Positions 1-64,000 of a stretch of DNA of 64,000 nucleotides are shown piece by piece. The position numbers were made by a program, and so were the translations under genes. Source of the DNA: Anaerolineales bacterium (lineage in GTDB: Bacteria > Chloroflexota > Anaerolineae > Anaerolineales > Villigracilaceae). Where the stretch lies: the NCBI GenBank assembly GCA_016934715.1, contig JAFGSI010000014.1:1-64000 (forward strand), in the 5' to 3' direction. Every line of letters starts with the position of its first letter. Position 1 is the stretch's first letter. Under the pieces are notes generated by a model. It searched no databases. It saw only the letters and a list, made by a program, of their open reading frames with translations, and was not told the origin of the DNA.

Positions 1-110
1 CTCCTTATTTGGTTTAGGAACCTGAAGGATACACCTGACCTACTCTTTTAAGGTGACCAATTTTACAGAAAGAATTTTACGCTAACTTTCATCGGCCGCG
101 TGAAGAGTCA

Positions 111-555
111 TCACATATTGTCCGGTGCGAACCTTGATGCGCAATGGGTTGAGAATACGTTCGAACACGGGTGGCTTCTCAAGCAGTTCGTAGTCAAACT
201 ATACATTAAAACGAAACTCCAGGCGAGAATGAAATGGGCGGGGGGAGGTGCAATAAGTCGATGCTTTGGACAGGTCAGATTTAGGCAGAGGGCATCCTTG
301 AGAGATGTGCCTCCCAGATGGCGGCGCCCCAGGGCTTCCGCCCCTGCTTTTCGCAACAACTCCCGCATTCCTTGCTCCACCGCCCGGATCCCCTTCTCGG
401 CTTCGACACCGATCTGTTCCATCACTTTTGACCATGATCTCGGCCAGCTTGTTCACCGCTTCTGTGCAAAACCTCTCCTGAGGCTCCTGTTTCGCTTTCG
501 GTTGTTGCGCCTTGATCGTGACAGCCAGGCTCTTTTTTCTGCAAGAGCCCAACAC
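111..555 (-). pseudogene. Decayed transposase-like fragment with a frameshift
   Basis: Two minus-strand frames read as one protein if a single extra T in the run at 426-429 (an A on the coding strand) is removed. The first frame ends ...NKLAEIMVK and the second continues VMEQIGVEAEKGIRAVEQ, then MRELLRKAGAEALGR. This charged helical N-terminus recalls ISKra4-type transposases. After about residue 75 the similarity-like character is lost and the frame runs into non-coding sequence, so the rest of the element is missing. No terminal inverted repeats are visible. The family call is from memory of the sequence style and is tentative; the frameshift logic is seen directly. Nothing else is recognisable in positions 1-641. 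Confidence 0.35.
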
Positions 556-641
556 CTTTTTCGTGCGCCCGTCTGACCTTGTTTCATTGACGGGTTACAT
601 TAAACACGGTATATTGCTCCCAACCCATCCGCGGAGCGCCC

Positions 642-2831
642 ATGCCCGAGCCAAACACCCCCCTCAAGGCCGTCATCCTGGCAGCAGGCCAAGAAACCAG
701 CCAAAGCAACGTCCTGCCGATCCTGCTCCAGGACCTGGCCGGTCGCAAGGTCATCGACTACGCCGTCCAGAACGCCCTGCGGGTCGTCGCGCCCGCCGAC
801 CTGCTGATCGTCGTCGGCTGTGGCGAAAACGAGATGAAGGCCCACCTCGGGACCGGATACCAGTACGTTTGCCAGGAGGAGCCGCGCGGTACCGGGCATG
901 CCGTCCTGCAGCTGAAACCCTTGCTGCAGGATTTTGGCGGCGACCTGCTGATCTTGTACGGCGACACACCCCTCTTCCGCCCCGACTCGATTCGCGGCCT
1001 GCTCAATCGCCACCGCCTGCGCCAGGCCCAGTTGACCCTGCTGACTGCCGTGGTCGACATGCCCTATCCCTACGGGCGTATCATCCGCGATGCCCGCGGC
1101 CAGATCGTCGACATCATCGAGGCCGCCGATGCATCTCGAACTGTAAGTGAGATCCGCGAGCTGAACGTCGGAGCCTATGTTGTCCAGGCGGAAGCGATCT
1201 TTCCAACCCTCGAAACGCTCAGCCCGTCGCCCCTCGACGAAACCTACCGCCTGACCGACTGCGTCCACCAGCTCATCCGGTCTGGTCTGCGGGTCGAGAC
1301 CTACCAGACCTATGACCAGGACGAGGTGCAGGGGATCAACACTGCTGAAGACCTGGCTGCTGCCGAGTTCATCATCCAGAAACGGCTCTTCCGCCCGGCA
1401 CGGCCCGAGGAGGGAGAAACCGTCGCCTTCGGGACCGGAGGCTGGCGGGCGATCATCGGCGAAGCCTTCACCATGCACAACGTCCGCCGGCTGTCGCAGG
1501 CCCTGGCCAACGCGATCACCCGCCAGGGGCTGGAAACCCAGGGGGTGCTGATCGGCTACGACCGGCGCTTCCTCTCGGACCGGGCCGCCGAGGCGGCCGC
1601 CGAGGTCTTCGCCGGCAACAATATCTCGGTCACGCTGCTGGCCGAAGACGCCCCCACCCCGCTGGTCACCTACGCCACCGCCGAACTGCAGGCCGCCTAC
1701 GGGCTGTGCTTCACCGCCAGCCACAACCCTCCAGAATGGAACGGCCTTAAGGTCTTCACAAGCGACGGCTCCCTGCTGCTCGACGAAGAGACCCGGGCGA
1801 TCACCGCGGAAACCAACCACCTCACCTCCGGCGAGATCATCAAGTTGGATTTCAATCTGGCCCTCGAGGCCGGGATCGTCCGTCGGCGTGACATGACCAA
1901 CGAATACGTCGACGCGGTCGAACGCCTGATCGACCTGGAGGCCATCCGGAACGCCAATCTGCGGGTCATTGTCGATCCAATGTATGGCGTCGGCCAACTG
2001 ACCCTGGGCATCATCCTGACCGAGGCCCGCTGCCGGGTGACCTTCATCCACGAGCGCCGCAACCCGCTCTTCGGCGGCCGCTCCCCGGCTCCCGATCTGG
2101 AAGCGCTGCGCCTGCTGACCAGCAACATCCAGGAGGGCGGCTACGACCTGGGTATGGCCACCGACGGCGACGCCGACCGGATCGCCATCGTCGACGAACA
2201 GGGCCGCTACATCTCCACCAACGACCTGCTCTGCCTGGTCTACTGGTACCTGCATGAGGTCAAGAAACAGCGCGGCGGCGTGGTGCGCAACCTGGCCACC
2301 ACCCACCTGCTCGATCGCCTGGCCGATCGCTTCGGCGAGAAACACATCGAGGTCCCGGTCGGGTTCAAGCACATCGCTGCCGGGATGGTGGAGCATGACG
2401 CCCTGCTGGGCGGTGAGTCGAGCGGCGGCCTGACCGTCCGCGGTCATATCCTGGGCAAGGACGGCATCTTCGCCTGCGCCCTGGTCGTCGAGATGCTGGC
2501 CCGCACAGGCATGCACATCTGCGAGATGCAGGAAGAGGTCTGGAAACTGACCGGCCGCCTGTATGCAGCCGAGGAGAACATCCCGGCCACACCCGAGATG
2601 CGCGTCGCCGTGCCGCAGAAACTCAAGGATGTGCCCATCACGGCCATCGGGAAGTACAGGGTCCTGGACGTCAATCACTATGATGGAACAAAGGTCCTGC
2701 TCGAAGCTGACAACTGGGCCCTGCTACGTTTCTCCGGCACCGAGCCAGTCCTGCGCCTGATGGTCGAGGCCGACAGTCCCGAGAAAGCCCGGGAATTGAT
2801 CGATTGGTTGAAGGGATTTTGCGCTCAGTGA
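642..2831 (+). CDS. Nucleotidyltransferase-like / phosphohexomutase fusion protein
   Basis: This 729-residue protein joins an N-terminal GlmU-type sugar-1-phosphate nucleotidyltransferase fold (about 1-235) to a complete alpha-D-phosphohexomutase (about 250-729). The mutase has all four family loops: catalytic serine loop TASHNP (Ser360), metal loop DGDADR (about 508), sugar loop GGESSGG (about 590) and phosphate loop RFSGTEP (about 697). The N-terminal domain keeps RGTGHAV, YGDTPL and a GIN motif, but the nucleotide-binding signature GxGTRM...PK is replaced by GQETSQ...PI, so that domain may not be catalytic. The gene lies just upstream of chitobiose phosphorylase, whose product is GlcNAc-1-phosphate. 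An inferred role is therefore interconversion of GlcNAc-1-P and GlcNAc-6-P. A glucose or mannose mutase remains possible. Confidence 0.85.
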   Translation: MPEPNTPLKAVILAAGQETSQSNVLPILLQDLAGRKVIDYAVQNALRVVAPADLLIVVGCGENEMKAHLGTGYQYVCQEEPRGTGHAVLQLKPLLQDFGGDLLILYGDTPLFRPDSIRGLLNRHRLRQAQLTLLTAVVDMPYPYGRIIRDARGQIVDIIEAADASRTVSEIRELNVGAYVVQAEAIFPTLETLSPSPLDETYRLTDCVHQLIRSGLRVETYQTYDQDEVQGINTAEDLAAAEFIIQKRLFRPARPEEGETVAFGTGGWRAIIGEAFTMHNVRRLSQALANAITRQGLETQGVLIGYDRRFLSDRAAEAAAEVFAGNNISVTLLAEDAPTPLVTYATAELQAAYGLCFTASHNPPEWNGLKVFTSDGSLLLDEETRAITAETNHLTSGEIIKLDFNLALEAGIVRRRDMTNEYVDAVERLIDLEAIRNANLRVIVDPMYGVGQLTLGIILTEARCRVTFIHERRNPLFGGRSPAPDLEALRLLTSNIQEGGYDLGMATDGDADRIAIVDEQGRYISTNDLLCLVYWYLHEVKKQRGGVVRNLATTHLLDRLADRFGEKHIEVPVGFKHIAAGMVEHDALLGGESSGGLTVRGHILGKDGIFACALVVEMLARTGMHICEMQEEVWKLTGRLYAAEENIPATPEMRVAVPQKLKDVPITAIGKYRVLDVNHYDGTKVLLEADNWALLRFSGTEPVLRLMVEADSPEKARELIDWLKGFCAQ

Positions 2832-2838
2832 CCCAGGC

Positions 2839-2856
2839 CCACGCCTAACGGCGTGG
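2839..2856 (+). other. Short intergenic hairpin after the mutase fusion gene
   Basis: CCACGCC and GGCGTGG form a perfect 7-bp stem with a TAAC loop, 8 nt after the mutase stop. No T-run follows, so it is a weak terminator candidate or an mRNA 3' end stabiliser. Confidence 0.4.
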
Positions 2857-3095
2857 ACCGCAAGAACACAGCCCAGGAGATTCACCCCAATTCTTGAAAT
2901 TGTTGGCAGGGCATGCCGCAGCCAGGCGACTGCCAGGAGCCCCTACGAAGAGCGATCAGCGCTAACAATCCCTGGGAGATTCATGGTTTTTGGGCTGGCG
3001 TATCACGGAGATCGCCCGGAAGGCATGCTGTGCGGTCGTCGGGCTTGACCCAGCGCACAGCAATGGACCACATTCGTTTATTTTATGGAGAAAGT

Positions 3096-5492
3096 ATGCA
3101 TTATGGCTTTTTCGACGACGATAATCGCGAATATGTAATCGAACGTCCCGATGTCCCGGTTTCGTGGACCAACTACCTGGGTGTACGGGACCTTTGCACG
3201 GTGCTCTCGCACAATGCCGGAGGCTACACCTTCTACAAATCGGCTGAGCATGGGCGCATCACCCGTTTCCGCCAGAACGGCGTTCCGCTTGACCGGCCAG
3301 GGCATTACCTATACATCCGCGACGACGAGACCGGCGAGTTCTGGACGATCTCCTGGCAGCCGACCGGCAAGGACCTGGATCAGGCAAAATACGAGTGCCG
3401 TCACGGTCTCTCCTACTCGAAATTCTCGTGTGACTACCGGGGTATCCAGGCCTCACAGTTGATCTTCATCCCGGTTGAGGACGACGTCGAACTCTGGGAC
3501 GTGTGCCTGGCCAACCGCTCCGGGAAGCCGCGTCGCCTGAGCATCTTCTCTTACGTCGAGTTCTCTTTCCATCACATCGAGATCGACAACCAGAACTTGC
3601 AGATGTCTCTCTATGCCAGCGGCTCGAGCTACGCCGACGGTGTCATCGAGTACGATTTCTTCTACGAACCGTGGACCTATCATTATTTTACAGCGAACTT
3701 CGAGCCGGACTCCTATGACTGCCTGCGCGAGGCCTTCATCGGCAATTACCGCACCGAAACGGATCCGGCGGCGGTTGCTCGCGGCGAGTGCTCCGGCTCG
3801 TCCGAACTGGGTGGCAACCACTGCGGCGCCCTGCACAGGCGCCTGACCCTCCAGCCCGGCGAGGAGACCCGCCTGCTCTTCCTGCTCGGCGTCGGCTCGA
3901 GACAAGCAGGATTGTCTATGCGCAGAAAATATGCCAGATCCGAGGCGGTCGACACCGCCTTCGCAGACCTGAAAACCTACTGGCAAAAGAAGTTGGCGGC
4001 CTTCCAGTGCCATACCCCCCATCCCGGCCTGGACAGCTTGATCAACACCTGGACCCTCTATCAGGCCGAGACCTGCGTGGTCTGGTCGCGCTTCGCCTCC
4101 TTCATCGAGGTCGGCGGGCGGACCGGCCTGGGCTACCGAGACACATCTCAAGATGTGATGGCTGTCGCCCACACCAACCCGGCCAGGGTCAGGCAGCGCA
4201 TGCAGGAACTCTTCCACGGCCAGGTCAGCCAGGGATACGGCCTGCACCTCTTCGATCCGGAGATCTTCAAGCCCCGGGAAGATCGCCTGCCCGGCGTCAA
4301 GTTGCCAACCGTAGTTCCAACCCCCGACCCGCAGGACATCCTCCACGGGTTGCAGGACACCTGCTCCGACGACGCCCTGTGGATCGTCGCTTCGGTCTGT
4401 GAGTACGTCAAGGAGACCGGCGACCTGGCTTTTTTCGACCAGGTTATCCCCTTCGCCGACGAGGGTCAGGCCACGGTCTACGAACACCTCAAGCGGGCAC
4501 TGGACTTCTCTGCCGAACAGATCGGCCAGACCGGGATCTGCCTGGGCCTGCGGGCCGACTGGAACGATTGTCTCAACCTGGGCGGCGGCGAGTCTGCCAT
4601 GGTCTCGTTCCTGCACCACTGGGCACTGGTCAACTTCGTCGAGGCGGCCAATTTCCTGGGCCGCGAAGAAGATGTCCGTACTTACACGACCATGGCCGAG
4701 AAGGTCCGCCAGGCCTGCGAGGACAACCTGTGGGACGGCCAGTGGTACCTGCGCGGCTTCACCAGGAAGGGCCTCAAGATCGGTTCGCACGAGAACGAGG
4801 AAGGCAAGATCTTCCTGGAGAGCAACTCCCTGGCAGTGCTCTCGGAGGCGGCCAGTCCCGAACGCGGCCGCCAATGCATGGACTCGGTCGATAGGCATTT
4901 GTACTCAAAATTTGGTATTCACCTGCTCTGGCCGGCCTTCTCGCAGCCTGACGACGACATCGGCTACGTGACCCGGGTTTACAAGGGCATCAAGGAGAAT
5001 GCCGCCATCTTCAGCCACCCCAATCCTTGGGCGATCGTCGCCGAGTGCAAACTCGGCCGCGGGAACCGGGCGATGAAGTTCTACGACTCGACCCTGCCCT
5101 ACAATCAGAATGACATGATCGAGATCCGCCAGGCAGAGCCTTACTCCTACTGCCAGTTCGTCATGGGGCGCGATCACACTGCCCATGGAAGGGCCCGCCA
5201 CCCCTGGCTGACCGGTTCGGCCGGCTGGGCTTACCACGCCGTCACGCACTGGATCCTGGGGGTGCGGCCCGGCTTCGACGGCCTGACCATCGACCCCTGT
5301 ATCCCGTCCGGCTGGAAGGAGTTCGAGGTGAGGCGTCAGTGGCGCGGGGCCACCTACCGGATCAGGGTCGAGAACCCGCGGGGGGTCGAAAAAGGCATCA
5401 AACAGGTCACATTGAACGGGGATCCGATCATGGGCCCGGTCCCACAACAACAGGCCGGGACGGACAACGAAGTGGTCATCGAGATGGGATAA
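3096..5492 (+). CDS. chbP: N,N'-diacetylchitobiose phosphorylase (GH94)
   Basis: A 798-residue cytoplasmic GH94 enzyme. It is expected to split chitobiose with phosphate into GlcNAc-1-phosphate and GlcNAc. It agrees with remembered Vibrio ChbP over its whole length, including the start MHYGFFDDDNREYVI, the central WTLYQAETCVVWSRFASF block and the C-terminus near VTLNGDPI. The family motif LRADWNDCLNLGGGES holds the catalytic acid region (Asp488/Asp491), and LTGSAGWAYHA the phosphate-site loop. Cellobiose phosphorylase is the close alternative, but the resemblance favours ChbP. An upstream in-frame extension to 2913 exists; the start at 3096 is chosen because GGAG lies 6 nt before it and it matches the family N-terminus. 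No transporter or chitinase is adjacent. Confidence 0.88.
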   Translation: MHYGFFDDDNREYVIERPDVPVSWTNYLGVRDLCTVLSHNAGGYTFYKSAEHGRITRFRQNGVPLDRPGHYLYIRDDETGEFWTISWQPTGKDLDQAKYECRHGLSYSKFSCDYRGIQASQLIFIPVEDDVELWDVCLANRSGKPRRLSIFSYVEFSFHHIEIDNQNLQMSLYASGSSYADGVIEYDFFYEPWTYHYFTANFEPDSYDCLREAFIGNYRTETDPAAVARGECSGSSELGGNHCGALHRRLTLQPGEETRLLFLLGVGSRQAGLSMRRKYARSEAVDTAFADLKTYWQKKLAAFQCHTPHPGLDSLINTWTLYQAETCVVWSRFASFIEVGGRTGLGYRDTSQDVMAVAHTNPARVRQRMQELFHGQVSQGYGLHLFDPEIFKPREDRLPGVKLPTVVPTPDPQDILHGLQDTCSDDALWIVASVCEYVKETGDLAFFDQVIPFADEGQATVYEHLKRALDFSAEQIGQTGICLGLRADWNDCLNLGGGESAMVSFLHHWALVNFVEAANFLGREEDVRTYTTMAEKVRQACEDNLWDGQWYLRGFTRKGLKIGSHENEEGKIFLESNSLAVLSEAASPERGRQCMDSVDRHLYSKFGIHLLWPAFSQPDDDIGYVTRVYKGIKENAAIFSHPNPWAIVAECKLGRGNRAMKFYDSTLPYNQNDMIEIRQAEPYSYCQFVMGRDHTAHGRARHPWLTGSAGWAYHAVTHWILGVRPGFDGLTIDPCIPSGWKEFEVRRQWRGATYRIRVENPRGVEKGIKQVTLNGDPIMGPVPQQQAGTDNEVVIEMG

Positions 5493-5756
5493 ACGAGCAG
5501 GGCGCCATTCGCCGCCCCGCTCTTCTCCACGACACTCCCCGGCCACTACAGCAGCGAGGCTTCTTGGGGCAGCCTTGCCCGCGGACTGCGCGTTCGCCCC
5601 AGCGGGCGTGTCCCACCCGTTTCAATGCATTTTTTAAACGCTTATCACGATCCGGAACGGTACACCCCAAAACAACCTGCAGCCCGCACATCTTCTCGAG
5701 AAACCGGCTCTTCCATTGCCATGGCTATGGCGGGCTTGCCGCGGGTTCTCATTCGG

Positions 5757-6704
5757 TCACCAGGGAAGCAGCAGGCCGATGCCAAAACTGGCCAGGTTCA
5801 AGACCAGACTGACAAGGGCAGCCTCCCCAAAGCGGATCGCTCTCCGCTGGACCAGGAACAGTCCAAGGGCTTCTACCAGCCAGACACACACCTCGGCCGG
5901 GAGAATGATCCAGAATGGGAAGAGGCTGTCCAGAGCATGCACCGTCAACCACAAGCCCGGCTGGGTGGACAGGTTGAGCAAAAGCAGGGTGGTGAGGAAG
6001 ACCACCTTCGGGCCCTTGCGCAAGAGCACGTAGACGGTCCCCAGAAGAGACTCGACCAGTACGGTAGCGAACAGCCCGGGAGTGATCAGGATGCCTGACA
6101 AGAACAGCGGCAGGGAGATGATCCAGGCCGGGATGTACAGGCCCAGCAAGGACCGAAATGTAGCCCCGGCTCGCCCCACCAGGACCAGGAAGAGGATCAA
6201 GAACACCCAGATGGCAGCATAGGTGCATAGGAAGATCGCCCAGATCCCCATATCCAGCGGCGGAAAGCCAAGGATATTTGTATTCGGGCCGCAATAACGC
6301 GCACTCACCACCAGATCATCTTCCTGCACCAAAACATCGAAAAGGGAGTCAAAGGATGGGTGCGTGAAGACATTGCTCTGCCGGACCCGACCGTCAGCGA
6401 ACTCGATCTCCAGGCGGTGGTAGGGCTGGTAGCCGTATGCCATCGAGGAGCAGGTATTCTCCCAGCATTCGAACCGCTGGGGCCCCATTTGCTCGAGCGG
6501 CCGGGCGTCTGTACAGTCGGGATCGGTACATTCGTATTGGATCCCGGTAAGAATCGCCGGTTCGGGGTCGATCGCATAGGTGAAAGAAAACTGCATCGTC
6601 GGCTTCGGCCCCATGTCTGCCCGGACGGGGAGCACAAAAACCACGATCAACGACAGGCCGAGCAGCACAGCCCCGGCCCGCCTGGCGAATGGATACATGC
6701 TCAT
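5757..6704 (-). CDS. Secreted-domain membrane protein of unknown function
   Basis: About 315 residues. The N-terminus has a signal-like segment (AVLLGLSLIVVFVLPVRA), then an extracytoplasmic region of about 125 residues with several cysteines (YECTDPDCTD, FECWENTCSS, RYCGPN), then five or six hydrophobic helices to the end. The start at 6704 is set by GGAGGAACA directly before ATG. It lies 25 nt after the glycerophosphodiesterase stop, so the two are probably co-transcribed. No catalytic motif is recognised. The paired cysteines suggest disulfides in the outer domain; that is inference. Confidence 0.7.
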   Translation of the reverse strand: MSMYPFARRAGAVLLGLSLIVVFVLPVRADMGPKPTMQFSFTYAIDPEPAILTGIQYECTDPDCTDARPLEQMGPQRFECWENTCSSMAYGYQPYHRLEIEFADGRVRQSNVFTHPSFDSLFDVLVQEDDLVVSARYCGPNTNILGFPPLDMGIWAIFLCTYAAIWVFLILFLVLVGRAGATFRSLLGLYIPAWIISLPLFLSGILITPGLFATVLVESLLGTVYVLLRKGPKVVFLTTLLLLNLSTQPGLWLTVHALDSLFPFWIILPAEVCVWLVEALGLFLVQRRAIRFGEAALVSLVLNLASFGIGLLLPW

Positions 6705-6729
6705 TGTTCCTCCACTTCCATGCCGTATT

Positions 6730-8145
6730 TCAGGCATGGTCAGGGTCCTGATTCGCAAGACTTCCGCCCAAGATCCGCGCGGCAAACGCTCCGGCCAGAA
6801 TCCAGAGGATCAGGAAAAAGGGATACGGGATCGCCAGCAAAGGCCGCCGCAGGGCGATCAATCCCTGGACATTGTTACTCGTCACCGAATCCGCTCCCGC
6901 CAGCCAGAGGCGGGAATATTGCCAGGTTTCATCCACCGTCCACAGGTTGACCCACAGCCCGGCCTGGTGGAAAAGTCGAAGCCTCCTGTTCGACAGGCCG
7001 TATTCGCTGTTGACCACCCTGTAGCCTGCCGATACCAGGTCTTCGGGCGAAGGTGGGTTTCGGCGATAATCGATCCCAGCCGCCAAGGTGACTCCAGGCA
7101 GGGCCGCCCGGACGCGATCGATCTCGTCCGGGCTGGCCAGGACCCAGGTCCGGGAGGCGATGCCGGCTGCTTCGATCCCGGTCAGGCACAGGTCGAAGGC
7201 CTGGTCGGCATAAGGATGGGGAGCGGTCGGAATCCGCAGGTCGTAGATGAAAAAGAGATCGTTTTCCCGCACCACCTGCAGCACCTCATCCAGGGTCGGG
7301 ATTGGCTCCGCGCGGTAGGAAGCAGCCTCGACCCGTGAGATGGTTCCCACTGCTATTGTCCCATACGGATCGCGATCGACGAACCAGCTGCCAGCGTCAA
7401 GCAGTATCAGTTCGGCGTGGGTGAAACTATCCGCCGGATCTCCGCTCCGGGCTGGAAGCACCCGTTCCACGTCCGTGGTCCGCTCCAGGGTCGAGTCGTG
7501 CATCAGGAACAGAACCCCATCGCGGCTGATGATAATGTCGGTTTCCAGGCCGTAGACGCCCAGGTCGGCGGCGCGCCGCATCGCCGCCAGGGTGTTCTCC
7601 GGGGCCAGCTGCGAGGCACCCCGGTGGGCAAACAGCCAGGGCTGCTCCGGAAGCGGACCAGCGTAGACGTTGCCGGGAGGCCAGATAAGGGGCACCAGCC
7701 AGAGCAGGAACAGACGGGCGGCCGGCAGGCGCGGCTTCCGTCCGGATGCATGGTGCGACCATCGACGCAGCCCCAGGGCTGCCAGGAGCAGCACTCCGAG
7801 ATCGAGAAAGAGGCGGAAATAATGGAGCCCCTGTCCCAGCCGGGCAAATTGAACCGGGTTCTTGGTGAACAAAACCACAAAACTGCCATAGAAAAAGGCC
7901 AGGTAGAAAATGCCGATGGCAGAAAAAAGCCAGACCGGGCCGGCCCTGCGGGCGTCCCGCCGCAGGGCCAGGCGGGCTGCGCTCCACAGACCGACCAGCA
8001 GGCTGAAAAACAGGAAGATCAGCAGGAACTGCACCTGCATCCCAAGCGCCTCGACCAGAAAATCATCGACTGCCTGCTGAAAGGACAGGTTGGTGAGCCA
8101 GAAGACCAGGAAGAGCAGCGCATGGATCAGGATTGTCCAGGTCAT
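6730..8145 (-). CDS. Membrane-anchored glycerophosphodiester phosphodiesterase
   Basis: A 471-residue protein with about five N-terminal transmembrane segments (1-170), a GDPD catalytic domain (about 180-435) and a C-terminal helix (PYPFFLILWILAGAF). The GDPD signature is clear: AHRGASQLAPENT, then ETDIIISRDG and LMHDSTLERTT, giving the His-Arg and Glu-Asp metal and catalytic residues. It should hydrolyse glycerophosphodiesters to glycerol-3-phosphate and an alcohol, or act on lipid headgroups at the membrane. The start at 8145 follows AAAAGGAGAGAG. It sits downstream of a Cys-containing HTH regulator on the same strand and upstream of a membrane protein, suggesting a small envelope operon. 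Confidence 0.88.
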   Translation of the reverse strand: MTWTILIHALLFLVFWLTNLSFQQAVDDFLVEALGMQVQFLLIFLFFSLLVGLWSAARLALRRDARRAGPVWLFSAIGIFYLAFFYGSFVVLFTKNPVQFARLGQGLHYFRLFLDLGVLLLAALGLRRWSHHASGRKPRLPAARLFLLWLVPLIWPPGNVYAGPLPEQPWLFAHRGASQLAPENTLAAMRRAADLGVYGLETDIIISRDGVLFLMHDSTLERTTDVERVLPARSGDPADSFTHAELILLDAGSWFVDRDPYGTIAVGTISRVEAASYRAEPIPTLDEVLQVVRENDLFFIYDLRIPTAPHPYADQAFDLCLTGIEAAGIASRTWVLASPDEIDRVRAALPGVTLAAGIDYRRNPPSPEDLVSAGYRVVNSEYGLSNRRLRLFHQAGLWVNLWTVDETWQYSRLWLAGADSVTSNNVQGLIALRRPLLAIPYPFFLILWILAGAFAARILGGSLANQDPDHA

Positions 8146-8196
8146 GACTCTCTCCTTTTGAAGAGCAAGGGTTCGCCAGGGCAGGTCGGGCGAGGC

Positions 8197-8805
8197 CTAC
8201 GTCCGGGATATGCGGAAGATGCACTGCCGACCACCCCTGGCCTTGCGCTCCAGTTTCGCCTGCTGGAGGGCAGGCAGACCCACCCGTTCCTCCAGCATCA
8301 ATGCGTCCAGGCGACACAACTCGGGATGCCCATCGATGATCGCCCCATATGGGCAATGCCCCAGGATGAGGCGCGGCCCGGCCGGACCGGCCTCCCAGCG
8401 CGCCTGGTAGTGCAGGTCGTTCAGCCGCTGGACGACCGCATTGAGACGCTGTGGCAGCGGTCCGCTGCCCGGACCTCCGCCCGCCAGGCGGACAGCCATC
8501 CGGCGCAGGGAGGCTGCCCGTTCCGCCGGGGAAGCAGTCGCCAACCACTCTTCGAGCAGCAGGCCGGATAGCATGTCCAGCCCGTCACCGAGAACCCGCC
8601 GTGAAAGCCCAAAGATCCGCTCTGGCCGCCCTCGCCCTTCCCTTCGGCGCCCAAGGACCTCGATCAGATCATTCGAGACCAGGATCGCCAGGTGGTGGCG
8701 CAAATTGGAGCAGGTCATCCGCAGCGCAGCGCTGAGCTCAGCCGCGGTAGCCGTCTGGTGGGTGCGCAGGTATTCCAGGATCCGCAGGCGGGTCGGGAGT
8801 GCCAT
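8197..8805 (-). CDS. HTH regulator with SufR-like cysteine C-terminus
   Basis: A 202-residue transcription factor. Residues 1-65 form a winged helix (LRILEYLRTHQTATAAELS, then NLRHHLAIL). The C-terminal part has CPYGAIIDGHPELC (C-X12-C) followed by a third cysteine 31 residues on (RQCIFRI). This layout recalls SufR-type Fe-S sensing repressors, but one of the four expected cysteines is missing, so cluster binding is uncertain. It is divergent from the nuo cluster and heads the GDPD operon. The start codon at 8805 is 7 nt from a perfect minus-strand TATAAT and has no Shine-Dalgarno, so translation is probably leaderless. Confidence 0.8.
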   Translation of the reverse strand: MALPTRLRILEYLRTHQTATAAELSAALRMTCSNLRHHLAILVSNDLIEVLGRRREGRGRPERIFGLSRRVLGDGLDMLSGLLLEEWLATASPAERAASLRRMAVRLAGGGPGSGPLPQRLNAVVQRLNDLHYQARWEAGPAGPRLILGHCPYGAIIDGHPELCRLDALMLEERVGLPALQQAKLERKARGGRQCIFRISRT

Positions 8806-8841
8806 TTGTCATATTATAGTCACAACCACGGTTTTACGCAA
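8806..8841 (-). promoter_or_regulatory. Divergent promoter for the HTH regulator (leaderless)
   Basis: On the minus strand TTGCGT (8841-8836), a 17-nt spacer and TATAAT (8818-8813) precede the start at 8805. The predicted transcription start is within 1-2 nt of the ATG. Confidence 0.65.
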
Positions 8842-8862
8842 ATATATATTGTCGTTATTTTG

Positions 8863-8891
8863 TTGACTGAAATTGTCTGACAGGCTATAAT
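8863..8891 (+). promoter_or_regulatory. Sigma70-type promoter of the nuoB operon
   Basis: TTGACT (8863-8868), exactly 17 nt, then TATAAT (8886-8891). Transcription would start near 8898, giving a leader of about 35 nt with AGGAGAAC before the nuoB ATG. Two ATTGTC copies (8848-8853 and 8872-8877) and TGTCTGACA (8874-8882) lie in the shared divergent region and could be operator half-sites for the adjacent regulator. Confidence 0.8.
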
Positions 8892-8932
8892 CCCGCCGTG
8901 CACCCAAGCCATCCATCCGACAGGAGAACCTG

Positions 8933-9574
8933 ATGGACTCGAAGGAATTGAACTCGCCCGGTTACGACGTCCCGCCTGAACTGCAGGGACAGGTAGCCAT
9001 CACGACCCTGGACCGGATCTACAACTGGGGCCGGGCCGCATCCGTCTGGCCGATGATGTTCGGTCTGGCCTGCTGTGCGATCGAGATGATCTGTACCGCC
9101 GCCAGCCGCTTCGACACCGCCCGTTTCGGGATGGAGATCATGCGCCCCTCCCCACGCCAGTCGGACCTGATGATCGTCTCCGGAACGGTCACCAAGAAGA
9201 TGATCCCGATCATCGTCCGCCTTTACAACCAGATGCCCGAACCCAAGTACGTACTGGCAATGGGTGCCTGCGCCTCCGGTGGCGGCCCCTTCAAGGAGGG
9301 TTACAACGTCGTTCCTGGCGTGGACAGATTCATCCCGGTCGACGTCTACATCCCCGGCTGCCCGCCCACTCCCCAGGCCCTGCTCAACGGCCTGATCAAA
9401 CTGCAGGAGAAGATCAAGGGCCAATCGATCAAGGGTGCCCGCTGGTACACGAAGGGCCCCGATGAGGTCGAAATCCCAATCCCGATCCTGGGTCCCGATC
9501 TGATCGATCCGCGCAAGATCGATCAAATCAAGCAGATCAGCAAGACAGCCAAGAAGGCCGAGGCGCAACCATGA
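8933..9574 (+). CDS. nuoB: NADH-quinone oxidoreductase subunit B
   Basis: A 213-residue NuoB (PSST) subunit, which carries the N2 [4Fe-4S] cluster next to the quinone site of complex I. The vicinal cysteine pair [10 protein letters not shown] and the further ligands MGACASGG and GCPPTP are present. The extra C-terminal tail (after about 165) is charged and rich in Lys/Ile. It is the first gene of the plus-strand operon and overlaps nuoCD by ATGA. The start is supported by AGGAGAAC 4 nt upstream. Only B, CD and I are found here; the NADH module and membrane arm are not in the window. Confidence 0.96.
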
Positions 9575-11310
9575 CGACGCCCGCGCCCACCCAGACCCTC
9601 GACCTGGCGGCCCGTTTCCCGGGCAGCGTCACTCCGGATGAACGCGAAGGCTACGACGGCTGGATCGTCGCAAAAGAAAAATTGATCTCCTTCGCCCAGG
9701 TCGTGCGTGACGAGTTCGGCTACGATTACCTCTCCTCCCTGACCGGCGTAGACTATCTGCCGGAAGGCAAGATGGAAGTGGTCTACCATGTCTACAAGAC
9801 CACTGGCGGCCCGGGGCTGATCTTCAAGGTCCAGGTCCCGCGTCAGGACCCGATCGAGGTGCCATCGCTCATGCCGGTCTATCCCGGCGCCGACCTCCAG
9901 GAACGCGAGGCCTGGGACCTGCTGGGGATCAAATTCATCGGCCACCCTGACCTGCGCCGCGTCCTGATGTGGGAAGGCTTCGAAGGCCACCCGCTGCGCA
10001 AGGACTGGCAGGAAGCCTTTTTCGAAGAAGAGGCCAAGCCCTTCAAATCCCGCTGGCCCGACGGCCAGTTCACCATGGCCGAGGACAGGACACCTCTCGG
10101 TGACAACGTGGCCTTTCCGGCCGGGTTCGACCCCAAGAAAGCCCGGTTCGACCCTGAAACGGCGCTCTACGAATCCCTGCGCCAGTACGACAAGGAAGAA
10201 ACCGGCCTGGAGACCGACCACATGCTGGTCAACATGGGGCCTCACCACCCCTCGACCCACGGCGTGTTCCGAATGGCCGTCATCCTGGACGGCGAGACGA
10301 TCGTCAGCCTGAAACCGGTCATGGGCTACCTGCACCGCAACCACGAGAAGATCGGCGAGCGCAACACCTTCCTGATGAACATGCCCTACACCGACCGGCT
10401 CGACTATCTCTCGTCGATGTCGAACAACTTCGGCTATGCCCTGACGGTCGAAAAGCTGATGGGCGTCAAGCCGCCCGAACGCGCCGAATACATCCGCGTG
10501 ATCATGGCCGAACTGACCAGGATCGCCAACCATGTTTGGGCGATCGGCTTCCTGCTCAACGACCTGGGCGCCTACTTCACCCCCATGCTCTACGGCGTCG
10601 AGGAGCGCGAGTTGATCCTGGACATCTTCGAGGCGGTGTCCGGCTCGCGCATGATGTGCAATTACTTCCGCTTCGGAGGGGTTGCCCGCGACCTTCCCGA
10701 AGGAACCCTGGAGAAGATCCACGGGATCGCTTTCGATCGCCTGCCGCGCAAGATCGACGAACTCGAGCGCCTGCTGGCCGAGAACGAGATCGTGCGCACC
10801 CGCTCCATAGGTCAGGGCGTGCTGAGCGCCGAGGATGCCATCCGCTATTCAGCCGCCGGACCGCTGCTGCGGGCCTCCGGCATCCCCTACGACGTGCGCC
10901 GGGCCGAACCCTACGGCATCTATGACCGCTTCGAATTCGATGTGGCTGTGCGCTACAACGGTGACATCTACGACCGGATGATGATCCGCTTCGACGAGGT
11001 CCGCCAGAGCATCCGCATCATCCAGCAAGCGGTCAAGGACCTGCCCGGCGGACCGATCACGGCAATGAAACCGGTCTACCAGGTGCGCGTCCCGGCCGGG
11101 GAAGCCTACGGGCGGGTCGAGGGTCCGAAAGGTGAACTCGGCTACTACGTCATCTCGACTGGTAAATCCACCCCGTGGCGTTACCACATCCGGGCCCCCT
11201 CGTTCATCAACCTGACCGCCTTCGGCCCGATGTGTACCGGCCTGAAGATCGCCGACGTTGTAGGCGTCCTGGGTTCGATCGATATCGTGCTTGGCGAAGT
11301 TGACCGGTAG
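9571..11310 (+). CDS. nuoCD: NADH-quinone oxidoreductase fused subunits C and D
   Basis: A 579-residue fusion. Residues about 1-190 are the 30-kDa NuoC domain ([12 protein letters not shown], then [10 protein letters not shown]). After a linker, NuoD (49 kDa) begins near [15 protein letters not shown] and runs to the end, with RNHEKIGER and a C-terminal [10 protein letters not shown]. NuoD forms the quinone pocket with NuoB. The fusion resembles enterobacterial NuoCD (about 600 residues). The start overlaps the nuoB stop (ATGA), implying translational coupling. The nickel-ligand cysteines of [NiFe] hydrogenase large subunits are absent, which argues against a group 4 hydrogenase. Confidence 0.96.
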
Positions 11311-11320
11311 GAGGCAGAAC

Positions 11321-11941
11321 ATGGATGACATGTACGGTAAGGGGATCCTCAAAGGCCTGGGTGTTACCCTGAAGCACTTCTGGGAAACCTACCTGGACGA
11401 CGCCGTCTGGCTGGTGCGCCGGGTGACCAAAGGCGAGAGACGCTACCTTTCTCTGGAGGGTGTCGCTCACCGCTCAAGCAAGGACGCCCGTGGCATCTTC
11501 ACCGTCCAGTATCCCGAAGAGAAGCTCCTCATCCCTGAAGAGTTCCGCTACATCCCGTTCCTGGTTTACGACGAGGGCCCCAACGGCGAAAAGACCATGC
11601 GTTGTACCTCGTGCGGCATTTGCTCGCGCGTTTGCCCGCCGCAGTGCATCTGGATCGTCCGCTCTGCCGACCCGGCCACCGGCCGCCCGATCCCGGATCC
11701 GTTCGAGTTTCAGATCGACGCCGATGTGTGCATGAACTGCGGCCTGTGTGCCGAGTACTGCCCCTTCGACGCCATCAAGATGGATCACGACTACGAGATG
11801 GCATCTACCAGCCGGACCGTATTCAACAAGGAACAACTGGCCAAACCAGCCTCGTACTATGAGGCCATCCGCCCGATCAACGCGGCGCAGGAAAATGCCG
11901 CCCGGGCCGCCAAGGAAGCCGCCCGCGCCGCGGCCGAGTAG
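11321..11941 (+). CDS. nuoI: NADH-quinone oxidoreductase subunit I (8Fe ferredoxin-type)
   Basis: About 206 residues with two classic [4Fe-4S] motifs, CTSCGICSRVCP and CMNCGLCAEYCP. It carries clusters N6a/N6b that feed NuoB. The ATG at 11321 is chosen over an upstream TTG because TAGGAGG lies 8-9 nt before it. The last 20 residues are strikingly alanine-rich with alternating Lys/Arg/Glu (AARAAKEAARAAAE), an addition not needed for cluster binding. It completes a B-CD-I cluster. Confidence 0.94.
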   Translation: MDDMYGKGILKGLGVTLKHFWETYLDDAVWLVRRVTKGERRYLSLEGVAHRSSKDARGIFTVQYPEEKLLIPEEFRYIPFLVYDEGPNGEKTMRCTSCGICSRVCPPQCIWIVRSADPATGRPIPDPFEFQIDADVCMNCGLCAEYCPFDAIKMDHDYEMASTSRTVFNKEQLAKPASYYEAIRPINAAQENAARAAKEAARAAAE

Positions 11942-11972
11942 CAACCCGGGACTCACGCAGAACGGCAACGCG

Positions 11973-12296
11973 ATGTATCAGGACGATACCGACCTGCTCT
12001 TCCCGGTCCGCATCATTTCGGAGTTGCGTGAGATCCGCAATGACGGCTGGCGAACCATCATCAACCAGGTCAGAGCTTCCGGGGCGGATTCGCCCGCAGA
12101 GACCGCCTTCGTTCTGATGATGGTCCGCCTGAATGGCTGCGCAACCTGTTACGCCGACTCCTATCGCGCGATGCAAGGCTGCCTGGCCTGCTCGCAACAG
12201 ACCCTCAAACGCCAGCGTGGCACCGACGAGGACCTGCAAAGAAGTTATCTCGCGGCCTGCCTCGAAGTGGAAGAATACCTGCGCAAGAACGCTTGA
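11973..12296 (+). CDS. Small cysteine-containing protein in the nuo operon
   Basis: A 107-residue protein with no signal or membrane segment. The first 50 residues look helical (IISELREIRNDGWRTIINQV); the centre has NGCATCYADSYRAMQGCLAC, two CxxC pairs separated by 11 residues; the rest is a charged helix ending EVEEYLRKNA. The CxxC pairs suggest metal or Fe-S binding. It lies 31 nt after nuoI and before the Fe-S carrier Mrp, so a role in cluster assembly or redox near complex I is plausible but unproven. No family is recognised. Confidence 0.75.
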   Translation: MYQDDTDLLFPVRIISELREIRNDGWRTIINQVRASGADSPAETAFVLMMVRLNGCATCYADSYRAMQGCLACSQQTLKRQRGTDEDLQRSYLAACLEVEEYLRKNA

Positions 12297-12316
12297 GACA
12301 GACGAACACCGCTCCG

Positions 12317-12355
12317 GGGCGGACGGTTTCCTTCCAGGGATACCAGCGTCCGCCC
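12317..12355 (+). other. Intergenic hairpin before mrp
   Basis: GGGCGGACG (12317-12325) pairs with CGTCCGCCC (12347-12355), 9 bp with a 21-nt loop, followed by CGATCTCTTTT. It lies 25 nt before the mrp ATG. It may be an attenuator or processing site; the T-run is too distant for a classic terminator. Confidence 0.45.
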
Positions 12356-12379
12356 GATCTCTTTTCTGAAGGTGAAACC

Positions 12380-13429
12380 ATGTCCCTAAAACTCTCCCCC
12401 GAATCCATCCTGGCCGCCCTGGGGAAGGTCCAGGAACCCGAACTGCATAAAGACCTGGTCACGTTGAACATGATCCGCGATCTGGAAGTCAAGGGTCAGG
12501 AGGTGCTCTTCACGATCGTCCTGACCACCCCGGCCTGCCCGTTAAAGGGCAGCATCGAGAAGGCCGCCCGCGAGGCCGTCCTGGCCGTGCCCGGCGTCAA
12601 GAACGTGACGATCAAGATGGACGCCGACGTCCCCAATGACGGGCGCCTGCGCGGCCTGTTGAAACTGCCTGTCCGCAACGCCATCGCGGTCGCCTCCGGC
12701 AAAGGCGGCGTCGGCAAGAGCACCGTTGCGGTCAACCTGGCCGTGGCCCTGGCCCAGAGCGGGGCACGCGTCGGCCTGATGGATGCCGACATCTACGGGC
12801 CCAATATCCCGACGATGATGGGCGTCCACGAGATTCCGGCCGCCAAGGACGACAAGCTCATCCCGGCTGAGGCCTACGGCGTTAAATTGATGTCCATGGG
12901 TTTCCTGGTCAAACCGGGCCAGCCGTTGATCTGGCGCGGCCCGATGCTCAACTCGGCTATCCGTCAGTTCCTGGCCGATGTGGAATGGGGCGAGCTCGAT
13001 TACCTGATCATCGATCTGCCGCCCGGCACAGGCGACGCGTCCCTGTCACTGGCCCAGACCCTGCCGCTCTCCGGCGTGGTCATCGTCACCATCCCGCAGA
13101 GCGTCTCGCTCGAGGACGCCAGCCGGGGCCTGAGCATGTTCCAGACCCTGGAAGTCCCGATCCTGGGCGTCATCGAGAACATGCGCGGAGAATTCTTCGG
13201 CGCCGGTGGCGGCGAGGATCTGGCTCGCATCGCCGGGGTCCCCTTCCTGGGGGCGGTGCCGATGGAGTCGACCGTCCGGATCGGCGGCGACACCGGGGAG
13301 CCGGTGATTGTCTCCAATCCCGAGTCGCAATCCGCCCGGGCCCTCAGGTCGGTCGCCGAACAGGTGGCCGCCCGGATCAGCATCGAGGCCTTCAACCAGC
13401 AGAATCCCCCGACGATCACCGTCGAATAG
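12380..13429 (+). CDS. mrp: Mrp/ApbC-family Fe-S carrier ATPase
   Basis: A 349-residue protein with an N-terminal MIP18/DUF59 domain (about 1-85, with TPACPLKG) and a Mrp/NBP35 P-loop ATPase (Walker A GKGGVGKST near residue 112, DADIYGPNIP, DYLIIDLPPGTGD). The family moves Fe-S clusters to apoproteins, which fits the position after nuoBCDI. The ATG at 12380 has AAGGTG upstream. One oddity: the usual CPxC pair after IENM is absent (the sequence goes IENMRGEFFGAGGG), so the C-terminal cluster-binding site seems lost while DUF59 Cys remains. Confidence 0.93.
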   Translation: MSLKLSPESILAALGKVQEPELHKDLVTLNMIRDLEVKGQEVLFTIVLTTPACPLKGSIEKAAREAVLAVPGVKNVTIKMDADVPNDGRLRGLLKLPVRNAIAVASGKGGVGKSTVAVNLAVALAQSGARVGLMDADIYGPNIPTMMGVHEIPAAKDDKLIPAEAYGVKLMSMGFLVKPGQPLIWRGPMLNSAIRQFLADVEWGELDYLIIDLPPGTGDASLSLAQTLPLSGVVIVTIPQSVSLEDASRGLSMFQTLEVPILGVIENMRGEFFGAGGGEDLARIAGVPFLGAVPMESTVRIGGDTGEPVIVSNPESQSARALRSVAEQVAARISIEAFNQQNPPTITVE

Positions 13430-13461
13430 ATCCGGACTGCGGAGGCCCCTCCGAAGTCTGC

Positions 13462-13467
13462 TATAAT
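13462..13467 (+). promoter_or_regulatory. Extended -10 promoter abutting the PSP1 gene
   Basis: TGCTATAAT (TG-N-TATAAT) ends 7 nt before the second in-frame ATG at 13475. The predicted start of transcription falls at that codon, so the mRNA would be leaderless. Confidence 0.6.
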
Positions 13468-13474
13468 CATGTCC

Positions 13475-14464
13475 ATGCAACCGTTCATCGTTGGAATTCG
13501 CTTCGCAGAGGTCGGTAAAATCTACCACTTCGATGCCGCCCTGATCCCCGAGATCAAGGTCGGCGACCATGTTATCGTCGAGACCAGCCGCGGCCGGCAG
13601 CTGGGCGAGGTCGCCCAGCTGGTCGAAGATCCCTCCCCCCCGCCCGAAGGCTGGAAGTCAGTCGAACGCCGCGCCACTCCGCGCGACCTGGTCCTGCGCA
13701 AGACCTGGCAGCAGAAGGAAGTCGCCGCCATGGTCGACTGCCGCGAACGCGCCGCCCAGCTCAGGCTGTCAGGGATCAAGATCGTGGCCAGTGAATATTC
13801 CTTTGACGGCACCCGCCTGACCTTCATTTACAGCACCGAGAGCGAGGACAAGGTTGACCTCAAATCCCTGCGCCACGACATGCAGAAGAAGTTCACCCCG
13901 GCCAAAGTGGAGATGCGCCAGATCGGCCCGCGCGACGCCGCCAAGATCCTCGGCGGGTTGGGCGCCTGTGGATTGGAGACCCGCTGCTGTTCGCGCTTCC
14001 TGACCGAGTTCAGCCCGATCTCGATCAAGATGGCCAAGGAACAGGGCATCTCGCTGACCCCGAGCGAGATCACCGGTATGTGCGGCCGCCTGCGCTGCTG
14101 CCTGATCTACGAATATGAACAGTACGCCGCTGCCCGCAAGGAACTGCCCAAGCGCAAGAAACGCGTGGTCACCCCCTCCGGAGAAGGGAAGGTCCTCGAC
14201 GCCATGCCGCTGACGATGCGGGTGCGGGTCGAGCTGGATGATGGCACGACGCGCGAATTCGATCGCGATGAACTCGAGCCATGGGACGAACTCGAAGCCC
14301 TGCGACGCAAGTCACAGCAGCCCTGTGACAACTGCCAGGAAAAGAAGCCAGAAGAGCCGAAAGTGGAATTCCAGGCAGAAACACCTGCACAAAAAGCGCC
14401 CGCGGCAGAACAACCTGTCAGGAGAAGGCGCGGCAACCGCCATCGCCGGCCCAGATCCGGTTGA
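13475..14464 (+). CDS. ricT: PSP1-domain protein, RicT-like
   Basis: About 329 residues. The N-terminal two thirds is the PSP1 domain (VGIRFAEVGKIYHFD, GDHVIVETSRG) with the conserved cysteines CGLETRCCSRFL and MCGRLRCCLIYE; the last 70 residues are a low-complexity Pro/Glu/Lys and Arg tail. In Bacillus, RicT (YaaT) works with RicA/RicF in an Fe-S complex that controls RNA maturation. Placement after the Fe-S carrier mrp is consistent with an Fe-S protein. An ATG at 13469 is also in frame, but it would precede the predicted transcription start; neither has a Shine-Dalgarno. Confidence 0.88.
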   Translation: MQPFIVGIRFAEVGKIYHFDAALIPEIKVGDHVIVETSRGRQLGEVAQLVEDPSPPPEGWKSVERRATPRDLVLRKTWQQKEVAAMVDCRERAAQLRLSGIKIVASEYSFDGTRLTFIYSTESEDKVDLKSLRHDMQKKFTPAKVEMRQIGPRDAAKILGGLGACGLETRCCSRFLTEFSPISIKMAKEQGISLTPSEITGMCGRLRCCLIYEYEQYAAARKELPKRKKRVVTPSGEGKVLDAMPLTMRVRVELDDGTTREFDRDELEPWDELEALRRKSQQPCDNCQEKKPEEPKVEFQAETPAQKAPAAEQPVRRRRGNRHRRPRSG

Positions 14465-14478
14465 CCGCTCGGCCTACC

Positions 14479-15204
14479 ATGACCGAACAACCCGGCAAAT
14501 GGCCCACCCCCCAGAAGATCCTGGTCATCCTGGCCCATCCCGATGACCCGGAATTCTTTTGCGGCGCCACCCTGGCCCGCTGGGCACGGGAAGGTCATGA
14601 GATCCACTACTGCCTGCTGACCTGCGGCGACAAGGGCGGCAACCTCGACCTGACCCCCGACCAGCTGTGCCATAACCGGCGCGGCGAGCAACGCCGGGCT
14701 GCCGATGTGATCGGCGTCGGGTCGATCCGCTTCCTCGAACTGGAGGACGGTTATCTCGTCCCGAGCCTGGAGCTGCGCCAGGAGATCGTGCGGATCATCC
14801 GCCAGGAGAAACCTGATATCCTGGTGGCCTGCGACCCCACCAACCTGTACCCTTTCAGTGGTTACGGGCTCAACCACCCCGACCACCGGGCCGCCGGACA
14901 GATCGTGCTCGATGCAGTCTTCCCGGCCGCCGGCAATCCGCACTACTTTCCTGAACTGCTGAAGGGAGAGAACCTGGAACCGCATACGCCGAAAGAGGTC
15001 TGGGTCTCGCTGGCCGCCAATCCGACCGTGGTCTTCGACGTGACCGACACCTGGGAGATCAAGTTGAGCGCTCTCCTCGAACACCGGTCCCAGATCGGCG
15101 ACCCGGCCAGGTTCGAAGAGCGTATGCGCTCACGCCGCACCGAGGACAGCAGCGACGCGGCGCCGCGCTATGAGGAGAAGTTCCGTCAGATCAAGTTCCG
15201 TTAG
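14479..15204 (+). CDS. PIG-L/LmbE-family deacetylase
   Basis: A 241-residue zinc-dependent N-deacetylase of the PIG-L family. The metal motif AHPDDPEFFCGATLA is near residue 23 and HPDHRAAGQIVLDAVF near 140, giving the His-Asp and His ligands. Such enzymes remove acetyl groups from GlcNAc-conjugates (as in bacillithiol, mycothiol or GPI precursors). The true substrate is unknown here; GlcNAc handling elsewhere in the window is suggestive only. The ATG at 14479 is preferred over a TTG at 14461. It starts 14 nt after the PSP1 gene. Confidence 0.88.
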   Translation: MTEQPGKWPTPQKILVILAHPDDPEFFCGATLARWAREGHEIHYCLLTCGDKGGNLDLTPDQLCHNRRGEQRRAADVIGVGSIRFLELEDGYLVPSLELRQEIVRIIRQEKPDILVACDPTNLYPFSGYGLNHPDHRAAGQIVLDAVFPAAGNPHYFPELLKGENLEPHTPKEVWVSLAANPTVVFDVTDTWEIKLSALLEHRSQIGDPARFEERMRSRRTEDSSDAAPRYEEKFRQIKFR

Positions 15205-15249
15205 GACCGGGTTGTCAGCAACTCGGTTTTTGATCCCTGCGACTGCTTG

Positions 15250-16077
15250 ATGAAGATCGTTACCCAGCGCCTGTCTCTCCCCTTTCTTGGCCTGGCCATC
15301 CTGCTCACAGGTTGTGCCCTGACCAGCGGTCTGGACGCGCCCGCGGGCTGGACTCTGGTATGGGCCGACGAGTTCAACCAGCCTGATGGTTCGGCCCCCG
15401 ACCCGTCGCGCTGGAACCACGCCACCGGCGGGAGCGGCTGGGGCAATGCCGAGTTGCAACACTACAGCAACTCGACCGACAACGCCTACATTCAAGACGG
15501 CATGCTGGTCATCCAGGCCAATGAAGAAACCAGCATGGGCCGGAACTACACCTCGGCCCGTCTGCACACCATGGTGTGGGCCGAATGGACCTATGGGCGT
15601 TTTGAGATCCGCGCCCGCCTGCCGAATACCCCGGGCATCTGGCCGGCTTTCTGGCTCCTCCCGGCCAGTGCCACCCGTTACGGGACCTGGCCGGCCGGCG
15701 GCGAGATCGACATCATGGAGATGATCGGCAGCCAGCCAGGGCGCGTCTATGCCACCATTCACTACAACAATCCGCACCGGCAATCGGGCGGACATTACGA
15801 CCTCCCCGCCGGGCAGACCTTCGCCGACGACTTTCACGTTTTCGCCCTGGAATGGGAACCCGAGGAAATGCGCTGGTACGTGGATGGAGTCCTGTATCAC
15901 ACCGAAACATCCTGGTTCACCAACAATGCCCCTTTCCCGGCCCCTTTCGATCAGCCCTTCTATCTATTGATCAACCTGGCTGTCGGCGGGACCTGGCCCG
16001 GCAGCCCTGACGAGACCAGCGCCTTCCCACAGTACCTGTTCGTGGACTATGTTCGTGTTTACCAGAAAGAACCCTAA
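15250..16077 (+). CDS. GH16 beta-glucanase lipoprotein
   Basis: A 275-residue secreted lipoprotein. The signal peptide ends in a lipobox (LLTGC), predicting lipid-anchored export. The rest is a GH16 domain with WADEFNQPDGS, WGNAELQHYS and the catalytic GEIDIMEMIG (nucleophile and acid Glu separated by the conserved Asp), typical of endo-1,3-beta-glucanases (laminarinases). The C-terminal FVDYVRVYQK closes the jelly roll. It probably degrades external beta-glucans. TTG at 15247 directly precedes the ATG; no strong Shine-Dalgarno is visible. It is the only clear extracellular glycosidase in the window. Confidence 0.93.
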   Translation: MKIVTQRLSLPFLGLAILLTGCALTSGLDAPAGWTLVWADEFNQPDGSAPDPSRWNHATGGSGWGNAELQHYSNSTDNAYIQDGMLVIQANEETSMGRNYTSARLHTMVWAEWTYGRFEIRARLPNTPGIWPAFWLLPASATRYGTWPAGGEIDIMEMIGSQPGRVYATIHYNNPHRQSGGHYDLPAGQTFADDFHVFALEWEPEEMRWYVDGVLYHTETSWFTNNAPFPAPFDQPFYLLINLAVGGTWPGSPDETSAFPQYLFVDYVRVYQKEP

Positions 16078-16091
16078 TCACAGGAGCCAGC

Positions 16092-17270
16092 ATGACCGAT
16101 TATCTTGCAGAAGCCAAAGCCTTGTTTGAATACACCCGGTCCCTGCGGCGCGATTTCCACGCCCACCCCGAACTGGGCTTCGAAGAAGTCCGCACGGCCG
16201 GGATCGTGGCCAAGGAACTGACCGCCCTCGGCCTGGAAGCCCACACCGGCATCGCCGAGACAGGCGTCGTCGCCATGCTGGAAGGCGCTAAACCCGGCCC
16301 GGTCCTGCTCGTCCGGGCCGACATGGATGCCCTGCCGATCACCGAGGAGACCGGGGCAGACTATGCCTCCCAGAATCAGGGCCGGATGCACGCCTGCGGC
16401 CATGACGGCCACACGGCCATCCTGCTGACCGTGGCCAAACTGCTCCACGCCCACCGCGACGAACTGGCCGGGTCTGTCAAGCTGGTCTTCCAGCCGGCCG
16501 AAGAGGGGCTGGGCGGAGCCGATCGGATGGTCACCGAAGGCGTGCTCGAAAATCCGCGTCCCGACCTGACCCTGGCCCTGCACCTGTGGAATGACCAGCC
16601 GCTCGGCTGGATCGGGGTTTCCAACGGTCCGGCCATGGCCGGGGCCGAGATCTTCAAGATCAAGGTGCGCGGCAAGGGCGGACACGGCGCCGCCCCGCAT
16701 CAGGCCCACGATCCAGTCCTGGCAGCCAGCCACATCGTCACTGCCCTGCAGAGCATCACTGCCCGCAATGTCCCGCCCCTGCAGGCAGCCGTGGTCAGCG
16801 TCTGCACGATCCACGGCGGGGAAGCCTTCAACGTCATCCCGCAAGCGGTCGAGCTGACCGGCACCATCCGGACTTTCGAGCCGGAGGTGCGCGAAAAGGT
16901 GCTCAACCGTTTCGAGGTCATCGTCTTCGGCCTGGCCGAGACGATGGACTGCACGGCCGAGGTCGATCTCAAGCAACTGACCCCGGCGGTCATCAACCAG
17001 TCCGAGACCGCTGACCGGATCGAGCAGGTCGCCCGGCAGATGTTCCCCGAGGCCGATATCGATACCAACAACTACACGACGATGGGCTCCGAGGATATGG
17101 CTTTCATGATGGAACACGTGCCTGGCTGTTTTTTCTTTATGGGCTCGGCCAACAAAGACAAAGGACTCGACGCCAGTCACCACCACCCGCGCTTTGATTT
17201 CGATGAAGAGGCCCTGCCGCATTCAGCCGCCCTGATGGCCGCTGCAGTCGCTGATCTGCTCAAAGGCTGA
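16092..17270 (+). CDS. M20 family metallo-amidohydrolase
   Basis: A 392-residue M20D-type amidohydrolase (hippurate or N-acyl-amino acid hydrolase group). The di-metal site is shown by DFHAHPELGFEE, RADMDALPI, MHACGHDGHTA, FQPAEEGLGG and the late MGSEDMAF. A dimerisation domain lies between about 185 and 300 (KVRGKGGHGAAPHQAHDPV). It should cleave N-acyl amino acids or related amides in the cytoplasm. AGGAGCCAGC precedes the ATG. It is the last gene of the long plus-strand run and is followed within 6 nt by a strong terminator. Confidence 0.92.
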   Translation: MTDYLAEAKALFEYTRSLRRDFHAHPELGFEEVRTAGIVAKELTALGLEAHTGIAETGVVAMLEGAKPGPVLLVRADMDALPITEETGADYASQNQGRMHACGHDGHTAILLTVAKLLHAHRDELAGSVKLVFQPAEEGLGGADRMVTEGVLENPRPDLTLALHLWNDQPLGWIGVSNGPAMAGAEIFKIKVRGKGGHGAAPHQAHDPVLAASHIVTALQSITARNVPPLQAAVVSVCTIHGGEAFNVIPQAVELTGTIRTFEPEVREKVLNRFEVIVFGLAETMDCTAEVDLKQLTPAVINQSETADRIEQVARQMFPEADIDTNNYTTMGSEDMAFMMEHVPGCFFFMGSANKDKGLDASHHHPRFDFDEEALPHSAALMAAAVADLLKG

Positions 17271-17275
17271 ACGCC

Positions 17276-17308
17276 AAAACCTGCCAGATCGTTTCTGGCA
17301 GGTTTTTT
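17276..17308 (+). terminator. Rho-independent terminator after the M20 gene
   Basis: AAAACCTGCCAGA (17276-17288), loop TCGTT, TCTGGCAGGTTTT (17294-17306), running into a six-T tract. It closes the operon that begins at nuoB. Confidence 0.95.
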
Positions 17309-17564
17309 CGCGAGCGGGCTTCCCTGTCCTTTGAGGCACAGCCCGAACACGAGAATCCGATGACGTTTTTCGCGAATTACGCGAGTGGATTTCTCCTGTC
17401 GACTGACAGCCAGCGCCTGGCCCGGCCGTGCACCGATCAGAATTTCCGCACCGGAGGGAGCTGCTGCCCGATCGACGCTCCGACCCACAGACCGGCTGTG
17501 GTCCCACGGCTGTCGACCACGCCGCCCCGTATGCGTTTGTTTCGAGATTTGGGTCCGGCCGCCC

Positions 17565-17593
17565 TTGACCTCCGGGGTGGTTTGATTTATCAT
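17565..17593 (+). promoter_or_regulatory. Promoter of the 2-oxoacid oxidoreductase operon
   Basis: TTGACC (17565-17570), 17 nt, TATCAT (17588-17593). A leader of about 43 nt ends with ACAGGAGTCCAC before the ATG. The rest of the 17309-17642 gap shows no gene. Confidence 0.6.
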
Positions 17594-17642
17594 CATTCGG
17601 CCTCTTTTTGTCTGATTTGGCATCCAATCAACAGGAGTCCAC

Positions 17643-19436
17643 ATGGCAGATCAAGTAGTCAACGATTTTTCGGTCACCATCGCCACCGTCAATGGGTCCG
17701 GGTCGCAGACAGCCAACGTAACCCTGCTGCGGGCGTTGTTCAAGATGGGGATCCCGGTGTCGGGGAAGAACCTGTTCCCTTCCAACATCCAGGGCCTGCC
17801 GACCTGGTACACCATCCGGCTCAGCAAAAATGGCCACCTGGCCCGGCGTGACGAGCACGAGATCGTGGTTGCCCTGAACCCGGCCTCCTTCGGCCGCGAT
17901 CTGGCCGCTGTGCTTCCCGGCGGAGCCTTCTTCTACGCCGACGACATCCAGCAGTCCGTCGAGCGAACCGATATTGCGGTCTACCCGATGCCGGTCAAGG
18001 CCCTGGCACGTGCGGCCGACGTCTCGGCCAACCTGCGTGACTACATTGCCAACATGGTCTACGTCGGGGTCCTGGCCCAGATGCTGGGCATTGACCTGGG
18101 CGCCATCCAGCAAGCCCTGGACTTCCACTTCAAAGGCAAGGAGGCGCCAGTCAAGTCGAATTTAGGCGTCGTCCAGGCCGCCCGCGATTGGGCCGCCGAG
18201 AATCTGAAGAAGTCCGACCCCTATATGTGCGAACCGATGAACGCCACGGACGGCTACATCATGTCCGATGGCAATACCGCTGCTGCCCTGGGCGCCATCT
18301 ACGGCGGGGTCCAGTTCGCGGCCTGGTACCCGATCACGCCAGCCTCCTCGCTGGCCGAATCGCTCAACGTCTACCTGCCCCAGTTGCGCAAGACCGCCAA
18401 CGACAAGCAGACCTACGCTGTTCTGCAGGCTGAGGACGAACTCTCGGCCATCGGCATGGCGGTCGGGGCCGGCTGGGCTGGTCTGCGAGCGATGACCTCC
18501 ACCTCGGGTCCTGGCGTCAGCCTGATGACCGAGTACGCCGGGCTGGCCTACCAGGCCGAGGTGCCGATCGTCGTCTGGGACGTTCAGCGCACCGGCCCCA
18601 GCACCGGCCTGCCTACCCGCACCGCCCAGGGTGACCTGACCCAGGTTTACTTCCTGGGCCACGGGGACAGCCAACAGGTCATGCTCCTGCCGGCCTCGGT
18701 CCAGGAATGCTTTGAGTTCGGCTGGCGGGCTTTCGACCTGGCCGAGCGCCTGCAGGCCCCGGTCTTTGTCATGTCTGACCTCGACCTGGGCATGAACCAG
18801 TGGATGACCAGGCCCTTCGAATACCCTGGTCAGCCGATGGACCGCGGCAAGGTCCTGTGGGAAAAGGATCTGGAAGAATTGAATGGCGTCTGGGCGCGCT
18901 ACAAAGATCTGGACGGGGACGGCATCCCCTACCGGACCGTGGCGGGCAACCGCCACCCGGCAGCCGCCTATTTCACCCGCGGCACCGGACATGACGAACA
19001 CGCCCAATATTCCGAGGATCCCGCCACCTGGGAAGCCAACCTGGCCCGGATGAAGAAGAAATACGGAACCGCTCGGACCCTGGTCCCCAAACCGGTCATC
19101 GATACGCTCCAGGGCGCCGAGATCGGGATCCTTTCCTTTGGCTCGAACGATCCGGCCGTGGAAGAGGCCCGGATTCTTTTAAACCAGGCCGGGGGTCCAC
19201 AGAGCGACTATCTGCGCCTGCGGGCTCTACCCTGCACCCAGGAAGTCAGCGAATTCATCAAGAGCCATGCACGCGTCTATATCGTCGAGAACAACCGCGA
19301 TGGCCAGCTGCGCCAGATCCTGTCGGCGGCCATTCCTGACCAGGCCCCCAGGCTGCGTTCTGCCTGCCACGCCGACGGCCTGCCCCTGACCGCCGAATGG
19401 GTCCGGGATGCCATTCTGGCCCAGGAGGAGGATTAA
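17643..19436 (+). CDS. korA: 2-oxoacid:ferredoxin oxidoreductase, fused gamma-alpha subunit
   Basis: A 597-residue subunit whose first 190 residues are the gamma domain (NGSGSQTANVTLLRALFKMG) and the rest the alpha (pyrimidine-binding) part of a 2-oxoacid:ferredoxin oxidoreductase. Landmarks are WYPITPASSLAESL, VLQAEDELSAIGMAVGA, TSTSGPGVSLMTEYAGLA and RTGPSTGLPTR. With the beta subunit it converts a 2-oxoacid and CoA to acyl-CoA, CO2 and reduced ferredoxin, or runs in reverse. The alpha subunit ends 1 nt before the beta ATG. The substrate (2-oxoglutarate, pyruvate or branched-chain) cannot be fixed by eye. No separate ferredoxin-like delta subunit is adjacent. Confidence 0.93.
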   Translation: MADQVVNDFSVTIATVNGSGSQTANVTLLRALFKMGIPVSGKNLFPSNIQGLPTWYTIRLSKNGHLARRDEHEIVVALNPASFGRDLAAVLPGGAFFYADDIQQSVERTDIAVYPMPVKALARAADVSANLRDYIANMVYVGVLAQMLGIDLGAIQQALDFHFKGKEAPVKSNLGVVQAARDWAAENLKKSDPYMCEPMNATDGYIMSDGNTAAALGAIYGGVQFAAWYPITPASSLAESLNVYLPQLRKTANDKQTYAVLQAEDELSAIGMAVGAGWAGLRAMTSTSGPGVSLMTEYAGLAYQAEVPIVVWDVQRTGPSTGLPTRTAQGDLTQVYFLGHGDSQQVMLLPASVQECFEFGWRAFDLAERLQAPVFVMSDLDLGMNQWMTRPFEYPGQPMDRGKVLWEKDLEELNGVWARYKDLDGDGIPYRTVAGNRHPAAAYFTRGTGHDEHAQYSEDPATWEANLARMKKKYGTARTLVPKPVIDTLQGAEIGILSFGSNDPAVEEARILLNQAGGPQSDYLRLRALPCTQEVSEFIKSHARVYIVENNRDGQLRQILSAAIPDQAPRLRSACHADGLPLTAEWVRDAILAQEED

Positions 19437-19437
19437 C

Positions 19438-20481
19438 ATGACCACCCCCGTCAACCCCGCTCAGGTCAACCGCGCCGGCCTCGGCCGCGCCGACTACCGC
19501 GGCCAGCCGAGTACGCTCTGCCAGGGCTGCGGTCACAATTCGATCGCAAACCAGGTCGTCAACGTCGCCTACGAACTGGGCATCGTTCCTGAAAACATCA
19601 TGAAGTTCAGCGGTATCGGCTGCTCATCGAAGAGCCCGGCCTATTTCCTGAACCGCTCCTTCGGCTTTAATGGGCTGCACGGCCGGATGGCCAGCCTGGC
19701 CACCGGGGCGCTTTTCGCCGACACCTCGGTGCACGCGCTGGGCGTCTCCGGCGATGGCGACACCGCCTCAATCGGCATGGGCGGCTTCAAGCACCTGATC
19801 CGCCGCAACGCTCCGATGACCTACATCGTGGAAAACAACGGCGTCTATGGCCTGACCAAAGGACAGTTCTCGGCCACCGCCGAGGTCGGCCTGAACCTCA
19901 AACACCAGGGCACCAACCAGTACATGCCGGTCGACATCTGCATGGAGGCTCTGGCCGCCAGTGCCACTTTCGTGGCCCGCTCCTTCGCCGGTGACCCCAA
20001 ACAGCTCAAGGAGTTGCTCAAAGCCGCCCTGAGCCACAACGGCATCGCAGTGCTCGATGTCATCAGCCCATGTGTCACCTTCAATAACCAGGAGAACGCC
20101 TTCCACTCGTACAGTTGGAGCAAGGACCACTCAGCCCCACTGCACGAGATCTCCTTCATTCCCAAACTGGCCGAGATCCGGCTGGAGGAGGAATTCGAGG
20201 AGGGCACGGTCAAGGAGGTCACCATGCACGATGGCTCGGTGATCCTGATCAAGAAACTCGAAAAAGAGTACGATCCCACCAGCCGGGCGAACGCCTTCCA
20301 GATGATCGAAGAGGCAACCGCCAACAACTGGCTGGTGACCGGTTTGATCTATATCAACTCGGAGAAACCCACCCTGACCGACCTGTACCACCTGCCTGAG
20401 ACGGCCCTCAACCGCCTGGGCGAATCGGACCTGCGACCGGCCCGCACGACGCTCGAGCGGATCAATGCACTGATGTTTTAA
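19438..20481 (+). CDS. korB: 2-oxoacid:ferredoxin oxidoreductase beta subunit
   Basis: A 347-residue TPP-binding subunit. LCQGCGHNSI and GIGCSSK supply cluster cysteines and FHALGVSGDGDTASIG-type sequence (SGDGDTASIG, then ENNGVYGLTKGQ) forms the TPP-Mg site. AGGAGGATTAAC immediately precedes the ATG at 19438. It pairs with the upstream gamma-alpha gene. In an anaerobe this complex links central carbon metabolism to reduced ferredoxin, which fits the nearby fermentation-type genes. The long C-terminal segment (after about 250) is charged and not cofactor-binding. Confidence 0.94.
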   Translation: MTTPVNPAQVNRAGLGRADYRGQPSTLCQGCGHNSIANQVVNVAYELGIVPENIMKFSGIGCSSKSPAYFLNRSFGFNGLHGRMASLATGALFADTSVHALGVSGDGDTASIGMGGFKHLIRRNAPMTYIVENNGVYGLTKGQFSATAEVGLNLKHQGTNQYMPVDICMEALAASATFVARSFAGDPKQLKELLKAALSHNGIAVLDVISPCVTFNNQENAFHSYSWSKDHSAPLHEISFIPKLAEIRLEEEFEEGTVKEVTMHDGSVILIKKLEKEYDPTSRANAFQMIEEATANNWLVTGLIYINSEKPTLTDLYHLPETALNRLGESDLRPARTTLERINALMF

Positions 20482-20497
20482 CGTGGACTGTTTTTGA

Positions 20498-20540
20498 TTC
20501 AAGAAATTCGCCGGGGTCCATTCCCGGCGAATTTCTTGAA
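20498..20540 (+). terminator. Long perfect hairpin after korB
   Basis: An 18-bp perfect stem (20498-20515 with 20523-20540; arms begin TTCAAGAAATTCGCCGGG) and a 7-nt loop GTCCATT, 17 nt after the korB stop. No T-run follows on either strand, so it may block 3' exonucleases or terminate by another route. Confidence 0.6.
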
Positions 20541-20574
20541 CCCCGAGATTCCTCCCACCTGGGATGGAGAGGGT

Positions 20575-20580
20575 TATAAT
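20575..20580 (+). promoter_or_regulatory. Candidate -10 box for arfB
   Basis: A perfect TATAAT lies 36 nt before the arfB ATG; no good -35 is seen. It may serve arfB, which follows the korB hairpin. Confidence 0.4.
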
Positions 20581-20615
20581 CAATTCGGAAGATCATTTTG
20601 TACTTCAGCTTCCGT

Positions 20616-21035
20616 ATGATCCAGATCACTTCCACCATCAGCATCGCCGAAAGCGAGATCCAACTTGAGTTCACCCGCGCCTCCGGCCCGGGTGGGCAGA
20701 ACGTGAATAAGGTGTCCACCGCCGTCCAGCTGCGTTTCGACCTGCACAACTCTGCCTCCCTGCCAGAGGATGTCAAGGCACGGCTGGCGAGGTTGGCCGG
20801 CAGACGGATGACAGCCGATGGAATCCTGGTCCTGGAGGCCCAGCGCTTCCGCAGCCAGGAGCAGAATCGGGTCGAGGTGATCCGGCGGTTCAGCGAGCTG
20901 GTTCGCAGAGCCGCGGTCCGGCCGAAGAGGCGTCACCCGACGCGGCCGAGCGCGGCCTCCCGGGCCCGCAGGGTGGAGGCCAAGAGGCGCCGGGGGGAGA
21001 TCAAGCGGCTGCGGAAGATCAATCCCAATGATTGA
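20616..21035 (+). CDS. arfB: Peptidyl-tRNA hydrolase ArfB (ribosome rescue)
   Basis: A 139-residue RF-1-like protein with the catalytic GGQ loop (RASGPGGQNVNKVST) near residue 25 and the basic C-terminal tail (RRVEAKRRRGEIKRLRKI) that enters the mRNA channel. It releases peptides from ribosomes stalled without a stop codon. Length matches E. coli ArfB/YaeJ (140). The ATG at 20616 gives the usual family N-terminus (MIQITSTISI); an upstream TTG at 20598 is less likely. There is no Shine-Dalgarno. Confidence 0.94.
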   Translation: MIQITSTISIAESEIQLEFTRASGPGGQNVNKVSTAVQLRFDLHNSASLPEDVKARLARLAGRRMTADGILVLEAQRFRSQEQNRVEVIRRFSELVRRAAVRPKRRHPTRPSAASRARRVEAKRRRGEIKRLRKINPND

Positions 21036-21127
21036 TCTTTGGTCCTCCAAACCATGCCCCTGTTCTCTCGAATGGCCCTTCTTTCGATCCGGGATGATCC
21101 CCCGATCCCGGATCAAGGGACAACCCA

Positions 21128-21133
21128 TACACT
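21128..21133 (+). promoter_or_regulatory. Candidate -10 box for the EamA gene
   Basis: TACACT lies 9 nt before the ATG at 21143, with an AT-rich spacer and no Shine-Dalgarno. The predicted transcript would carry a 2-3 nt leader. Confidence 0.4.
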
Positions 21134-21142
21134 AATTAATTA

Positions 21143-22015
21143 ATGAAACACGACTCCCTGCTCGGCATCCTTGCCGGCCTGGCCGCCACCGCCATCTGGG
21201 GCGGGATGTACGTGGTCAGCAAGGTCGTCATGGCCGTCATCCCACCTTTCTCGCTGATCGTCCTGCGGCTGGCCCTGGGGATTCTGACCCTGGGGATCAT
21301 TGCCCTGATCCGGAAAAACTGGCGGGTGACGGCCGGGCAGTTCTGGAGCATCTTCGCCGTCGGGCTGGTCGGTTATGGGATCTCGCTCGGATTCCAATTT
21401 GTCGGTACGGACCTCTCGACAGCTGCCAATGGCTCACTGGTCACCTCGGCCACCCCGGCCTTCGTCCTGCTCTTCGCCGCGATCCTGCTGAAGGAGAAGA
21501 TCACCTCCCGTCGGCTGATTGCGCTGCTCGTAGCCACCCTGGGTGTCCTGGCGGTCATCGACCCGCGCTCCGCCCAGCTCTCCTCCCGGCTGTTCTGGGG
21601 CAACCTGAGCCTGGTCGCCGCCGCCCTGACTTGGGCATTGTACTCGGTCCTGGTGCGCAGATTGACCCGCGAGGTGGACGTGCTCTCCACCAGCCTGATC
21701 GCCTTCGCCGGCGGCCTGCCGGTCTGCCTCCCGCTGGGGGCCTGGGAAGCAGCCACGCGGGGCTATGGGGCGATCAGCCCGGGCGTGGTCGCAGGGGTGT
21801 TGTTCGTCGGCGTCATCTCCACTGCTCTGGCCATGTTCTTATGGAACACCGCCTTTGCCCGCTTGGAGGCGAGTCTTGCCTCCCTGACCTTCTTCGCCCA
21901 GCCGGTCGTCGGAACGCTCCTGGGCGTGATCTTTCTGGGGGAGCAGATCACCTCCCTATTTCTCGCCGGGGGTTTTTTGATCGGGATCGGATTGCTCATC
22001 GCAAGCAAAGATTAA
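21143..22015 (+). CDS. EamA/DMT-superfamily transporter
   Basis: A 290-residue ten-helix membrane protein made of two EamA repeats (about 8-140 and 150-288). Typical features are AATAIWGGMYVVSK at the start, ALTWALYSVLVRRL opening the second repeat and FLGEQITSLFLAGGFLIGIGLL near the end. The family exports amino acids, nucleosides or other metabolites; the substrate cannot be predicted. The ATG at 21143 lacks a Shine-Dalgarno and follows a TACACT box by 9 nt. Its stop lies inside the shared terminator stem with pyk. Confidence 0.9.
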   Translation: MKHDSLLGILAGLAATAIWGGMYVVSKVVMAVIPPFSLIVLRLALGILTLGIIALIRKNWRVTAGQFWSIFAVGLVGYGISLGFQFVGTDLSTAANGSLVTSATPAFVLLFAAILLKEKITSRRLIALLVATLGVLAVIDPRSAQLSSRLFWGNLSLVAAALTWALYSVLVRRLTREVDVLSTSLIAFAGGLPVCLPLGAWEAATRGYGAISPGVVAGVLFVGVISTALAMFLWNTAFARLEASLASLTFFAQPVVGTLLGVIFLGEQITSLFLAGGFLIGIGLLIASKD

Positions 22016-22053
22016 ACCTGTCAGGGCGACCAGCTGGTCGCCCCGACAGGTTT
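22014..22053. terminator. Bidirectional terminator between EamA gene and pyk
   Basis: AAACCTGTC-A-GGGCGACCAG and its complement form a 20-bp stem with one mismatch (22023/22044), flanked by A- and T-runs on both sides. It serves both converging genes; the EamA stop codon is within the left arm. Confidence 0.85.
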
Positions 22054-22058
22054 CCATT

Positions 22059-23489
22059 TTAACCGATCGTATGCAGAAAGGCCATGTTCGGTGGCCGGAC
22101 CTCCTTGAGCGGAAAACCCGCCACCAGCACCACCTGGTCGCCGGTTTTGACCATCCCGGATTGTTTCAGAGCCGCCTCGACGTGGGCGAGCATGGCCTCG
22201 ACCGTATCGGCGAACGGAACCCGGTTGGACGTGACGCCCCAGATGAAACCCAGGCGGGTGTAGGTGTCGCTCTCCGGCGTAAAGGCCAGGATCGGGACCC
22301 GCGGGCGCGCCTTGGCCATCAGGATCGCCGACCGCCCGGTGCGGGTGAAGACGGCAATCGCCGTAACATCGCGATCGTGGGCCAGTTCGCGCGCCGCATA
22401 GGCTACCGCTAGGGCATCCTCCCGGATGACCTTCATCTCTTCGTGGTGCCCCCAGACATCCGTTTCCACTTCGGCGTGCCGGACCACCCGGTCCATCATC
22501 GCCACGCTCTCGACCGGGTATTTCCCCACCGCTGTCTCTGCCGAAAGCATGACCGCATCCGTGCCGTCGAAGACCGCATTGGCCACGTCGGAGGTCTCGG
22601 CCCGGGTCGGCAGCGGGTTGGAGATCATTGATTCGAGCATCTGTGTAGCCGTGATCACCAGCTTGCCCATCTGGTTGGCCTGGCGGATGATGCGCTTCTG
22701 TGCCACCGGGACGTCTTCAGGCGCCATCTCGACCCCCAGGTCGCCGCGCGCCACCATGACCCCGTCCGCCGCCTGCAAGATGGCGTCCAGGCTCTCAAGC
22801 GCTTCCGGTCGTTCCAGTTTGGCGATCACCAGCGGGTCCTTTTTCGGCCGGGCGGCTTCGATCGCTGCCCGGACCGTCAGCACATCCCGGGCAGAACGGA
22901 CAAACGAAACCGCCACCCCATCCAACCCGAGCTCCAGGCCGAAGGCCAGGTCTTCGGCATCCTTGCCGGTAAAGGCCGGGATGTCAAGGATCGTGCCTGG
23001 CAGGTTGATGCCCTTGTGAGACGACAGGCTGCCTCCGGTCTCGACCCGGGCAGAAAGATGCCCGCTTCCTACCCCTGCCACGCGCAGGGCGATCCGCCCG
23101 TCATCCAGCAGGATGCGCCCCTCCACCTGGACACTGGTAAACAACTCCGGAAAGTCGACCGGGATGAGGGCCTGGGCGCCGACCTGGGTGGGGAGATCGC
23201 CTGTCGTGGAATAAAGGATCACTTCCTGCCCCTCCGCCAGTTCGAGTGGCGGATCCAGCTTCCCGACCCGGATCTTGGGCCCCTGCAGGTCCTGCAGAAT
23301 GGCCAGAGGCCTGCCCAGGCGGCCGGCAACGGCCCGCAGTCTTGCGCTCCAGGCTGCGTGCTCGGCATGGGTGCCATGCGAGAAATTCAACCGGGCAACA
23401 TTCATCCCAGCCTGCAGCAGGCGTTCGATCACGGCCTCGTCCTGGCTGGCCGGACCGATCGTGGCAACGATCTTGGCTTTGCGTTCCAT
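22059..23489 (-). CDS. pyk: Pyruvate kinase
   Basis: A 476-residue glycolytic enzyme that makes pyruvate and ATP from phosphoenolpyruvate and ADP. The start MERKAKIVATIGPAS, NFSHGTH, the active-site VIAKLERPEALES segment and VMVARGDLGVEMAPEDV are all standard. Family length is about 470. The start at 23489 is chosen over 23546 by homology and because a perfect minus-strand TATAAT lies 6 nt upstream, predicting a leaderless mRNA. It could also be read through from the CoA-transferase gene 47 nt upstream. Confidence 0.96.
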   Translation of the reverse strand: MERKAKIVATIGPASQDEAVIERLLQAGMNVARLNFSHGTHAEHAAWSARLRAVAGRLGRPLAILQDLQGPKIRVGKLDPPLELAEGQEVILYSTTGDLPTQVGAQALIPVDFPELFTSVQVEGRILLDDGRIALRVAGVGSGHLSARVETGGSLSSHKGINLPGTILDIPAFTGKDAEDLAFGLELGLDGVAVSFVRSARDVLTVRAAIEAARPKKDPLVIAKLERPEALESLDAILQAADGVMVARGDLGVEMAPEDVPVAQKRIIRQANQMGKLVITATQMLESMISNPLPTRAETSDVANAVFDGTDAVMLSAETAVGKYPVESVAMMDRVVRHAEVETDVWGHHEEMKVIREDALAVAYAARELAHDRDVTAIAVFTRTGRSAILMAKARPRVPILAFTPESDTYTRLGFIWGVTSNRVPFADTVEAMLAHVEAALKQSGMVKTGDQVVLVAGFPLKEVRPPNMAFLHTIG

Positions 23490-23495
23490 GGCAAT

Positions 23496-23501
23496 ATTAT
23501 A
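23496..23501 (-). promoter_or_regulatory. -10 box of pyk (leaderless)
   Basis: Minus-strand TATAAT separated by exactly 6 nt from the pyk ATG, so +1 would be the A of the start codon. No consensus -35 is visible. Confidence 0.55.
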
Positions 23502-23536
23502 ACCTTCGGGGCGGTCCAGTGGGCCGCCCCGAGTGA

Positions 23537-24847
23537 TCAAATCCAATTAAGTTCTTCGGCCTGCTTCTTGAGATCAGCCCGGAAGTCGGGATGGGCGATG
23601 CCGATCAGCGCCAGGGCCCGCTGTCGGACCGACCTGCCATACAGATCGGCCACGCCGTATTCGGTCACAATATAATGGACGTGATTGCGGCTGGTAACCA
23701 CGCCGGCGCCCTGCTTGAGCATCGGGACGATCTTGCTGATCACCGAGCCATCCTTCATCATATTCGTGGATGGCATGGCAATGATCGGCACGCCGCCCTT
23801 CGAGCGCGAGGCGCCGTAGACGAAATCCAGCTGTCCGCCAACACCGCTGAAGAACCTGGGGCCGATGCTGTCAGCGCACACCTGGCCGGTCAGGTCGACC
23901 TCGATGGCTGAATTGATCGCCACCATGCGCTCGTTCTGGGCGATCACGAACGGATCGTTCACATACTCGGTGCGGTGGAATTCGCACAAGGGATTGTCAT
24001 CGACCCAATCGTAGATCCGCTGCGTCCCGAGGATGAAACCGACGACGATCTTCCCGGTGTGGAGGGTTTTGCGGGCGTTGTTGATGACACCCGCCTCGAC
24101 CAGGCCAACGACGCCATCGGAGATCATTTCGCTGTGGACACCCAGGTCCTTCTTGGTGTACAGGTAATTCAGTACGGCATCCGGGATGGCGCCGATCCCC
24201 ATCTGCATGGTGGCCCCATCGGGGATCAATTCCGCAATATAGCCGGCGACCTTCTCATAAACCTCGTTCGGGCCTTCCTCGGCCATCTTCTGCTCGGGGA
24301 TCGGATAATCGACCGGAACAATATGAGTCAGGCGGCTGACATGAATAAACGAATCGCCCAGCGTGCGGGGCATCTTCTCGTTGACCTCCGCGAGGATAAT
24401 CCTGGCCGACTCGGCCGGCGACTTGGTCAGGCCAACCTCGACGCCCAGGGAGCAGAAGCCGTGCTCGTCTGGAGGGGAGACGTGGACCATGGCCACGTCC
24501 ACAGGCAGGATGCCGTTCTTGAACAGCAGGGGAAACTCGGAGAGCAAGATCGGCGTGAAATCCGCCCGGCCTTCCCAGACCGCCTTACGGATGTTGGCGC
24601 TGATGAAGAGGGCGTTGACCCGCAGGTGGCCCTCCATCTCCGGTTTGACGTAGTCAGCTGAGCCCACGGACAGCGCCTGACAGATTTCCACATCCTGCAG
24701 GTCAGGAGCATACGCGACCAGGGCGGCGAGCAGTTTCTGAGGCACCGAGACGTTGCCGGTCATGAAGACGCGATTGCCCGATTGGATCGAACGGACAGCC
24801 TCATCTGCGGTGGTGACACGAGATTTGTAAATTGCATTCCAGTCCAT
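23537..24847 (-). CDS. Acetyl-CoA hydrolase / 4-hydroxybutyrate CoA-transferase family
   Basis: A 436-residue class I CoA-transferase of the ACH1/Cat family. Landmarks are VSVPQKLLAALVAYAP, QMGIGAIPDAVL and the segment AINSAIEVDLTGQVCAD holding the catalytic glutamate, followed by GVGGQLDF. It would swap CoA between acyl-CoA and acetate (or 4-hydroxybutyrate, butyrate). In a fermenter this yields acetate or activates short acids. AGAAGGTAAAA precedes the ATG; it starts 9 nt after ald, so both are co-translated from one mRNA. The exact acid is not predictable by eye. Confidence 0.9.
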   Translation of the reverse strand: MDWNAIYKSRVTTADEAVRSIQSGNRVFMTGNVSVPQKLLAALVAYAPDLQDVEICQALSVGSADYVKPEMEGHLRVNALFISANIRKAVWEGRADFTPILLSEFPLLFKNGILPVDVAMVHVSPPDEHGFCSLGVEVGLTKSPAESARIILAEVNEKMPRTLGDSFIHVSRLTHIVPVDYPIPEQKMAEEGPNEVYEKVAGYIAELIPDGATMQMGIGAIPDAVLNYLYTKKDLGVHSEMISDGVVGLVEAGVINNARKTLHTGKIVVGFILGTQRIYDWVDDNPLCEFHRTEYVNDPFVIAQNERMVAINSAIEVDLTGQVCADSIGPRFFSGVGGQLDFVYGASRSKGGVPIIAMPSTNMMKDGSVISKIVPMLKQGAGVVTSRNHVHYIVTEYGVADLYGRSVRQRALALIGIAHPDFRADLKKQAEELNWI

Positions 24848-24856
24848 TTTTACCTT

Positions 24857-25933
24857 CTATTTTGTCAAGCGCGAGAGGTGGACCATTTCACCCGCAAGGG
24901 TGTTAATCGCCCGCTCGAGGCTGGGATTCTTTTTGATCGCACCTTCGACGCCAAGATCAGCGATGTCCAGGATGTATGCTATGGCCGCATTGACAAAGGC
25001 ATGGGTGGCCGTACGGGCAACAACGCCGGGCATGTTGGGAACGCAGTAATGAATGACGCCCTCTTCGAGGTAACTGGGCAGTTCATGAGTAGTTGGCCGG
25101 GAGGTCTCGACACATCCCCCCTCATCGATGCTGGCATCGATGATCACCGAGCGCGGTTTCATGCTGCGAACCAGCTCGCGTGTCACCAGGATCGGGGCGC
25201 GCTGGCCCGGGAGAAGCACAGCGCCCACGAGCACGTCGCTATAGCTGCAGACCAATTCCAGGTTGCGCTCGGTAGCCATCATCGTCACCGCGGTCGGGAT
25301 GTGGCGGGCGAAATGCTGCAGCGCTTCCAGGTCATTGTCGAGCACGGTCACATGGGCACCTGCCCCCAGGAAAGAGCGCGCTGCGTAGGTGCCAAAGACG
25401 CCTCCCCCCAGGATGGCCACTTCGGCCGGTGGAACACTCGGTACGCCGCCCAGCAGGATGCCCTTGCCGCCGTAATTGTTCTGCAGCAGGCGCGAGGCAA
25501 CCTCGGCGCACATCGCCCCGCCGATCTGGCTCAATGGTCGCAAGACCGGCAAGGTGCCATCGGGCATTTCGATCTGCTCGTAGGCGATCGAGGTGATCTT
25601 CTTCTCAAGCAGGACGTCAATCTTGCTCTGATTGGCCGAGGCCAGGTGCAGCAGTCCGGCGATGATCGAATCGGCGCGCAGCCAGTCGATTTCTTCGTCG
25701 AGGGGGCGCGCCACCTTGAGCAGCAGGTCCGCCCGGCCGTAGGCTTCCTCGGCCGAATAGACGACCCGGGCACCGGCACGCTCATATTCCTGATCGGTGA
25801 ACCCCGCTCCTTGACCGGCCTCGTGCTCGATATACACATCGTGGCCGTTCTGGCACAGGATCTGAACTCCCGCGGGCGAAAGCCCGACCCTGTTTTCGAA
25901 CGGACGGCGTTCTTTCGGGATGCCAACGTTCAT
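24857..25933 (-). CDS. ald: Alanine dehydrogenase
   Basis: A 358-residue NAD-dependent alanine dehydrogenase (pyruvate + NH3 + NADH to alanine). NVGIPKERRPFENRVGLSP opens the AlaDH/PNT N-terminal domain and VAILGGGVFGTYAARSFLG is the Rossmann dinucleotide loop; DEGGCVETSRPTTH is a family block. It could drain pyruvate and ammonium into alanine. GGAGGTAAGC precedes the ATG. It sits between ornithine aminotransferase and a CoA transferase, suggesting an amino-acid fermentation unit. Confidence 0.93.
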   Translation of the reverse strand: MNVGIPKERRPFENRVGLSPAGVQILCQNGHDVYIEHEAGQGAGFTDQEYERAGARVVYSAEEAYGRADLLLKVARPLDEEIDWLRADSIIAGLLHLASANQSKIDVLLEKKITSIAYEQIEMPDGTLPVLRPLSQIGGAMCAEVASRLLQNNYGGKGILLGGVPSVPPAEVAILGGGVFGTYAARSFLGAGAHVTVLDNDLEALQHFARHIPTAVTMMATERNLELVCSYSDVLVGAVLLPGQRAPILVTRELVRSMKPRSVIIDASIDEGGCVETSRPTTHELPSYLEEGVIHYCVPNMPGVVARTATHAFVNAAIAYILDIADLGVEGAIKKNPSLERAINTLAGEMVHLSRLTK

Positions 25934-25984
25934 GCTTACCTCCGGAGAAAAATGGGCCTCCGATCTGACTCGGAAGCCTGAAAA

Positions 25985-27187
25985 TCATGCCATCTGCAGG
26001 GTCTCGCGAATGCGCGGCAGGGCCCAGTCAACGATCGTCCGATCGATGATCAGTGGCGGCGCAAAGCGGATCACGTAATCATGGGTTTCCTTGGCCAGGA
26101 TGCCCCTGGCCTGCAGCATTTCGCAGAAGCGCCGCGCTCCGCCTGATTCCTGGTTCAGTTCGACACCGATCAAAAGCCCCAAGCCGCGCACTTCCTTGAC
26201 GTGTGGACTGAGGATCTCTTCCAACTGCTCAATGAAATACGCTCCCATCCGGGCGGCATTCTCGATCATGCCTTCTTCGACCAGGACGCGCAGGGAAGCC
26301 CGCCCGACCGCGGCCGCCAGTGGATTTCCGCCAAAGGTCGAGCCGTGCTCGCCGGGGGTGAACAATCCCAGGATCTCTCGATCGGCCAGCACCGCTGAGA
26401 CCGGGTAGAACCCGCCCGAGAGCGCCTTGCCAATCACGGTCACGTCAGGACGCACTCCTTCGTGCTGGGCGGCGAAAAACTTCCCGGTCCGGCCAAGACC
26501 GGTTTGGATCTCGTCGGCGATCAGCAGGACCCGGTTCTTCCGGCAGATCTCCGCCACCTGCTGCAGGTATCCCGCCGGCGGGACGATCACCCCACCTTCG
26601 CCCTGGACCGGCTCGATCAGGACGGCTGCCGTGTCGGGCGTGATCGCAGCGGCGATCGCCTCCACATCCCCATAGGGGACCGTGAGGAAGCCGGGTGTGA
26701 AGGGCCCGAAATCGTCGCGGTAGTGCGGCTCGGTCGAAAAGGACACGGTGGTGATCGTCCGGCCGTGGAAATTCCCGGCGCAGGTGATGATCTCGGCCTG
26801 GTGGCGCGGGACTTTCTTCACCTGGTAGGCCCACTTGCGGGCCAGCTTCAGGGCCGTCTCGATCGCTTCGGCTCCCGAGTTCATCGGCAGAGACATCTGG
26901 TAGCCGCTTAGTTCGGAAAGCTCCTTGTAGAACAGGGGCAGCTGGTCATTGCGAAAAGCACGCGAGGCCAGGGGTAGTTTGCGGGCCTGATCAAGCATCG
27001 CCTCCAGGATCTTGGGATGGACGTGACCCTGGTTGATGGCCGAATAGGCCGAGAGGCAGTCCAGGTATTTCTTGTCCTCCACATCGTAGACCCAGACCCC
27101 CTCGCCGCGGGTCAGGACGACATCGAGCGGGTGGTAGTTGTGGGCACCGTACTGATCTTCAAGTCGAATGAATTCCTGCGTGTTCAT
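25985..27187 (-). CDS. rocD: Ornithine aminotransferase
   Basis: A 400-residue PLP enzyme of class III. It converts ornithine and 2-oxoglutarate to glutamate semialdehyde and glutamate. The start [23 protein letters not shown] is very characteristic of RocD. Other marks are [21 protein letters not shown] and the PLP lysine in [27 protein letters not shown] precedes ATG. It follows argF, whose product is citrulline (or ornithine in the catabolic direction), and precedes ald, so the order suggests ornithine breakdown. Confidence 0.95.
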
Positions 27188-27290
27188 GGTTTGCCATTCC
27201 TTCTAAGGTTCAGGTTCAGCCCCGAGCGCCACGCAGTCGAGAGGCCTTTCGATGGATAATGAGAATCGGATGCCGGGCGATCACCCAACT

Positions 27291-28214
27291 TCACGCCACG
27301 CCGAACAACCTGGCCAGGATCGCCTTCTGGGCATGCAGACGGTTGTGGGCTTGCGGAAAGATGACCGAGTGCGGACCGTCAGCCACTTCGTCGGTCAGTT
27401 CATGATTGCGGTGCGCCGGCAGACAGTGCATGACAATCACGTCCCTATCCGCCTCACCGACCAGTCGGGCGTTGACCTGGTAAGGCGGGAAGACCGCCTC
27501 GCGTTTCGCCGCCTCCTCTTCCTGGCCCATGCTGGTCCAGGTGTCGGTGTAGATCACCTGGGCACCGCGCACGGCTTCGTGCGGGTCGCGCAACTGGATG
27601 ATCTTGGCGCCGGTCTCGGCGGCGATCTGGCCGCCCAATTCGACCGCTGCCGGGTTCAGATCATAACCTTCCGGACTGGCGATCGTGATATTCCAGCCCA
27701 GTTTGGCGCAGACGTACAGCAGCGAAACGGCGACGTTGTTGGCATCCCCAACATAGGTGACATTCAGGCCCTTGGCCGGGCCGAATTTCTCCTGGATGGT
27801 CAGAGCGTCGGCCATACCCTGGCAGGGATGATTGTAGTCGCTCAGGCCGTTGATCACCGGCACCGATGACCATTTGGCCAGTTCGGTAACATGGGCGTGT
27901 TCAAAGACACGCGCCATCAGTCCGTGGACGTAGCCCGATAACACCCGCGCCACGTCGGCGATCGACTCGCGCTTACCCAGGCCGATCTCGTTCGGGGAGA
28001 GATACAGCGCATCCCCGCCCATGTGACGCATCGCCATGTCGAACGAGACGCGCGTCCGCAGGCTGGGCTTCTGGAAGATCAATCCCAGCACCTTGCCCTT
28101 GAAAAGGGGCTGGTTGCCCGTTTCGAAATACTCTTTCTTCAGACGGATGGCGACATCAAGCAGATCCTGGACCGCCCGGGAGGACAGATCCGAAATCGCG
28201 ATGAAGTGCTGCAT
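27291..28214 (-). CDS. argF: Ornithine carbamoyltransferase
   Basis: A 307-residue enzyme joining carbamoyl phosphate and ornithine to citrulline, or the reverse in arginine catabolism. The carbamoyl-phosphate loop [31 protein letters not shown] and the ornithine loop [11 protein letters not shown] are intact. The ATG at 28214 follows AAAGGAG; an upstream in-frame ATG at 28244 is less likely. A TTGACT-17-GATACT promoter and a CRP/FNR-like palindrome lie upstream. Neighbouring rocD and ald make a catabolic role at least as likely as arginine synthesis. Confidence 0.96.
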
Positions 28215-28253
28215 GGAATTCGCTCCTTTGCTTTTGACGTACACTACCCTGTA

Positions 28254-28282
28254 AGTATCAGGGTTTGTGCCGTTTCAGTCAA
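28254..28282 (-). promoter_or_regulatory. Promoter of argF
   Basis: On the minus strand TTGACT (28282-28277), a 17-nt spacer and GATACT (28259-28254). Transcription would start near 28247, giving a leader of about 33 nt. Confidence 0.55.
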
Positions 28283-28302
28283 GTGTAAACCGGCTAAACA
28301 TC

Positions 28303-28320
28303 ATGTGAAAAATATCACAT
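28303..28320. promoter_or_regulatory. CRP/FNR-type palindrome upstream of argF
   Basis: ATGTGA-AAAATA-TCACAT is a perfect dyad matching TGTGA-N6-TCACA. Its centre (28311.5) is about 64 bp upstream of the predicted argF start of transcription, close to a class I activator position. It overlaps the stop codon of the preceding metallohydrolase gene. Confidence 0.6.
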
Positions 28321-29223
28321 CGCTTCCGCAGGCATGCGGACCTTGTGCCAGTAGCGATGCAGTCCGGCGGCAGCCATGGACGCCGGGGCGCCACCTTCAT
28401 ACGCCGAGCGCTGCCTCTCGTCCAGGTCCAGGGCTGCGATCGCCTGGTGCATCCGCTCGGTATACAAGGCTTCCAGGGCAGGAACATCGGGGCCGGACGG
28501 CATGACCTTTTCCAGCCAGCGGCCGGTCTGCTCAAGCTGGCGCAGGCCGAGGGTCAGGTGTTTTTCGACGTCAGTATAGATACCGAAATGGGTCGGGATG
28601 ATCCGGCGCGCCCCGGTTCCGCGCAGCCGCTCCAGGCTGGCAGCCCACTTCTCGAGATGGGTTTCCGGGGGGACAAAAGGCAGGCGCAGGTAATCCAGGG
28701 CAGGCATGCGGATCCCCCCCACGTCACCGGAGAAGAGCACATCTTCAAGCAGGTAGCTGACGTGGTGTTCGGCGTGACCGGGAGTGTGCAGGGCAGTGAA
28801 GTGCAGGTCGCCAACGACGATGCCGGCCCCGTCCTGGACCTCGGTCAGGTTCGCCGGCCGGACAGGCAGGAAGTCCCCCCACAGGCTGTTCATCTGTTCC
28901 CCATACAGGCGTCTGGCGCTGTTGAGCAGCCTGGCAGGGTCGAGCAGGTGCGGCGCCCCGACCGGGTGGACGCAGACCTGGGAACCATGCTGGGCCAGCG
29001 TCCCGGCCGCCCCGGCATGGTCCAGGTGGATGTGGGTGACCAGGATATGCGTGATCGCCCCCAGGTCCAGGCCGAATCGCTGCAACCCAACTTCGAGCGC
29101 CGGCAGGGTCGACGAGGGGCCGCAGTCCACCAGCACCGCTCCCTCCGCATGCCGGACCAGGATGGCAGACATGGTTTCGATTTCGTTCTGGAAATTCAAG
29201 TCGATAATTTCGATCGGTCGCAT
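28315..29223 (-). CDS. MBL-fold metallohydrolase
   Basis: A 302-residue metallo-beta-lactamase-fold protein. The zinc motif THIHLDHAG is near residue 65, with TPGHAEHHVSY and FSGDVGG supplying further ligands and THFGIYTD late. Substrates in this broad family include thioesters (glyoxalase II type) and lactones; this one is not assigned. GAGGAATCTCC precedes the ATG. It lies downstream of the MoxR-DUF58 pair on the same strand with a 42-nt gap. Confidence 0.88.
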   Translation of the reverse strand: MRPIEIIDLNFQNEIETMSAILVRHAEGAVLVDCGPSSTLPALEVGLQRFGLDLGAITHILVTHIHLDHAGAAGTLAQHGSQVCVHPVGAPHLLDPARLLNSARRLYGEQMNSLWGDFLPVRPANLTEVQDGAGIVVGDLHFTALHTPGHAEHHVSYLLEDVLFSGDVGGIRMPALDYLRLPFVPPETHLEKWAASLERLRGTGARRIIPTHFGIYTDVEKHLTLGLRQLEQTGRWLEKVMPSGPDVPALEALYTERMHQAIAALDLDERQRSAYEGGAPASMAAAGLHRYWHKVRMPAEAM

Positions 29224-29265
29224 GGAGATTCCTCGGGAGGCTGAACCGGCGGGGCTGGCGGCGGC

Positions 29266-30584
29266 TCAGATGGGAGATACATACGCAGCCGGGCTGGACC
29301 GGTAGTGCTGCTCGTAGTAGACCGCCGGCAGGGCCAGTTGCTCTGCCAGGTTGTCGCCGTAGGAGATCGAGGCGACGGGCACTTCCCGGCCGATCAGCGC
29401 GTCGGTGAGAGGCTGGCTGTCGCCGCTGCCTCCAAAGGTCTCGGGCTTGATCAGAATGACCAGCGGCTGCAGACTGCGGCGCTGAAGGTCCTCAACCGCC
29501 AGGAACAGTTCGGGGGTCGGCGAGGAAGTGATCAGGATCACCCCGCTGCCAAGCGGGAGCAGCTTGGCCTGCAACTGGATCAGTCCCAGGAAGGGGATTT
29601 CGCCCTGCGGCTCGAGGAAAGCCAGCGTCTCGAGGACCTTGCCGATCTGGCGCTCGCCGCGCTCCGACGAGAGCACGGTGAAGTGCCCGGTCGCGCAGGC
29701 CAGCCCGACGGCCCGATTCCGTTTGAGGAAATGGCGGGCCAGCGAAGCGGCGATGCTGACGGTGTACTCGAAGGTATCGCAGGGCAGGTTGATCTGCGGG
29801 CGGCGGGTCAGCCACTGCCCGACCTCGAAGATCGGCATGGCCAGTTCGGGACCCCGAACGTGCACCCGGGCCTGGGCGTCCAGGAACAGCCACAGGTCCG
29901 ATTGGGGGTCCTGTTCGAACTCTTTGACCATGAAGCGGTCCCGCCGGACAGTGCTCGGCCAGTGGATGCGCTTCATCGGGTCGCCGGGGACGTACTCGCG
30001 GATCCCGGCAGCGTTCGGGGTGACATCCATCGTCTTGCGGCGGATGGCCTTGCCGCCCGGAAGGAGTCCGGGCGGGATGGGGAAGGTGGAGATCTCGACA
30101 CTCATCGGCAGGACGATCAGCGAACTCTCAGCCGGGAAGGTCTTCTGGACGGTGAACAGACCGAAGGGGTCGCCCGAGGAGATCGTCGCTGGACCGAGCG
30201 GGAAGGCTCCCCTGCGGGTCAGCAGGGTGCGGGCCGGGTAAGTGCGGGTCTCGCGCCCGCCGATGCGGGTCAGGAGGCGTGAGCCCTCGGCATTGGGCAA
30301 CCTGGACAGGTTCTCGACCTCCAGCCACAGGCCGGGCTGGCGGGTCCGGTTGGCGACCTCGAATGTCTCCTCGAACAGTTCGCCGACGCTGGCCCGGGCC
30401 ACGCGCGCGCTGCGGCTCAGGCTGAGGCCGCGGATCGAGACGGCAGTCCAGACATAAGCCCCCGCCAGGAGCAGGATCCCGAGGTAGGCCAGGCGCACGT
30501 AAACGACCGACCCGGTCACGGCCCAACCGAAGAGGCCAACACCCAGCAGGACTGCCAGCAGCCAGCGGACGCTGGAAGATGCCT

Positions 30585-30588
<4 letters not shown>
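29266..30588 (-). CDS. DUF58 domain membrane protein
   Basis: A 440-residue protein with two N-terminal transmembrane helices (about 10-50), a beta-rich middle and the DUF58 segment [20 protein letters not shown] near residue 200, followed by a vWA-like region. DUF58 proteins partner with MoxR AAA ATPases and are thought to help chaperone or assemble complexes at the membrane. The start overlaps the MoxR stop (ATGA), so the two are coupled. The C-terminus has no membrane segment. Confidence 0.88.
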
Positions 30589-31556
<968 letters not shown>

Positions 31557-31599
31557 GGGAGTTCCTTTTCCTGCCATAGAGATTGATGTGTGATGCCCT

Positions 31600-31622
31600 A
31601 TTTTACCCGATTGCCCCCCCCC
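31600..31622 (-). promoter_or_regulatory. MoxR operon -10 box with a nine-base G/C run in the spacer
   Basis: Minus-strand TAAAAT (31605-31600) lies about 44 nt before the moxR ATG. Directly upstream, where the -35/-10 spacer should be, is a run of nine C on the plus strand (31614-31622). No good -35 is visible, so the promoter is tentative. Confidence 0.35.
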
Positions 31623-31725
31623 TTCCCAGCCGTCCTCGGTGGGGAAAAACGATCCTCCGGGATGACCCAGCGAGGAGGCGAAACGATTCAACCAAAAATG
31701 TGTTCGGTCACCAGACCGGTCACCA

Positions 31726-32859
31726 TCAGGCGAACTTGTAGCCCGAGCCCGTCAGGACCGCCACCACCGGATCAGGCAGGGTAGCGAGCATCTCCCCCAG
31801 CGCCGGCCAGACGATCGCTGAGGTTGGTTCGACGTACAGGCCCAAGCGGGCCAGGGCTCGTCGTCCAGGCAGGATCTCCTGCTCGTCAACGGCCAGCACC
31901 GTCCCTCCGCTGGCGGTCACGACCTGCAGGACGGCCTTCGCCCGCAGCGGGGTGCGGACGCGCACGCCCTCGGCCAGGGTCGGGCCCTCGGTCACAGAGT
32001 CCAGTCCCGACGTCCCGGAGGTGTTCAGGGCCCACAGCGGCGCGCAGGCGCGTGCCTGGACCCCGATCAGGATCGGGATCCTCTCGATTACGCCGGCTAT
32101 ACGCAATATATCGAATCCGCGCCCCAACCCGAGCAGAAAGCCGCCCTGCCCCGCCGGGACGATCAGCGCTCCCGGCGCGCCGCCCAGCTGCTCGACGAGT
32201 TCGTACGCCGCGCTGGCATAGCCGGGCAGATTGAACGGCAAGGCCGCATGGCTGGCATAGGTCCCCCCCCGCTCCGCCTCCCGCCGGACGGCTTCGGTCA
32301 CGTCTGCGCGCGATCCGGGAACCGGGATGAGCTCGGCACCCAGGGCTTCGATCTGGACTCGCTTGGGACCGGAGGCCGCCGCCGGAACAAAAACGCGGGC
32401 CCGGATACCCGCCCGGGCAGCGTAGGCAGCCAAGGAGGCCCCGGCGTTCCCAGACGAGTCCTCGATGGCCCGATGGATTCCTCTCAGCTGCAACCAGGTG
32501 GCGATCAGGGCCGAGCCGCGGTCCTTGAAAGAGCCGGTCGGGTTGAGGAACTCGCACTTGAAAGCCACCCGGCGTCCATAAGCCTGCGCCCAGACCAGGG
32601 GCGTATCCCCTTCGCCGAGCGAGACTGGGGCGGCGTCCGGCGGCAGGCCGTAGGTCTGCCAGTAGCGGAAGATGCCCGGCCGGGTGCGATCGACAGCAGC
32701 CGGGTCGAAGGTCCACAGGCAGGCATAATCAAACAGACCGCCGCAGGCCGGGCATTTGAACACCAGGCCGTCGGGCGGATAGGGAAGGCCGCAGTTCGTG
32801 CAGACGACCCGGGAGGTTGTCGTTTGCCCGGCAGGGGATGATCTGCGAATCGCGGTCAC
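31726..32859 (-). CDS. thrC: Threonine synthase-like PLP enzyme
   Basis: A 377-residue fold-type II PLP enzyme. An N-terminal zinc ribbon (CTNCG...CPACGG, residues 20-41) precedes the PLP lysine motif [10 protein letters not shown] near 107 and the phosphate loop SSGNAGAS. It would convert O-phosphohomoserine to threonine. GTG at 32859 overlaps the moaE stop (GTGA), an odd partner that suggests operon convenience. A cysteate/diaminopropionate-type beta-replacing enzyme is an alternative given the short length. No hom or thrB is adjacent. Confidence 0.82.
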
Positions 32860-33314
32860 ACCTCTGGTTTGGGGAGGTAATCACCCTCGATCCATTCCTC
32901 GCCGTCGGGACCGACTTCCTTCTTCCAAACCGGGACGATCTGCTTGAGCCGGTCGATGCCGTAGCGGGCGGCGTCGAAGACGCCGGTGTCACGGTGGGAA
33001 GCGGTGCAGGCGACCAGGACGGTCGGGGTGCACGGGTACAACCGCCCGACCCGCTGGACGATGGCGATACCCTCGACCGTCGGCCAGCGCTGGCGGATCT
33101 CGTCGGCCACCTGCTGCATCTTGGCCTCGGCCATCGGAACGTAGGCCTCATACTCGAGATACAGGGTTGCGTGAGCCTCGCCGCGGGCCGTCACGCCGCG
33201 CACCATGCCGGTGAAGATCGCCGCCGCCCCGCTCGATGGCAGGGTGATCCCGGCCAGGAGGAGGTTCAGGTCAAGTTCGGAGTCGGTGACAGAGAGGATG
33301 GTTGGATATTCCAT
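32856..33314 (-). CDS. moaE: Molybdopterin synthase catalytic subunit
   Basis: A 152-residue MoaE, which with thiocarboxylated MoaD inserts sulfur into precursor Z to form molybdopterin. GAAAIFTGMVRG, YLEYEAYVPMAE, VQRVGRLYP and the late WKKEVGPDGEEW with its conserved lysines are diagnostic. It follows moaD by 43 nt and overlaps thrC. The start has only a weak Shine-Dalgarno, in keeping with translation inside an operon. Confidence 0.94.
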   Translation of the reverse strand: MEYPTILSVTDSELDLNLLLAGITLPSSGAAAIFTGMVRGVTARGEAHATLYLEYEAYVPMAEAKMQQVADEIRQRWPTVEGIAIVQRVGRLYPCTPTVLVACTASHRDTGVFDAARYGIDRLKQIVPVWKKEVGPDGEEWIEGDYLPKPEV

Positions 33315-33357
33315 AAAATTCTCATGCCGGGGGCGCCGCCCGGGCTGCCCGAAGGCA

Positions 33358-33606
33358 TCACCCTCCGGATACAGGCGGGAAGAGGGCCACCTCGGGGTCA
33401 GGGGGCAGGACGTCGGGATCGAAAGCGAATTCGTGGTTCACCGAGACAATGACGGTCGCCAGAGAGGCCTGCAGGGCCGGGTAGGCCTGCCGGATCGCCT
33501 GCTTCAGATCCGCCACCGTGGCCCCGTCGGGAAGATTCACCTGGATGGATCTCTGCCTGCCAGCCCGTTCGCGCAGGGTGGCGAAGAGCAATACCTGTAC
33601 ATCCAT
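33358..33606 (-). CDS. moaD: Molybdopterin synthase sulfur carrier subunit
   Basis: An 82-residue ubiquitin-like protein ending in the essential Gly-Gly (PPVSGG) that is thiocarboxylated. VQVLLFATLRERAGRQ at the N-terminus and ALFPPVSGG at the end are diagnostic for MoaD. GGAGGAGAAT precedes the ATG. It lies between moaC and moaE. Confidence 0.93.
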   Translation of the reverse strand: MDVQVLLFATLRERAGRQRSIQVNLPDGATVADLKQAIRQAYPALQASLATVIVSVNHEFAFDPDVLPPDPEVALFPPVSGG

Positions 33607-33626
33607 ATTCTCCTCCGCCCTCCCCC

Positions 33627-34106
33627 TTACGGGTTGATCACCACACCGCTCTGGCCACCGCGCTTCTCGACCAGGCGGATGTTTTGGATCTTCATCGTCT
33701 TCTCAGCGGCCTTGGCCATGTCATAGACCGTCAGGGCGGCAACCGCGACAGCGGTCAGGGCCTCCATCTCGACACCGGTCCGGCCGGTCGTCCTGACTGT
33801 GGCAGTGATGATCACTCCAGGGAGGGCTGCGTCAAGGGCCAGGTCAACGTCGATATGCGCCAGAAGCAGAGGATGACACAACGGGATCAGGTCCGAGGTT
33901 CGTTTGGCAGCCGCGATGCCGGCGATCTGGGCCACGGTCAGGACGTCGCCCTTCTTCATGGATCCGGCCCGGATCAGGTCGAGTGTCTCAGCCTTCATCA
34001 ATACTTCGCCACGCGCCACGGCCAGGCGCTCGGTCTCGGGCTTGGCACCGACATCCATCATGCCAGCCCTGCCCGAATCATCGAGGTGGGTCAGTCGGGA
34101 AGTCAT
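33627..34106 (-). CDS. moaC: Cyclic pyranopterin monophosphate synthase
   Basis: A 159-residue MoaC that helps convert GTP-derived intermediate to cyclic pyranopterin monophosphate in molybdenum cofactor synthesis. [29 protein letters not shown] and the C-terminal [17 protein letters not shown] are family hallmarks. The start at 34106 is set by homology and by a TATAAT 6 nt upstream with no Shine-Dalgarno; a longer in-frame extension to 34301 is rejected. First gene of moaC-moaD-moaE-thrC and divergent from scpA. Confidence 0.95.
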
Positions 34107-34112
34107 GCCCGA

Positions 34113-34127
34113 ATTATACGTTATAAT
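34113..34127. promoter_or_regulatory. Back-to-back -10 boxes for moaC and scpA
   Basis: TATAAT on the minus strand (34118-34113) is 6 nt from the moaC ATG; TATAAT on the plus strand (34122-34127) is 9 nt from the scpA ATG. Only 3 bp separate the boxes, so polymerase binding at one must hinder the other. Confidence 0.65.
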
Positions 34128-34136
34128 CCGCCTGCC

Positions 34137-34910
34137 ATGAGCATTGCCATCGCCGGCCGCCAGTCCCACGGCTACACCGTCAACATCCCGGTCTACGAGG
34201 GGCCGCTCGACCTGCTGCTGCAGTTGATCGAGCGCGCCGAGCTTGACATTACTGCCGTGACCCTGGCATCGGTCACCGATCAGTACCTGGCCTACATTCA
34301 CGCGATGCAGGTCCCGGCGGACGAGATCTCGGCCTTCCTGGTGATGGCGGCCAAGCTGCTGCAGATCAAGTCAGAGGCTCTGCTGCCGCGCGCCCCAACG
34401 CGCGAGCCCGGCGAGGAGAATGTCGGTGAAATGCTCGCCCAGCAACTTCGCATCTACAAACGCTTCAAGGAACTGGCCAACCTCCTTGACCAGCGAACGA
34501 CGCAGCACCTGCGCACCTACCTGCGGGTCGCCCCGCCCCCCAGGGTCGAGGGCCGCCTGGATCTCTCAGACATCACCCTGACCGACCTGCTGGCAGCCGC
34601 CGAGGCGATCTTCGCCCAGGAACAGGAGAAGGCTGCCCTGGGAACGGTCATCGCAGCCCCCCGGATCACGATTCGCGAGAAGGTTGCCTGGATCACCGAA
34701 AGGCTGCAGGCGGAGCCCCAGGCCTCCTTTCGCAGCCTGCTGGGAAGGGAGCCGACCCGCCTGGAGGTGGTGGTGACCTTCCTGGCGCTGTTGGAACTTA
34801 TCAAACGCTACCGGGTCAGCGCCCGCCAGGTGGGCCTGTTCAGCGAGATCCAGATCGAACGCCTGCAGGAATGGCAGGAAGACGAAGAGATCGACATCGA
34901 ATTCGAGTGA
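34137..34910 (+). CDS. scpA: Segregation and condensation protein A
   Basis: A 257-residue kleisin that bridges SMC heads in the chromosome condensation complex. The N-terminal [20 protein letters not shown] is the SMC-neck binding helix and the C-terminal winged helix starts near [22 protein letters not shown] poorly conserved linker lies between. Start at 34137 gives the standard N-terminus. scpB is not next to it. It has its own promoter divergent from moaC and no Shine-Dalgarno. Confidence 0.94.
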
Positions 34911-35199
34911 CGCCAGTAAACGGATCCTCCTGTCTGAGCCCGCATACATTTCTGGTGACTGGAAAAAACAATGCTCTTCTTGCCAACATCCTCCCCGCGG
35001 ATCAATCCGGGAGCTTTCCCACCAGTATTTTCGAAATCTACCAGCCGATTCGTTCGAAGTGGTGAGCCGGGATCGTAACCCCCCTGCTGGATGGCAGTTC
35101 GTTCCGGGCCGGCACGCTGCTGCTGGCAACCGAGCTGGCGCAATCCTGCCAATTCCCCGGACCTGAACTCCACACGCGAGTCGCAGGAGACCGGCAACC

Positions 35200-35376
35200 A
35201 TGCACCTGCGCGAACAGGTCTACACGTTCCTGTCCCCGCGCGACACACAGGCCCTGCTGGAAATCTGGGTCGAGAACAACCGCCAGGACCAGACCGCTTT
35301 GGCCTTCGGGATCATTGCCGACATCCTGCACGAGCGTGGGAAAAATCCCCCCAGGCTGTGCTCGGCGACAGCTTGA
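35200..35376 (+). CDS. Possible small protein, 58 residues
   Basis: A 58-codon frame with AGGAGA 9-10 nt before ATG. It encodes a charged helical peptide (MHLREQVYTFLSPRDTQ, then ALLEIWVENNRQDQ and IIADILHERG) whose amphipathic pattern looks protein-like and recalls short DUF-type proteins seen in Chloroflexota. It lies in the 610-bp gap between scpA and mgtC, where no other gene is evident; 34911-35199 and 35377-35523 show nothing convincing. Confidence 0.4.
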   Translation: MHLREQVYTFLSPRDTQALLEIWVENNRQDQTALAFGIIADILHERGKNPPRLCSATA

Positions 35377-35523
35377 CCGGCGGCGATGCGATGGAGTCCG
35401 AATGCAACAACCGGGGCGTCAAGCAGCCGTGCGCTGAGGCGGTTCGAGCATGCAGCCAGGCTGATCCTGACTGTAAAATACTGTACAATACGATCATCCT
35501 TTCCACATTGCTGGAGGTGCCGC

Positions 35524-36159
35524 ATGGAATTCTTCCCCGAGGACGCGCTCAAGATCGGTCTGGCCATCCTGGTCGGCGGCTTGATCGGAGCCGAACGCGA
35601 GTATCGCGACAAGGCGGCCGGCTTCCGCACGATCATCTTCATCACCGTCGGGGCGACGCTGTTCACCCTGTTTTCGCTGAAGATGGGCGGCGCAGAGGAC
35701 CCGGTCCGGATCGCCGCCAATATCGTCACCGGGATCGGCTTCCTGGGTGCTGGGGCGATCATGCGCGAGGGCGGCAAGGTTGCCGGCCTGACCACGGCGG
35801 CGACGATCTGGCTGGCGGCCTCCCTGGGCATGGGCATCGGCAGCAGCCATTACCAGCTGGTCGGGCTGGCCCTCCTGGTGATCATGCTGGTGCTGTGGGT
35901 CTTCCCGCTCTTCGAAGGCTGGATCGACAACGTGCGCGAGAGCCGCACCTATGAGATCGTCCTGCCGCTGCACTCCGAGCTGCGCCAGACCCTGAGCGAC
36001 GCATTCATCGCCAATCGTTTATACATCTTCAAGCACGGCGAAGTCAAATCCGGCGATCGGGCGATCACAACCTGGGCCATCAGCGGGCGAGTGGTCAATC
36101 ACAAGAAGTTGGTCGCTCTGCTGATGGAAAACCCCGAAGTCCTCGAGTTCAATTATTGA
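35524..36159 (+). CDS. MgtC/SapB family membrane protein
   Basis: A 211-residue membrane protein. About four or five N-terminal helices carry LVGGLIGAEREYRDKAAGFRT and TGIGFLGAGAIMREGGKVAGLTTAATIW, the MgtC signature, and the last 70 residues form a soluble ACT-like domain. The family is linked to low-magnesium survival and regulation of P-type ATPases, or may move cations. GGAGGTGCCGC before ATG at 35524 fixes the start. The next gene follows at 17 nt. Confidence 0.92.
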   Translation: MEFFPEDALKIGLAILVGGLIGAEREYRDKAAGFRTIIFITVGATLFTLFSLKMGGAEDPVRIAANIVTGIGFLGAGAIMREGGKVAGLTTAATIWLAASLGMGIGSSHYQLVGLALLVIMLVLWVFPLFEGWIDNVRESRTYEIVLPLHSELRQTLSDAFIANRLYIFKHGEVKSGDRAITTWAISGRVVNHKKLVALLMENPEVLEFNY

Positions 36160-36176
36160 GCAGAAAAGGGAGCAAT

Positions 36177-36626
36177 ATGGACAACCTTGAAAACAATATC
36201 ATCGTCCAGATCGGAATCATCGTCAAGGACGCCGAGAAGACCGCCGCCCGGTATGCTGAAATCTTTGGCTTCCCCAAGCCGGAGGTGGTCCTGATCGCCA
36301 ACGAGCCGATCGCGAACACGATCTACCGCGGCAGGCCTTCCGACGCCAGCGGCAAAGCCGCTTTTTTCGACATGGGCGCGGTGCAAATGGAATTGATCGA
36401 GCCGATCGGCGGGCCGAGCACCTGGGAGGAGTTCCTGCGCACCAGGGGCGAAGGGATCCATCACATCGCCTTCAAGGTGCAGGATTTTGAGACCACGAAC
36501 GACCTGCTGGCCGGCAAGGGGATGGCGGTCATCCAGTCTGGGGCCTGGACCGGTGGGCGCTATGCCTACCTGGACAGCGCCGCCCAGCTGGGAACGATCC
36601 TGGAAATCCTGAATTTCGAGGGCTGA
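36177..36626 (+). CDS. VOC-fold protein, methylmalonyl-CoA epimerase-like
   Basis: A 149-residue glyoxalase/VOC superfamily protein. [21 protein letters not shown] opens the first module, [12 protein letters not shown] and [11 protein letters not shown] give metal-binding His/Glu in the pattern of methylmalonyl-CoA epimerase. Other VOC activities remain open, and no mutase is adjacent. GGGAG 4 nt before ATG at 36177 supports this start over a TTG at 36156. It is co-oriented with mgtC. Confidence 0.8.
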
Positions 36627-36659
36627 TTCCACGCCGCGACAAAGAAACACGGAGGCCGA

Positions 36660-36701
36660 AAGAAAGGCCGGGCAGACGGATCCGCCTGGCCGGTCTTTCT
36701 T
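36660..36701 (+). terminator. Hairpin terminator after the VOC gene
   Basis: AAGAAAGGCCGG (36660-36671) pairs with CCGGTCTTTCTT (36690-36701), a 12-bp stem including one G-U pair, with a pyrimidine-rich 3' side. Confidence 0.55.
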
Positions 36702-36708
36702 CCTGGGG

Positions 36709-36714
36709 TATAAT
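36709..36714 (+). promoter_or_regulatory. -10 box upstream of the DUF255 gene
   Basis: Perfect TATAAT, 8 nt before a tiny ATG frame at 36723 and 31 nt before the main start. Confidence 0.5.
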
Positions 36715-36722
36715 CCCACCAT

Positions 36723-36749
36723 ATGTATCCGAATTTTGGTGTTCAATGA
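36723..36749 (+). other. Possible 8-codon leader ORF coupled to the DUF255 gene
   Basis: ATG at 36723 opens MYPNFGVQ and stops at TGA 36747-36749, which overlaps the main ATG (36746) as ATGA. A TATAAT lies 8 nt upstream, so a near-leaderless transcript would begin at this mini-ORF. Function by translational coupling is inference. Confidence 0.35.
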
Positions 36750-38776
36750 ATCGCCTTGCCTCCGCGACTTCCCCCTACCTGCTCCAGCACGCCGACAACC
36801 CGGTCGACTGGTATCCCTGGGGACCGGAGGCGCTTGCACTGGCCCGCCGGGAGGACCGGCCGATCTTTCTGAGCATCGGTTACGCCGCCTGTCACTGGTG
36901 CCACGTGATGGCCCACGAGTCCTTCACGGACCCCCAAACAGCGGCCCTGATGAACACCCATTTTGTCAACATCAAGGTCGACCGGGAGGAACGCCCCGAC
37001 CTGGACAGCATCTACATGTCCGCCACCACCGCCATGACCGGTTCAGGCGGCTGGCCAATGTCGGTCTTCCTGACTCCCGACCTGCAGCCCTTCTTCGCCG
37101 GGACCTATTTCCCGCCGGCCGCGCGCCATCACCTGCCCGCTTTCAGCGATGTGCTCGCGTCCCTGGCCCAGGCCTGGCAGGAACAGCGCAATGAGATCCT
37201 GCGCATCGGCACCCAGGTCCAGGGCCACCTGCAGGCGCAGGCAGGCGGTAGGCGGGACGCCGCCAGCCTGACACCTGAAGATCTCGAGCAGGCCGCTGCC
37301 CGATTGGCCGAAAGCCACGACCGGATCCACGGTGGGTGGGGCCCTGCGCCGAAGTTCCCCCAGCCAATGGCAATCGAATTCCTGCTCCAGCGCCACCTGG
37401 CTGGCGATCAACGATCCCTCCAGCCAGCGCAGCAGGCCCTGCAGGCAATGGCTCGCGGCGGGATGTATGACGTGGTCGGCGGCGGCTTCGCCCGCTACTC
37501 GACCGACGAACGCTGGCTGGTGCCGCACTTCGAGAAGATGCTCCCCGACCAGGCCCTGCTCGCCCGAGTCTACCTGCACGCCTGGCAGGTCACCGGCCAG
37601 CCGTTCTATCAGCGGATCGTCACCGAGACACTCGCCTTCGTCCAACGCGAGATGACCGGCTCGCACGGAGGGTTCCATTCATCCCTGGACGCCGATTCCG
37701 CGGGCGAGGAGGGCCGCTTCTACGTCTGGACGGCCGGCGAACTGCAGGAGGCCCTTGGGACGGATTACCCCCTCTTCCAGGCGGCCTATACGATCACGCC
37801 GGCGGGGAACTGGGAGGGTCGGATTGTGCTGCAGCGCGGACTCGACGACGCCAGCCTGGCTGCCCGCTTCGCCCTGCATCCAGACCTGGTCATCGAACGA
37901 CTGGCCGGCTGCCACGCCCGGCTGCTGGCGGTACGCAGCGAACGCGTCCGCCCGGGCAGCGACGACAAGGTCCTGACCGGCTGGAACGGCCTGATGCTGG
38001 CCACTTTCGCCGAGGCCGCGTCCGCCTTGAACGATCCCGAATACCTTTCCACGGCGAGGCGCTGCGCCGATTTTCTGCTGACCGCCCTGCGCCCCGGTGG
38101 GCAACTGCGCCGCGCCTGGCGGGACGGTCAGGCCACTGCGGAGGTCTTCCTCGAGGATTACTCCGCCCTGATCGCCGGCCTGCTGGCGCTCTACCAGGCC
38201 GATTTCAACCCGCACTGGTTCTCGACCGCCCTGGAACTGTCCGAGGAGATGATCGTCCGCTTCGCAGATGAGAATGGCGGCTTCTTCGACGCCCCCGCCG
38301 ACGGCGAGCCGCTGCTGATCCGCCCCAAAGACCTGCAGGATAACGCCCTTCCGTCGGGCAACGCCCTGGCCGCCGAGGTCCTGCTGCGCCTGGCCGCCTA
38401 CACCGGCCGGGAGGATCTCCGGTCCCGGGCCGAGGCGGCGTTGAGGCTGGTCGCTCCAGCCGCGGCTGGCTACCCGGCCGCCTTCGCCCGCTGGCTGTCG
38501 GCGGCCGGGCTGGCTCTGGGGGAGATCGACCAGGTTGCAGTCATCGGCGACCCGACCGATCCGGCCACGCAGGCACTGCTGGCAGTGATCCGGGAGTGTT
38601 ATCGTCCGAATATCGCCCTGGCTGCCTCCGGCCTGCCCCTGGTGGCCGGGAGTCCCGCCTTGCTGCACGACCGCCCCTTGAAAGACGGCCGCCCGACGGT
38701 CCACGTCTGCCAGGAGTTTGTCTGCCGTAAACCAGTAACTACCGTCGGGGAATTGCGATCGATGCTCGCCTCCTGA
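36746..38776 (+). CDS. Thioredoxin-domain DUF255 protein (YyaL/SPATA20 family)
   Basis: A 676-residue protein. Residues 1-160 are a thioredoxin-like DUF255 domain ([18 protein letters not shown], then [13 protein letters not shown] with a CxxC motif) and the rest an alpha/alpha six-hairpin domain like N-acylglucosamine 2-epimerases ([11 protein letters not shown]-type [32 protein letters not shown]). The family is widespread and its biochemical role is unsettled; a thiol-based or sugar-linked function is inferred. No strong Shine-Dalgarno precedes the start; its ATG overlaps a mini-ORF stop. Confidence 0.92.
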
Positions 38777-38867
38777 ACCCGGCGGGGCGGTCACAGCCCG
38801 GCGCGAAGGAAGGCGGATCTGTTTTCCAGCTCCAGAAATCGCCGGCATCCGGACCCAATCCTCCCGG

Positions 38868-39659
38868 TCAGTTTGTCCCGCCTTTTCGCTCAGCCGACCG
38901 AATAAAATCGATCAGGATACGGTTGAACTCGTCCGGCCGGTCGATGCTGACCGCGTGACCAGCCCCGGCAACCAGCACCTGCCGGGCGCCAGGAATGCCC
39001 GCGGCGAGCAGGCCCTGAGGCGCCCCTGGGACCGTGGTGTCATCCTCGCCTGTGACGACCAGTGTCGGGGCGGCGATCTCGTTCAGGCGCTTGCGTGAAT
39101 CGAACAGCCCCAGCGCACGCATCGCTGCCCGATAAGCGCGCGGATCGGCCCCGGTGATCGAAGCAACGACCATCTGGCGCAGGGTCTCCTGCTGCGGATC
39201 GGGGAAGACGTGCCTGGCTACGACCTTCGCCTGGGCTGCCATTCCCAGTGTATGAACAACAATAAAACGGCGCAGAAAATACAACCAGCCCGAGAGCGTC
39301 GCCGGACGCAGGACAGCGAAGGTATTGGCCAGCACCAGCCCGCGCGTCCGCATCGGATAGTCGAGGGCGAACTGCTGGGCAACCACTCCGCCCATCGATA
39401 GACCGACGACATGGGTCGAATCGAGGCCCAGGTCATCAAGCAGAGCGGCCAGCGCGGCGGCGGCGCGGCGAATGCCCCAACCGCGGTCATCATAAGGCGA
39501 TCGGCCGAAGCCGGGGGCATCGGGCGCCAGAGGGCGGAACCCGGCCCCGCTCAGGCTGGGCAGCTGCAGGACCCAGGACTCAGCGGTGGCTCCCAGGCCA
39601 TGAAGCAGAAGCACAGCCGGTCTACCCTCGGGATTCGGATCAAGGAAGTGGAGCATCAT
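38868..39659 (-). CDS. Alpha/beta hydrolase
   Basis: About 263 residues with the alpha/beta hydrolase fold. LLLHGLGATAESW forms the oxyanion region, GLSMGGVVAQQ the nucleophile elbow (Ser), PTLVVTGEDDTTVP the acid loop and GAGHAVSIDRPDEF the catalytic His. It may be an esterase or C-C hydrolase; the substrate is unknown. Two adjacent ATGs (39659, 39656) follow GAAGGCAGGG; the first is used. It is 67 nt downstream of tatA on the same strand and convergent with the DUF255 gene. Confidence 0.88.
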   Translation of the reverse strand: MMLHFLDPNPEGRPAVLLLHGLGATAESWVLQLPSLSGAGFRPLAPDAPGFGRSPYDDRGWGIRRAAAALAALLDDLGLDSTHVVGLSMGGVVAQQFALDYPMRTRGLVLANTFAVLRPATLSGWLYFLRRFIVVHTLGMAAQAKVVARHVFPDPQQETLRQMVVASITGADPRAYRAAMRALGLFDSRKRLNEIAAPTLVVTGEDDTTVPGAPQGLLAAGIPGARQVLVAGAGHAVSIDRPDEFNRILIDFIRSAERKGGTN

Positions 39660-39725
39660 CCCTGCCTTCAAGCAAAGAACGACCGGGGCTCCGGCCGTTC
39701 TCGATCGGTTTGGTGAGGAAACAGT

Positions 39726-39911
39726 CTATTTCTCTTCCTGGGTGTCTTCTTCGGAAGCGTCTTTCTCTTCGTCAGCAGCCATGCTCTTGCGAAAAGCCTT
39801 GATCCCGCCTCCCAGCTCGCCGGCGATCTTGCCGATCCGTCCGACACCAAACAGGATGACAATGATCACCAGGATGATGATCAGTTCAGTCGTTCCAAGT
39901 CGAAAAGGCAT
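39726..39911 (-). CDS. tatA: Sec-independent translocase subunit TatA
   Basis: A 61-residue TatA/E protein. One N-terminal transmembrane helix (ELIIILVIIVILFGVGRIG) is followed by the amphipathic helix with FG/GxxGELGGGIKAFRKS and an acidic tail. It forms the pore of the twin-arginine pathway. AAGGAGGTTGGT precedes ATG and an extended TGG-TAAAGT box lies about 38 nt upstream. tatC is not in the window. Confidence 0.93.
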   Translation of the reverse strand: MPFRLGTTELIIILVIIVILFGVGRIGKIAGELGGGIKAFRKSMAADEEKDASEEDTQEEK

Positions 39912-39973
39912 ACCAACCTCCTTGATTTGACAACTGAACTTACTTTACCATAAACCCGAACATTTGCCTATCC

Positions 39974-41080
39974 TTAGGCCTTGTGGCCCCAGATCAAGCC
40001 TTCGATGAAGCGGCCGAACCGCTGGAAGAACGAACGGATCCTGGCCCAGAAGCGGGAGATCGCCGGGCGGATTCGTTGATGGCCATCCGGCAGCGGCCCG
40101 GTCCACTCAGCCGCCAGGGCACCCCAGGTCAGTCCGGCACCGAAACCGACCAGCACGATCCGGTCGCCGACCTTGATGCGCCCATCGGCGGCCGCTTCGC
40201 AGACCGCCAGCGGGATCGAAGCCGTGGAGGTGTTGCCGTACTTCTCCAGGTTGATGATGAAGCGTTCGATGGGTAGCTTCAAGCCGCGAGCGGCTGCGTC
40301 GATGATCCGGAAATTGGCCTGATGGGGAACAATCCACTGCAGATCCTGGATCGTCAGCCCGGCGGCTTCCGCAACCTCACGCGTCGCCTGGGCCATGACC
40401 CGGGTGGCGAAGCGGAAGACTTCACGTCCATCCATGCGAATGGTGTGCATTCCGGCCTTGACCGTCTCGACAGTAGCCGGATGTTTCGACCCACCGGCCG
40501 GCACGGAAAGCAGCCCGGCGCCGGAACCGTCGGAGCGCATCACCGCCGACAGGACCCCCCCTGGCTGGTCGCTGGCCTGCAGAACGAACGCCCCGGCCCC
40601 GTCGCCGAACAAGACGCAGGTGTTGCGATCCTGCCAGTTGGTCACCCGCGAAAGGGTTTCGGCTCCGATGACCAGGACGGTCTGCAGAGCTTCACTGCGG
40701 ATCGCCTGCGAGCCCATGTTGAGGCCATAGATGAACCCCGAGCAGGCTGCCGACAGATCGAAGGCGCCCGCCCGCGAGGCCCCCAGTTTATCCTGGATGA
40801 TGCAGGCCGTGGCCGGGAAGATGTACTCAGGAGTGGAAGTGGCGCAGATGATCAGGTCGATCTCCCCCGGTTTGATGTTGGCCATTTCGAGGGCCCGCCA
40901 GGCTGCCTTCAAGCCCAGCGAAGCGGTCGATTCATCCTCCCGGGCGATGCGGCGCTCATGAATGCCGGTGCGCTCGAGGATCCACTCATTCGTGGTATCG
41001 ACGATCTGCTCCAGATCAGCATTGGTCAGGATCTTCTCGGGCGCGGCGCACCCCCATCCGGTAATATGTGCATACGGCAT
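39974..41080 (-). CDS. fabH: 3-oxoacyl-ACP synthase III
   Basis: A 368-residue KAS III that starts fatty acid chains by condensing acyl-CoA with malonyl-ACP. Catalytic Cys in DLSAACSGF, His in WIVPHQANFRI and Asn in EKYGNTSTASIP are all present. It is about 40 residues longer than E. coli FabH (317); the extra C-terminal segment (about 325-368) is rich in Arg, Phe and Trp and may touch membrane or partner. AGGAGTGATCC precedes ATG. It follows fabF by 42 nt. Confidence 0.93.
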   Translation of the reverse strand: MPYAHITGWGCAAPEKILTNADLEQIVDTTNEWILERTGIHERRIAREDESTASLGLKAAWRALEMANIKPGEIDLIICATSTPEYIFPATACIIQDKLGASRAGAFDLSAACSGFIYGLNMGSQAIRSEALQTVLVIGAETLSRVTNWQDRNTCVLFGDGAGAFVLQASDQPGGVLSAVMRSDGSGAGLLSVPAGGSKHPATVETVKAGMHTIRMDGREVFRFATRVMAQATREVAEAAGLTIQDLQWIVPHQANFRIIDAAARGLKLPIERFIINLEKYGNTSTASIPLAVCEAAADGRIKVGDRIVLVGFGAGLTWGALAAEWTGPLPDGHQRIRPAISRFWARIRSFFQRFGRFIEGLIWGHKA

Positions 41081-41121
41081 TGGATCACTCCTCTGGCGCG
41101 GATGACCACGCGCTCCGGGTT

Positions 41122-42357
41122 TTATTCTTCAAAACGGCTCATAATCAGCGTGGCGTTGTGGCCGCCGAAACCGAACGAATTGGACATCACATGCCCGACC
41201 TCCGCATCGCGGGCCTGGTTGGGAACGTAGTCCAGGTCACATTCCGGGTCAGGGGTCGTGTAGTTGATCGTCGGCGGCAGCAGGTTGTCCTGGATCGCCT
41301 GCACGGAGACAGCCGCTTCGAGGGCACCCGAGGCCCCCAGCAGGTGCCCGGTCATCGACTTGGTCGACGAAATCGCCACGCGGTAGGCAGCCTCGCCGAA
41401 GATGGCCTTGATGGCCTGGGTCTCGCTCTTGTCATTCAAGTAGGTCGAGGTGCCGTGGGCATTGATGTACGAAATCGCCTCCGGGCTCAGGGCCGCATCG
41501 GTCAGGGCACGCTGGATGCTGAGCGCCTGACCACTCGTTTCGGGGGCGGAGACGTGGAAGGCATCGGCAGAGGTGCCGTACCCATTGAACTCGGCCAGGA
41601 TGGCCGCCCGGCGCGCCTGGGCGTGCTCCAGCGACTCGAGCACCAGCACTGCCGCGCCCTCGCCCATGATGAAACCGTCGCGGTCCTTGTCGAAAGGACG
41701 CGAGGCCCCAGCCGGGTCAGCGTTGCGGCTCGACAGGGCCCCGACAACGCTCATCCCGGCAATCGCAACCGGAATGATCGAGGCCTCGGTCCCGCCGGTC
41801 AGGATGACGTCGGCCGCGCCGCGGCGAACCATCTCGGCGGCTTCCCCGATCGCATTCGAGCCGGTGGCACAGGCGGTCACGACCGCCATGTTCGGGCCGC
41901 GAAAACCGTAGCGGATGGCGATCATCCCCGCCGGGGTGTCGGCCAGCATCATCGGAACCATGAACGGGCTGACCCGATCCGGTCCGCGTTCCTCGAGGAC
42001 CTCCCAGTTCTCGACCATGGTGTGGATGCCGCCGATTCCGGTGCCGATGACGACCCCAACGCGATCGCGGGCGATCTGCTCCGGATCCAGGCCAGCCTGC
42101 TGGATGGCTTCCCCGGCACAGGCCAGCGCAAATTGCGTGACCCGGTCCATGCGGCGCGCTTCCCGGGGACCAAAGAGAGCATTCGGGTCGAAACCCTTGA
42201 CCTCGGCGGCGATCTTGGTCTTGAATTGCGAGGCGTCGAACTGGGTGATCGACGTGACCCCAGACCTCCCCGCCACCAGAGCCTGCCAGGTCTCCGGCCA
42301 GTTCAGCGCCAGCGGGCTGATACAGCCCAGTCCGGTGACGACGACTCGTTTGCGCAT
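41122..42357 (-). CDS. fabF: 3-oxoacyl-ACP synthase II
   Basis: A 411-residue KAS II that elongates acyl-ACP. MRKRVVVTGLGCISPL starts the family domain; catalytic Cys lies in VTACATGSN, the two His in NAHGTSTYLNDKSE and TKSMTGHLLGASGALE. Length matches E. coli FabF (413). AAGGAGAAAAGGTTT before ATG at 42357 rejects the longer frame to 42399. It heads a fabF-fabH operon with a dyad at its promoter. The usual acpP, fabD and fabG are not adjacent. Confidence 0.96.
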   Translation of the reverse strand: MRKRVVVTGLGCISPLALNWPETWQALVAGRSGVTSITQFDASQFKTKIAAEVKGFDPNALFGPREARRMDRVTQFALACAGEAIQQAGLDPEQIARDRVGVVIGTGIGGIHTMVENWEVLEERGPDRVSPFMVPMMLADTPAGMIAIRYGFRGPNMAVVTACATGSNAIGEAAEMVRRGAADVILTGGTEASIIPVAIAGMSVVGALSSRNADPAGASRPFDKDRDGFIMGEGAAVLVLESLEHAQARRAAILAEFNGYGTSADAFHVSAPETSGQALSIQRALTDAALSPEAISYINAHGTSTYLNDKSETQAIKAIFGEAAYRVAISSTKSMTGHLLGASGALEAAVSVQAIQDNLLPPTINYTTPDPECDLDYVPNQARDAEVGHVMSNSFGFGGHNATLIMSRFEE

Positions 42358-42386
42358 AAACCTTTTCTCCTTGTGGTAAAAAGATG

Positions 42387-42413
42387 AACGTCCAGGCAAT
42401 CCTGGACGTTATA
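42387..42413 (-). promoter_or_regulatory. fabF promoter with overlapping dyad operator
   Basis: AACGTCCAGG-CAAT-CCTGGACGTT (42387-42410) is a perfect 10-bp inverted repeat. It overlaps minus-strand TATAAC (42413-42408) and covers the predicted transcription start near 42401. A repressor bound here would block fabF-fabH. It could also fold as an mRNA hairpin. Confidence 0.55.
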
Positions 42414-42439
42414 ACACGAGGGTGGAAAAAGGGATGCGC

Positions 42440-42458
42440 CCAGGACCTGTGGTCCTGG
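42440..42458 (-). terminator. Hairpin terminator after the HAD-DinB gene
   Basis: CCAGGACC and GGTCCTGG (42440-42447, 42451-42458) form an 8-bp stem with a 3-nt loop. On the minus strand CCTTTTTCC follows within 10 nt. Confidence 0.5.
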
Positions 42459-42524
42459 TTCCAGATCCTGAAGTTGTCCGAGTGCTTATCGCTCAGGCTA
42501 AAAGGCCATGCAAGGATTCACCCG

Positions 42525-43706
42525 TCAAACCGTTTTCCAGACCTGCTGGACGTGTATGCGGTCGTGCTCGGCAACGAACGTGACCAGTTCCTGGAGCGTC
42601 ATCGGGCCAAAGATCGCATGCCGGGCCGGGCGGGACCACTGGCTCGCCTGCAGGTCGTCGAGCAGAGCCAGCAGTTCCTTGCGCGCGGCGATGAGATCAG
42701 CCAGGGCCTGGCGGCCATCCTGGCGGCGGTACTGGCGTTCTTCCGCCCAGCGATCGGTGTCCTCAGCGGAAATGAACGGGTTGTCCTCGGCCAGCACCCG
42801 GCGAAGGCGCTCCAGGTTGACCTCGACATCGACGTCCCGTAGATGGCACAGGATCTCGGTCAGGCACCATTCGCCGGGCAAGGGCTCGCAGAGCCATTTC
42901 TGATCAGACAGGCCGGAGGTCAGGGTGGCGATCGCCGCAGGGGTGGAGCGCAGGAGTGCCGCAACTGCCTCCGGCGTCTCGATGGACGGGTGCAGGCCTT
43001 CCGGGTCGGCCTGTTCGAGCCAACGGCGCAGATCGGCGAAGGAACCCTGGGGGATTCCCGGGTGGGCCCCGTCGCGACCGTCACGCAGCCAGAAGACCGG
43101 CAGGCCCACCTTGAGCGCCGGGAGCAGATCCATGTCGAGATCGTTACCTACCATCACAACCGGGTCGGATGGCCAGCCGAGCTGACCCAGGAACTCGTAG
43201 AAATAGGCTCCCGTCTCCTTGGTAAAGTGGAAGCCCTCGAAGGCCGAGATCAGGGCGAAGCGGTACACTTCCGGCGCCAGGCCAGCCCAGCGCATGCGGT
43301 GATGGACCGCCTTGAGCGGAAAGTAAGGGTTGGTGGCGATCGCTACCCGATGCCCGCTGGCAAAGGACCAGTCGACAAAGGCCACCGCCTCCGGGCGCTG
43401 CCCGGTGACATGCTGAATGGTCGGGAAGGTCTCGTCGTAGAAGTGCTCGATCTGGTCGCGCAGTTCAGCCTTGGGAATACCCAGCTGCGGGTAGAAGAAG
43501 TCATCGAAGACCTGTTCCAGGGTCCGGGCTGGGTCCTGGCTGGCCATCATCGCCTGGGTGCCGCCCATCAGGGCCGGGAGCATGGTGTCCGGGGCGACCC
43601 GGTCCGCCAGGGCAGCGGAGAGTCCGGAGAAGTAGGCCGGGATGAAGGCGTCCACATTGGTGTCGAGCAGGGTATCATCAAGGTCGAGGAGCAGTGTGAT
43701 CATCAT
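42525..43706 (-). CDS. HAD hydrolase fused to a DinB-like domain
   Basis: About 393 residues. The first 230 are a HAD phosphatase: LLLDLDDTLLDTN (nucleophile Asp), AIATNP (motif II), TKETGAYFYEF (Lys) and MVGNDLDMD (acidic motif). After a short linker, about 245-393 is a DinB/DfsB-like helical bundle (LPGEWCLTEILCHLRDVD, then EHDRIHVQQVWK) with metal-binding His residues. Such a fusion could pair a phosphatase with a thiol-transfer or repair activity; this is unproven. Start chosen at 43706 as first of two adjacent Met before the HAD core; no Shine-Dalgarno; upstream Met codons at 43736 and 43772 are possible. Confidence 0.82.
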   Translation of the reverse strand: MMITLLLDLDDTLLDTNVDAFIPAYFSGLSAALADRVAPDTMLPALMGGTQAMMASQDPARTLEQVFDDFFYPQLGIPKAELRDQIEHFYDETFPTIQHVTGQRPEAVAFVDWSFASGHRVAIATNPYFPLKAVHHRMRWAGLAPEVYRFALISAFEGFHFTKETGAYFYEFLGQLGWPSDPVVMVGNDLDMDLLPALKVGLPVFWLRDGRDGAHPGIPQGSFADLRRWLEQADPEGLHPSIETPEAVAALLRSTPAAIATLTSGLSDQKWLCEPLPGEWCLTEILCHLRDVDVEVNLERLRRVLAEDNPFISAEDTDRWAEERQYRRQDGRQALADLIAARKELLALLDDLQASQWSRPARHAIFGPMTLQELVTFVAEHDRIHVQQVWKTV

Positions 43707-43787
43707 GAGATTGGCATCGGATGAGAGATGGGGCATGCGTGGATGGAAGCGGAACGAATGGTAATTCCCCACATCGTAAAAAAGGTG

Positions 43788-44108
43788 TCACTCTTTGACT
43801 TCAAAGACCGCTGGAAGCGCATGGCATTCACCGCAGCCGGTGTGCGGATCGAAGCCAGATCGGCCAGTCTTCTCACAGAACGGTCCGACCTTGACCCGAC
43901 GCTGGAAAGCAGCCAGCAGCGGGCGGGTCACTTCCGGGCGCAGGCGCATATGCTCGCAGGCATTCGCCCGGGTGATGCCCGGGACCGGGCAGGTTCGACA
44001 CAGGTCGGAGGTCCAGGCGGCGCCGATCAAGTGGCACTCCTCGCGCTCGCGACCGCGGTAGTAGTCCCCATAAAAATACTTGCACTCATACCCGGCTGGC
44101 GTTTTCAT
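43788..44108 (-). CDS. Cysteine-rich small protein (eight Cys)
   Basis: A 106-residue protein without signal or membrane segments. Cysteines sit at 9, 25, 37, 40, 51, 78, 92 and 95, including CRTC and CGEC pairs, with several His nearby (DPHTGCGECHA). This looks like a zinc- or Fe-S-binding scaffold. It is preceded by efp on the same strand with a hairpin in between. No named family is recognised. Confidence 0.7.
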   Translation of the reverse strand: MKTPAGYECKYFYGDYYRGREREECHLIGAAWTSDLCRTCPVPGITRANACEHMRLRPEVTRPLLAAFQRRVKVGPFCEKTGRSGFDPHTGCGECHALPAVFEVKE

Positions 44109-44123
44109 GGCGTGAAGATCTGC

Positions 44124-44150
44124 ACGCCCCTCAGGAAGCCTGCGGGGCGT
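44124..44150 (-). terminator. Hairpin after efp
   Basis: ACGCCCC and GGGGCGT arms (44124-44130, 44144-44150) with an inner CAGG/CCTG pairing lie just after the efp stop. No T-run follows, so termination would be weak. Confidence 0.4.
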
Positions 44151-44157
44151 CGGTAGT

Positions 44158-44715
44158 TCAGACCCGGGTTACGTAGGTGCCGGTACGGGTGTCGATGCGG
44201 ATTCGGTCGCCACGCTCGACGAACTGCGGCACCTGGACCTCGAGGCCGGTCTCGGTCTTGACCTTCTTGGTCACGCCGGTGGCGGTATCGCCACGCACGG
44301 CCACGTCGGCCTCGACGATCTTCATCTCAACCGTCATGGGCAGTTCGATGCTGATCGGCTCATCCTGGTAGAAAGTCAGCTTGACCTCCATGTTCTCCAT
44401 CAGAAAGAGTGCATCGTCGCCCAGGAGATCCGATTTGATCGCCGGCTGCTCGTAGGTATCGTTATCCATGAAGTGGTAGAACTCACCATCGCTGTAAAGA
44501 TACTGGACGTTGTGGAAATCCAGGGGAGCGTCCTGGACCTGACTGCCGGAGATGAATGTCTTCTCCAGATTGGCACCCGTGCGCAAGTTGCGGGCCTTGA
44601 TCTTGATGGTGGCATTGCCGCGACCCGGCTTGTGGTGGCTGTACTCGATGACCTTGAACAGGTTGCCGTCCAGTTCGAAGGTGACTCCTTTGCGGAGGTC
44701 GTTGACGTCAATCAT
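44158..44715 (-). CDS. efp: Elongation factor P
   Basis: A 185-residue EF-P that relieves ribosome stalling at polyproline. Domain I has VIEYSHHKPGRGNA with Lys29 as the presumptive tip residue, and the C-terminal OB folds run through GDTATGVTKKVKTETG and GDRIRIDTRTG. GAGGAAAAGAAG precedes ATG. It has its own promoter with TATAAT and ends before the 8-Cys gene. No modifying enzyme (EpmA, EarP) is adjacent. Confidence 0.97.
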   Translation of the reverse strand: MIDVNDLRKGVTFELDGNLFKVIEYSHHKPGRGNATIKIKARNLRTGANLEKTFISGSQVQDAPLDFHNVQYLYSDGEFYHFMDNDTYEQPAIKSDLLGDDALFLMENMEVKLTFYQDEPISIELPMTVEMKIVEADVAVRGDTATGVTKKVKTETGLEVQVPQFVERGDRIRIDTRTGTYVTRV

Positions 44716-44758
44716 CTTCTTTTCCTCTTTCGATTATTTATAAATGCAAACGGGCGGG

Positions 44759-44788
44759 ATTATACCGCCAACCCGGCCCGCATGACAA
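44759..44788 (-). promoter_or_regulatory. Promoter of efp
   Basis: Minus-strand TTGTCA (44788-44783), 18-nt spacer and TATAAT (44764-44759). The leader is about 38 nt and AT-rich. Confidence 0.6.
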
Positions 44789-44795
44789 GAGGCCG

Positions 44796-45299
44796 TTAGT
44801 GGTGTTTTTCGGCGTCGGGCTCCTCGTGGAGTAGTTCGACGGCGTGCGGCAGGACCGGCAGGATGATCTGCAGGTTCTCAACCGCCGCCTTTGGACTGCC
44901 TGGCAGGTTGACGATCAAGACCCTGTCGCGAATGCCGGCCACCGCCCGCGAAAGCATAGCATGGGGGGTGACCGCCTGGCTGGCCTGGCGCATCGCTTCG
45001 GCCAGGCCTGGTGCTTCGCGCTGGATCACTGCCCGGGTGGCCTCCGGGGTGACGTCGCGCGGAGAGAAACCGGTCCCGCCGCTGGTCAGGATCACGTCCA
45101 GGTCTCCGCGGTCTGCCCAAGCGGTCAGGGTCTCGCGCAGGATGGCTGCGTCGTCCGGTTGGACATCGCGCCGGATCAATATCCAGCCCTGAGACTGGAT
45201 GCACTCCTCCAGCGCCGGCCCGGTCAGGTCCGGGCGCACGCCCTGGGCCGAACGGTCGGAGGCGATCAGGAGGCCAATGCGAAGTGTGTTCTGTGCCAT
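44796..45299 (-). CDS. mog: Molybdopterin adenylyltransferase MogA/MoaB
   Basis: A 167-residue MoaB/MogA-type protein that adenylates molybdopterin before metal insertion. VILTSGGTGFSPRDVTPEAT is the signature, with LPGSPKAAVENLQIILPVLPHAVELL late. It stands apart from the moaCDE operon some 10 kb upstream. It starts 5 nt after the GNAT stop without a clear Shine-Dalgarno, implying coupling. Confidence 0.93.
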   Translation of the reverse strand: MAQNTLRIGLLIASDRSAQGVRPDLTGPALEECIQSQGWILIRRDVQPDDAAILRETLTAWADRGDLDVILTSGGTGFSPRDVTPEATRAVIQREAPGLAEAMRQASQAVTPHAMLSRAVAGIRDRVLIVNLPGSPKAAVENLQIILPVLPHAVELLHEEPDAEKHH

Positions 45300-45304
45300 A
45301 AGAA

Positions 45305-45742
45305 TCAGAGGTTCTTCCCGTAAGTATACACGTTCTCCATGCGTTCCCAGCCGCGCTTTTCATAAAAAGCCATAGCAGTCGCGTTCTCGACCGTCACCAG
45401 CAGATAACAGCGGATGCAGCCTTTATCCCGCAGGCGGCGCTCAAGCTCCTCCATCAAAAGGCCGCCAATCCCCTCCTGGCGGAAGTCGGGGGCAACTGCC
45501 AGGTGATAAACCAGACCCCGGCGCCCATCGAAACCGCCCAACACTGTGCCGACCAGGCAATCGCCGGCCTCGGCCAGCAGGAACAGGTCGGGGTCGCGCT
45601 GGACTTTTTTCTCGATCTCGTCCGGGTCATCAGATCGGCGCAACTGGATTCCCTCTCCAGCCAGCGACCACAAGTCATGGACCGCCTGATAATCCTGTGG
45701 AAATTGGAACACCCGGATCTCGATTTGACGCACAGGCTTCAC
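45305..45742 (-). CDS. GNAT family N-acetyltransferase
   Basis: A 145-residue GNAT enzyme. The acetyl-CoA loop is VAPDFRQEGIGGLLMEELERR and the C-terminal MAFYEKRGWERME segment closes the fold. Substrate unknown; it could be RimI-like. GTG at 45742 overlaps the response regulator stop (GTGA), so translation is coupled to the lon/response regulator run. Confidence 0.86.
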   Translation of the reverse strand: MKPVRQIEIRVFQFPQDYQAVHDLWSLAGEGIQLRRSDDPDEIEKKVQRDPDLFLLAEAGDCLVGTVLGGFDGRRGLVYHLAVAPDFRQEGIGGLLMEELERRLRDKGCIRCYLLVTVENATAMAFYEKRGWERMENVYTYGKNL

Positions 45743-46083
45743 GGCCGCAGCTTACGCAACAGGTCGTCGGGCATGTAGGGCTTGAGCAGGAAACCGTCCG
45801 CCCCAATGGCCAAACATTCCTCGGATTTGTCGATCCCGGAAGCCATGATCACCCTGACCGCCTGAAGGTCGGGTTCCTGACGGATCAAGCGCAGGAGTTC
45901 AATCCCGTTCTGAGCGCCAAAATGAACGTCGAGCAGGATCGCGTCGGGATTGATGCACCGCGCATTTTCCAGCAGATCCTCCTTCTCCGGTAGAACCACC
46001 ACTTCGAACCCCTCGATCGCCAGCAGCGTTTCGAGCAGGGATACCATCATGGGGTCATCTTCGGCCAGCAGTACCTTCGGCAT
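45739..46083 (-). CDS. Single-domain response regulator
   Basis: A 114-residue CheY-like receiver. LLAEDDPMM carries the acidic pocket, AILLDVHFG the phospho-accepting Asp, and [11 protein letters not shown] the conserved Lys. There is no output domain, and no histidine kinase is nearby. It starts inside the last 29 nt of lon in another frame, tying its translation to lon. It may act through protein contacts. Confidence 0.88.
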
Positions 46084-48706
46084 TCGCGTGTTTTCCTTTT
46101 TGGGCTGTTTTCTTCGCTGGCGCGGGCTTCTTCGCCTGCGTGGGCTTCTTCGGAGTCGCCACCTTGGGAGGCGCCTCCAGTGCGGCGGAGAGGGCCTCGT
46201 CAACTGTCTCGACGAAGGCGAAGGAAAGGCCCTTCTTGACCTCGGCCGGGATGTCTTCGATGTCAACAGCGTTGCGTCTAGGCAGGATGACAGTCTTCAG
46301 ACCGGCGCGGTGGGCGGCCAGCATCTTCTCCTTGATGCCGCCAACCGGCAGCACCTGGCCGCGCAGGGTGATCTCCCCGGTCATGCCGACCCCACTCTTG
46401 ACCGACCGCCCGGAGACGAGCGAAACCAGCGCGGTGGCCATGGTCACACCGGCCGAGGGGCCGTCCTTGGGCTGGGCACCGGCCGGGATGTGCATGTGGA
46501 AATCGTTCTTCTCAAAGAAGTCCTTCTGCAGGCCAAGCTGCTCGGCACGCGAGCGCACGTACGAAAGCGCTGCCCGGGCCGATTCCTGCATCACATTACC
46601 GACTGAGCCGGTCACCTGGAAGGCCTTGGACCCGGGCATGCGGGTTGCCTCGATGAACAGGATGTCGCCGCCAAAGGGCGTCCAGGCCAGTCCAGGGACC
46701 ACGCCCGGGACGGCTGTGCGGGCATCGATCTCCTCGGTCTCGAGGAAGATCGGGTGCCCGAGCAGGTCCCGGATCCGCCTGGGAGTGATCCGGAAAGCCT
46801 GCTTCTTGCCCTCGGCGATCCCGGTCCCGATCTTGCGGCAGACCGCTCCGATCTTGCGCTCCAGGTTGCGAACCCCGGCCTCGCGGGTGTACTGGTTGAT
46901 GATCGTCTTGACCGCCTCGCGAGTAAAGGCGACCTCCTCCGGGCGCAGGCCGTTCTCGCGCACCTGGCGCGGGATCAGGTAGCCCCGGGCTATGGCGACC
47001 TTCTCTGTCTCCGTGTACCCGGAGAGGCGGATGACCTCCATCCGATCCAGCAGCGGGGCCGGGATGGTCTCCATCTGGTTGGCAGTCGTAATAAAGAAGA
47101 CCTGCGAGAGGTCGTACGATACCTCGAGATAGTTGTCGCGGAATTCGAAGTTCTGTTCGGGGTCAAGGACCTCGAGCAGGGCCGAGGCCGGGTCGCCATG
47201 GAAATCAAAGGTCAACTTGTCGACTTCGTCGAGCATGAAGACCGGGTTGCGGGTCTCGACCCGCCGCAGAGCCTGCAGGATACGACCTGGCATGGCCCCG
47301 ATGTAGGTCCGGCGATGACCGCGAATCTCGGCTTCGTCGCGCACGCCACCCAACGAGATGCGCACGAACTTACGCTCCATCGCCCGGGCGATCGACTGCC
47401 CCAGAGAGGTCTTGCCGACCCCCGGAGGGCCGACGAAGCACAGGATCACGCCCTCGCGCTCGCGGCGGATGACATCCTTCGATTCGGGCTTCTTCTCGTC
47501 TTTGCGCTCCAGGCGCAGCTTGCGGATCGCCAGGAATTCCAGGATGCGCTCCTTGACATCCTCCAGCCCGTAATGATCCTGGGCAAGGATCTCGCGGGCG
47601 TGGACAATCTCGAGGTTGTCGTCGGTGCCTTGCGACCAGGGCAGCGAGACCAGCCAGTCGAGATAGGTGCGGATGACACCGTACTCGGCGGCAGCCGTCG
47701 GCAGGCGTGACAGCCGGTCTAGCTCACGCCGGGCCTGCTTCTCGGCCTCCTCGGGCATCTTGGCCTTCTCGATCTTCTGGCGGAACTCCTCGACCTCGAC
47801 CTGCTGCTCGTCGCGTTCGCCGAGTTCTTTCTGGATGGCCTTCATCTGTTCGCGCAGGAAGTAATCGCGCTGGACCTTCTCGATCTCTGAACGGGCCTTG
47901 TTCTGGATCTTCTGGCCGAGCTGCAGGACATCGGCTTCACGCACCAGCAGATCGACCAGCTTGTCGAGCTTGGCCCGGGTGGAGTTCATCTCCAGCAATG
48001 CCTGGGCGTCGGCCAGGTCGATGCGCTGGAAATTAGCGATCGTGTAGACCGTTTGCAGCGGGTCCTCGAGAGCAGAGACGGAACTGACCAGTTCGCGCGG
48101 AATGCTGGGGCTCAGCTCCGAGATCTGCTCGAACTGATCCCGGGCGCTGCGGGCCAAGGCGTCGATCTCCAGCCCGGTCTCGATCACCTCGGGGGCAAAC
48201 TCAATCTGCGCCCGAAGGTAGGGTTCCTGCTCAAGGTATTCGACCGGACGGAAGCGCGCCAACCCCTGGACCAACAGGCGGATGGTGTTGTCGGGAGCCC
48301 GGAAGAGCTTGTGGACGACAGCGATCGTCCCAATCGGATACAGGTCTTCCGGGCCGGGGGTCTCCAGCTCGGGGTTGCGGGCTGCTACCAGGCCGACAAG
48401 TTTGTCAGTTGAGGCGGCCACATCGTCGACCAGACGGATCGAGCGCGGCTGACCGATCGTCAGCGGAACAGCGGTCTGCGGGTAGACGACCACGCCGCGC
48501 AGCGGCAGGATCGGTAGCGTCTTGGGAAAATTAACCGTATCCAATTCGGGAGAGATCGCTTCGATCTCCGTATCGGTTTCGGTCTTCTTCTCGGTGCGGG
48601 TAAGGATCGGGGGCAGGAAGAAATCTTCCAGAGAGAAATCCTCTTCCAGGGAATCTATCCAGTCCATAAGTTCGAGAGGGCTCGAATGCCAGCGTGAGGC
48701 GGTCAT
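46055..48706 (-). CDS. lon: ATP-dependent protease Lon
   Basis: An 883-residue LonA. A 60-residue acidic N-terminal extension precedes the LON domain ([13 protein letters not shown]). The AAA module has [11 protein letters not shown] and [10 protein letters not shown]; the protease has [11 protein letters not shown] with catalytic Ser and the later [20 protein letters not shown] (Lys). The C-terminus is an unusual Lys/Ala/Pro-rich tail ([19 protein letters not shown]), which might bind DNA. Start overlaps hsp20 (ATGA) in a tpx-hsp20-lon stress run. Confidence 0.96.
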
Positions 48707-49104
48707 GATCTCTTTTTCTGCAGCGCTTTCGATTTCAGCAGGATGACGGTCAGGAAACCGTCCTCATACTCGGCTTCGACCAGCGAGACATCCACGCCAG
48801 GAGGTATTTCGACCGCCGTACTGAACTCACCGAAGCGAATCTCCATCTGGCGGTAGGCGCGCTGCTCGCGGCGGTCTGTCCGCACCCCGTTGATGATCAG
48901 GAAGTTTTTCTCCACGCCGATGGAGAAATCCATCTCGCGCATTCCGGCCACTTCGACCCGAACGACGAAGCGGTTCTCGGTCTCGTAGATATCGGTCGGC
49001 GGGCTCCAGCAGTAGGAATGGAGGCTGACCTGCCAGCCGAGGGCCTGCAGCTCCAGGGATGGGTGCTCGATCGCCGATTCATGTTCCCAGATCAAAGTAG
49101 ACAT
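48703..49104 (-). CDS. Hsp20-family small heat-shock protein
   Basis: A 133-residue alpha-crystallin domain protein. [21 protein letters not shown] opens the domain, [17 protein letters not shown] and [16 protein letters not shown] close it (the usual A-x-x-x-n-GvL-like end). It holds unfolded proteins for refolding or degradation, which fits coupling to lon. AAGGAG precedes ATG. No CIRCE (TTAGCACTC-N9-GAGTGCTAA) element was found upstream. Confidence 0.92.
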
Positions 49105-49121
49105 TCCACGTACTCCTTGCC

Positions 49122-49646
49122 TCACCCGGCGAGGGCGGCCCGGACGGCTGCCAGGACGGCGACGTAATCGGGCTCCTCCCCCAGGACGGGCATATAGGCT
49201 GCATAGGTGACTTTCCCGCTGCGATCGACGATGAAGACAGCCCGCCGTAAAATGCGGACCTCCTTGATCAGGCAGCCGTACTTGGCGCCGAAGTCGGCCG
49301 AGTGATGATCGGAGAGCACGACCACCTGGTCGATGCCGGCCGCCCCACACCAGCGCTTCTGGGCATAGGGTAAATCCATGCTGATGACCAGGATGGCGAT
49401 CCCCTCGCCCAGAGCGGCCGCCTCCTGATTGAAGCGGCGGGTCTCACGGTCACAGACTTCGGTGTCCAGGGAGGGGACAGCGGCGATGATGCGCACCTTG
49501 CCCTGCGTATCCGACAGGCCGCTGAACGGGGCCCAATCGTAGGTCTGGACAGAGAACTCCGGGGCGCTGTCACCCACCTTCAGGTCCGAACCGACCACGG
49601 TGACGTCCTGCCCCTTGAATTTGATCAGGCCTTGACGCGCGATCAC
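49122..49646 (-). CDS. tpx: Thiol peroxidase
   Basis: A 174-residue Tpx-type peroxiredoxin that reduces hydroperoxides. The peroxidatic Cys lies in PSLDTEVCDRETRRFN near residue 65 and the resolving Cys is probably in RWCGAAG near 98. GDSAPEFSVQTYDW begins the core. It precedes hsp20 by 17 nt and follows the tRNA-Arg. Probably the first gene of the stress operon, though no clear promoter was seen. Confidence 0.93.
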   Translation of the reverse strand: MIARQGLIKFKGQDVTVVGSDLKVGDSAPEFSVQTYDWAPFSGLSDTQGKVRIIAAVPSLDTEVCDRETRRFNQEAAALGEGIAILVISMDLPYAQKRWCGAAGIDQVVVLSDHHSADFGAKYGCLIKEVRILRRAVFIVDRSGKVTYAAYMPVLGEEPDYVAVLAAVRAALAG

Positions 49647-49671
49647 AGGTCGCCTCCTGCTGACAATCCAG

Positions 49672-49744
49672 CGCCCCTGGCGGGATTCGAACCCACAACC
49701 ATCTGCTTAGAAGGCAGGTGCTCTATCCTTTGAGCTACAGGGGC
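49672..49744 (-). tRNA. tRNA-Arg (UCU)
   Basis: Cloverleaf on the minus strand: acceptor GCCCCTG/CAGGGGC, D-arm with GCTC/GAGC, anticodon loop CTTCTAA giving UCU, T-loop GTTCGAATC. It reads AGA/AGG arginine codons. CCA is not encoded. Confidence 0.95.
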
Positions 49745-49761
49745 ATCCAAAATGCAAGCGA

Positions 49762-50196
49762 TCAGGTATTGAGCGGGCGGATCCCTTTGTACACCCGCAC
49801 GCCAGCCAGTGTCCGCAGGATCGTATCGGCCGGACGGTTGAGGCGTTCGCCCAGCTCAACGGCGGTCATCGGCACGTTGCCGCCCGCCAACAACAGACGA
49901 AAAACGGCATCGACCATGGCAGTATGGGCAGTCAGAAAGTCCTCCTGGCAGGCACAATGGGTGATGATCACATTCTGAAGCCCATCTACCTGGCGCACTT
50001 CGGCGGTCTCGGGATCGATCCAATCGATCATCTGGCCTTCGGACATCTCCGAAAATTCCTGGCGATGCTCGGGGCAAAGCAGGTCGAGCAGCGCCACATG
50101 CCAGTTACGATCGCTCTGCCGCCACCACTCGAAATCGACATGGAATGGTGTATCGAGGGTCGGCTTGACCAGGCTGAACTTCTTTCCCTCAATCAT
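49762..50196 (-). CDS. Conserved-looking protein of unknown function (144 residues)
   Basis: A 144-residue protein, start fixed by AGGAGGTG 8 nt upstream. It has IEGKKFSLVKPTLDTPFHVDFEWW, a cysteine-bearing ITHCACQEDF, and a C-terminal part that resembles a winged-helix (VPMTAVELGERLNRPADTILRTLAG). The last segment suggests DNA or RNA binding. The ATG overlaps the stop of the 530-residue upstream gene by 8 nt, so the two work as a pair. The Lys/Trp-rich start and CxC are the only other features. Confidence 0.8.
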   Translation of the reverse strand: MIEGKKFSLVKPTLDTPFHVDFEWWRQSDRNWHVALLDLLCPEHRQEFSEMSEGQMIDWIDPETAEVRQVDGLQNVIITHCACQEDFLTAHTAMVDAVFRLLLAGGNVPMTAVELGERLNRPADTILRTLAGVRVYKGIRPLNT

Positions 50197-51781
50197 CAGC
50201 GCGCACCTCCTGGTCCACCAGGCGGAAGTGCAGATCGCCAATGTGGGTGATCTCCGGGTGCCCGGCCAGGAAGGTCAGCAGGGGCCCCGGCGGGACGCGG
50301 CGGACGATGTTGAGCGCTGAATACAACTCCTGGGCATGAACATGGCCCTGGACGTTCAACTTGGTCAACTCGCCCAACATCCCCAGCACGAGTTTTTCAA
50401 AGGACGGGCGATCCTTGGCGAGTTGGGCACAGGCCTGGTCAACGCCAGCCACGTCCGGAACCGCAATGACCATGCGCTCGTTAAACTCAGTGCTGATATT
50501 CTGTTTGAGCATGGCGAAGACGATTCCGCCGTCACTGCCGACCAGCACTGTCCGGATCCAGTCGCGGGTCGGACGGCGAACCTTGGGCTCGACGACCACC
50601 TGTCCAGGCCTGTCCCCCCGACGGACAGCAATCAGGCTGCCGGGCATCAAACCATGCTTCTTGAACAATTCGCCCAGCCCGGCGACATAACCATGCTGGC
50701 GTACCACCCAGGCCTGCAACTCCTCGTTGGTGGCACCGTCCACCACGGTAAAAATGATGCGGGGGGTGACATATGCTGTCGGGAACAGGCCGCGCATGCG
50801 CGCCGAAATCGGCAGGGTTCCCGCCCGCCAGTGGGGGTATGTCAGGCTGAGGAGGACCTTTTCGGGCGGCGTCAATGGATCGGGAAGATCGCTGAGTTCA
50901 TCGTCCAGTTGTTCCTCAAGGGACAACATGTCAGGGGTCAGGGCGGCTCGGTCGTACTCGATGGAGGCGTACCGCAGTGGGACCGGGATCTGCTGGACGT
51001 CCTGGGGCTCAAGGCGCTTCAGGCACCACAGGACCTCACCCGCCGGACCGACCTCGTCAAAGCGGCCGTCCTCCTGCAAGGCGAAATTCATCGAGAACTC
51101 GAGCAGTTTGGGATTCACTTTTTCGGACAGCTCGACCTGCTCGATCAAGGTCTGGGCGGGCAGCGGTCTCCCGCCGGCTTCGTCCAGGGCGGCCTCAGCC
51201 AGATTGAGATGGCCGAGGTTGACGTCCACCAGCAGGGCCCGGGCAAACCAGCGTCCGGCGATACGCGCCAGGCCACCATCCCCCTCCAGGGCGGCAACCA
51301 GTTTTGTTTCCAGTTCGGCCCCGTAGGTAGTGAGCACATAATTCGGATCCAGGGATTCGTCCGTCGGCAGGACTTCGGCCGGGGAATTGAGGACATGGGC
51401 TTCCAGGCCGGCAGCGAATTCGCCCCCGCCACTGTCTTCGAATTTCACAGCGATCACATCAAAGGCCGTCGCCGCCGGGTTGACCCCCGGGCGCGAGCCG
51501 GTCACGGTGCCTTTTTTCCAGCCCAGGGCCGGGAATGCCAGCCGGTCGCCCGTCTTGTAGACCCCTTTCGGGACGTAGATCTTTGCCCCCTCCTGCTGTT
51601 CTTTGATCAGCGCTTCACGCTCGAGACGGACCCGCTCCGCCACGACGACGGGCAGGATTTCCTTCTCAGTGAGGGGGATCTCGTTTTCGAACAGGTAAGT
51701 GGTGACGTATTCCAGGTCCTTCTTGCCGAACTGGAGAGTGGACCAATAGTCTGCGGGTAAATTGGAGGGAGCACGATCCAT
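50189..51781 (-). CDS. Large protein of unknown function (530 residues)
   Basis: A 530-residue soluble protein without recognised domains. The N-terminal 60 residues are helical and charged; about 65-150 looks like a small beta barrel (IYVPKGVYKTGDRLAFPALGW, VTGSRPG); 300-400 has the segment PHWRAGTLPISARMRGLFPTA then DGATNEELQAWVVRQHGYVAGL and RRGDRPGQVVVEPKV. The last part is helical (ELYSALNIVRRVPPG). The Trp-Arg-Ala and Arg-rich parts may bind nucleic acid; this is a guess. It overlaps the downstream 144-residue gene. Confidence 0.82.
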   Translation of the reverse strand: MDRAPSNLPADYWSTLQFGKKDLEYVTTYLFENEIPLTEKEILPVVVAERVRLEREALIKEQQEGAKIYVPKGVYKTGDRLAFPALGWKKGTVTGSRPGVNPAATAFDVIAVKFEDSGGGEFAAGLEAHVLNSPAEVLPTDESLDPNYVLTTYGAELETKLVAALEGDGGLARIAGRWFARALLVDVNLGHLNLAEAALDEAGGRPLPAQTLIEQVELSEKVNPKLLEFSMNFALQEDGRFDEVGPAGEVLWCLKRLEPQDVQQIPVPLRYASIEYDRAALTPDMLSLEEQLDDELSDLPDPLTPPEKVLLSLTYPHWRAGTLPISARMRGLFPTAYVTPRIIFTVVDGATNEELQAWVVRQHGYVAGLGELFKKHGLMPGSLIAVRRGDRPGQVVVEPKVRRPTRDWIRTVLVGSDGGIVFAMLKQNISTEFNERMVIAVPDVAGVDQACAQLAKDRPSFEKLVLGMLGELTKLNVQGHVHAQELYSALNIVRRVPPGPLLTFLAGHPEITHIGDLHFRLVDQEVRADD

Positions 51782-51843
51782 GGCCTGCCTGACAACCTCT
51801 GCATCAATGTTTTTGCCGGGAACGAGCGTTCCCCGACGCGATA

Positions 51844-51849
51844 ATTATA
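51844..51849 (-). promoter_or_regulatory. -10 box of the two-gene unknown operon
   Basis: Minus-strand TATAAT (51849-51844), about 62 nt before the start; -35 not clear. It lies 6 bp from the opposing TTGACA of the glycosyltransferase promoter. Confidence 0.45.
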
Positions 51850-51855
51850 CCCCAC

Positions 51856-51884
51856 TTGACAACCCCTCCCCGTTGACTTACCAT
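51856..51884 (+). promoter_or_regulatory. Promoter of the glycosyltransferase gene
   Basis: TTGACA (51856-51861), 17 nt, TACCAT (51879-51884). Transcription would start about 11 nt before the ATG, just at GAGGTG. Confidence 0.55.
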
Positions 51885-51901
51885 GTGAGGTGAGGTGACA
51901 G

Positions 51902-53101
51902 ATGCGCATCGGCATCATGGCGGACATTTACAAACCGCATATCAGCGGGATCACCAACTATATCGCCCTGCACAAGCGTTACCTGGAACAGGCCGGTCAC
52001 GAAGTCTTCGTTTTTGCCTTCGGGGATGCTGAAATCCAGTGCGACGAGCGAAATGTCGTCTATTCGCCCGGCCTGCCAGTGGTCGACACCGGCTACTACC
52101 TCAACTTCAGCTACAGCCGGGCGGCCAAGCACCTGCTGCAGAGCATGGACGTGGTCCATGTGCAGCACCCTTTCTTGAGTGGGCGCCTGGCGCTGCGCTA
52201 CTGTCGCCCGCTGCGCATCCCGATCGTCTTCACCAATCACACCCGCTACGACCTCTATGCCCAGACCTATCTGCCGCTGGTGCCGGAGGAGATCAGCGCG
52301 AGCCTGCTGCAGACCTACATGCCGCCCTTCTGCGATGCCGTGGACCTGGTCACGACCCCTTCTGCGGGAATGGCCGGCGTGCTGTGTCGGTTGGGGGTGA
52401 CCAGTCCGATCGAGGTGGTTCCCAACGGGGTGGAATTGCGCCTGTTTCATGAGCGCTGCGGGGCCGACTGCCGGGCCGAGTTTGGCTTCTCCCGGGATGA
52501 TATCCTGCTGGTCTACGCCGGTCGGCTGGCCCCAGAGAAGAATCTCGATTTCCTGATCCAGACCTTCGCCGGGGTGGCCGAGGCGGTTGAAAATGCCCTC
52601 CTGCTGATCATCGGCGGGGGATCCGAGACCAAGGGGCTGAAACGCACTGCCGGGGAGATCGGGCTCGGCGACCGAATCCGCTTCGCCGGCATGGTCCCTT
52701 ACGAGCGCCTGCCTGATTACCTGGCAGCCTGCGATGTTTTCGTCACGGCCTCGGTCAGCGAGGTCCATCCGCTTTCGGTGATCGAGGCCATGGCCGCCGG
52801 CCTGCCCACGGTGGGCCTCCACTCGGTCGGAGTGGGCGACACGGTTGAAGACGGGATCACCGGCCTGCTGGCACGCGACGACCCGGCGGCCTTCGCCGCC
52901 CAATTGACTCGCCTGTGCCTGGATCATGACCTGCGCCGCAGGTTGGGCATTGCAGCCCGCCAGGCGTCCGAGAAGTATGCCATCGACCGGGTGACCAAGA
53001 TCATGCTGGCCCACTACGAGCGGCTGGTCATGCACGCCGCCCCGCGTAAGCGCAGCCTGGGGGTTCGGGTGCGTAACTTTCTGGAGCGCTTCCGACAATG
53101 A
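51902..53101 (+). CDS. Family 4 glycosyltransferase
   Basis: A 399-residue GT-B glycosyltransferase. RIGIMADIYKPHISGITNY starts the acceptor domain and VYAGRLAPEKNLDFLIQTF plus SEVHPLSVIEAMAAGLPTVG give the nucleotide-sugar site (E-x7-E). It resembles diacylglycerol glucosyltransferases and related membrane-lipid enzymes; the acceptor is uncertain. GAGGTG sits 5 nt before ATG. The C-terminus is basic (KRSLGVRVRNFLERF), a plausible membrane contact. Confidence 0.9.
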   Translation: MRIGIMADIYKPHISGITNYIALHKRYLEQAGHEVFVFAFGDAEIQCDERNVVYSPGLPVVDTGYYLNFSYSRAAKHLLQSMDVVHVQHPFLSGRLALRYCRPLRIPIVFTNHTRYDLYAQTYLPLVPEEISASLLQTYMPPFCDAVDLVTTPSAGMAGVLCRLGVTSPIEVVPNGVELRLFHERCGADCRAEFGFSRDDILLVYAGRLAPEKNLDFLIQTFAGVAEAVENALLLIIGGGSETKGLKRTAGEIGLGDRIRFAGMVPYERLPDYLAACDVFVTASVSEVHPLSVIEAMAAGLPTVGLHSVGVGDTVEDGITGLLARDDPAAFAAQLTRLCLDHDLRRRLGIAARQASEKYAIDRVTKIMLAHYERLVMHAAPRKRSLGVRVRNFLERFRQ

Positions 53102-53161
53102 GCCTCCGGAGCCCGCAAACCGGCCGCCAGACCAGGCAGGCTGCCGAGGACCACCCCGACC

Positions 53162-53179
53162 GGGGGCTGGTCAGCCCCC
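53162..53179 (+). other. GC hairpin just before miaA
   Basis: GGGGGCTG and CAGCCCCC form an 8-bp stem with a 2-nt loop ending 10 nt before the miaA ATG. No T-run; it may limit read-through or ribosome access. Confidence 0.35.
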
Positions 53180-53188
53180 CCTTCACAC

Positions 53189-54121
53189 ATGGCACCATCT
53201 GAGCGTCCTGCCCTCATCGTCCTGATCGGTCCGACCGCAGTCGGGAAGACCGAACTGTCGTTGCGCCTGGCCGAACGGTTGGGCGGCGAGATCGTTTCGT
53301 CCGACTCGCGCCTGTTCTATCGCGGCATGGACATCGGCACCGCCAAGCCGACCCTGGCCGATCGCGAACGTGTACCCCACCACCTGATAGACGTATCCAA
53401 CCCGGATCAGACCTGGAGCCTGACCGTCTTCCAGAAGGCCGCCGAGATGGCAATCGGCGACATCCTGAAGCGCGGCCGGAAGCCGCTGCTGGTCGGCGGG
53501 ACGGGACAGTATGTGCGCGCCATCACCCAGGGCTGGACTCCTCCGGCGACAGCTCCGCAAATCCGCTTGCGGGAGATCCTGGAAGAACGAGCGAGGATAG
53601 AAGGCAATGAGTGGCTACACGCAATTCTCGGAGTCCTCGATCCGACCGCGGCCAAGGCAATCGACCCGCGCAACCTGCGCCGATCTGTACGGGCCCTGGA
53701 GGTGATCTTCGCCACCGGCCGGCGCTTCTCAGAGCAGCGCAGCCAGGGCAGGTCGCCTTACCGCCTGCTGATGGTCGGCCTGACCCGTCCGCGCCCCGAG
53801 TTGTACGCCCGTATCGACGCTCGCATCGAGGCGATGTTCGCCGCCGGTTTCCTGGACGAGGTCCGGGGCCTGCTCGAGCAGGGCTACTCCCCCACCCTGC
53901 CGTCCTTCTCGGCCATCGGTTACCCCCAGTGCGCTGCCGTCCTGCGGGGCGCGATGAGCCTGGAGCAGGCCAAGGTCGAGATCCGCCGCGGGACGCGTAT
54001 CTTCGTCCGCCGGCAGGCCAACTGGTTCAAGGCCGACGATCCACAGATCCACTGGTTCGAGGCCGAAGCCCATTCCGTGGACAAGATCACGGAATTGGCA
54101 CGCAGCTTCCTCGCCGGGTGA
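53189..54121 (+). CDS. miaA: tRNA dimethylallyltransferase
   Basis: A 310-residue MiaA that adds a dimethylallyl group to A37 of tRNAs reading UNN codons. IGPTAVGKTELSLRLAE is the P-loop, SSDSRLFYRGMDIGTAKPT the tRNA/prenyl site and GGTGQYVRAITQGW a third motif; SFSAIGYPQ is also typical. It has no obvious Shine-Dalgarno. Follows the glycosyltransferase by 87 nt. Confidence 0.95.
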   Translation: MAPSERPALIVLIGPTAVGKTELSLRLAERLGGEIVSSDSRLFYRGMDIGTAKPTLADRERVPHHLIDVSNPDQTWSLTVFQKAAEMAIGDILKRGRKPLLVGGTGQYVRAITQGWTPPATAPQIRLREILEERARIEGNEWLHAILGVLDPTAAKAIDPRNLRRSVRALEVIFATGRRFSEQRSQGRSPYRLLMVGLTRPRPELYARIDARIEAMFAAGFLDEVRGLLEQGYSPTLPSFSAIGYPQCAAVLRGAMSLEQAKVEIRRGTRIFVRRQANWFKADDPQIHWFEAEAHSVDKITELARSFLAG

Positions 54122-54204
54122 CATGTGCAGGACGGGCTCCCCTCCCGGCCTTTCCACCCTCACTGGCGAAAACGATCAACATTCCTCATCAGGAGCAGAC
54201 CCCC

Positions 54205-55329
54205 ATGGATCTCCAGATCAAGGAAGTCGTCACGATGAAAGACTTGAAGGCCTTCGTCAACTTCCCCTTCACGCTCTACCGGGGTCACCCCAACTGGGTC
54301 CCGGCGCTGGTCTCCGACGAACTCAACACCCTCCGGCGGGATCGAAACGCCGCCTACGAGTACTCCGAAGCAAAGTTCTGGCTGGCCATCCAGGATGGCC
54401 GCATCGTCGGACGGGTCGGGGCGATCCTCAATCGCCGTCACGTGGAATACTGGAAGCAGCACCACATGCGCTTCGGCTGGTTTGACTTCATCGACGACCC
54501 GGCCGTCTCGGAAGCCTTGATGCAGCAGGTTGAAGCCTGGGCAGACCAAAAGGGCATGACTGCCGTCCACGGGCCGCTGGGCTTCACCGACATGGACCGG
54601 GAGGGAATGCTGGTCGAGGGCTTCGACGAATTGGCCACCATGGCAACCTCCTACAACCATCCCTACTACGTCGAACACATGACCCGCCTGGGCTACGTCA
54701 AGGACATCGACTGGGTCGAGTACGAGATCACGGTCCCGCCCGAACCGAACAAGACCATCGCCCGGATCGCAGACATCGCCCTGCGGCGCAACCAGCTCCA
54801 GGTCCTGGAAGTGCGGCACAAGAGGGAACTGCTCAAGTACGCCCATGCTTTGTTCGATCTGCTGCAGGAAGCCTACCAGAAACTCTACGGCTTTGTGCCC
54901 TTCACCCCCAAACAGGTCGACGGCTATATTAAACAATACTTCGGCTTCATCTCGCCCGAGTTCATCCCGGTGGTCCTCGACCGGCAGGGCCGGATGGTCG
55001 GTTTCGGGATCGCCATCCCGTCGCTGTCGCGGGCGCTGCAGAAAGCCCGCGGGCGCCTGTACCCATTCGGTTTCATCCACCTGCTGCGGGCGCTGCGCAA
55101 GAACGAGCGCGCGGACCTGTACCTGGTAGCCGTCAAAGCCGAATACCAGGGCAAGGGCGTCAACGCCGTCCTGATGGACCGCATGCACCGGGTCTTCAAC
55201 CGCATCGGGGTCGTCAGGGTGGAATCGAACCCCGAACTGGAGAACAACGTTGACGTCCAGGGGCAGTGGAAGTACTATGAAAGACGGCAACACAAGCGCA
55301 GGCGAGTCTTCATCAAGCATCTTGCGTAG
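54205..55329 (+). CDS. GNAT-like acetyltransferase-superfamily protein
   Basis: A 374-residue protein. Segments such as AKFWLAIQDGRIVGRVGAILNRRH and YLVAVKAEYQGKGVNAVLMDRM look like N-acyltransferase strands and the acyl-CoA loop, so it appears to hold two GNAT-type halves. GPLGFTDMDREGMLVEGF and NHPYYVEHMTRLGYVKD are conserved-looking blocks of an uncharacterised family. AGGAG lies 9 nt before ATG. Its substrate is unknown. Confidence 0.8.
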   Translation: MDLQIKEVVTMKDLKAFVNFPFTLYRGHPNWVPALVSDELNTLRRDRNAAYEYSEAKFWLAIQDGRIVGRVGAILNRRHVEYWKQHHMRFGWFDFIDDPAVSEALMQQVEAWADQKGMTAVHGPLGFTDMDREGMLVEGFDELATMATSYNHPYYVEHMTRLGYVKDIDWVEYEITVPPEPNKTIARIADIALRRNQLQVLEVRHKRELLKYAHALFDLLQEAYQKLYGFVPFTPKQVDGYIKQYFGFISPEFIPVVLDRQGRMVGFGIAIPSLSRALQKARGRLYPFGFIHLLRALRKNERADLYLVAVKAEYQGKGVNAVLMDRMHRVFNRIGVVRVESNPELENNVDVQGQWKYYERRQHKRRRVFIKHLA

Positions 55330-55672
55330 GAAACAACCTGCTCCCGGTCTGGCACGAGCAACCCCCCGATGGTTATCCTGCCCTGTATCCCGAACATCCC
55401 CTTCCATCCGGGGAGATCCTGAAGAACATCGGCTGGGCGGAACAAACCATCGCTGCCGGGTCGGGCACCTGCGGGGTACTTTCTCGCCGCGCAAGGCACA
55501 CAGAGGATCGGCTGTGTTCATGTCCAGATGCATGCCTGGAACCGGCTTGGCCGACGAAAATTCTAGGAGACCCTGGGCCATCAACTGGCATCCCAGATGC
55601 CGCGCACGGACGAGGATCAGCTGGACGGGGTAACCGTCCAGAAGTACTGTACAACAACGTGGCGCTACAAGA
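55330..55672. other. Intergenic gap with a hairpin and no gene
   Basis: No convincing frame on either strand. CTGGACGG-GGTAA-CCGTCCAG (55621-55641) is an 8-bp stem about 30 nt before the LysE gene; it could be regulatory. Confidence 0.4.
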
Positions 55673-56287
55673 ATGCACATTCCTCTCTTTCTGCGCGGCC
55701 TGCTGATCGGATTCTCGATCGCCGCGCCCGTCGGGCCGATCGGTGTGTTATGCATCCGCCGTACGCTGACCGAGGGGCGTGCCTCCGGCCTTGTCTCCGG
55801 CCTGGGAGCGGCAACCGCCGACGCGGTCTACGGCTGCATCGCCGGATCCGGCCTGACACTCATTTCCGCTTTTCTGGTCAACCAACAGACATGCTTGCGG
55901 ATCATCGGCGGAGTCTTTCTGCTGTTCCTGGGGCTCAAGACGCTCCTGTCCAGCCCGGCCAAGCAGGCCGCCCAGACGAGGGGCGGTGGCCTGCTTGGCG
56001 ATTATGCCTCGACCTTTTTCCTGACCCTCACCAACCCGGTCACGATCCTCTCCTTCGCCGCGATCTTCGCCGGACTGGGTCTGGCAGGGGCAGGTGGAAG
56101 CTACACAGCGGCGGGAATCCTGGTTCTGGGAGTCTTCATCGGCTCGGCCCTGTGGTGGCTGATGCTGAGTGGCGGGGTCAGCCTGTTGCGGGAAAAATGC
56201 AACCCGAGAGACCTGCTGTGGGTCAACCGGGTGTCGGGAGGGATCATCACCGGGTTCGGTCTGTTTTCACTCGTCAGCCTGCTCTGA
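55673..56287 (+). CDS. LysE-family amino acid exporter
   Basis: A 204-residue, six-helix membrane protein of the LysE/RhtB family. IAAPVGPIGVLCIRRTLTEGR at the N-terminus and TFFLTLTNPVTILSFAAIFAGLG in the middle are the family signatures. It should expel amino acids or their derivatives. The start has no strong Shine-Dalgarno. It is followed at 117 nt by an unknown gene. Confidence 0.92.
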   Translation: MHIPLFLRGLLIGFSIAAPVGPIGVLCIRRTLTEGRASGLVSGLGAATADAVYGCIAGSGLTLISAFLVNQQTCLRIIGGVFLLFLGLKTLLSSPAKQAAQTRGGGLLGDYASTFFLTLTNPVTILSFAAIFAGLGLAGAGGSYTAAGILVLGVFIGSALWWLMLSGGVSLLREKCNPRDLLWVNRVSGGIITGFGLFSLVSLL

Positions 56288-56404
56288 ATTCAGCCCGCTT
56301 GACCGCCCCCCCAACCAGCCCACCCACTGCACCCCTAGAGCAGCGCATAGGCCCCTGGAGAAATCCACGCGAGAGGATGTTCCTGTCTTCAAAAGGAGAA
56401 CGCG

Positions 56405-57070
56405 ATGGCAAAACACAAAAAGGACCCCTTGCTTGAAGCACTCAAGGAAGGCCGCTCTTACACCTGGACAGTGCCAGAGGGTGGCAATTTCGCCTCCATG
56501 CGGGCGGCCATCAAACACGGCCAAACCCTGACGATGGCACCGGTCACAGACCCTCGCCAGGTGCAGGTCGGTGATATTGTCCTCGTCCGCTGGCACCAGG
56601 GCGAATTGTTCCATATGGTCGGCGAAATCCAGGGCGACCAGTTTCTCATCGTCAACAGCCTCGGCAAGGTGAATGGCTGGGTCAGTGGAGATGAGATCTA
56701 CGGGCGCGTGACCAAGATCGTCGATCCGCAACCACGTCCCAGCCTGCCGGACATGCTTGTGCAGTTGGAGACAGTCTATCGCACCCTCATCCAGCACGAG
56801 GCGCCCGATGACGAGGACGCGCGGCGCCTGCTCGCGATCGTGGATGATCTGCGCTGGTACGCCAAGCGGATCGGCCCCCAACGCTGGGATATCTTGCCAA
56901 AGCCTAACCGGTGGAGCTTTGAACAAGAGCTGTGGAAGCTGCTCAAACAAGTCAAAAAAGGGGAGGCACCTGTGGCGGAAAGGGTCTCGTATTTCATCGA
57001 CTGCGGGAAAAGGTGTGTCGGTCTGGCGAGCGAGACATGCGCATTGTTTGACCACGATGCAACGGAATAG
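56405..57070 (+). CDS. Unknown protein with S24-like and DinB-like parts
   Basis: A 221-residue protein. Residues 20-100 read like a signal-peptidase/S24 beta domain (VQVGDIVLVRWHQG, VGEIQGDQFLIVNSLGKVNGWV) but without an obvious catalytic Ser-Lys pair. The rest is helical with RWSFEQELWKLLKQV and FIDCGKRCVGLASE, somewhat like a DinB/DfsB domain. AAAAGGAG precedes ATG. Both resemblances are weak; function unknown. Confidence 0.65.
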   Translation: MAKHKKDPLLEALKEGRSYTWTVPEGGNFASMRAAIKHGQTLTMAPVTDPRQVQVGDIVLVRWHQGELFHMVGEIQGDQFLIVNSLGKVNGWVSGDEIYGRVTKIVDPQPRPSLPDMLVQLETVYRTLIQHEAPDDEDARRLLAIVDDLRWYAKRIGPQRWDILPKPNRWSFEQELWKLLKQVKKGEAPVAERVSYFIDCGKRCVGLASETCALFDHDATE

Positions 57071-57094
57071 ATCGGCGCCGTCCGGCGGTCGCAT

Positions 57095-57123
57095 TTGACT
57101 TCCCCTCCCCCCTGGGCTATACT
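57095..57123 (+). promoter_or_regulatory. Leaderless promoter of the acyl-CoA ligase gene
   Basis: TTGACT (57095-57100), exactly 17 nt, TATACT (57118-57123), then 6 nt to the ATG at 57130. The predicted +1 is the A of the start codon. Confidence 0.75.
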
Positions 57124-57129
57124 TCGGCC

Positions 57130-58740
57130 ATGACCTCCCGCCCATGGCTCACAGGCTACGACCCCGGTGTGCCGGTCCAGCTCGACTATCCGGCCGTGCC
57201 GGTCTTCCACTTTCTGGACGAAGCCGCCCAGCGTTGCCCGGAGCGGGCCTGCATCCTCTTCCAGGGCAGAAAACTGACCTACCGCCAGGTCGCCGAGATG
57301 AGCGGCCAGGCTGCGGCTGCGCTGACCCGGCTCGGGGTCCGCAAAGGCGACCGGGTGGGGATTTTTCTGCCCAACCGCCCGGAATTCATCCTGGCCTACT
57401 TCGCCATTCTCAAGGCCGGTGGCGTGGTGGTCGCCACCAACCCGCTCTACACCCCGCCCGAGATCGTCCACCAACTGAACGATGCTGAACCGCAACTGGT
57501 CATCACCAGCGATTTGCTCTACGCGCGCCTCAAGACCGCCCAGCCCGAAACCAGGGTCCGGACCGTGATCGCCTGCGGAGAGGTGGATCTCCAGCCAGGC
57601 GATCTGCCCTTCGCATCCCTGACGAAGGAGCCCCGGTCAAACCTTGAGGCCGTTGGCCCGGACGACGTGGCCCTTTTCCAGTACACCGGAGGAACGACCG
57701 GGACTGCCAGGGCAGCGGTCGCCCGTCACCGCAACCTGGTGGCAAACGCCCTGCAGTTCAAGGCCTGGATGTCCACCCTGCAGGAAGAGCAGGAAACCTT
57801 CCTGCTGGCCCTGCCGATCTACCACATCTACGGGATGGTCTGCGGGATGCTGCTGGGGATGGCCATGCGGGCCAGCCTGGCGATCATCCCCGACCCGCGC
57901 GACATCTCCGACCTGCTGGCGACTATTCAGACCCACGGAGTGAGCTACTTCCCGGCGGTCCCAACGCTCTACAGCGCCATCAATCACCATCCTGACATCC
58001 TGGCCGGGCGGATCGACCTGACCTCGATCAAGGCCTGCATCTCCGGGTCGGCGCCGCTGATGAAGGAGACCAAGGAGCGCTTCGAGCGCCTGACCGGCGG
58101 GCGGATCTGCGAGGGCTATGGCCTGTCGGAGGCCCCGACCGCCACCCACTGCAACCCCCTGCAGGGCGAGAACCGTCTCGGCTCGATCGGCCTGCCTCTG
58201 CCCGACGTCGAGGCCCGCATCGTCAGTCCGGAGGCTGGCCTCCGCCAGATACCGATCGGCGAGGCGGGCGAGTTGATCCTTCGCGGCCCGCAGGTGATGC
58301 AGGGCTACCACAACATGCCGCAGGAGACCGCCAGGGCCCTGCGCAGCGGCTGGCTGTACACTGGCGACATTGCCCGCATGGATGCTGAGGGCTACTTCTA
58401 CATCGTCGACCGCAAAAAGGATATCATCAAGCCGGGTGGAATGACCGTCTGGCCGCGCGAGGTCGAAGAGGCGCTCAGCACCCATCCGAAGGTGCTGGAA
58501 GTCTCCGTGGCCGGCATTCCCGACGGCTACCGCGGCGAGACGGTCAAGGCCTGGGTGGTGGCCAGGCCCGGCGAACCATTGGACGAGGCAGAACTCCTAG
58601 AATGGTGCCGGGCGCGGCTGGCGCCCTTCAAGGTGCCGACCCAGGTTGCGTTCCGCCAGCAACTGCCCAAATCGACGGTCGGAAAGGTGTTGAAGCGTAA
58701 TCTACTTGAAGAAGAAAAGACAGCAAAAAAGGTGTCCTGA
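57130..58740 (+). CDS. Long-chain acyl-CoA ligase (AMP-forming)
   Basis: A 536-residue ANL-superfamily ligase. YTGGTTGTARAAVARHRNL is the P-loop, YGLSEAPT the next core motif, YTGDIARMDAEGYFYIVDRKKD the hinge and KSTVGKVLKRNLLEEE carries the catalytic Lys. The usual Lys after the P-loop is replaced by Ala-Arg. It activates fatty acids to acyl-CoA. Start at 57130 abuts its promoter, with no Shine-Dalgarno. The 3' end forms the shared terminator with ftsH. Confidence 0.92.
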   Translation: MTSRPWLTGYDPGVPVQLDYPAVPVFHFLDEAAQRCPERACILFQGRKLTYRQVAEMSGQAAAALTRLGVRKGDRVGIFLPNRPEFILAYFAILKAGGVVVATNPLYTPPEIVHQLNDAEPQLVITSDLLYARLKTAQPETRVRTVIACGEVDLQPGDLPFASLTKEPRSNLEAVGPDDVALFQYTGGTTGTARAAVARHRNLVANALQFKAWMSTLQEEQETFLLALPIYHIYGMVCGMLLGMAMRASLAIIPDPRDISDLLATIQTHGVSYFPAVPTLYSAINHHPDILAGRIDLTSIKACISGSAPLMKETKERFERLTGGRICEGYGLSEAPTATHCNPLQGENRLGSIGLPLPDVEARIVSPEAGLRQIPIGEAGELILRGPQVMQGYHNMPQETARALRSGWLYTGDIARMDAEGYFYIVDRKKDIIKPGGMTVWPREVEEALSTHPKVLEVSVAGIPDGYRGETVKAWVVARPGEPLDEAELLEWCRARLAPFKVPTQVAFRQQLPKSTVGKVLKRNLLEEEKTAKKVS

Positions 58741-58752
58741 TGTCAGGACACC
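58725..58752 (-). terminator. Rho-independent terminator of ftsH
   Basis: On the minus strand GGTGTCCTGA-CA-TCAGGACACC (58752-58731) is followed by TTTTTT. The stem overlaps the stop of the converging ligase gene and may serve it too. Confidence 0.85.
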
Positions 58753-58773
58753 TTCTGTGTTTCCGCCTTTGTT

Positions 58774-60639
58774 TTACAACATTTGCGGTGTGCCGCTCTT
58801 CTTGACGACCGGCGGCGGGAAGATCTTCTCGAACTCGTCGCGGTCGATGGTCTCGACCTCCAGCAGGCGCTGCGCGACGGCTTCCAGTTCTTTACGGTAT
58901 TTCTTGAGCAATTCGCGGGCCCGGACATAGGCATCCTCGACGATCTTGCGCACGACCCGATCAATCTGTTCGGCCACGGCATCGGAGTAATCACGCTGTT
59001 CGGAGATCTCCCGGCCGAGGAAGATCAGCTCTTCCTTCTGACCGTAGACCATCGGACCCAGTTCCGAGCTCATCCCCATGCGAGTCACCATGGCCCGAGC
59101 CAGGCGGGTGACGCGTTCGATGTCGTTCGAGGCTCCAGAGGTGATGTCGTCGAAGACCAGTTCTTCCGCCGCGCGTCCACCCAGCAGACCCACCATCTGG
59201 GCGATCAGTTTCTTGCGGGCGGCCAGGGTGCGGTCGTCTTCCGGCAGCGACAGGGTGAATCCACCCATCTGGCCGCGGGCGATGATCGAGACCTTCTGGA
59301 TTGGGTCACCCTCAGGCAAGGCATTGATGATCACGGCATGACCAGCTTCGTGATAGGCCACGATGCGCTTCTCCTCATCGGAGATCAACCGGCTCTTGCG
59401 TTCGGGACCCGCGATAACTCGCTCGATGGCTTCCTCGAACTCAGATTGACCGATGGCCTTCTTGTTGCGGCGGGCGGCCAGAATCGCAGCCTCATTGACC
59501 ATATTCTCAAGGTCGGCGCCGACAAAGCCCGGCGTGGCCCGCGCCAGCACCGACAGGTCAATATTGGGTTCAAGCGGCTTCCCCTTGACGTGGACCTTGA
59601 GGATCGCCTCACGGCCCTTCATGTCGGGCTGGTCAAGAACCACCCGGCGGTCAAAGCGGCCCGGGCGCAGCAGGGCCGGGTCCAGGATGTCGGGCCGGTT
59701 GGTGGCCGCCATGATAATGACATTGGTATCGGTGTCAAAGCCGTCCATCTCGACCAGCATCTGGTTGAGGGTTTGCTCGCGCTCATCGTGTGAGCCACCC
59801 AGGCCGGCGCCCCGCTGGCGGCCGACAGCATCAATCTCGTCCATGAAGACAATGCACGGGCTGTGACGCTTGGCCTGCTCGAACAGGTCCCGCACCCGGC
59901 TGGCACCCACGCCAACGAACATCTCGACGAACTCCGAACCGGAGATCGAGAAGAACGGCACCCCGGCCTCGCCCGACACGGCTTTGGCCATCAGGGTCTT
60001 GCCGGTGCCGGGAGAACCGACCAGCAGCACGCCCTTGGGGATGCGGGCCCCCAGCTGGATGAATTTCTGCGGCTCGCGCAGGAATTCCACCACCTCGCGC
60101 AGTTCCTCTTTGGCCTCTTCCACGCCGGCCACATCCTCGAAGGTGACGGTCGGATGATCGCCGCTGAACATGCGCGCCCGGCTCTTGCCGAACGACATGG
60201 CGGCGTTGTTGCTGCCCTGCGCCTGGCGAAAAATGAACCAGAACAGGAATCCGAAGATGATCACCGGCAGGAGATACCCGGCGATGCTGAAGAAGCCGAC
60301 CCACGGGCTGGGCGGCTCGACCTCAATGATGACATTGTCCGGGGACAGATCTTCGGGTGTCAGCCCGAGGGAGATCAGGTCCACCAGGATGGATGTACCA
60401 GGCTCCTTCTGGGCATAGCGCTCGATCTCCCCACGGGTACCGGTAGAGATGACCCGGATGCGGTCGCTGTCTTCTACGACGATCCGGTCGATGTTCCCGG
60501 CCTGGATCTCGGCCGCCACCTGGTTGATGGTCAGGGGTTCCTGCGCATCCGGATTCTGCCGGATGTTGAAGTAGACGATCACCACGATCGCAATAAAAAG
60601 CAGAAGGTACACGATGTAAGACTGGTTTCGTGAATTCAC
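58774..60639 (-). CDS. ftsH: ATP-dependent zinc metalloprotease FtsH
   Basis: A 621-residue membrane AAA protease. Two transmembrane helices (about 5-22 and 110-130) bracket an extracytoplasmic region; Walker A is [15 protein letters not shown], Walker [15 protein letters not shown], and the zinc site [10 protein letters not shown]. It degrades misfolded membrane and short-lived proteins. Start is GTG at 60639 with TAGGAGG 8 nt upstream. The promoter region carries a dyad. Confidence 0.97.
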
Positions 60640-61037
60640 AGAAGCCTCCTATAACTTGCGGGATGATTATACCAACCAATAATCATCCGGAATAGATGCA
60701 TTCAATAATTTATATAAATTTCTAATATATTCGCAGCAGCGGCGGCGCGTGGTCCAGCCGCCCCCCCCGCGCGCGCCCGCAGGGTTCAATCGGAAAATGT
60801 GCTCAGGGTGCTTACAAAATCGTCGCTGCGCTGTTGGGGGCGATGAACTCTGTCGTGGAGTGCTCGTCGATCGCGGAGAAAAATGCAGATTCTCTGTGAG
60901 TCCGGTGATCCCCACGGTGAATTCCTGAACATTGCACCCTGCAAGGGTGACTTTAACATCACCCTGTAAATCTCCTGCCCGGCACTGTTCTTGAATCTGC
61001 CTTTTGTGGTACACTTAATCCGTTCAGGCGAGTCCCC
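60640..61037. other. Long intergenic region between ftsH and the response regulator
   Basis: Apart from the ftsH promoter dyad it holds an AT-rich patch (60698-60730), a C8 run with alternating GC (60761-60780) and TG-G-TACACT (61008-61016), an extended -10 for the downstream gene. No gene or RNA is recognised. Confidence 0.45.
60661..60688 (-). promoter_or_regulatory. ftsH promoter overlapped by a 10-bp dyad
   Basis: GGATGATTAT-N8-ATAATCATCC (60661-60670, 60679-60688) is a perfect inverted repeat. The minus-strand extended -10 TGG-TATAAT (60674-60666) lies inside it. The sequence does not match CIRCE or HAIR. The AT-rich stretch 60698-60730 could be an UP element. Confidence 0.6.
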
Positions 61038-61433
61038 ATGGCCGAGAAGAATGCTGGCAAGAAAATCCTGTGCATCGAAGACGAAGCAGAAATGATCGAT
61101 CTGATTCGTCTCATCCTCAGCCGCCGCGGCTACGAAGTCCAGGGTGCCAACGGAGGCCTGGAGGGCATCGAGATGATCCGCCAAGACAAACCGGACCTTG
61201 TCCTGCTGGACCTGATGATGCCCGACATGGATGGCTGGGAAGTCTACCAGCAGATGAAAGCTGACGAGGCGACCAGGCACATCCCGGTCATCGTCGTGAC
61301 CGCCAAGGCGCAGAGCATCGACAAGGTTCTCGGCCTGCACATCGCCAAGGTGGACGATTATATCGCCAAGCCGTTCAGCCCACAGGAACTCCTGGCCAGC
61401 GTCGAAGCGGTCCTTGCGCGCAACAAAGCCTGA
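61038..61433 (+). CDS. Single-domain response regulator
   Basis: A 131-residue receiver domain. ILCIEDEAEMIDL, VLLDLMMPDMDGWE with the phospho-accepting Asp, and DDYIAKPFSPQELL with the conserved Lys. No output domain; it may relay phosphate or act on a protein partner. It has its own extended -10 promoter and a terminator downstream, so it is a single-gene unit. Confidence 0.92.
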   Translation: MAEKNAGKKILCIEDEAEMIDLIRLILSRRGYEVQGANGGLEGIEMIRQDKPDLVLLDLMMPDMDGWEVYQQMKADEATRHIPVIVVTAKAQSIDKVLGLHIAKVDDYIAKPFSPQELLASVEAVLARNKA

Positions 61434-61448
61434 GAACAAGCTCACCCG

Positions 61449-61477
61449 AACGGGGCGCCAGGCAGGCCCCGTTTTTT
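61449..61477 (+). terminator. Rho-independent terminator after the response regulator
   Basis: AACGGGGC (61449-61456) and GCCCCGTT (61466-61473) pair with a 9-nt loop and run into six T. Confidence 0.92.
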
Positions 61478-61489
61478 CTATCCTCACCC

Positions 61490-61861
61490 ATGACTCGTAC
61501 CGTCACAATCCAAACCCCCGACAAAACCATCCCGGACCCGATCCAGGCCTGTTGGTGTGACAGTTTCGCCTGCCAGCTGCGAGGGCTGATGTTCCGCCGC
61601 CGGCTCGACCCTCGGGAGGGGCTGCTGTTCGTGTACCCCCGCCCGAGCCGCATCGACACCGCCATTCACATGCTGTTCGTCTTCACCGACCTGGCAGTCT
61701 TCTGGATCGATTCCGACAACCTCGTCGTCGACAAGGTTCTGGCGCGCGCCTGGCATCTGGCCTATGCGCCCAAACGACCCGCCCGTTACATCCTCGAAGT
61801 CCATCCGGATCGACTGGGCGATCTCCAGATCGGTGAAAAAGTAGAATTCGTCCATGACTAA
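61490..61861 (+). CDS. DUF192 family protein
   Basis: A 123-residue DUF192 protein with the typical CQLRGLMFRRRLDPREGLLFVY, IHMLFVFTDLAVFWID and ILEVHPDRLGDL blocks. The family is small, often secreted, and of unknown function; this copy has no signal peptide. It overlaps the following peptidase start by 8 nt. Confidence 0.9.
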   Translation: MTRTVTIQTPDKTIPDPIQACWCDSFACQLRGLMFRRRLDPREGLLFVYPRPSRIDTAIHMLFVFTDLAVFWIDSDNLVVDKVLARAWHLAYAPKRPARYILEVHPDRLGDLQIGEKVEFVHD

Positions 61862-63269
61862 ACGCTTCATTGTTCCACTCCTGATCCTCCTGGTGTTCGC
61901 CCTGGTCACGCCGGTCTCCGCCCAGGAATCCACCCCGACCGGCGGACCGGTTTACATCGTTCAGCCAGGAGACACGCTGTGGCTGATCGCCCAGCGCTTC
62001 CGGGTCAGTCTCGACGACCTGATGGCGGCCAATAACCTTACCGATGCCACCATCTTCGTCGGCGACCGGCTGGTCATTCCCGGATACGAAGGCCTGAGCG
62101 GGACTCTGGTCACCGAGACGGTGCCCTATGGCGGGACGCTGCGCAGCATCGTGCGCCAGTTCCGGATTGAGGAGACCTTCCTGCGCCAGCTCAACCACAT
62201 CGTCAGCCCGACCGAGCTCTATGCCGGGGTGACGCTGATCCTGCTCCAGCAGGACGAGCGGCCCGCCTGGTCAGCCCGCACCAGCCTGAACCAGGGCGAA
62301 ACCCTGCTCGAACTGGCTGTCCGGCAGGATACCGACCCCTGGACGGTCGCCAGCATCAACGGCCTCTCCGGACCATGGGCCGCCCTGCCCGGAGATGTTC
62401 TGTACCTGCCATCCGGATCGGCCGAGACTTTCCCGACCGCCCTGCCGCCGGCATTTAGCACCGCCGTCGTGACCCCCCTGCCGATCACCCAGGGGGGCAC
62501 CGCCCAGATCCAGGTGACGGTCTCCGAAAATGTCACCCTCACCGGTACCCTGGTGGACATGCCGTTGCACTTCTTCCCTGGAGGAAACGGGACCTTCATC
62601 GCCCTGCAGGGCGTCCACGCCCTGCTGCCGCCTGGACTGTACCCCCTGCGCCTGGAGGCCACCACCGCCAACCAGACCGTGCAGACCTTCGAGCAGATGG
62701 TCCTGATCGTGTCGGGCTACTACCCCGAAGACCCGACCCTGTATGTCGAACCCGAGACGATCGACCCGGCAGTGACCGAACCGGAGAACCAGCTGATCAT
62801 TGCCCTGACCACACCGTCGAATCCCGAGCGCTACTGGGGAGACACGTTCATCACACCGGCCTTCCTGTACGCCGACGTAACAGCCTATACCTCCACCTTT
62901 GGCAACCGGCGCACCTATGTCGGCCAGGGCACCGATCTGGCGGTCCAGGGCTTCCATACCGGTCTCGACTATGCAGGCGGAACAGGGCTACAGATCGTCG
63001 CCCCGGCTGCCGGGGTGGTCGTCTTTGCCGGCCCGTTGACCGTACGCGGCAACGCCACGATCATCGACCATGGCCAGGGCGTCTACTCCGGTTTCTGGCA
63101 CCAGTCCGAAATCCAGGTCCAGGTCAGCGAGCATGTTGAACAGGGCCAGGTCATCGGCCTGGTCGGTGGAACGGGACGGGTCAGCGGTCCGCACCTGCAC
63201 TGGGAGATCTGGGTGAACGGCATCCAGGTCAACCCGATCGACTGGTTGAACGAGGCCTTTCCTCGCTAG
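61854..63269 (+). CDS. LysM-M23 peptidoglycan endopeptidase
   Basis: A 471-residue exported cell-wall enzyme. Signal peptide (LLILLVFALVTPVSA) is followed by LysM (VYIVQPGDTLWLIAQRF, about 30-75), two more LysM-like repeats (to about 195) and a beta domain, then an M23 domain from about 365. Zinc residues appear in HTGLDYAGG, and in SGPHLHWEI. It probably cuts peptide cross-links or binds wall. It shares an overlap with DUF192. Confidence 0.93.
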   Translation: MTKRFIVPLLILLVFALVTPVSAQESTPTGGPVYIVQPGDTLWLIAQRFRVSLDDLMAANNLTDATIFVGDRLVIPGYEGLSGTLVTETVPYGGTLRSIVRQFRIEETFLRQLNHIVSPTELYAGVTLILLQQDERPAWSARTSLNQGETLLELAVRQDTDPWTVASINGLSGPWAALPGDVLYLPSGSAETFPTALPPAFSTAVVTPLPITQGGTAQIQVTVSENVTLTGTLVDMPLHFFPGGNGTFIALQGVHALLPPGLYPLRLEATTANQTVQTFEQMVLIVSGYYPEDPTLYVEPETIDPAVTEPENQLIIALTTPSNPERYWGDTFITPAFLYADVTAYTSTFGNRRTYVGQGTDLAVQGFHTGLDYAGGTGLQIVAPAAGVVVFAGPLTVRGNATIIDHGQGVYSGFWHQSEIQVQVSEHVEQGQVIGLVGGTGRVSGPHLHWEIWVNGIQVNPIDWLNEAFPR

Positions 63270-63298
63270 TTGCCTCCCGGGGGTGTTTATGCTACACT
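63270..63298 (+). promoter_or_regulatory. Promoter of the cyclic-nucleotide-binding gene
   Basis: TTGCCT (63270-63275), 17 nt, TACACT (63293-63298) with a TG-C extension. It starts directly after the M23 stop. Confidence 0.6.
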
Positions 63299-63333
63299 GG
63301 TTCCATCAGCAACCAATCGTGGAGGAATAGGAT

Positions 63334-63831
63334 ATGCGCGATCTGGTCAACTTTCTCAAACAAGCCGATATCTTCTACCAGTTCACCCCGGCCCAGTTGG
63401 AAATGGTTGGCAACCTGTGCCAGGAACGGGTCTATGCTCCGGGTGAGGATATCCTGGAAGAGGGCGCCAGCAGCAAGGAACTTTACATCATAACCCAGGG
63501 CGAGGTCGACATCCTGGTCGACCCGGCCCTGGTAGGCAGACCGGAGGCGCCCCACGAACAGGTGACTATCGCAACCCTGCGCCGCGGCCAGTCCTTCGGG
63601 GAGATCGCCCTGGTGGATGAGGGCCTGCGCTCGGCGACGGTCCGCGCCGCCCACAAGGACACCAAGCTTCTCGTCATCGCGCGCGACCGGCTGATGATGC
63701 TGTGCGAGACCTACCCCCAGCTCGGCTACCGCCTGATGTACAACCTGGCCGCCGACCTGGCAATGAAGGTCCGCAACACCGACCTGCGCGTGCGCGAGAC
63801 CCTGCTCTACGGGTCGAAATCGACTCCCTGA
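63334..63831 (+). CDS. Cyclic nucleotide-binding domain protein
   Basis: A 165-residue protein made of one cNMP-binding beta roll (PGEDILEEGASSKELYIITQGEVDI, then RRGQSFGEIALVDEGLRSATVRA, which holds the phosphate-binding cassette) with a C-terminal helix. There is no DNA-binding HTH, so it is not a CRP-type regulator itself. GGAGGAATAGGAT precedes ATG. After it, 63832-64000 is AT-rich with a TTGACT at 63871-63876 but no gene. Confidence 0.9.
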   Translation: MRDLVNFLKQADIFYQFTPAQLEMVGNLCQERVYAPGEDILEEGASSKELYIITQGEVDILVDPALVGRPEAPHEQVTIATLRRGQSFGEIALVDEGLRSATVRAAHKDTKLLVIARDRLMMLCETYPQLGYRLMYNLAADLAMKVRNTDLRVRETLLYGSKSTP

Positions 63832-64000
63832 AAACCGGAAGTATCATAGAAGATTGCTTCCTTTGGGTACTTGACTTGTATGACAATTTCAGCGAAAATA
63901 AACCTTATTGTTACATAAAGTTACATGCGCGCTCTGGGTCAAAACAGAAGTGGGCGCATCCAATTTGTTTTCACTACTCTTTGCCAGAAACAGGGTTATA

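Follow-up and report, generated by a model that had tools for sequence, protein, structure and literature searches.

Salvage of chitobiose by a phosphorylase and a neighbouring mutase has been described in Vibrio, where VC0612 is named as a chitobiose phosphorylase (ChbP) and VC0611 as a GlcNAc-1-P mutase in PMC5209532. Two further systems are relevant to the locus presented here. The first is GlmU, whose N-terminal uridyltransferase domain depends on a catalytic loop containing an Arg and a Lys (R18 and K25 in E. coli); the K26A mutation of M. tuberculosis GlmU, which affects the same Lys, abolished the uridyltransferase activity (PMC4619583). The second is GMPPA, a paralogue of GMPPB without catalytic activity, which binds GDP-mannose and inhibits GMPPB (PMC11228364).

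The locus lies at the start of C23, one of the 88 contigs of a 4.09 Mb genome (G000), and the 64-kb stretch from the beginning of that contig, analysed as a whole, is referred to as the window. The window pair resembles the Vibrio VC0612/VC0611 pair in that the window phosphorylase shares 60% identity with the ChbP of V. furnissii CIP 102972 and in that the adjacent gene on the same strand in Vibrio encodes a mutase of the same larger clade, in a comparison made with Vibrio loci other than that of V. cholerae itself. However, the Vibrio mutase is unfused and downstream, whereas the window mutase is located upstream and carries an additional N-terminal domain that would be a pseudo-GlmU. The salvage pair of ChbP and GlcNAc-phosphate mutase is thus supported by gene content, yet it is already known from the Vibrio work of PMC5209532. 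The new element appears to be the N-terminal domain, very probably catalytically dead but with a kept pocket, which is found in three phyla. The features of the locus are the following.

642–2831 (+): fused gene of 729 aa, probable pseudo-GlmU uridyltransferase domain followed by a PGM/PMM-type GlcNAc-phosphate mutase
642–1394 (+): N-terminal GlmU-like domain, residues 1–251 (domain search and structure model)
687–722 (+): degenerate catalytic loop, residues 16–27 (alignment to E. coli GlmU)
1413–2828 (+): mutase domains I–IV, residues 258–729 (domain and fold match)
1719–1721 (+): S360 in the TASHNP phosphoserine loop (no variation among 30 aligned mutases)
2163–2180 (+): metal loop DGDADR, residues 508–513 (mutase alignment)
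2412–2429 (+): sugar-binding loop GESSGG, residues 591–596 (mutase alignment)
2727–2747 (+): phosphate loop RFSGTEP, residues 696–702 (mutase alignment)
2838–2856 (+): intergenic hairpin with a 7-bp stem, without a T run after it
3096–5492 (+): ChbP (GH94), with the probable start moved from 2913 (homologue alignments)
4566–4568 (+): Asp of ADWND at the position of D492 in V. proteolyticus ChbP (alignment)

Both the fused mutase gene and the GH94 gene were confirmed as real. The longest reading of the GH94 open reading frame spans 2913–5492 (+) and contains both GH94 domains, but the true start is more probably the ATG at 3096, since the alignment of V. proteolyticus ChbP begins at this Met, the alignments with both relatives from the same genus (G001 and G002) also start there, and GGAGAAAGT stands directly 5’ of it. 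The mutase stop codon and this start are separated by 264 bases containing the hairpin, a pattern that is expected about once per window when up to two mismatches are allowed. A scan of positions 1–6000 for promoters and terminators returned 2 and 4 sites, respectively, against 1.3 and 4.4 in shuffled sequences, which is approximately chance; the same scan placed a promoter-like site at 587–615, directly 5’ of the fused gene.

The GH94 protein matches the Pfam families PF06165 (270.7 bits) and PF17167 (597.7 bits, about 600). In a phmmer search against solved structures it scored 1212.7 bits with the V. proteolyticus chitobiose phosphorylase 1v7v and 533.9 bits with 8bou, also labelled as an N,N’-diacetylchitobiose phosphorylase, while the cellobiose phosphorylases of the PDB scored at most 518 bits. 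Residue D492 of the V. proteolyticus enzyme, presumably the catalytic acid, is identical in the window ChbP alignment, as are R343, R349, D350, H644 and Q168. R343 and Q168 are named in PMC5309861, in which the phosphate-site His is printed as H624. In a GH94 tree (quick search) from which rows below 600 aa were excluded, and in which the unfused category also took in loci whose flanks were short or whose mutase was distant, the window protein grouped with V. furnissii ChbP, which is counted among the characterised enzymes in PMC8950772, and a branch with a support of 100 split both from the five other GH94 rows. From these alignments the enzyme is identified as a chitobiose phosphorylase, and phosphorolysis of (GlcNAc)2 is predicted.

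The preliminary description of this DNA had already favoured a ChbP that yields GlcNAc-1-P, and the phmmer scores bear this out; its caveat that the enzyme could still be a cellobiose phosphorylase is contradicted by those scores and by the GH94 tree, on which that assignment is rejected. A pair that serves glucose metabolism could be entertained given that the GH94 family is common to both activities and that the genome encodes four other strong GH94 proteins, but it is scarcely credible in view of the gap of 1212.7 bits against at most 518 and of the grouping across the fully supported branch. With regard to those additional proteins, two are found close together on C59 (250185–257169) and the others on C69 and C82, with a weak match on C5. 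One of them sits within an open frame of 2905 aa that resembles a cyclic glucan synthase, and none of the three on C59 and C69 exceeds 41% identity to the window ChbP.

Residues 262–720 of the fused protein match all four PGM/PMM domains and nothing else, and the C-terminal acetyltransferase domain of GlmU is absent. The phosphoserine, metal, sugar and phosphate loops are all intact, as the preliminary description had stated, and an alignment of 30 mutases shows S360, D508–R513 (with variation at A511), G591–G596 and R696–P702 to be invariant, with GESSGG shared by all the ChbP-linked mutases, 9 of them fused and 21 unfused. A tree of 131 rows (quick search, LG+G4), excluding rows that were shorter than 380 aa, contained stops or were identical, placed the window mutase and 36 further fused rows on a single branch with an SH-aLRT of 100; the program flags long-branch joins in this tree, the one of the G188 row included. 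The fused branch joins the unfused ChbP-linked mutases of Vibrio, other gammaproteobacteria and Bacillota with a moderate SH-aLRT of 85, in a group that accounts for 91 of the 131 rows and that also holds two mutases found in ChbP loci at some distance from ChbP and three encoded outside the locus in genomes that carry ChbP. The genome’s own mutases on C1 and C59 fall outside this joint branch. By its position in the tree, the mutase is assigned to the ChbP-linked clade of the Vibrio VC0611 type and not to the housekeeping GlmM/PGM enzymes, and it is likely to convert GlcNAc-1-P to GlcNAc-6-P. The AlphaFold2 model of the fused protein has a mean pLDDT of 87, and the best fold match of the mutase part is the Thermus mutase 1tuo (Z 46.6, 2.1 Å over 431 residues).

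The preliminary description had proposed to look for the pair side by side in related genomes, and such conservation was found. Among the best 80 of 591 confirmed ChbP matches in one-per-species genomes, a sample whose proportions apply to close relatives only, 60 loci had a ChbP-linked type of mutase no more than 1 kb away in the same orientation. Eight of these mutases were fused (seven upstream and one downstream of ChbP) and 52 were unfused, all of them downstream. The remaining loci of the same best 80 comprised 13 without a mutase despite adequate flanks, five with flanks that were too short and two with the mutase elsewhere in the locus. In the five mutase-less loci in which the next upstream gene was scanned, this gene encodes an MFS transporter (three of L077, L079, L081, L085 and L078), a fucosidase (one) or a GH3 protein (one). 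In a set of 61 genomes covering the window’s own genome, its genus, family and order, the fused gene and a close ChbP (83–85% identity) were only found in the three genus members, and the two genes were adjacent in 3/3.

In a Chloroflexota sample the fused gene is carried by 4 of 400 genomes, two of which are genus members, and it is present in 44 of 200 genomes of the family of Sanguibacter; from these 44 matches, 30 were taken as loci and 7 more by region. In two loci, L241 (G539) and L242 (G517), the fused gene is split between frames, for which sequencing errors or decay are possible reasons, and these genes were searched in pieces with their frames left unmended. The 50 fused loci were reduced to 38 distinct sequences, which underlie the counts out of 38 given here, and which occur in Chloroflexota, Actinomycetota and one alphaproteobacterial MAG. 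ChbP adjoins 37 of the 38. The exception is G188, in which the fused gene is surrounded by LGT, YchF and other housekeeping genes and has no ChbP beside it. In a plasmid collection searched at an E value of 1e-100, no full-length relative was found, and a single record matched the mutase part only.

The N-terminal domain shares its fold and its pocket residues with the uridyltransferase domain of GlmU, but it differs from it in the loss of R18 and K25, in the lack of an acetyltransferase domain and in the fusion to a mutase. In the window protein the two positions are occupied by S20 and I27, and aligned to E. coli GlmU neither residue is present in any fused N domain (R18 0/38, K25 0/38), with G16 and M19 likewise absent in 38/38. 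Separate uridyltransferases kept both R18 and K25 in 20/20 cases; of these 20 controls, 8 came from fused carriers and 10 from other relatives within Chloroflexota, with one each from Vibrio and a Cellulomonadaceae MAG, and the G453 control (L215) has only 357 aa and is not a full GlmU. An alignment-free search for the catalytic GxG(T/S)RM...K motif gave the same picture, with 0/38 fused proteins against 22/23 uridyltransferases. Fused loops may contain an Arg near their start (31/38) or a Lys further on (2/38), but never both (0/38), and the window loop has neither. The G188 protein has an Arg at the K25 position and an Ala replacing G14. Three short stand-alone uridyltransferase-like proteins of about 340 aa with an intact R/K pair (L168, L179 and L180, from G447, G451 and G450) were held apart from the 20 controls; in these three genomes no mutase was seen adjacent to the ChbP.

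These losses indicate that the N domain is very probably a pseudo-uridyltransferase. The preliminary description had recognised the fusion of a mutase to a GlmU-like nucleotidyltransferase domain, and the fusion stands, but it had overlooked that the nucleotidyltransferase signature is broken. The module that it had proposed for GlcNAc-1-P salvage is likewise upheld in part: the route to GlcNAc-6-P is likely from the ChbP identity, the mutase clade and the pairing, whereas the route to UDP-GlcNAc via the fused domain is unsupported because that domain has lost its catalytic residues in all 38 fused proteins. An active fusion making UDP-GlcNAc directly from ChbP-derived GlcNAc-1-P would fit the GlmU-like fold, the pocket and the adjacency of ChbP, but it is very improbable with both R18 and K25 missing throughout and not a single loop combining an Arg with a Lys; the active GlmU reading is rejected on these losses and on the absence of the motif. 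Reading such mutase fusions as active nucleotidyltransferases is probably wrong, which calls for caution in annotation. Eight sampled fused carriers (G000, G001, G002, G188, G238, G453, G456 and G463) encode a separate uridyltransferase with intact R18 and K25, and the fused domain would therefore be free to lose catalysis. Among the matches listed in a search of the open-access literature, no paper was found that describes a mutase fused to an inactive GlmU domain.

Despite the lost catalytic loop, the pocket is well conserved. Residues Q76, G81, T82, Y103, D105, N169 and N227 (E. coli numbering) are kept in 38/38 fused N domains, as is A13, while G140 is kept in 36/38 and E154 in 33/38. N169, Y103, D105 and N227 lie on the GlcNAc and metal side of the pocket and A13, Q76 and G81 on the uracil side. 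Over 12 pocket sites the identity of the fused domains to E. coli GlmU is 92%, against 28% over 215 columns, and none of 20000 random sets of 12 sites reached the pocket value; the 20 controls gave 94% at the pocket sites and 41% domain-wide by the same measure. The 12 sites are residues named in PMC9105790, some of them for docked compounds rather than for UDP-GlcNAc, and they were transferred from M. tuberculosis to E. coli GlmU numbering along shared motifs. A pocket for uridine, GlcNAc and a metal thus appears to be retained at the level of residues, and would be expected to bind such a ligand. Modelled alone, the N domain has a pLDDT of 88, with residues 18–22 below 50. Its best structural match is GlmU 1g97, which contains UDP-GlcNAc and Mg (Z 31.1, 2.2 Å over 247), and other GlmUs among the re-examined Foldseek matches, including the apo form 1g95, tie with it within 1 Z. 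At the position of E. coli GlmU Tyr197, the 20 controls all have a Tyr and 37/38 fused domains have an Arg, a possible sign of a changed or new ligand contact.

With regard to selection, the N domain is constrained between G001 and G002 (dN 0.031, dS 0.365, dN/dS 0.085), as is the mutase part (dN 0.025, dS 0.241, dN/dS 0.105). Between the window and G001 the N domain diverges faster than the mutase part, with identities of 74.5% and 83.1%, respectively. Furthermore, in three actinobacterial pairs dN/dS was higher in the N domain (0.16, 0.63 and 0.40) than in the mutase part (0.05, 0.21 and 0.24), which speaks for a looser constraint on the actinobacterial N domains. This faster change, together with the loss of a catalytic loop that is modelled at low confidence, would suit an N domain that is a structural or oligomerisation module only, with its pocket a relic that binds nothing. 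The conserved pocket can alternatively be kept for folding, but folding alone hardly explains why it so far exceeds the domain-wide identity and why seven of its positions are unchanged in all fused proteins, and we regard a purely structural role as unlikely.

A model in which ChbP is paired with a mutase that is tuned by a non-catalytic, ligand-binding N domain is the one that we favour, with some confidence. In this model, ChbP would phosphorolyse N,N’-diacetylchitobiose into alpha-GlcNAc-1-P and GlcNAc, and the neighbouring mutase would interconvert GlcNAc-1-P and GlcNAc-6-P. GlcNAc-1-P would be the branch point, leading to UDP-GlcNAc via the separate intact GlmU, or through the mutase to GlcNAc-6-P and breakdown. 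The N domain, of GlmU uridyltransferase descent, would no longer make UDP-GlcNAc after the loss of its catalytic Arg/Lys loop, and would most likely tune the mutase by binding a regulatory ligand, UDP-GlcNAc (or GlcNAc-1-P). From the observed gene identities, pairing, broken motif, kept pocket, constraint and intact uridyltransferase elsewhere, we infer both catalytic activities, the ligand binding, and the regulation with its sign. As a counterpoint, the mutase is unfused in 52 of the 80 best ChbP loci described above.

The retention of the pocket on an enzyme that would drain GlcNAc-1-P hints at a sensor positioned where UDP-GlcNAc synthesis and breakdown diverge. Such a fused UDP-GlcNAc sensor might gate the mutase, so that GlcNAc-1-P derived from chitobiose would be directed to cell-wall precursors at low UDP-GlcNAc and to breakdown at high UDP-GlcNAc, or with the opposite sign; this more specific proposal is tentative. 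The N domain might instead bind the pathway intermediate GlcNAc-1-P, capturing it from ChbP and handing it over to the mutase rather than sensing UDP-GlcNAc. Such a hand-over would agree with the invariant residues of the GlcNAc and metal side, with ChbP adjoining nearly every fused gene and with the presence of 2qkx, a GlmU with GlcNAc-1-P, among the structural matches, but the residues of the uracil side are equally kept in 38/38 and would be needless in a site for GlcNAc-1-P only, which makes it more doubtful than the purely structural role.

For the preferred regulation of the mutase by a ligand-binding N domain, GMPPA is proposed as a precedent by analogy. According to PMC11228364, GMPPA has a nucleotidyltransferase fold, is non-catalytic and signals the presence of a sugar nucleotide to another enzyme in its pathway, and for the window domain these last properties are proposed only. 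Unlike GMPPA, which acts in trans on its active paralogue, the window domain is fused to the mutase that it would regulate. If the model is true, the fused pseudo-uridyltransferase would be the bacterial equivalent of GMPPA as a regulator, and the partition of amino sugars between wall synthesis and breakdown could be studied on it directly.

The fate of GlcNAc-6-P appears to differ among fused carriers. In the three genus genomes NagA was not found in G000 and G001, and G002 presented only noise (at most 21.6 bits), while the same search matched 14/14 control genomes, 7 of them over the cut-off. NagB was not found in 3/3 genus genomes and was matched in 8/14 controls. The other fused carriers tested have a long NagA-family match in 12/12 cases (5 over the curated cut-off) and a NagB-family match in 10/12 (7 over the cut-off and three weak), and the idea that fused carriers have lost the catabolic exit in general is rejected on these matches. 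The loss of canonical NagA and NagB is thus peculiar to the window genus among the carriers tested, and the catabolic exit there is therefore uncertain. By contrast with that genus, the alphaproteobacterial locus L087 contains a GntR/UTRA regulator, a SIS deaminase-like gene, NagA, an MFS transporter, the fused mutase and ChbP, which looks like a full catabolic set, and in G238 a SIS deaminase-like gene directly precedes the fused gene, while NagA and ABC transporter genes are found close by. From this gene content, the mutase plausibly runs toward GlcNAc-6-P and breakdown in at least these two loci.

In the window genus, a cluster that resembles those for chitin disaccharide use is conserved in all three genomes, off the window contig (C82 of G000, at about 29–38 kb; locus L252, 8534–17317). 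It contains a SIS gene that resembles the isomerase half of GlmS and NagB-II (239.6 and 234 bits), a deacetylase of the YdjC/ChbG type, the only GH18, a solute-binding protein, a BadF/NagK-like kinase, a GH4 protein and two ABC permeases, with scores below the NCBIfam cut-offs wherever these are listed. From its gene content, this cluster may replace NagA in the window genus.

A chitin operon around the pair was not seen among ten neighbouring open reading frames scanned in G001 and G002, which encode exonuclease VII, DUF212, MurJ, HerA-type, Tad, isocitrate dehydrogenase family, GDPD, GlmS-type and nuoCD proteins, with one frame left without a match. A GDPD phosphodiesterase gene is located 3’ of ChbP both in the window, at 6730–8145 (-), and in G001 (L068, 5075–6427), and nuo genes are present further on in the window and in G002. 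In G002 a GlmS-type gene with GATase and SIS domains lies directly 5’ of the fused mutase (L069, 5557–7398); it was not seen at that position in G001, and the upstream side of the window ends at the contig edge. Further along the window, a gene at 14461–15204 (+) encodes a PIG-L/LmbE family deacetylase, which among solved structures is closest to LnmX (103 bits) and a diacetylchitobiose deacetylase (97 bits), and the adjoining gene at 15247–16077 (+) encodes a GH16 glucanase-like protein.
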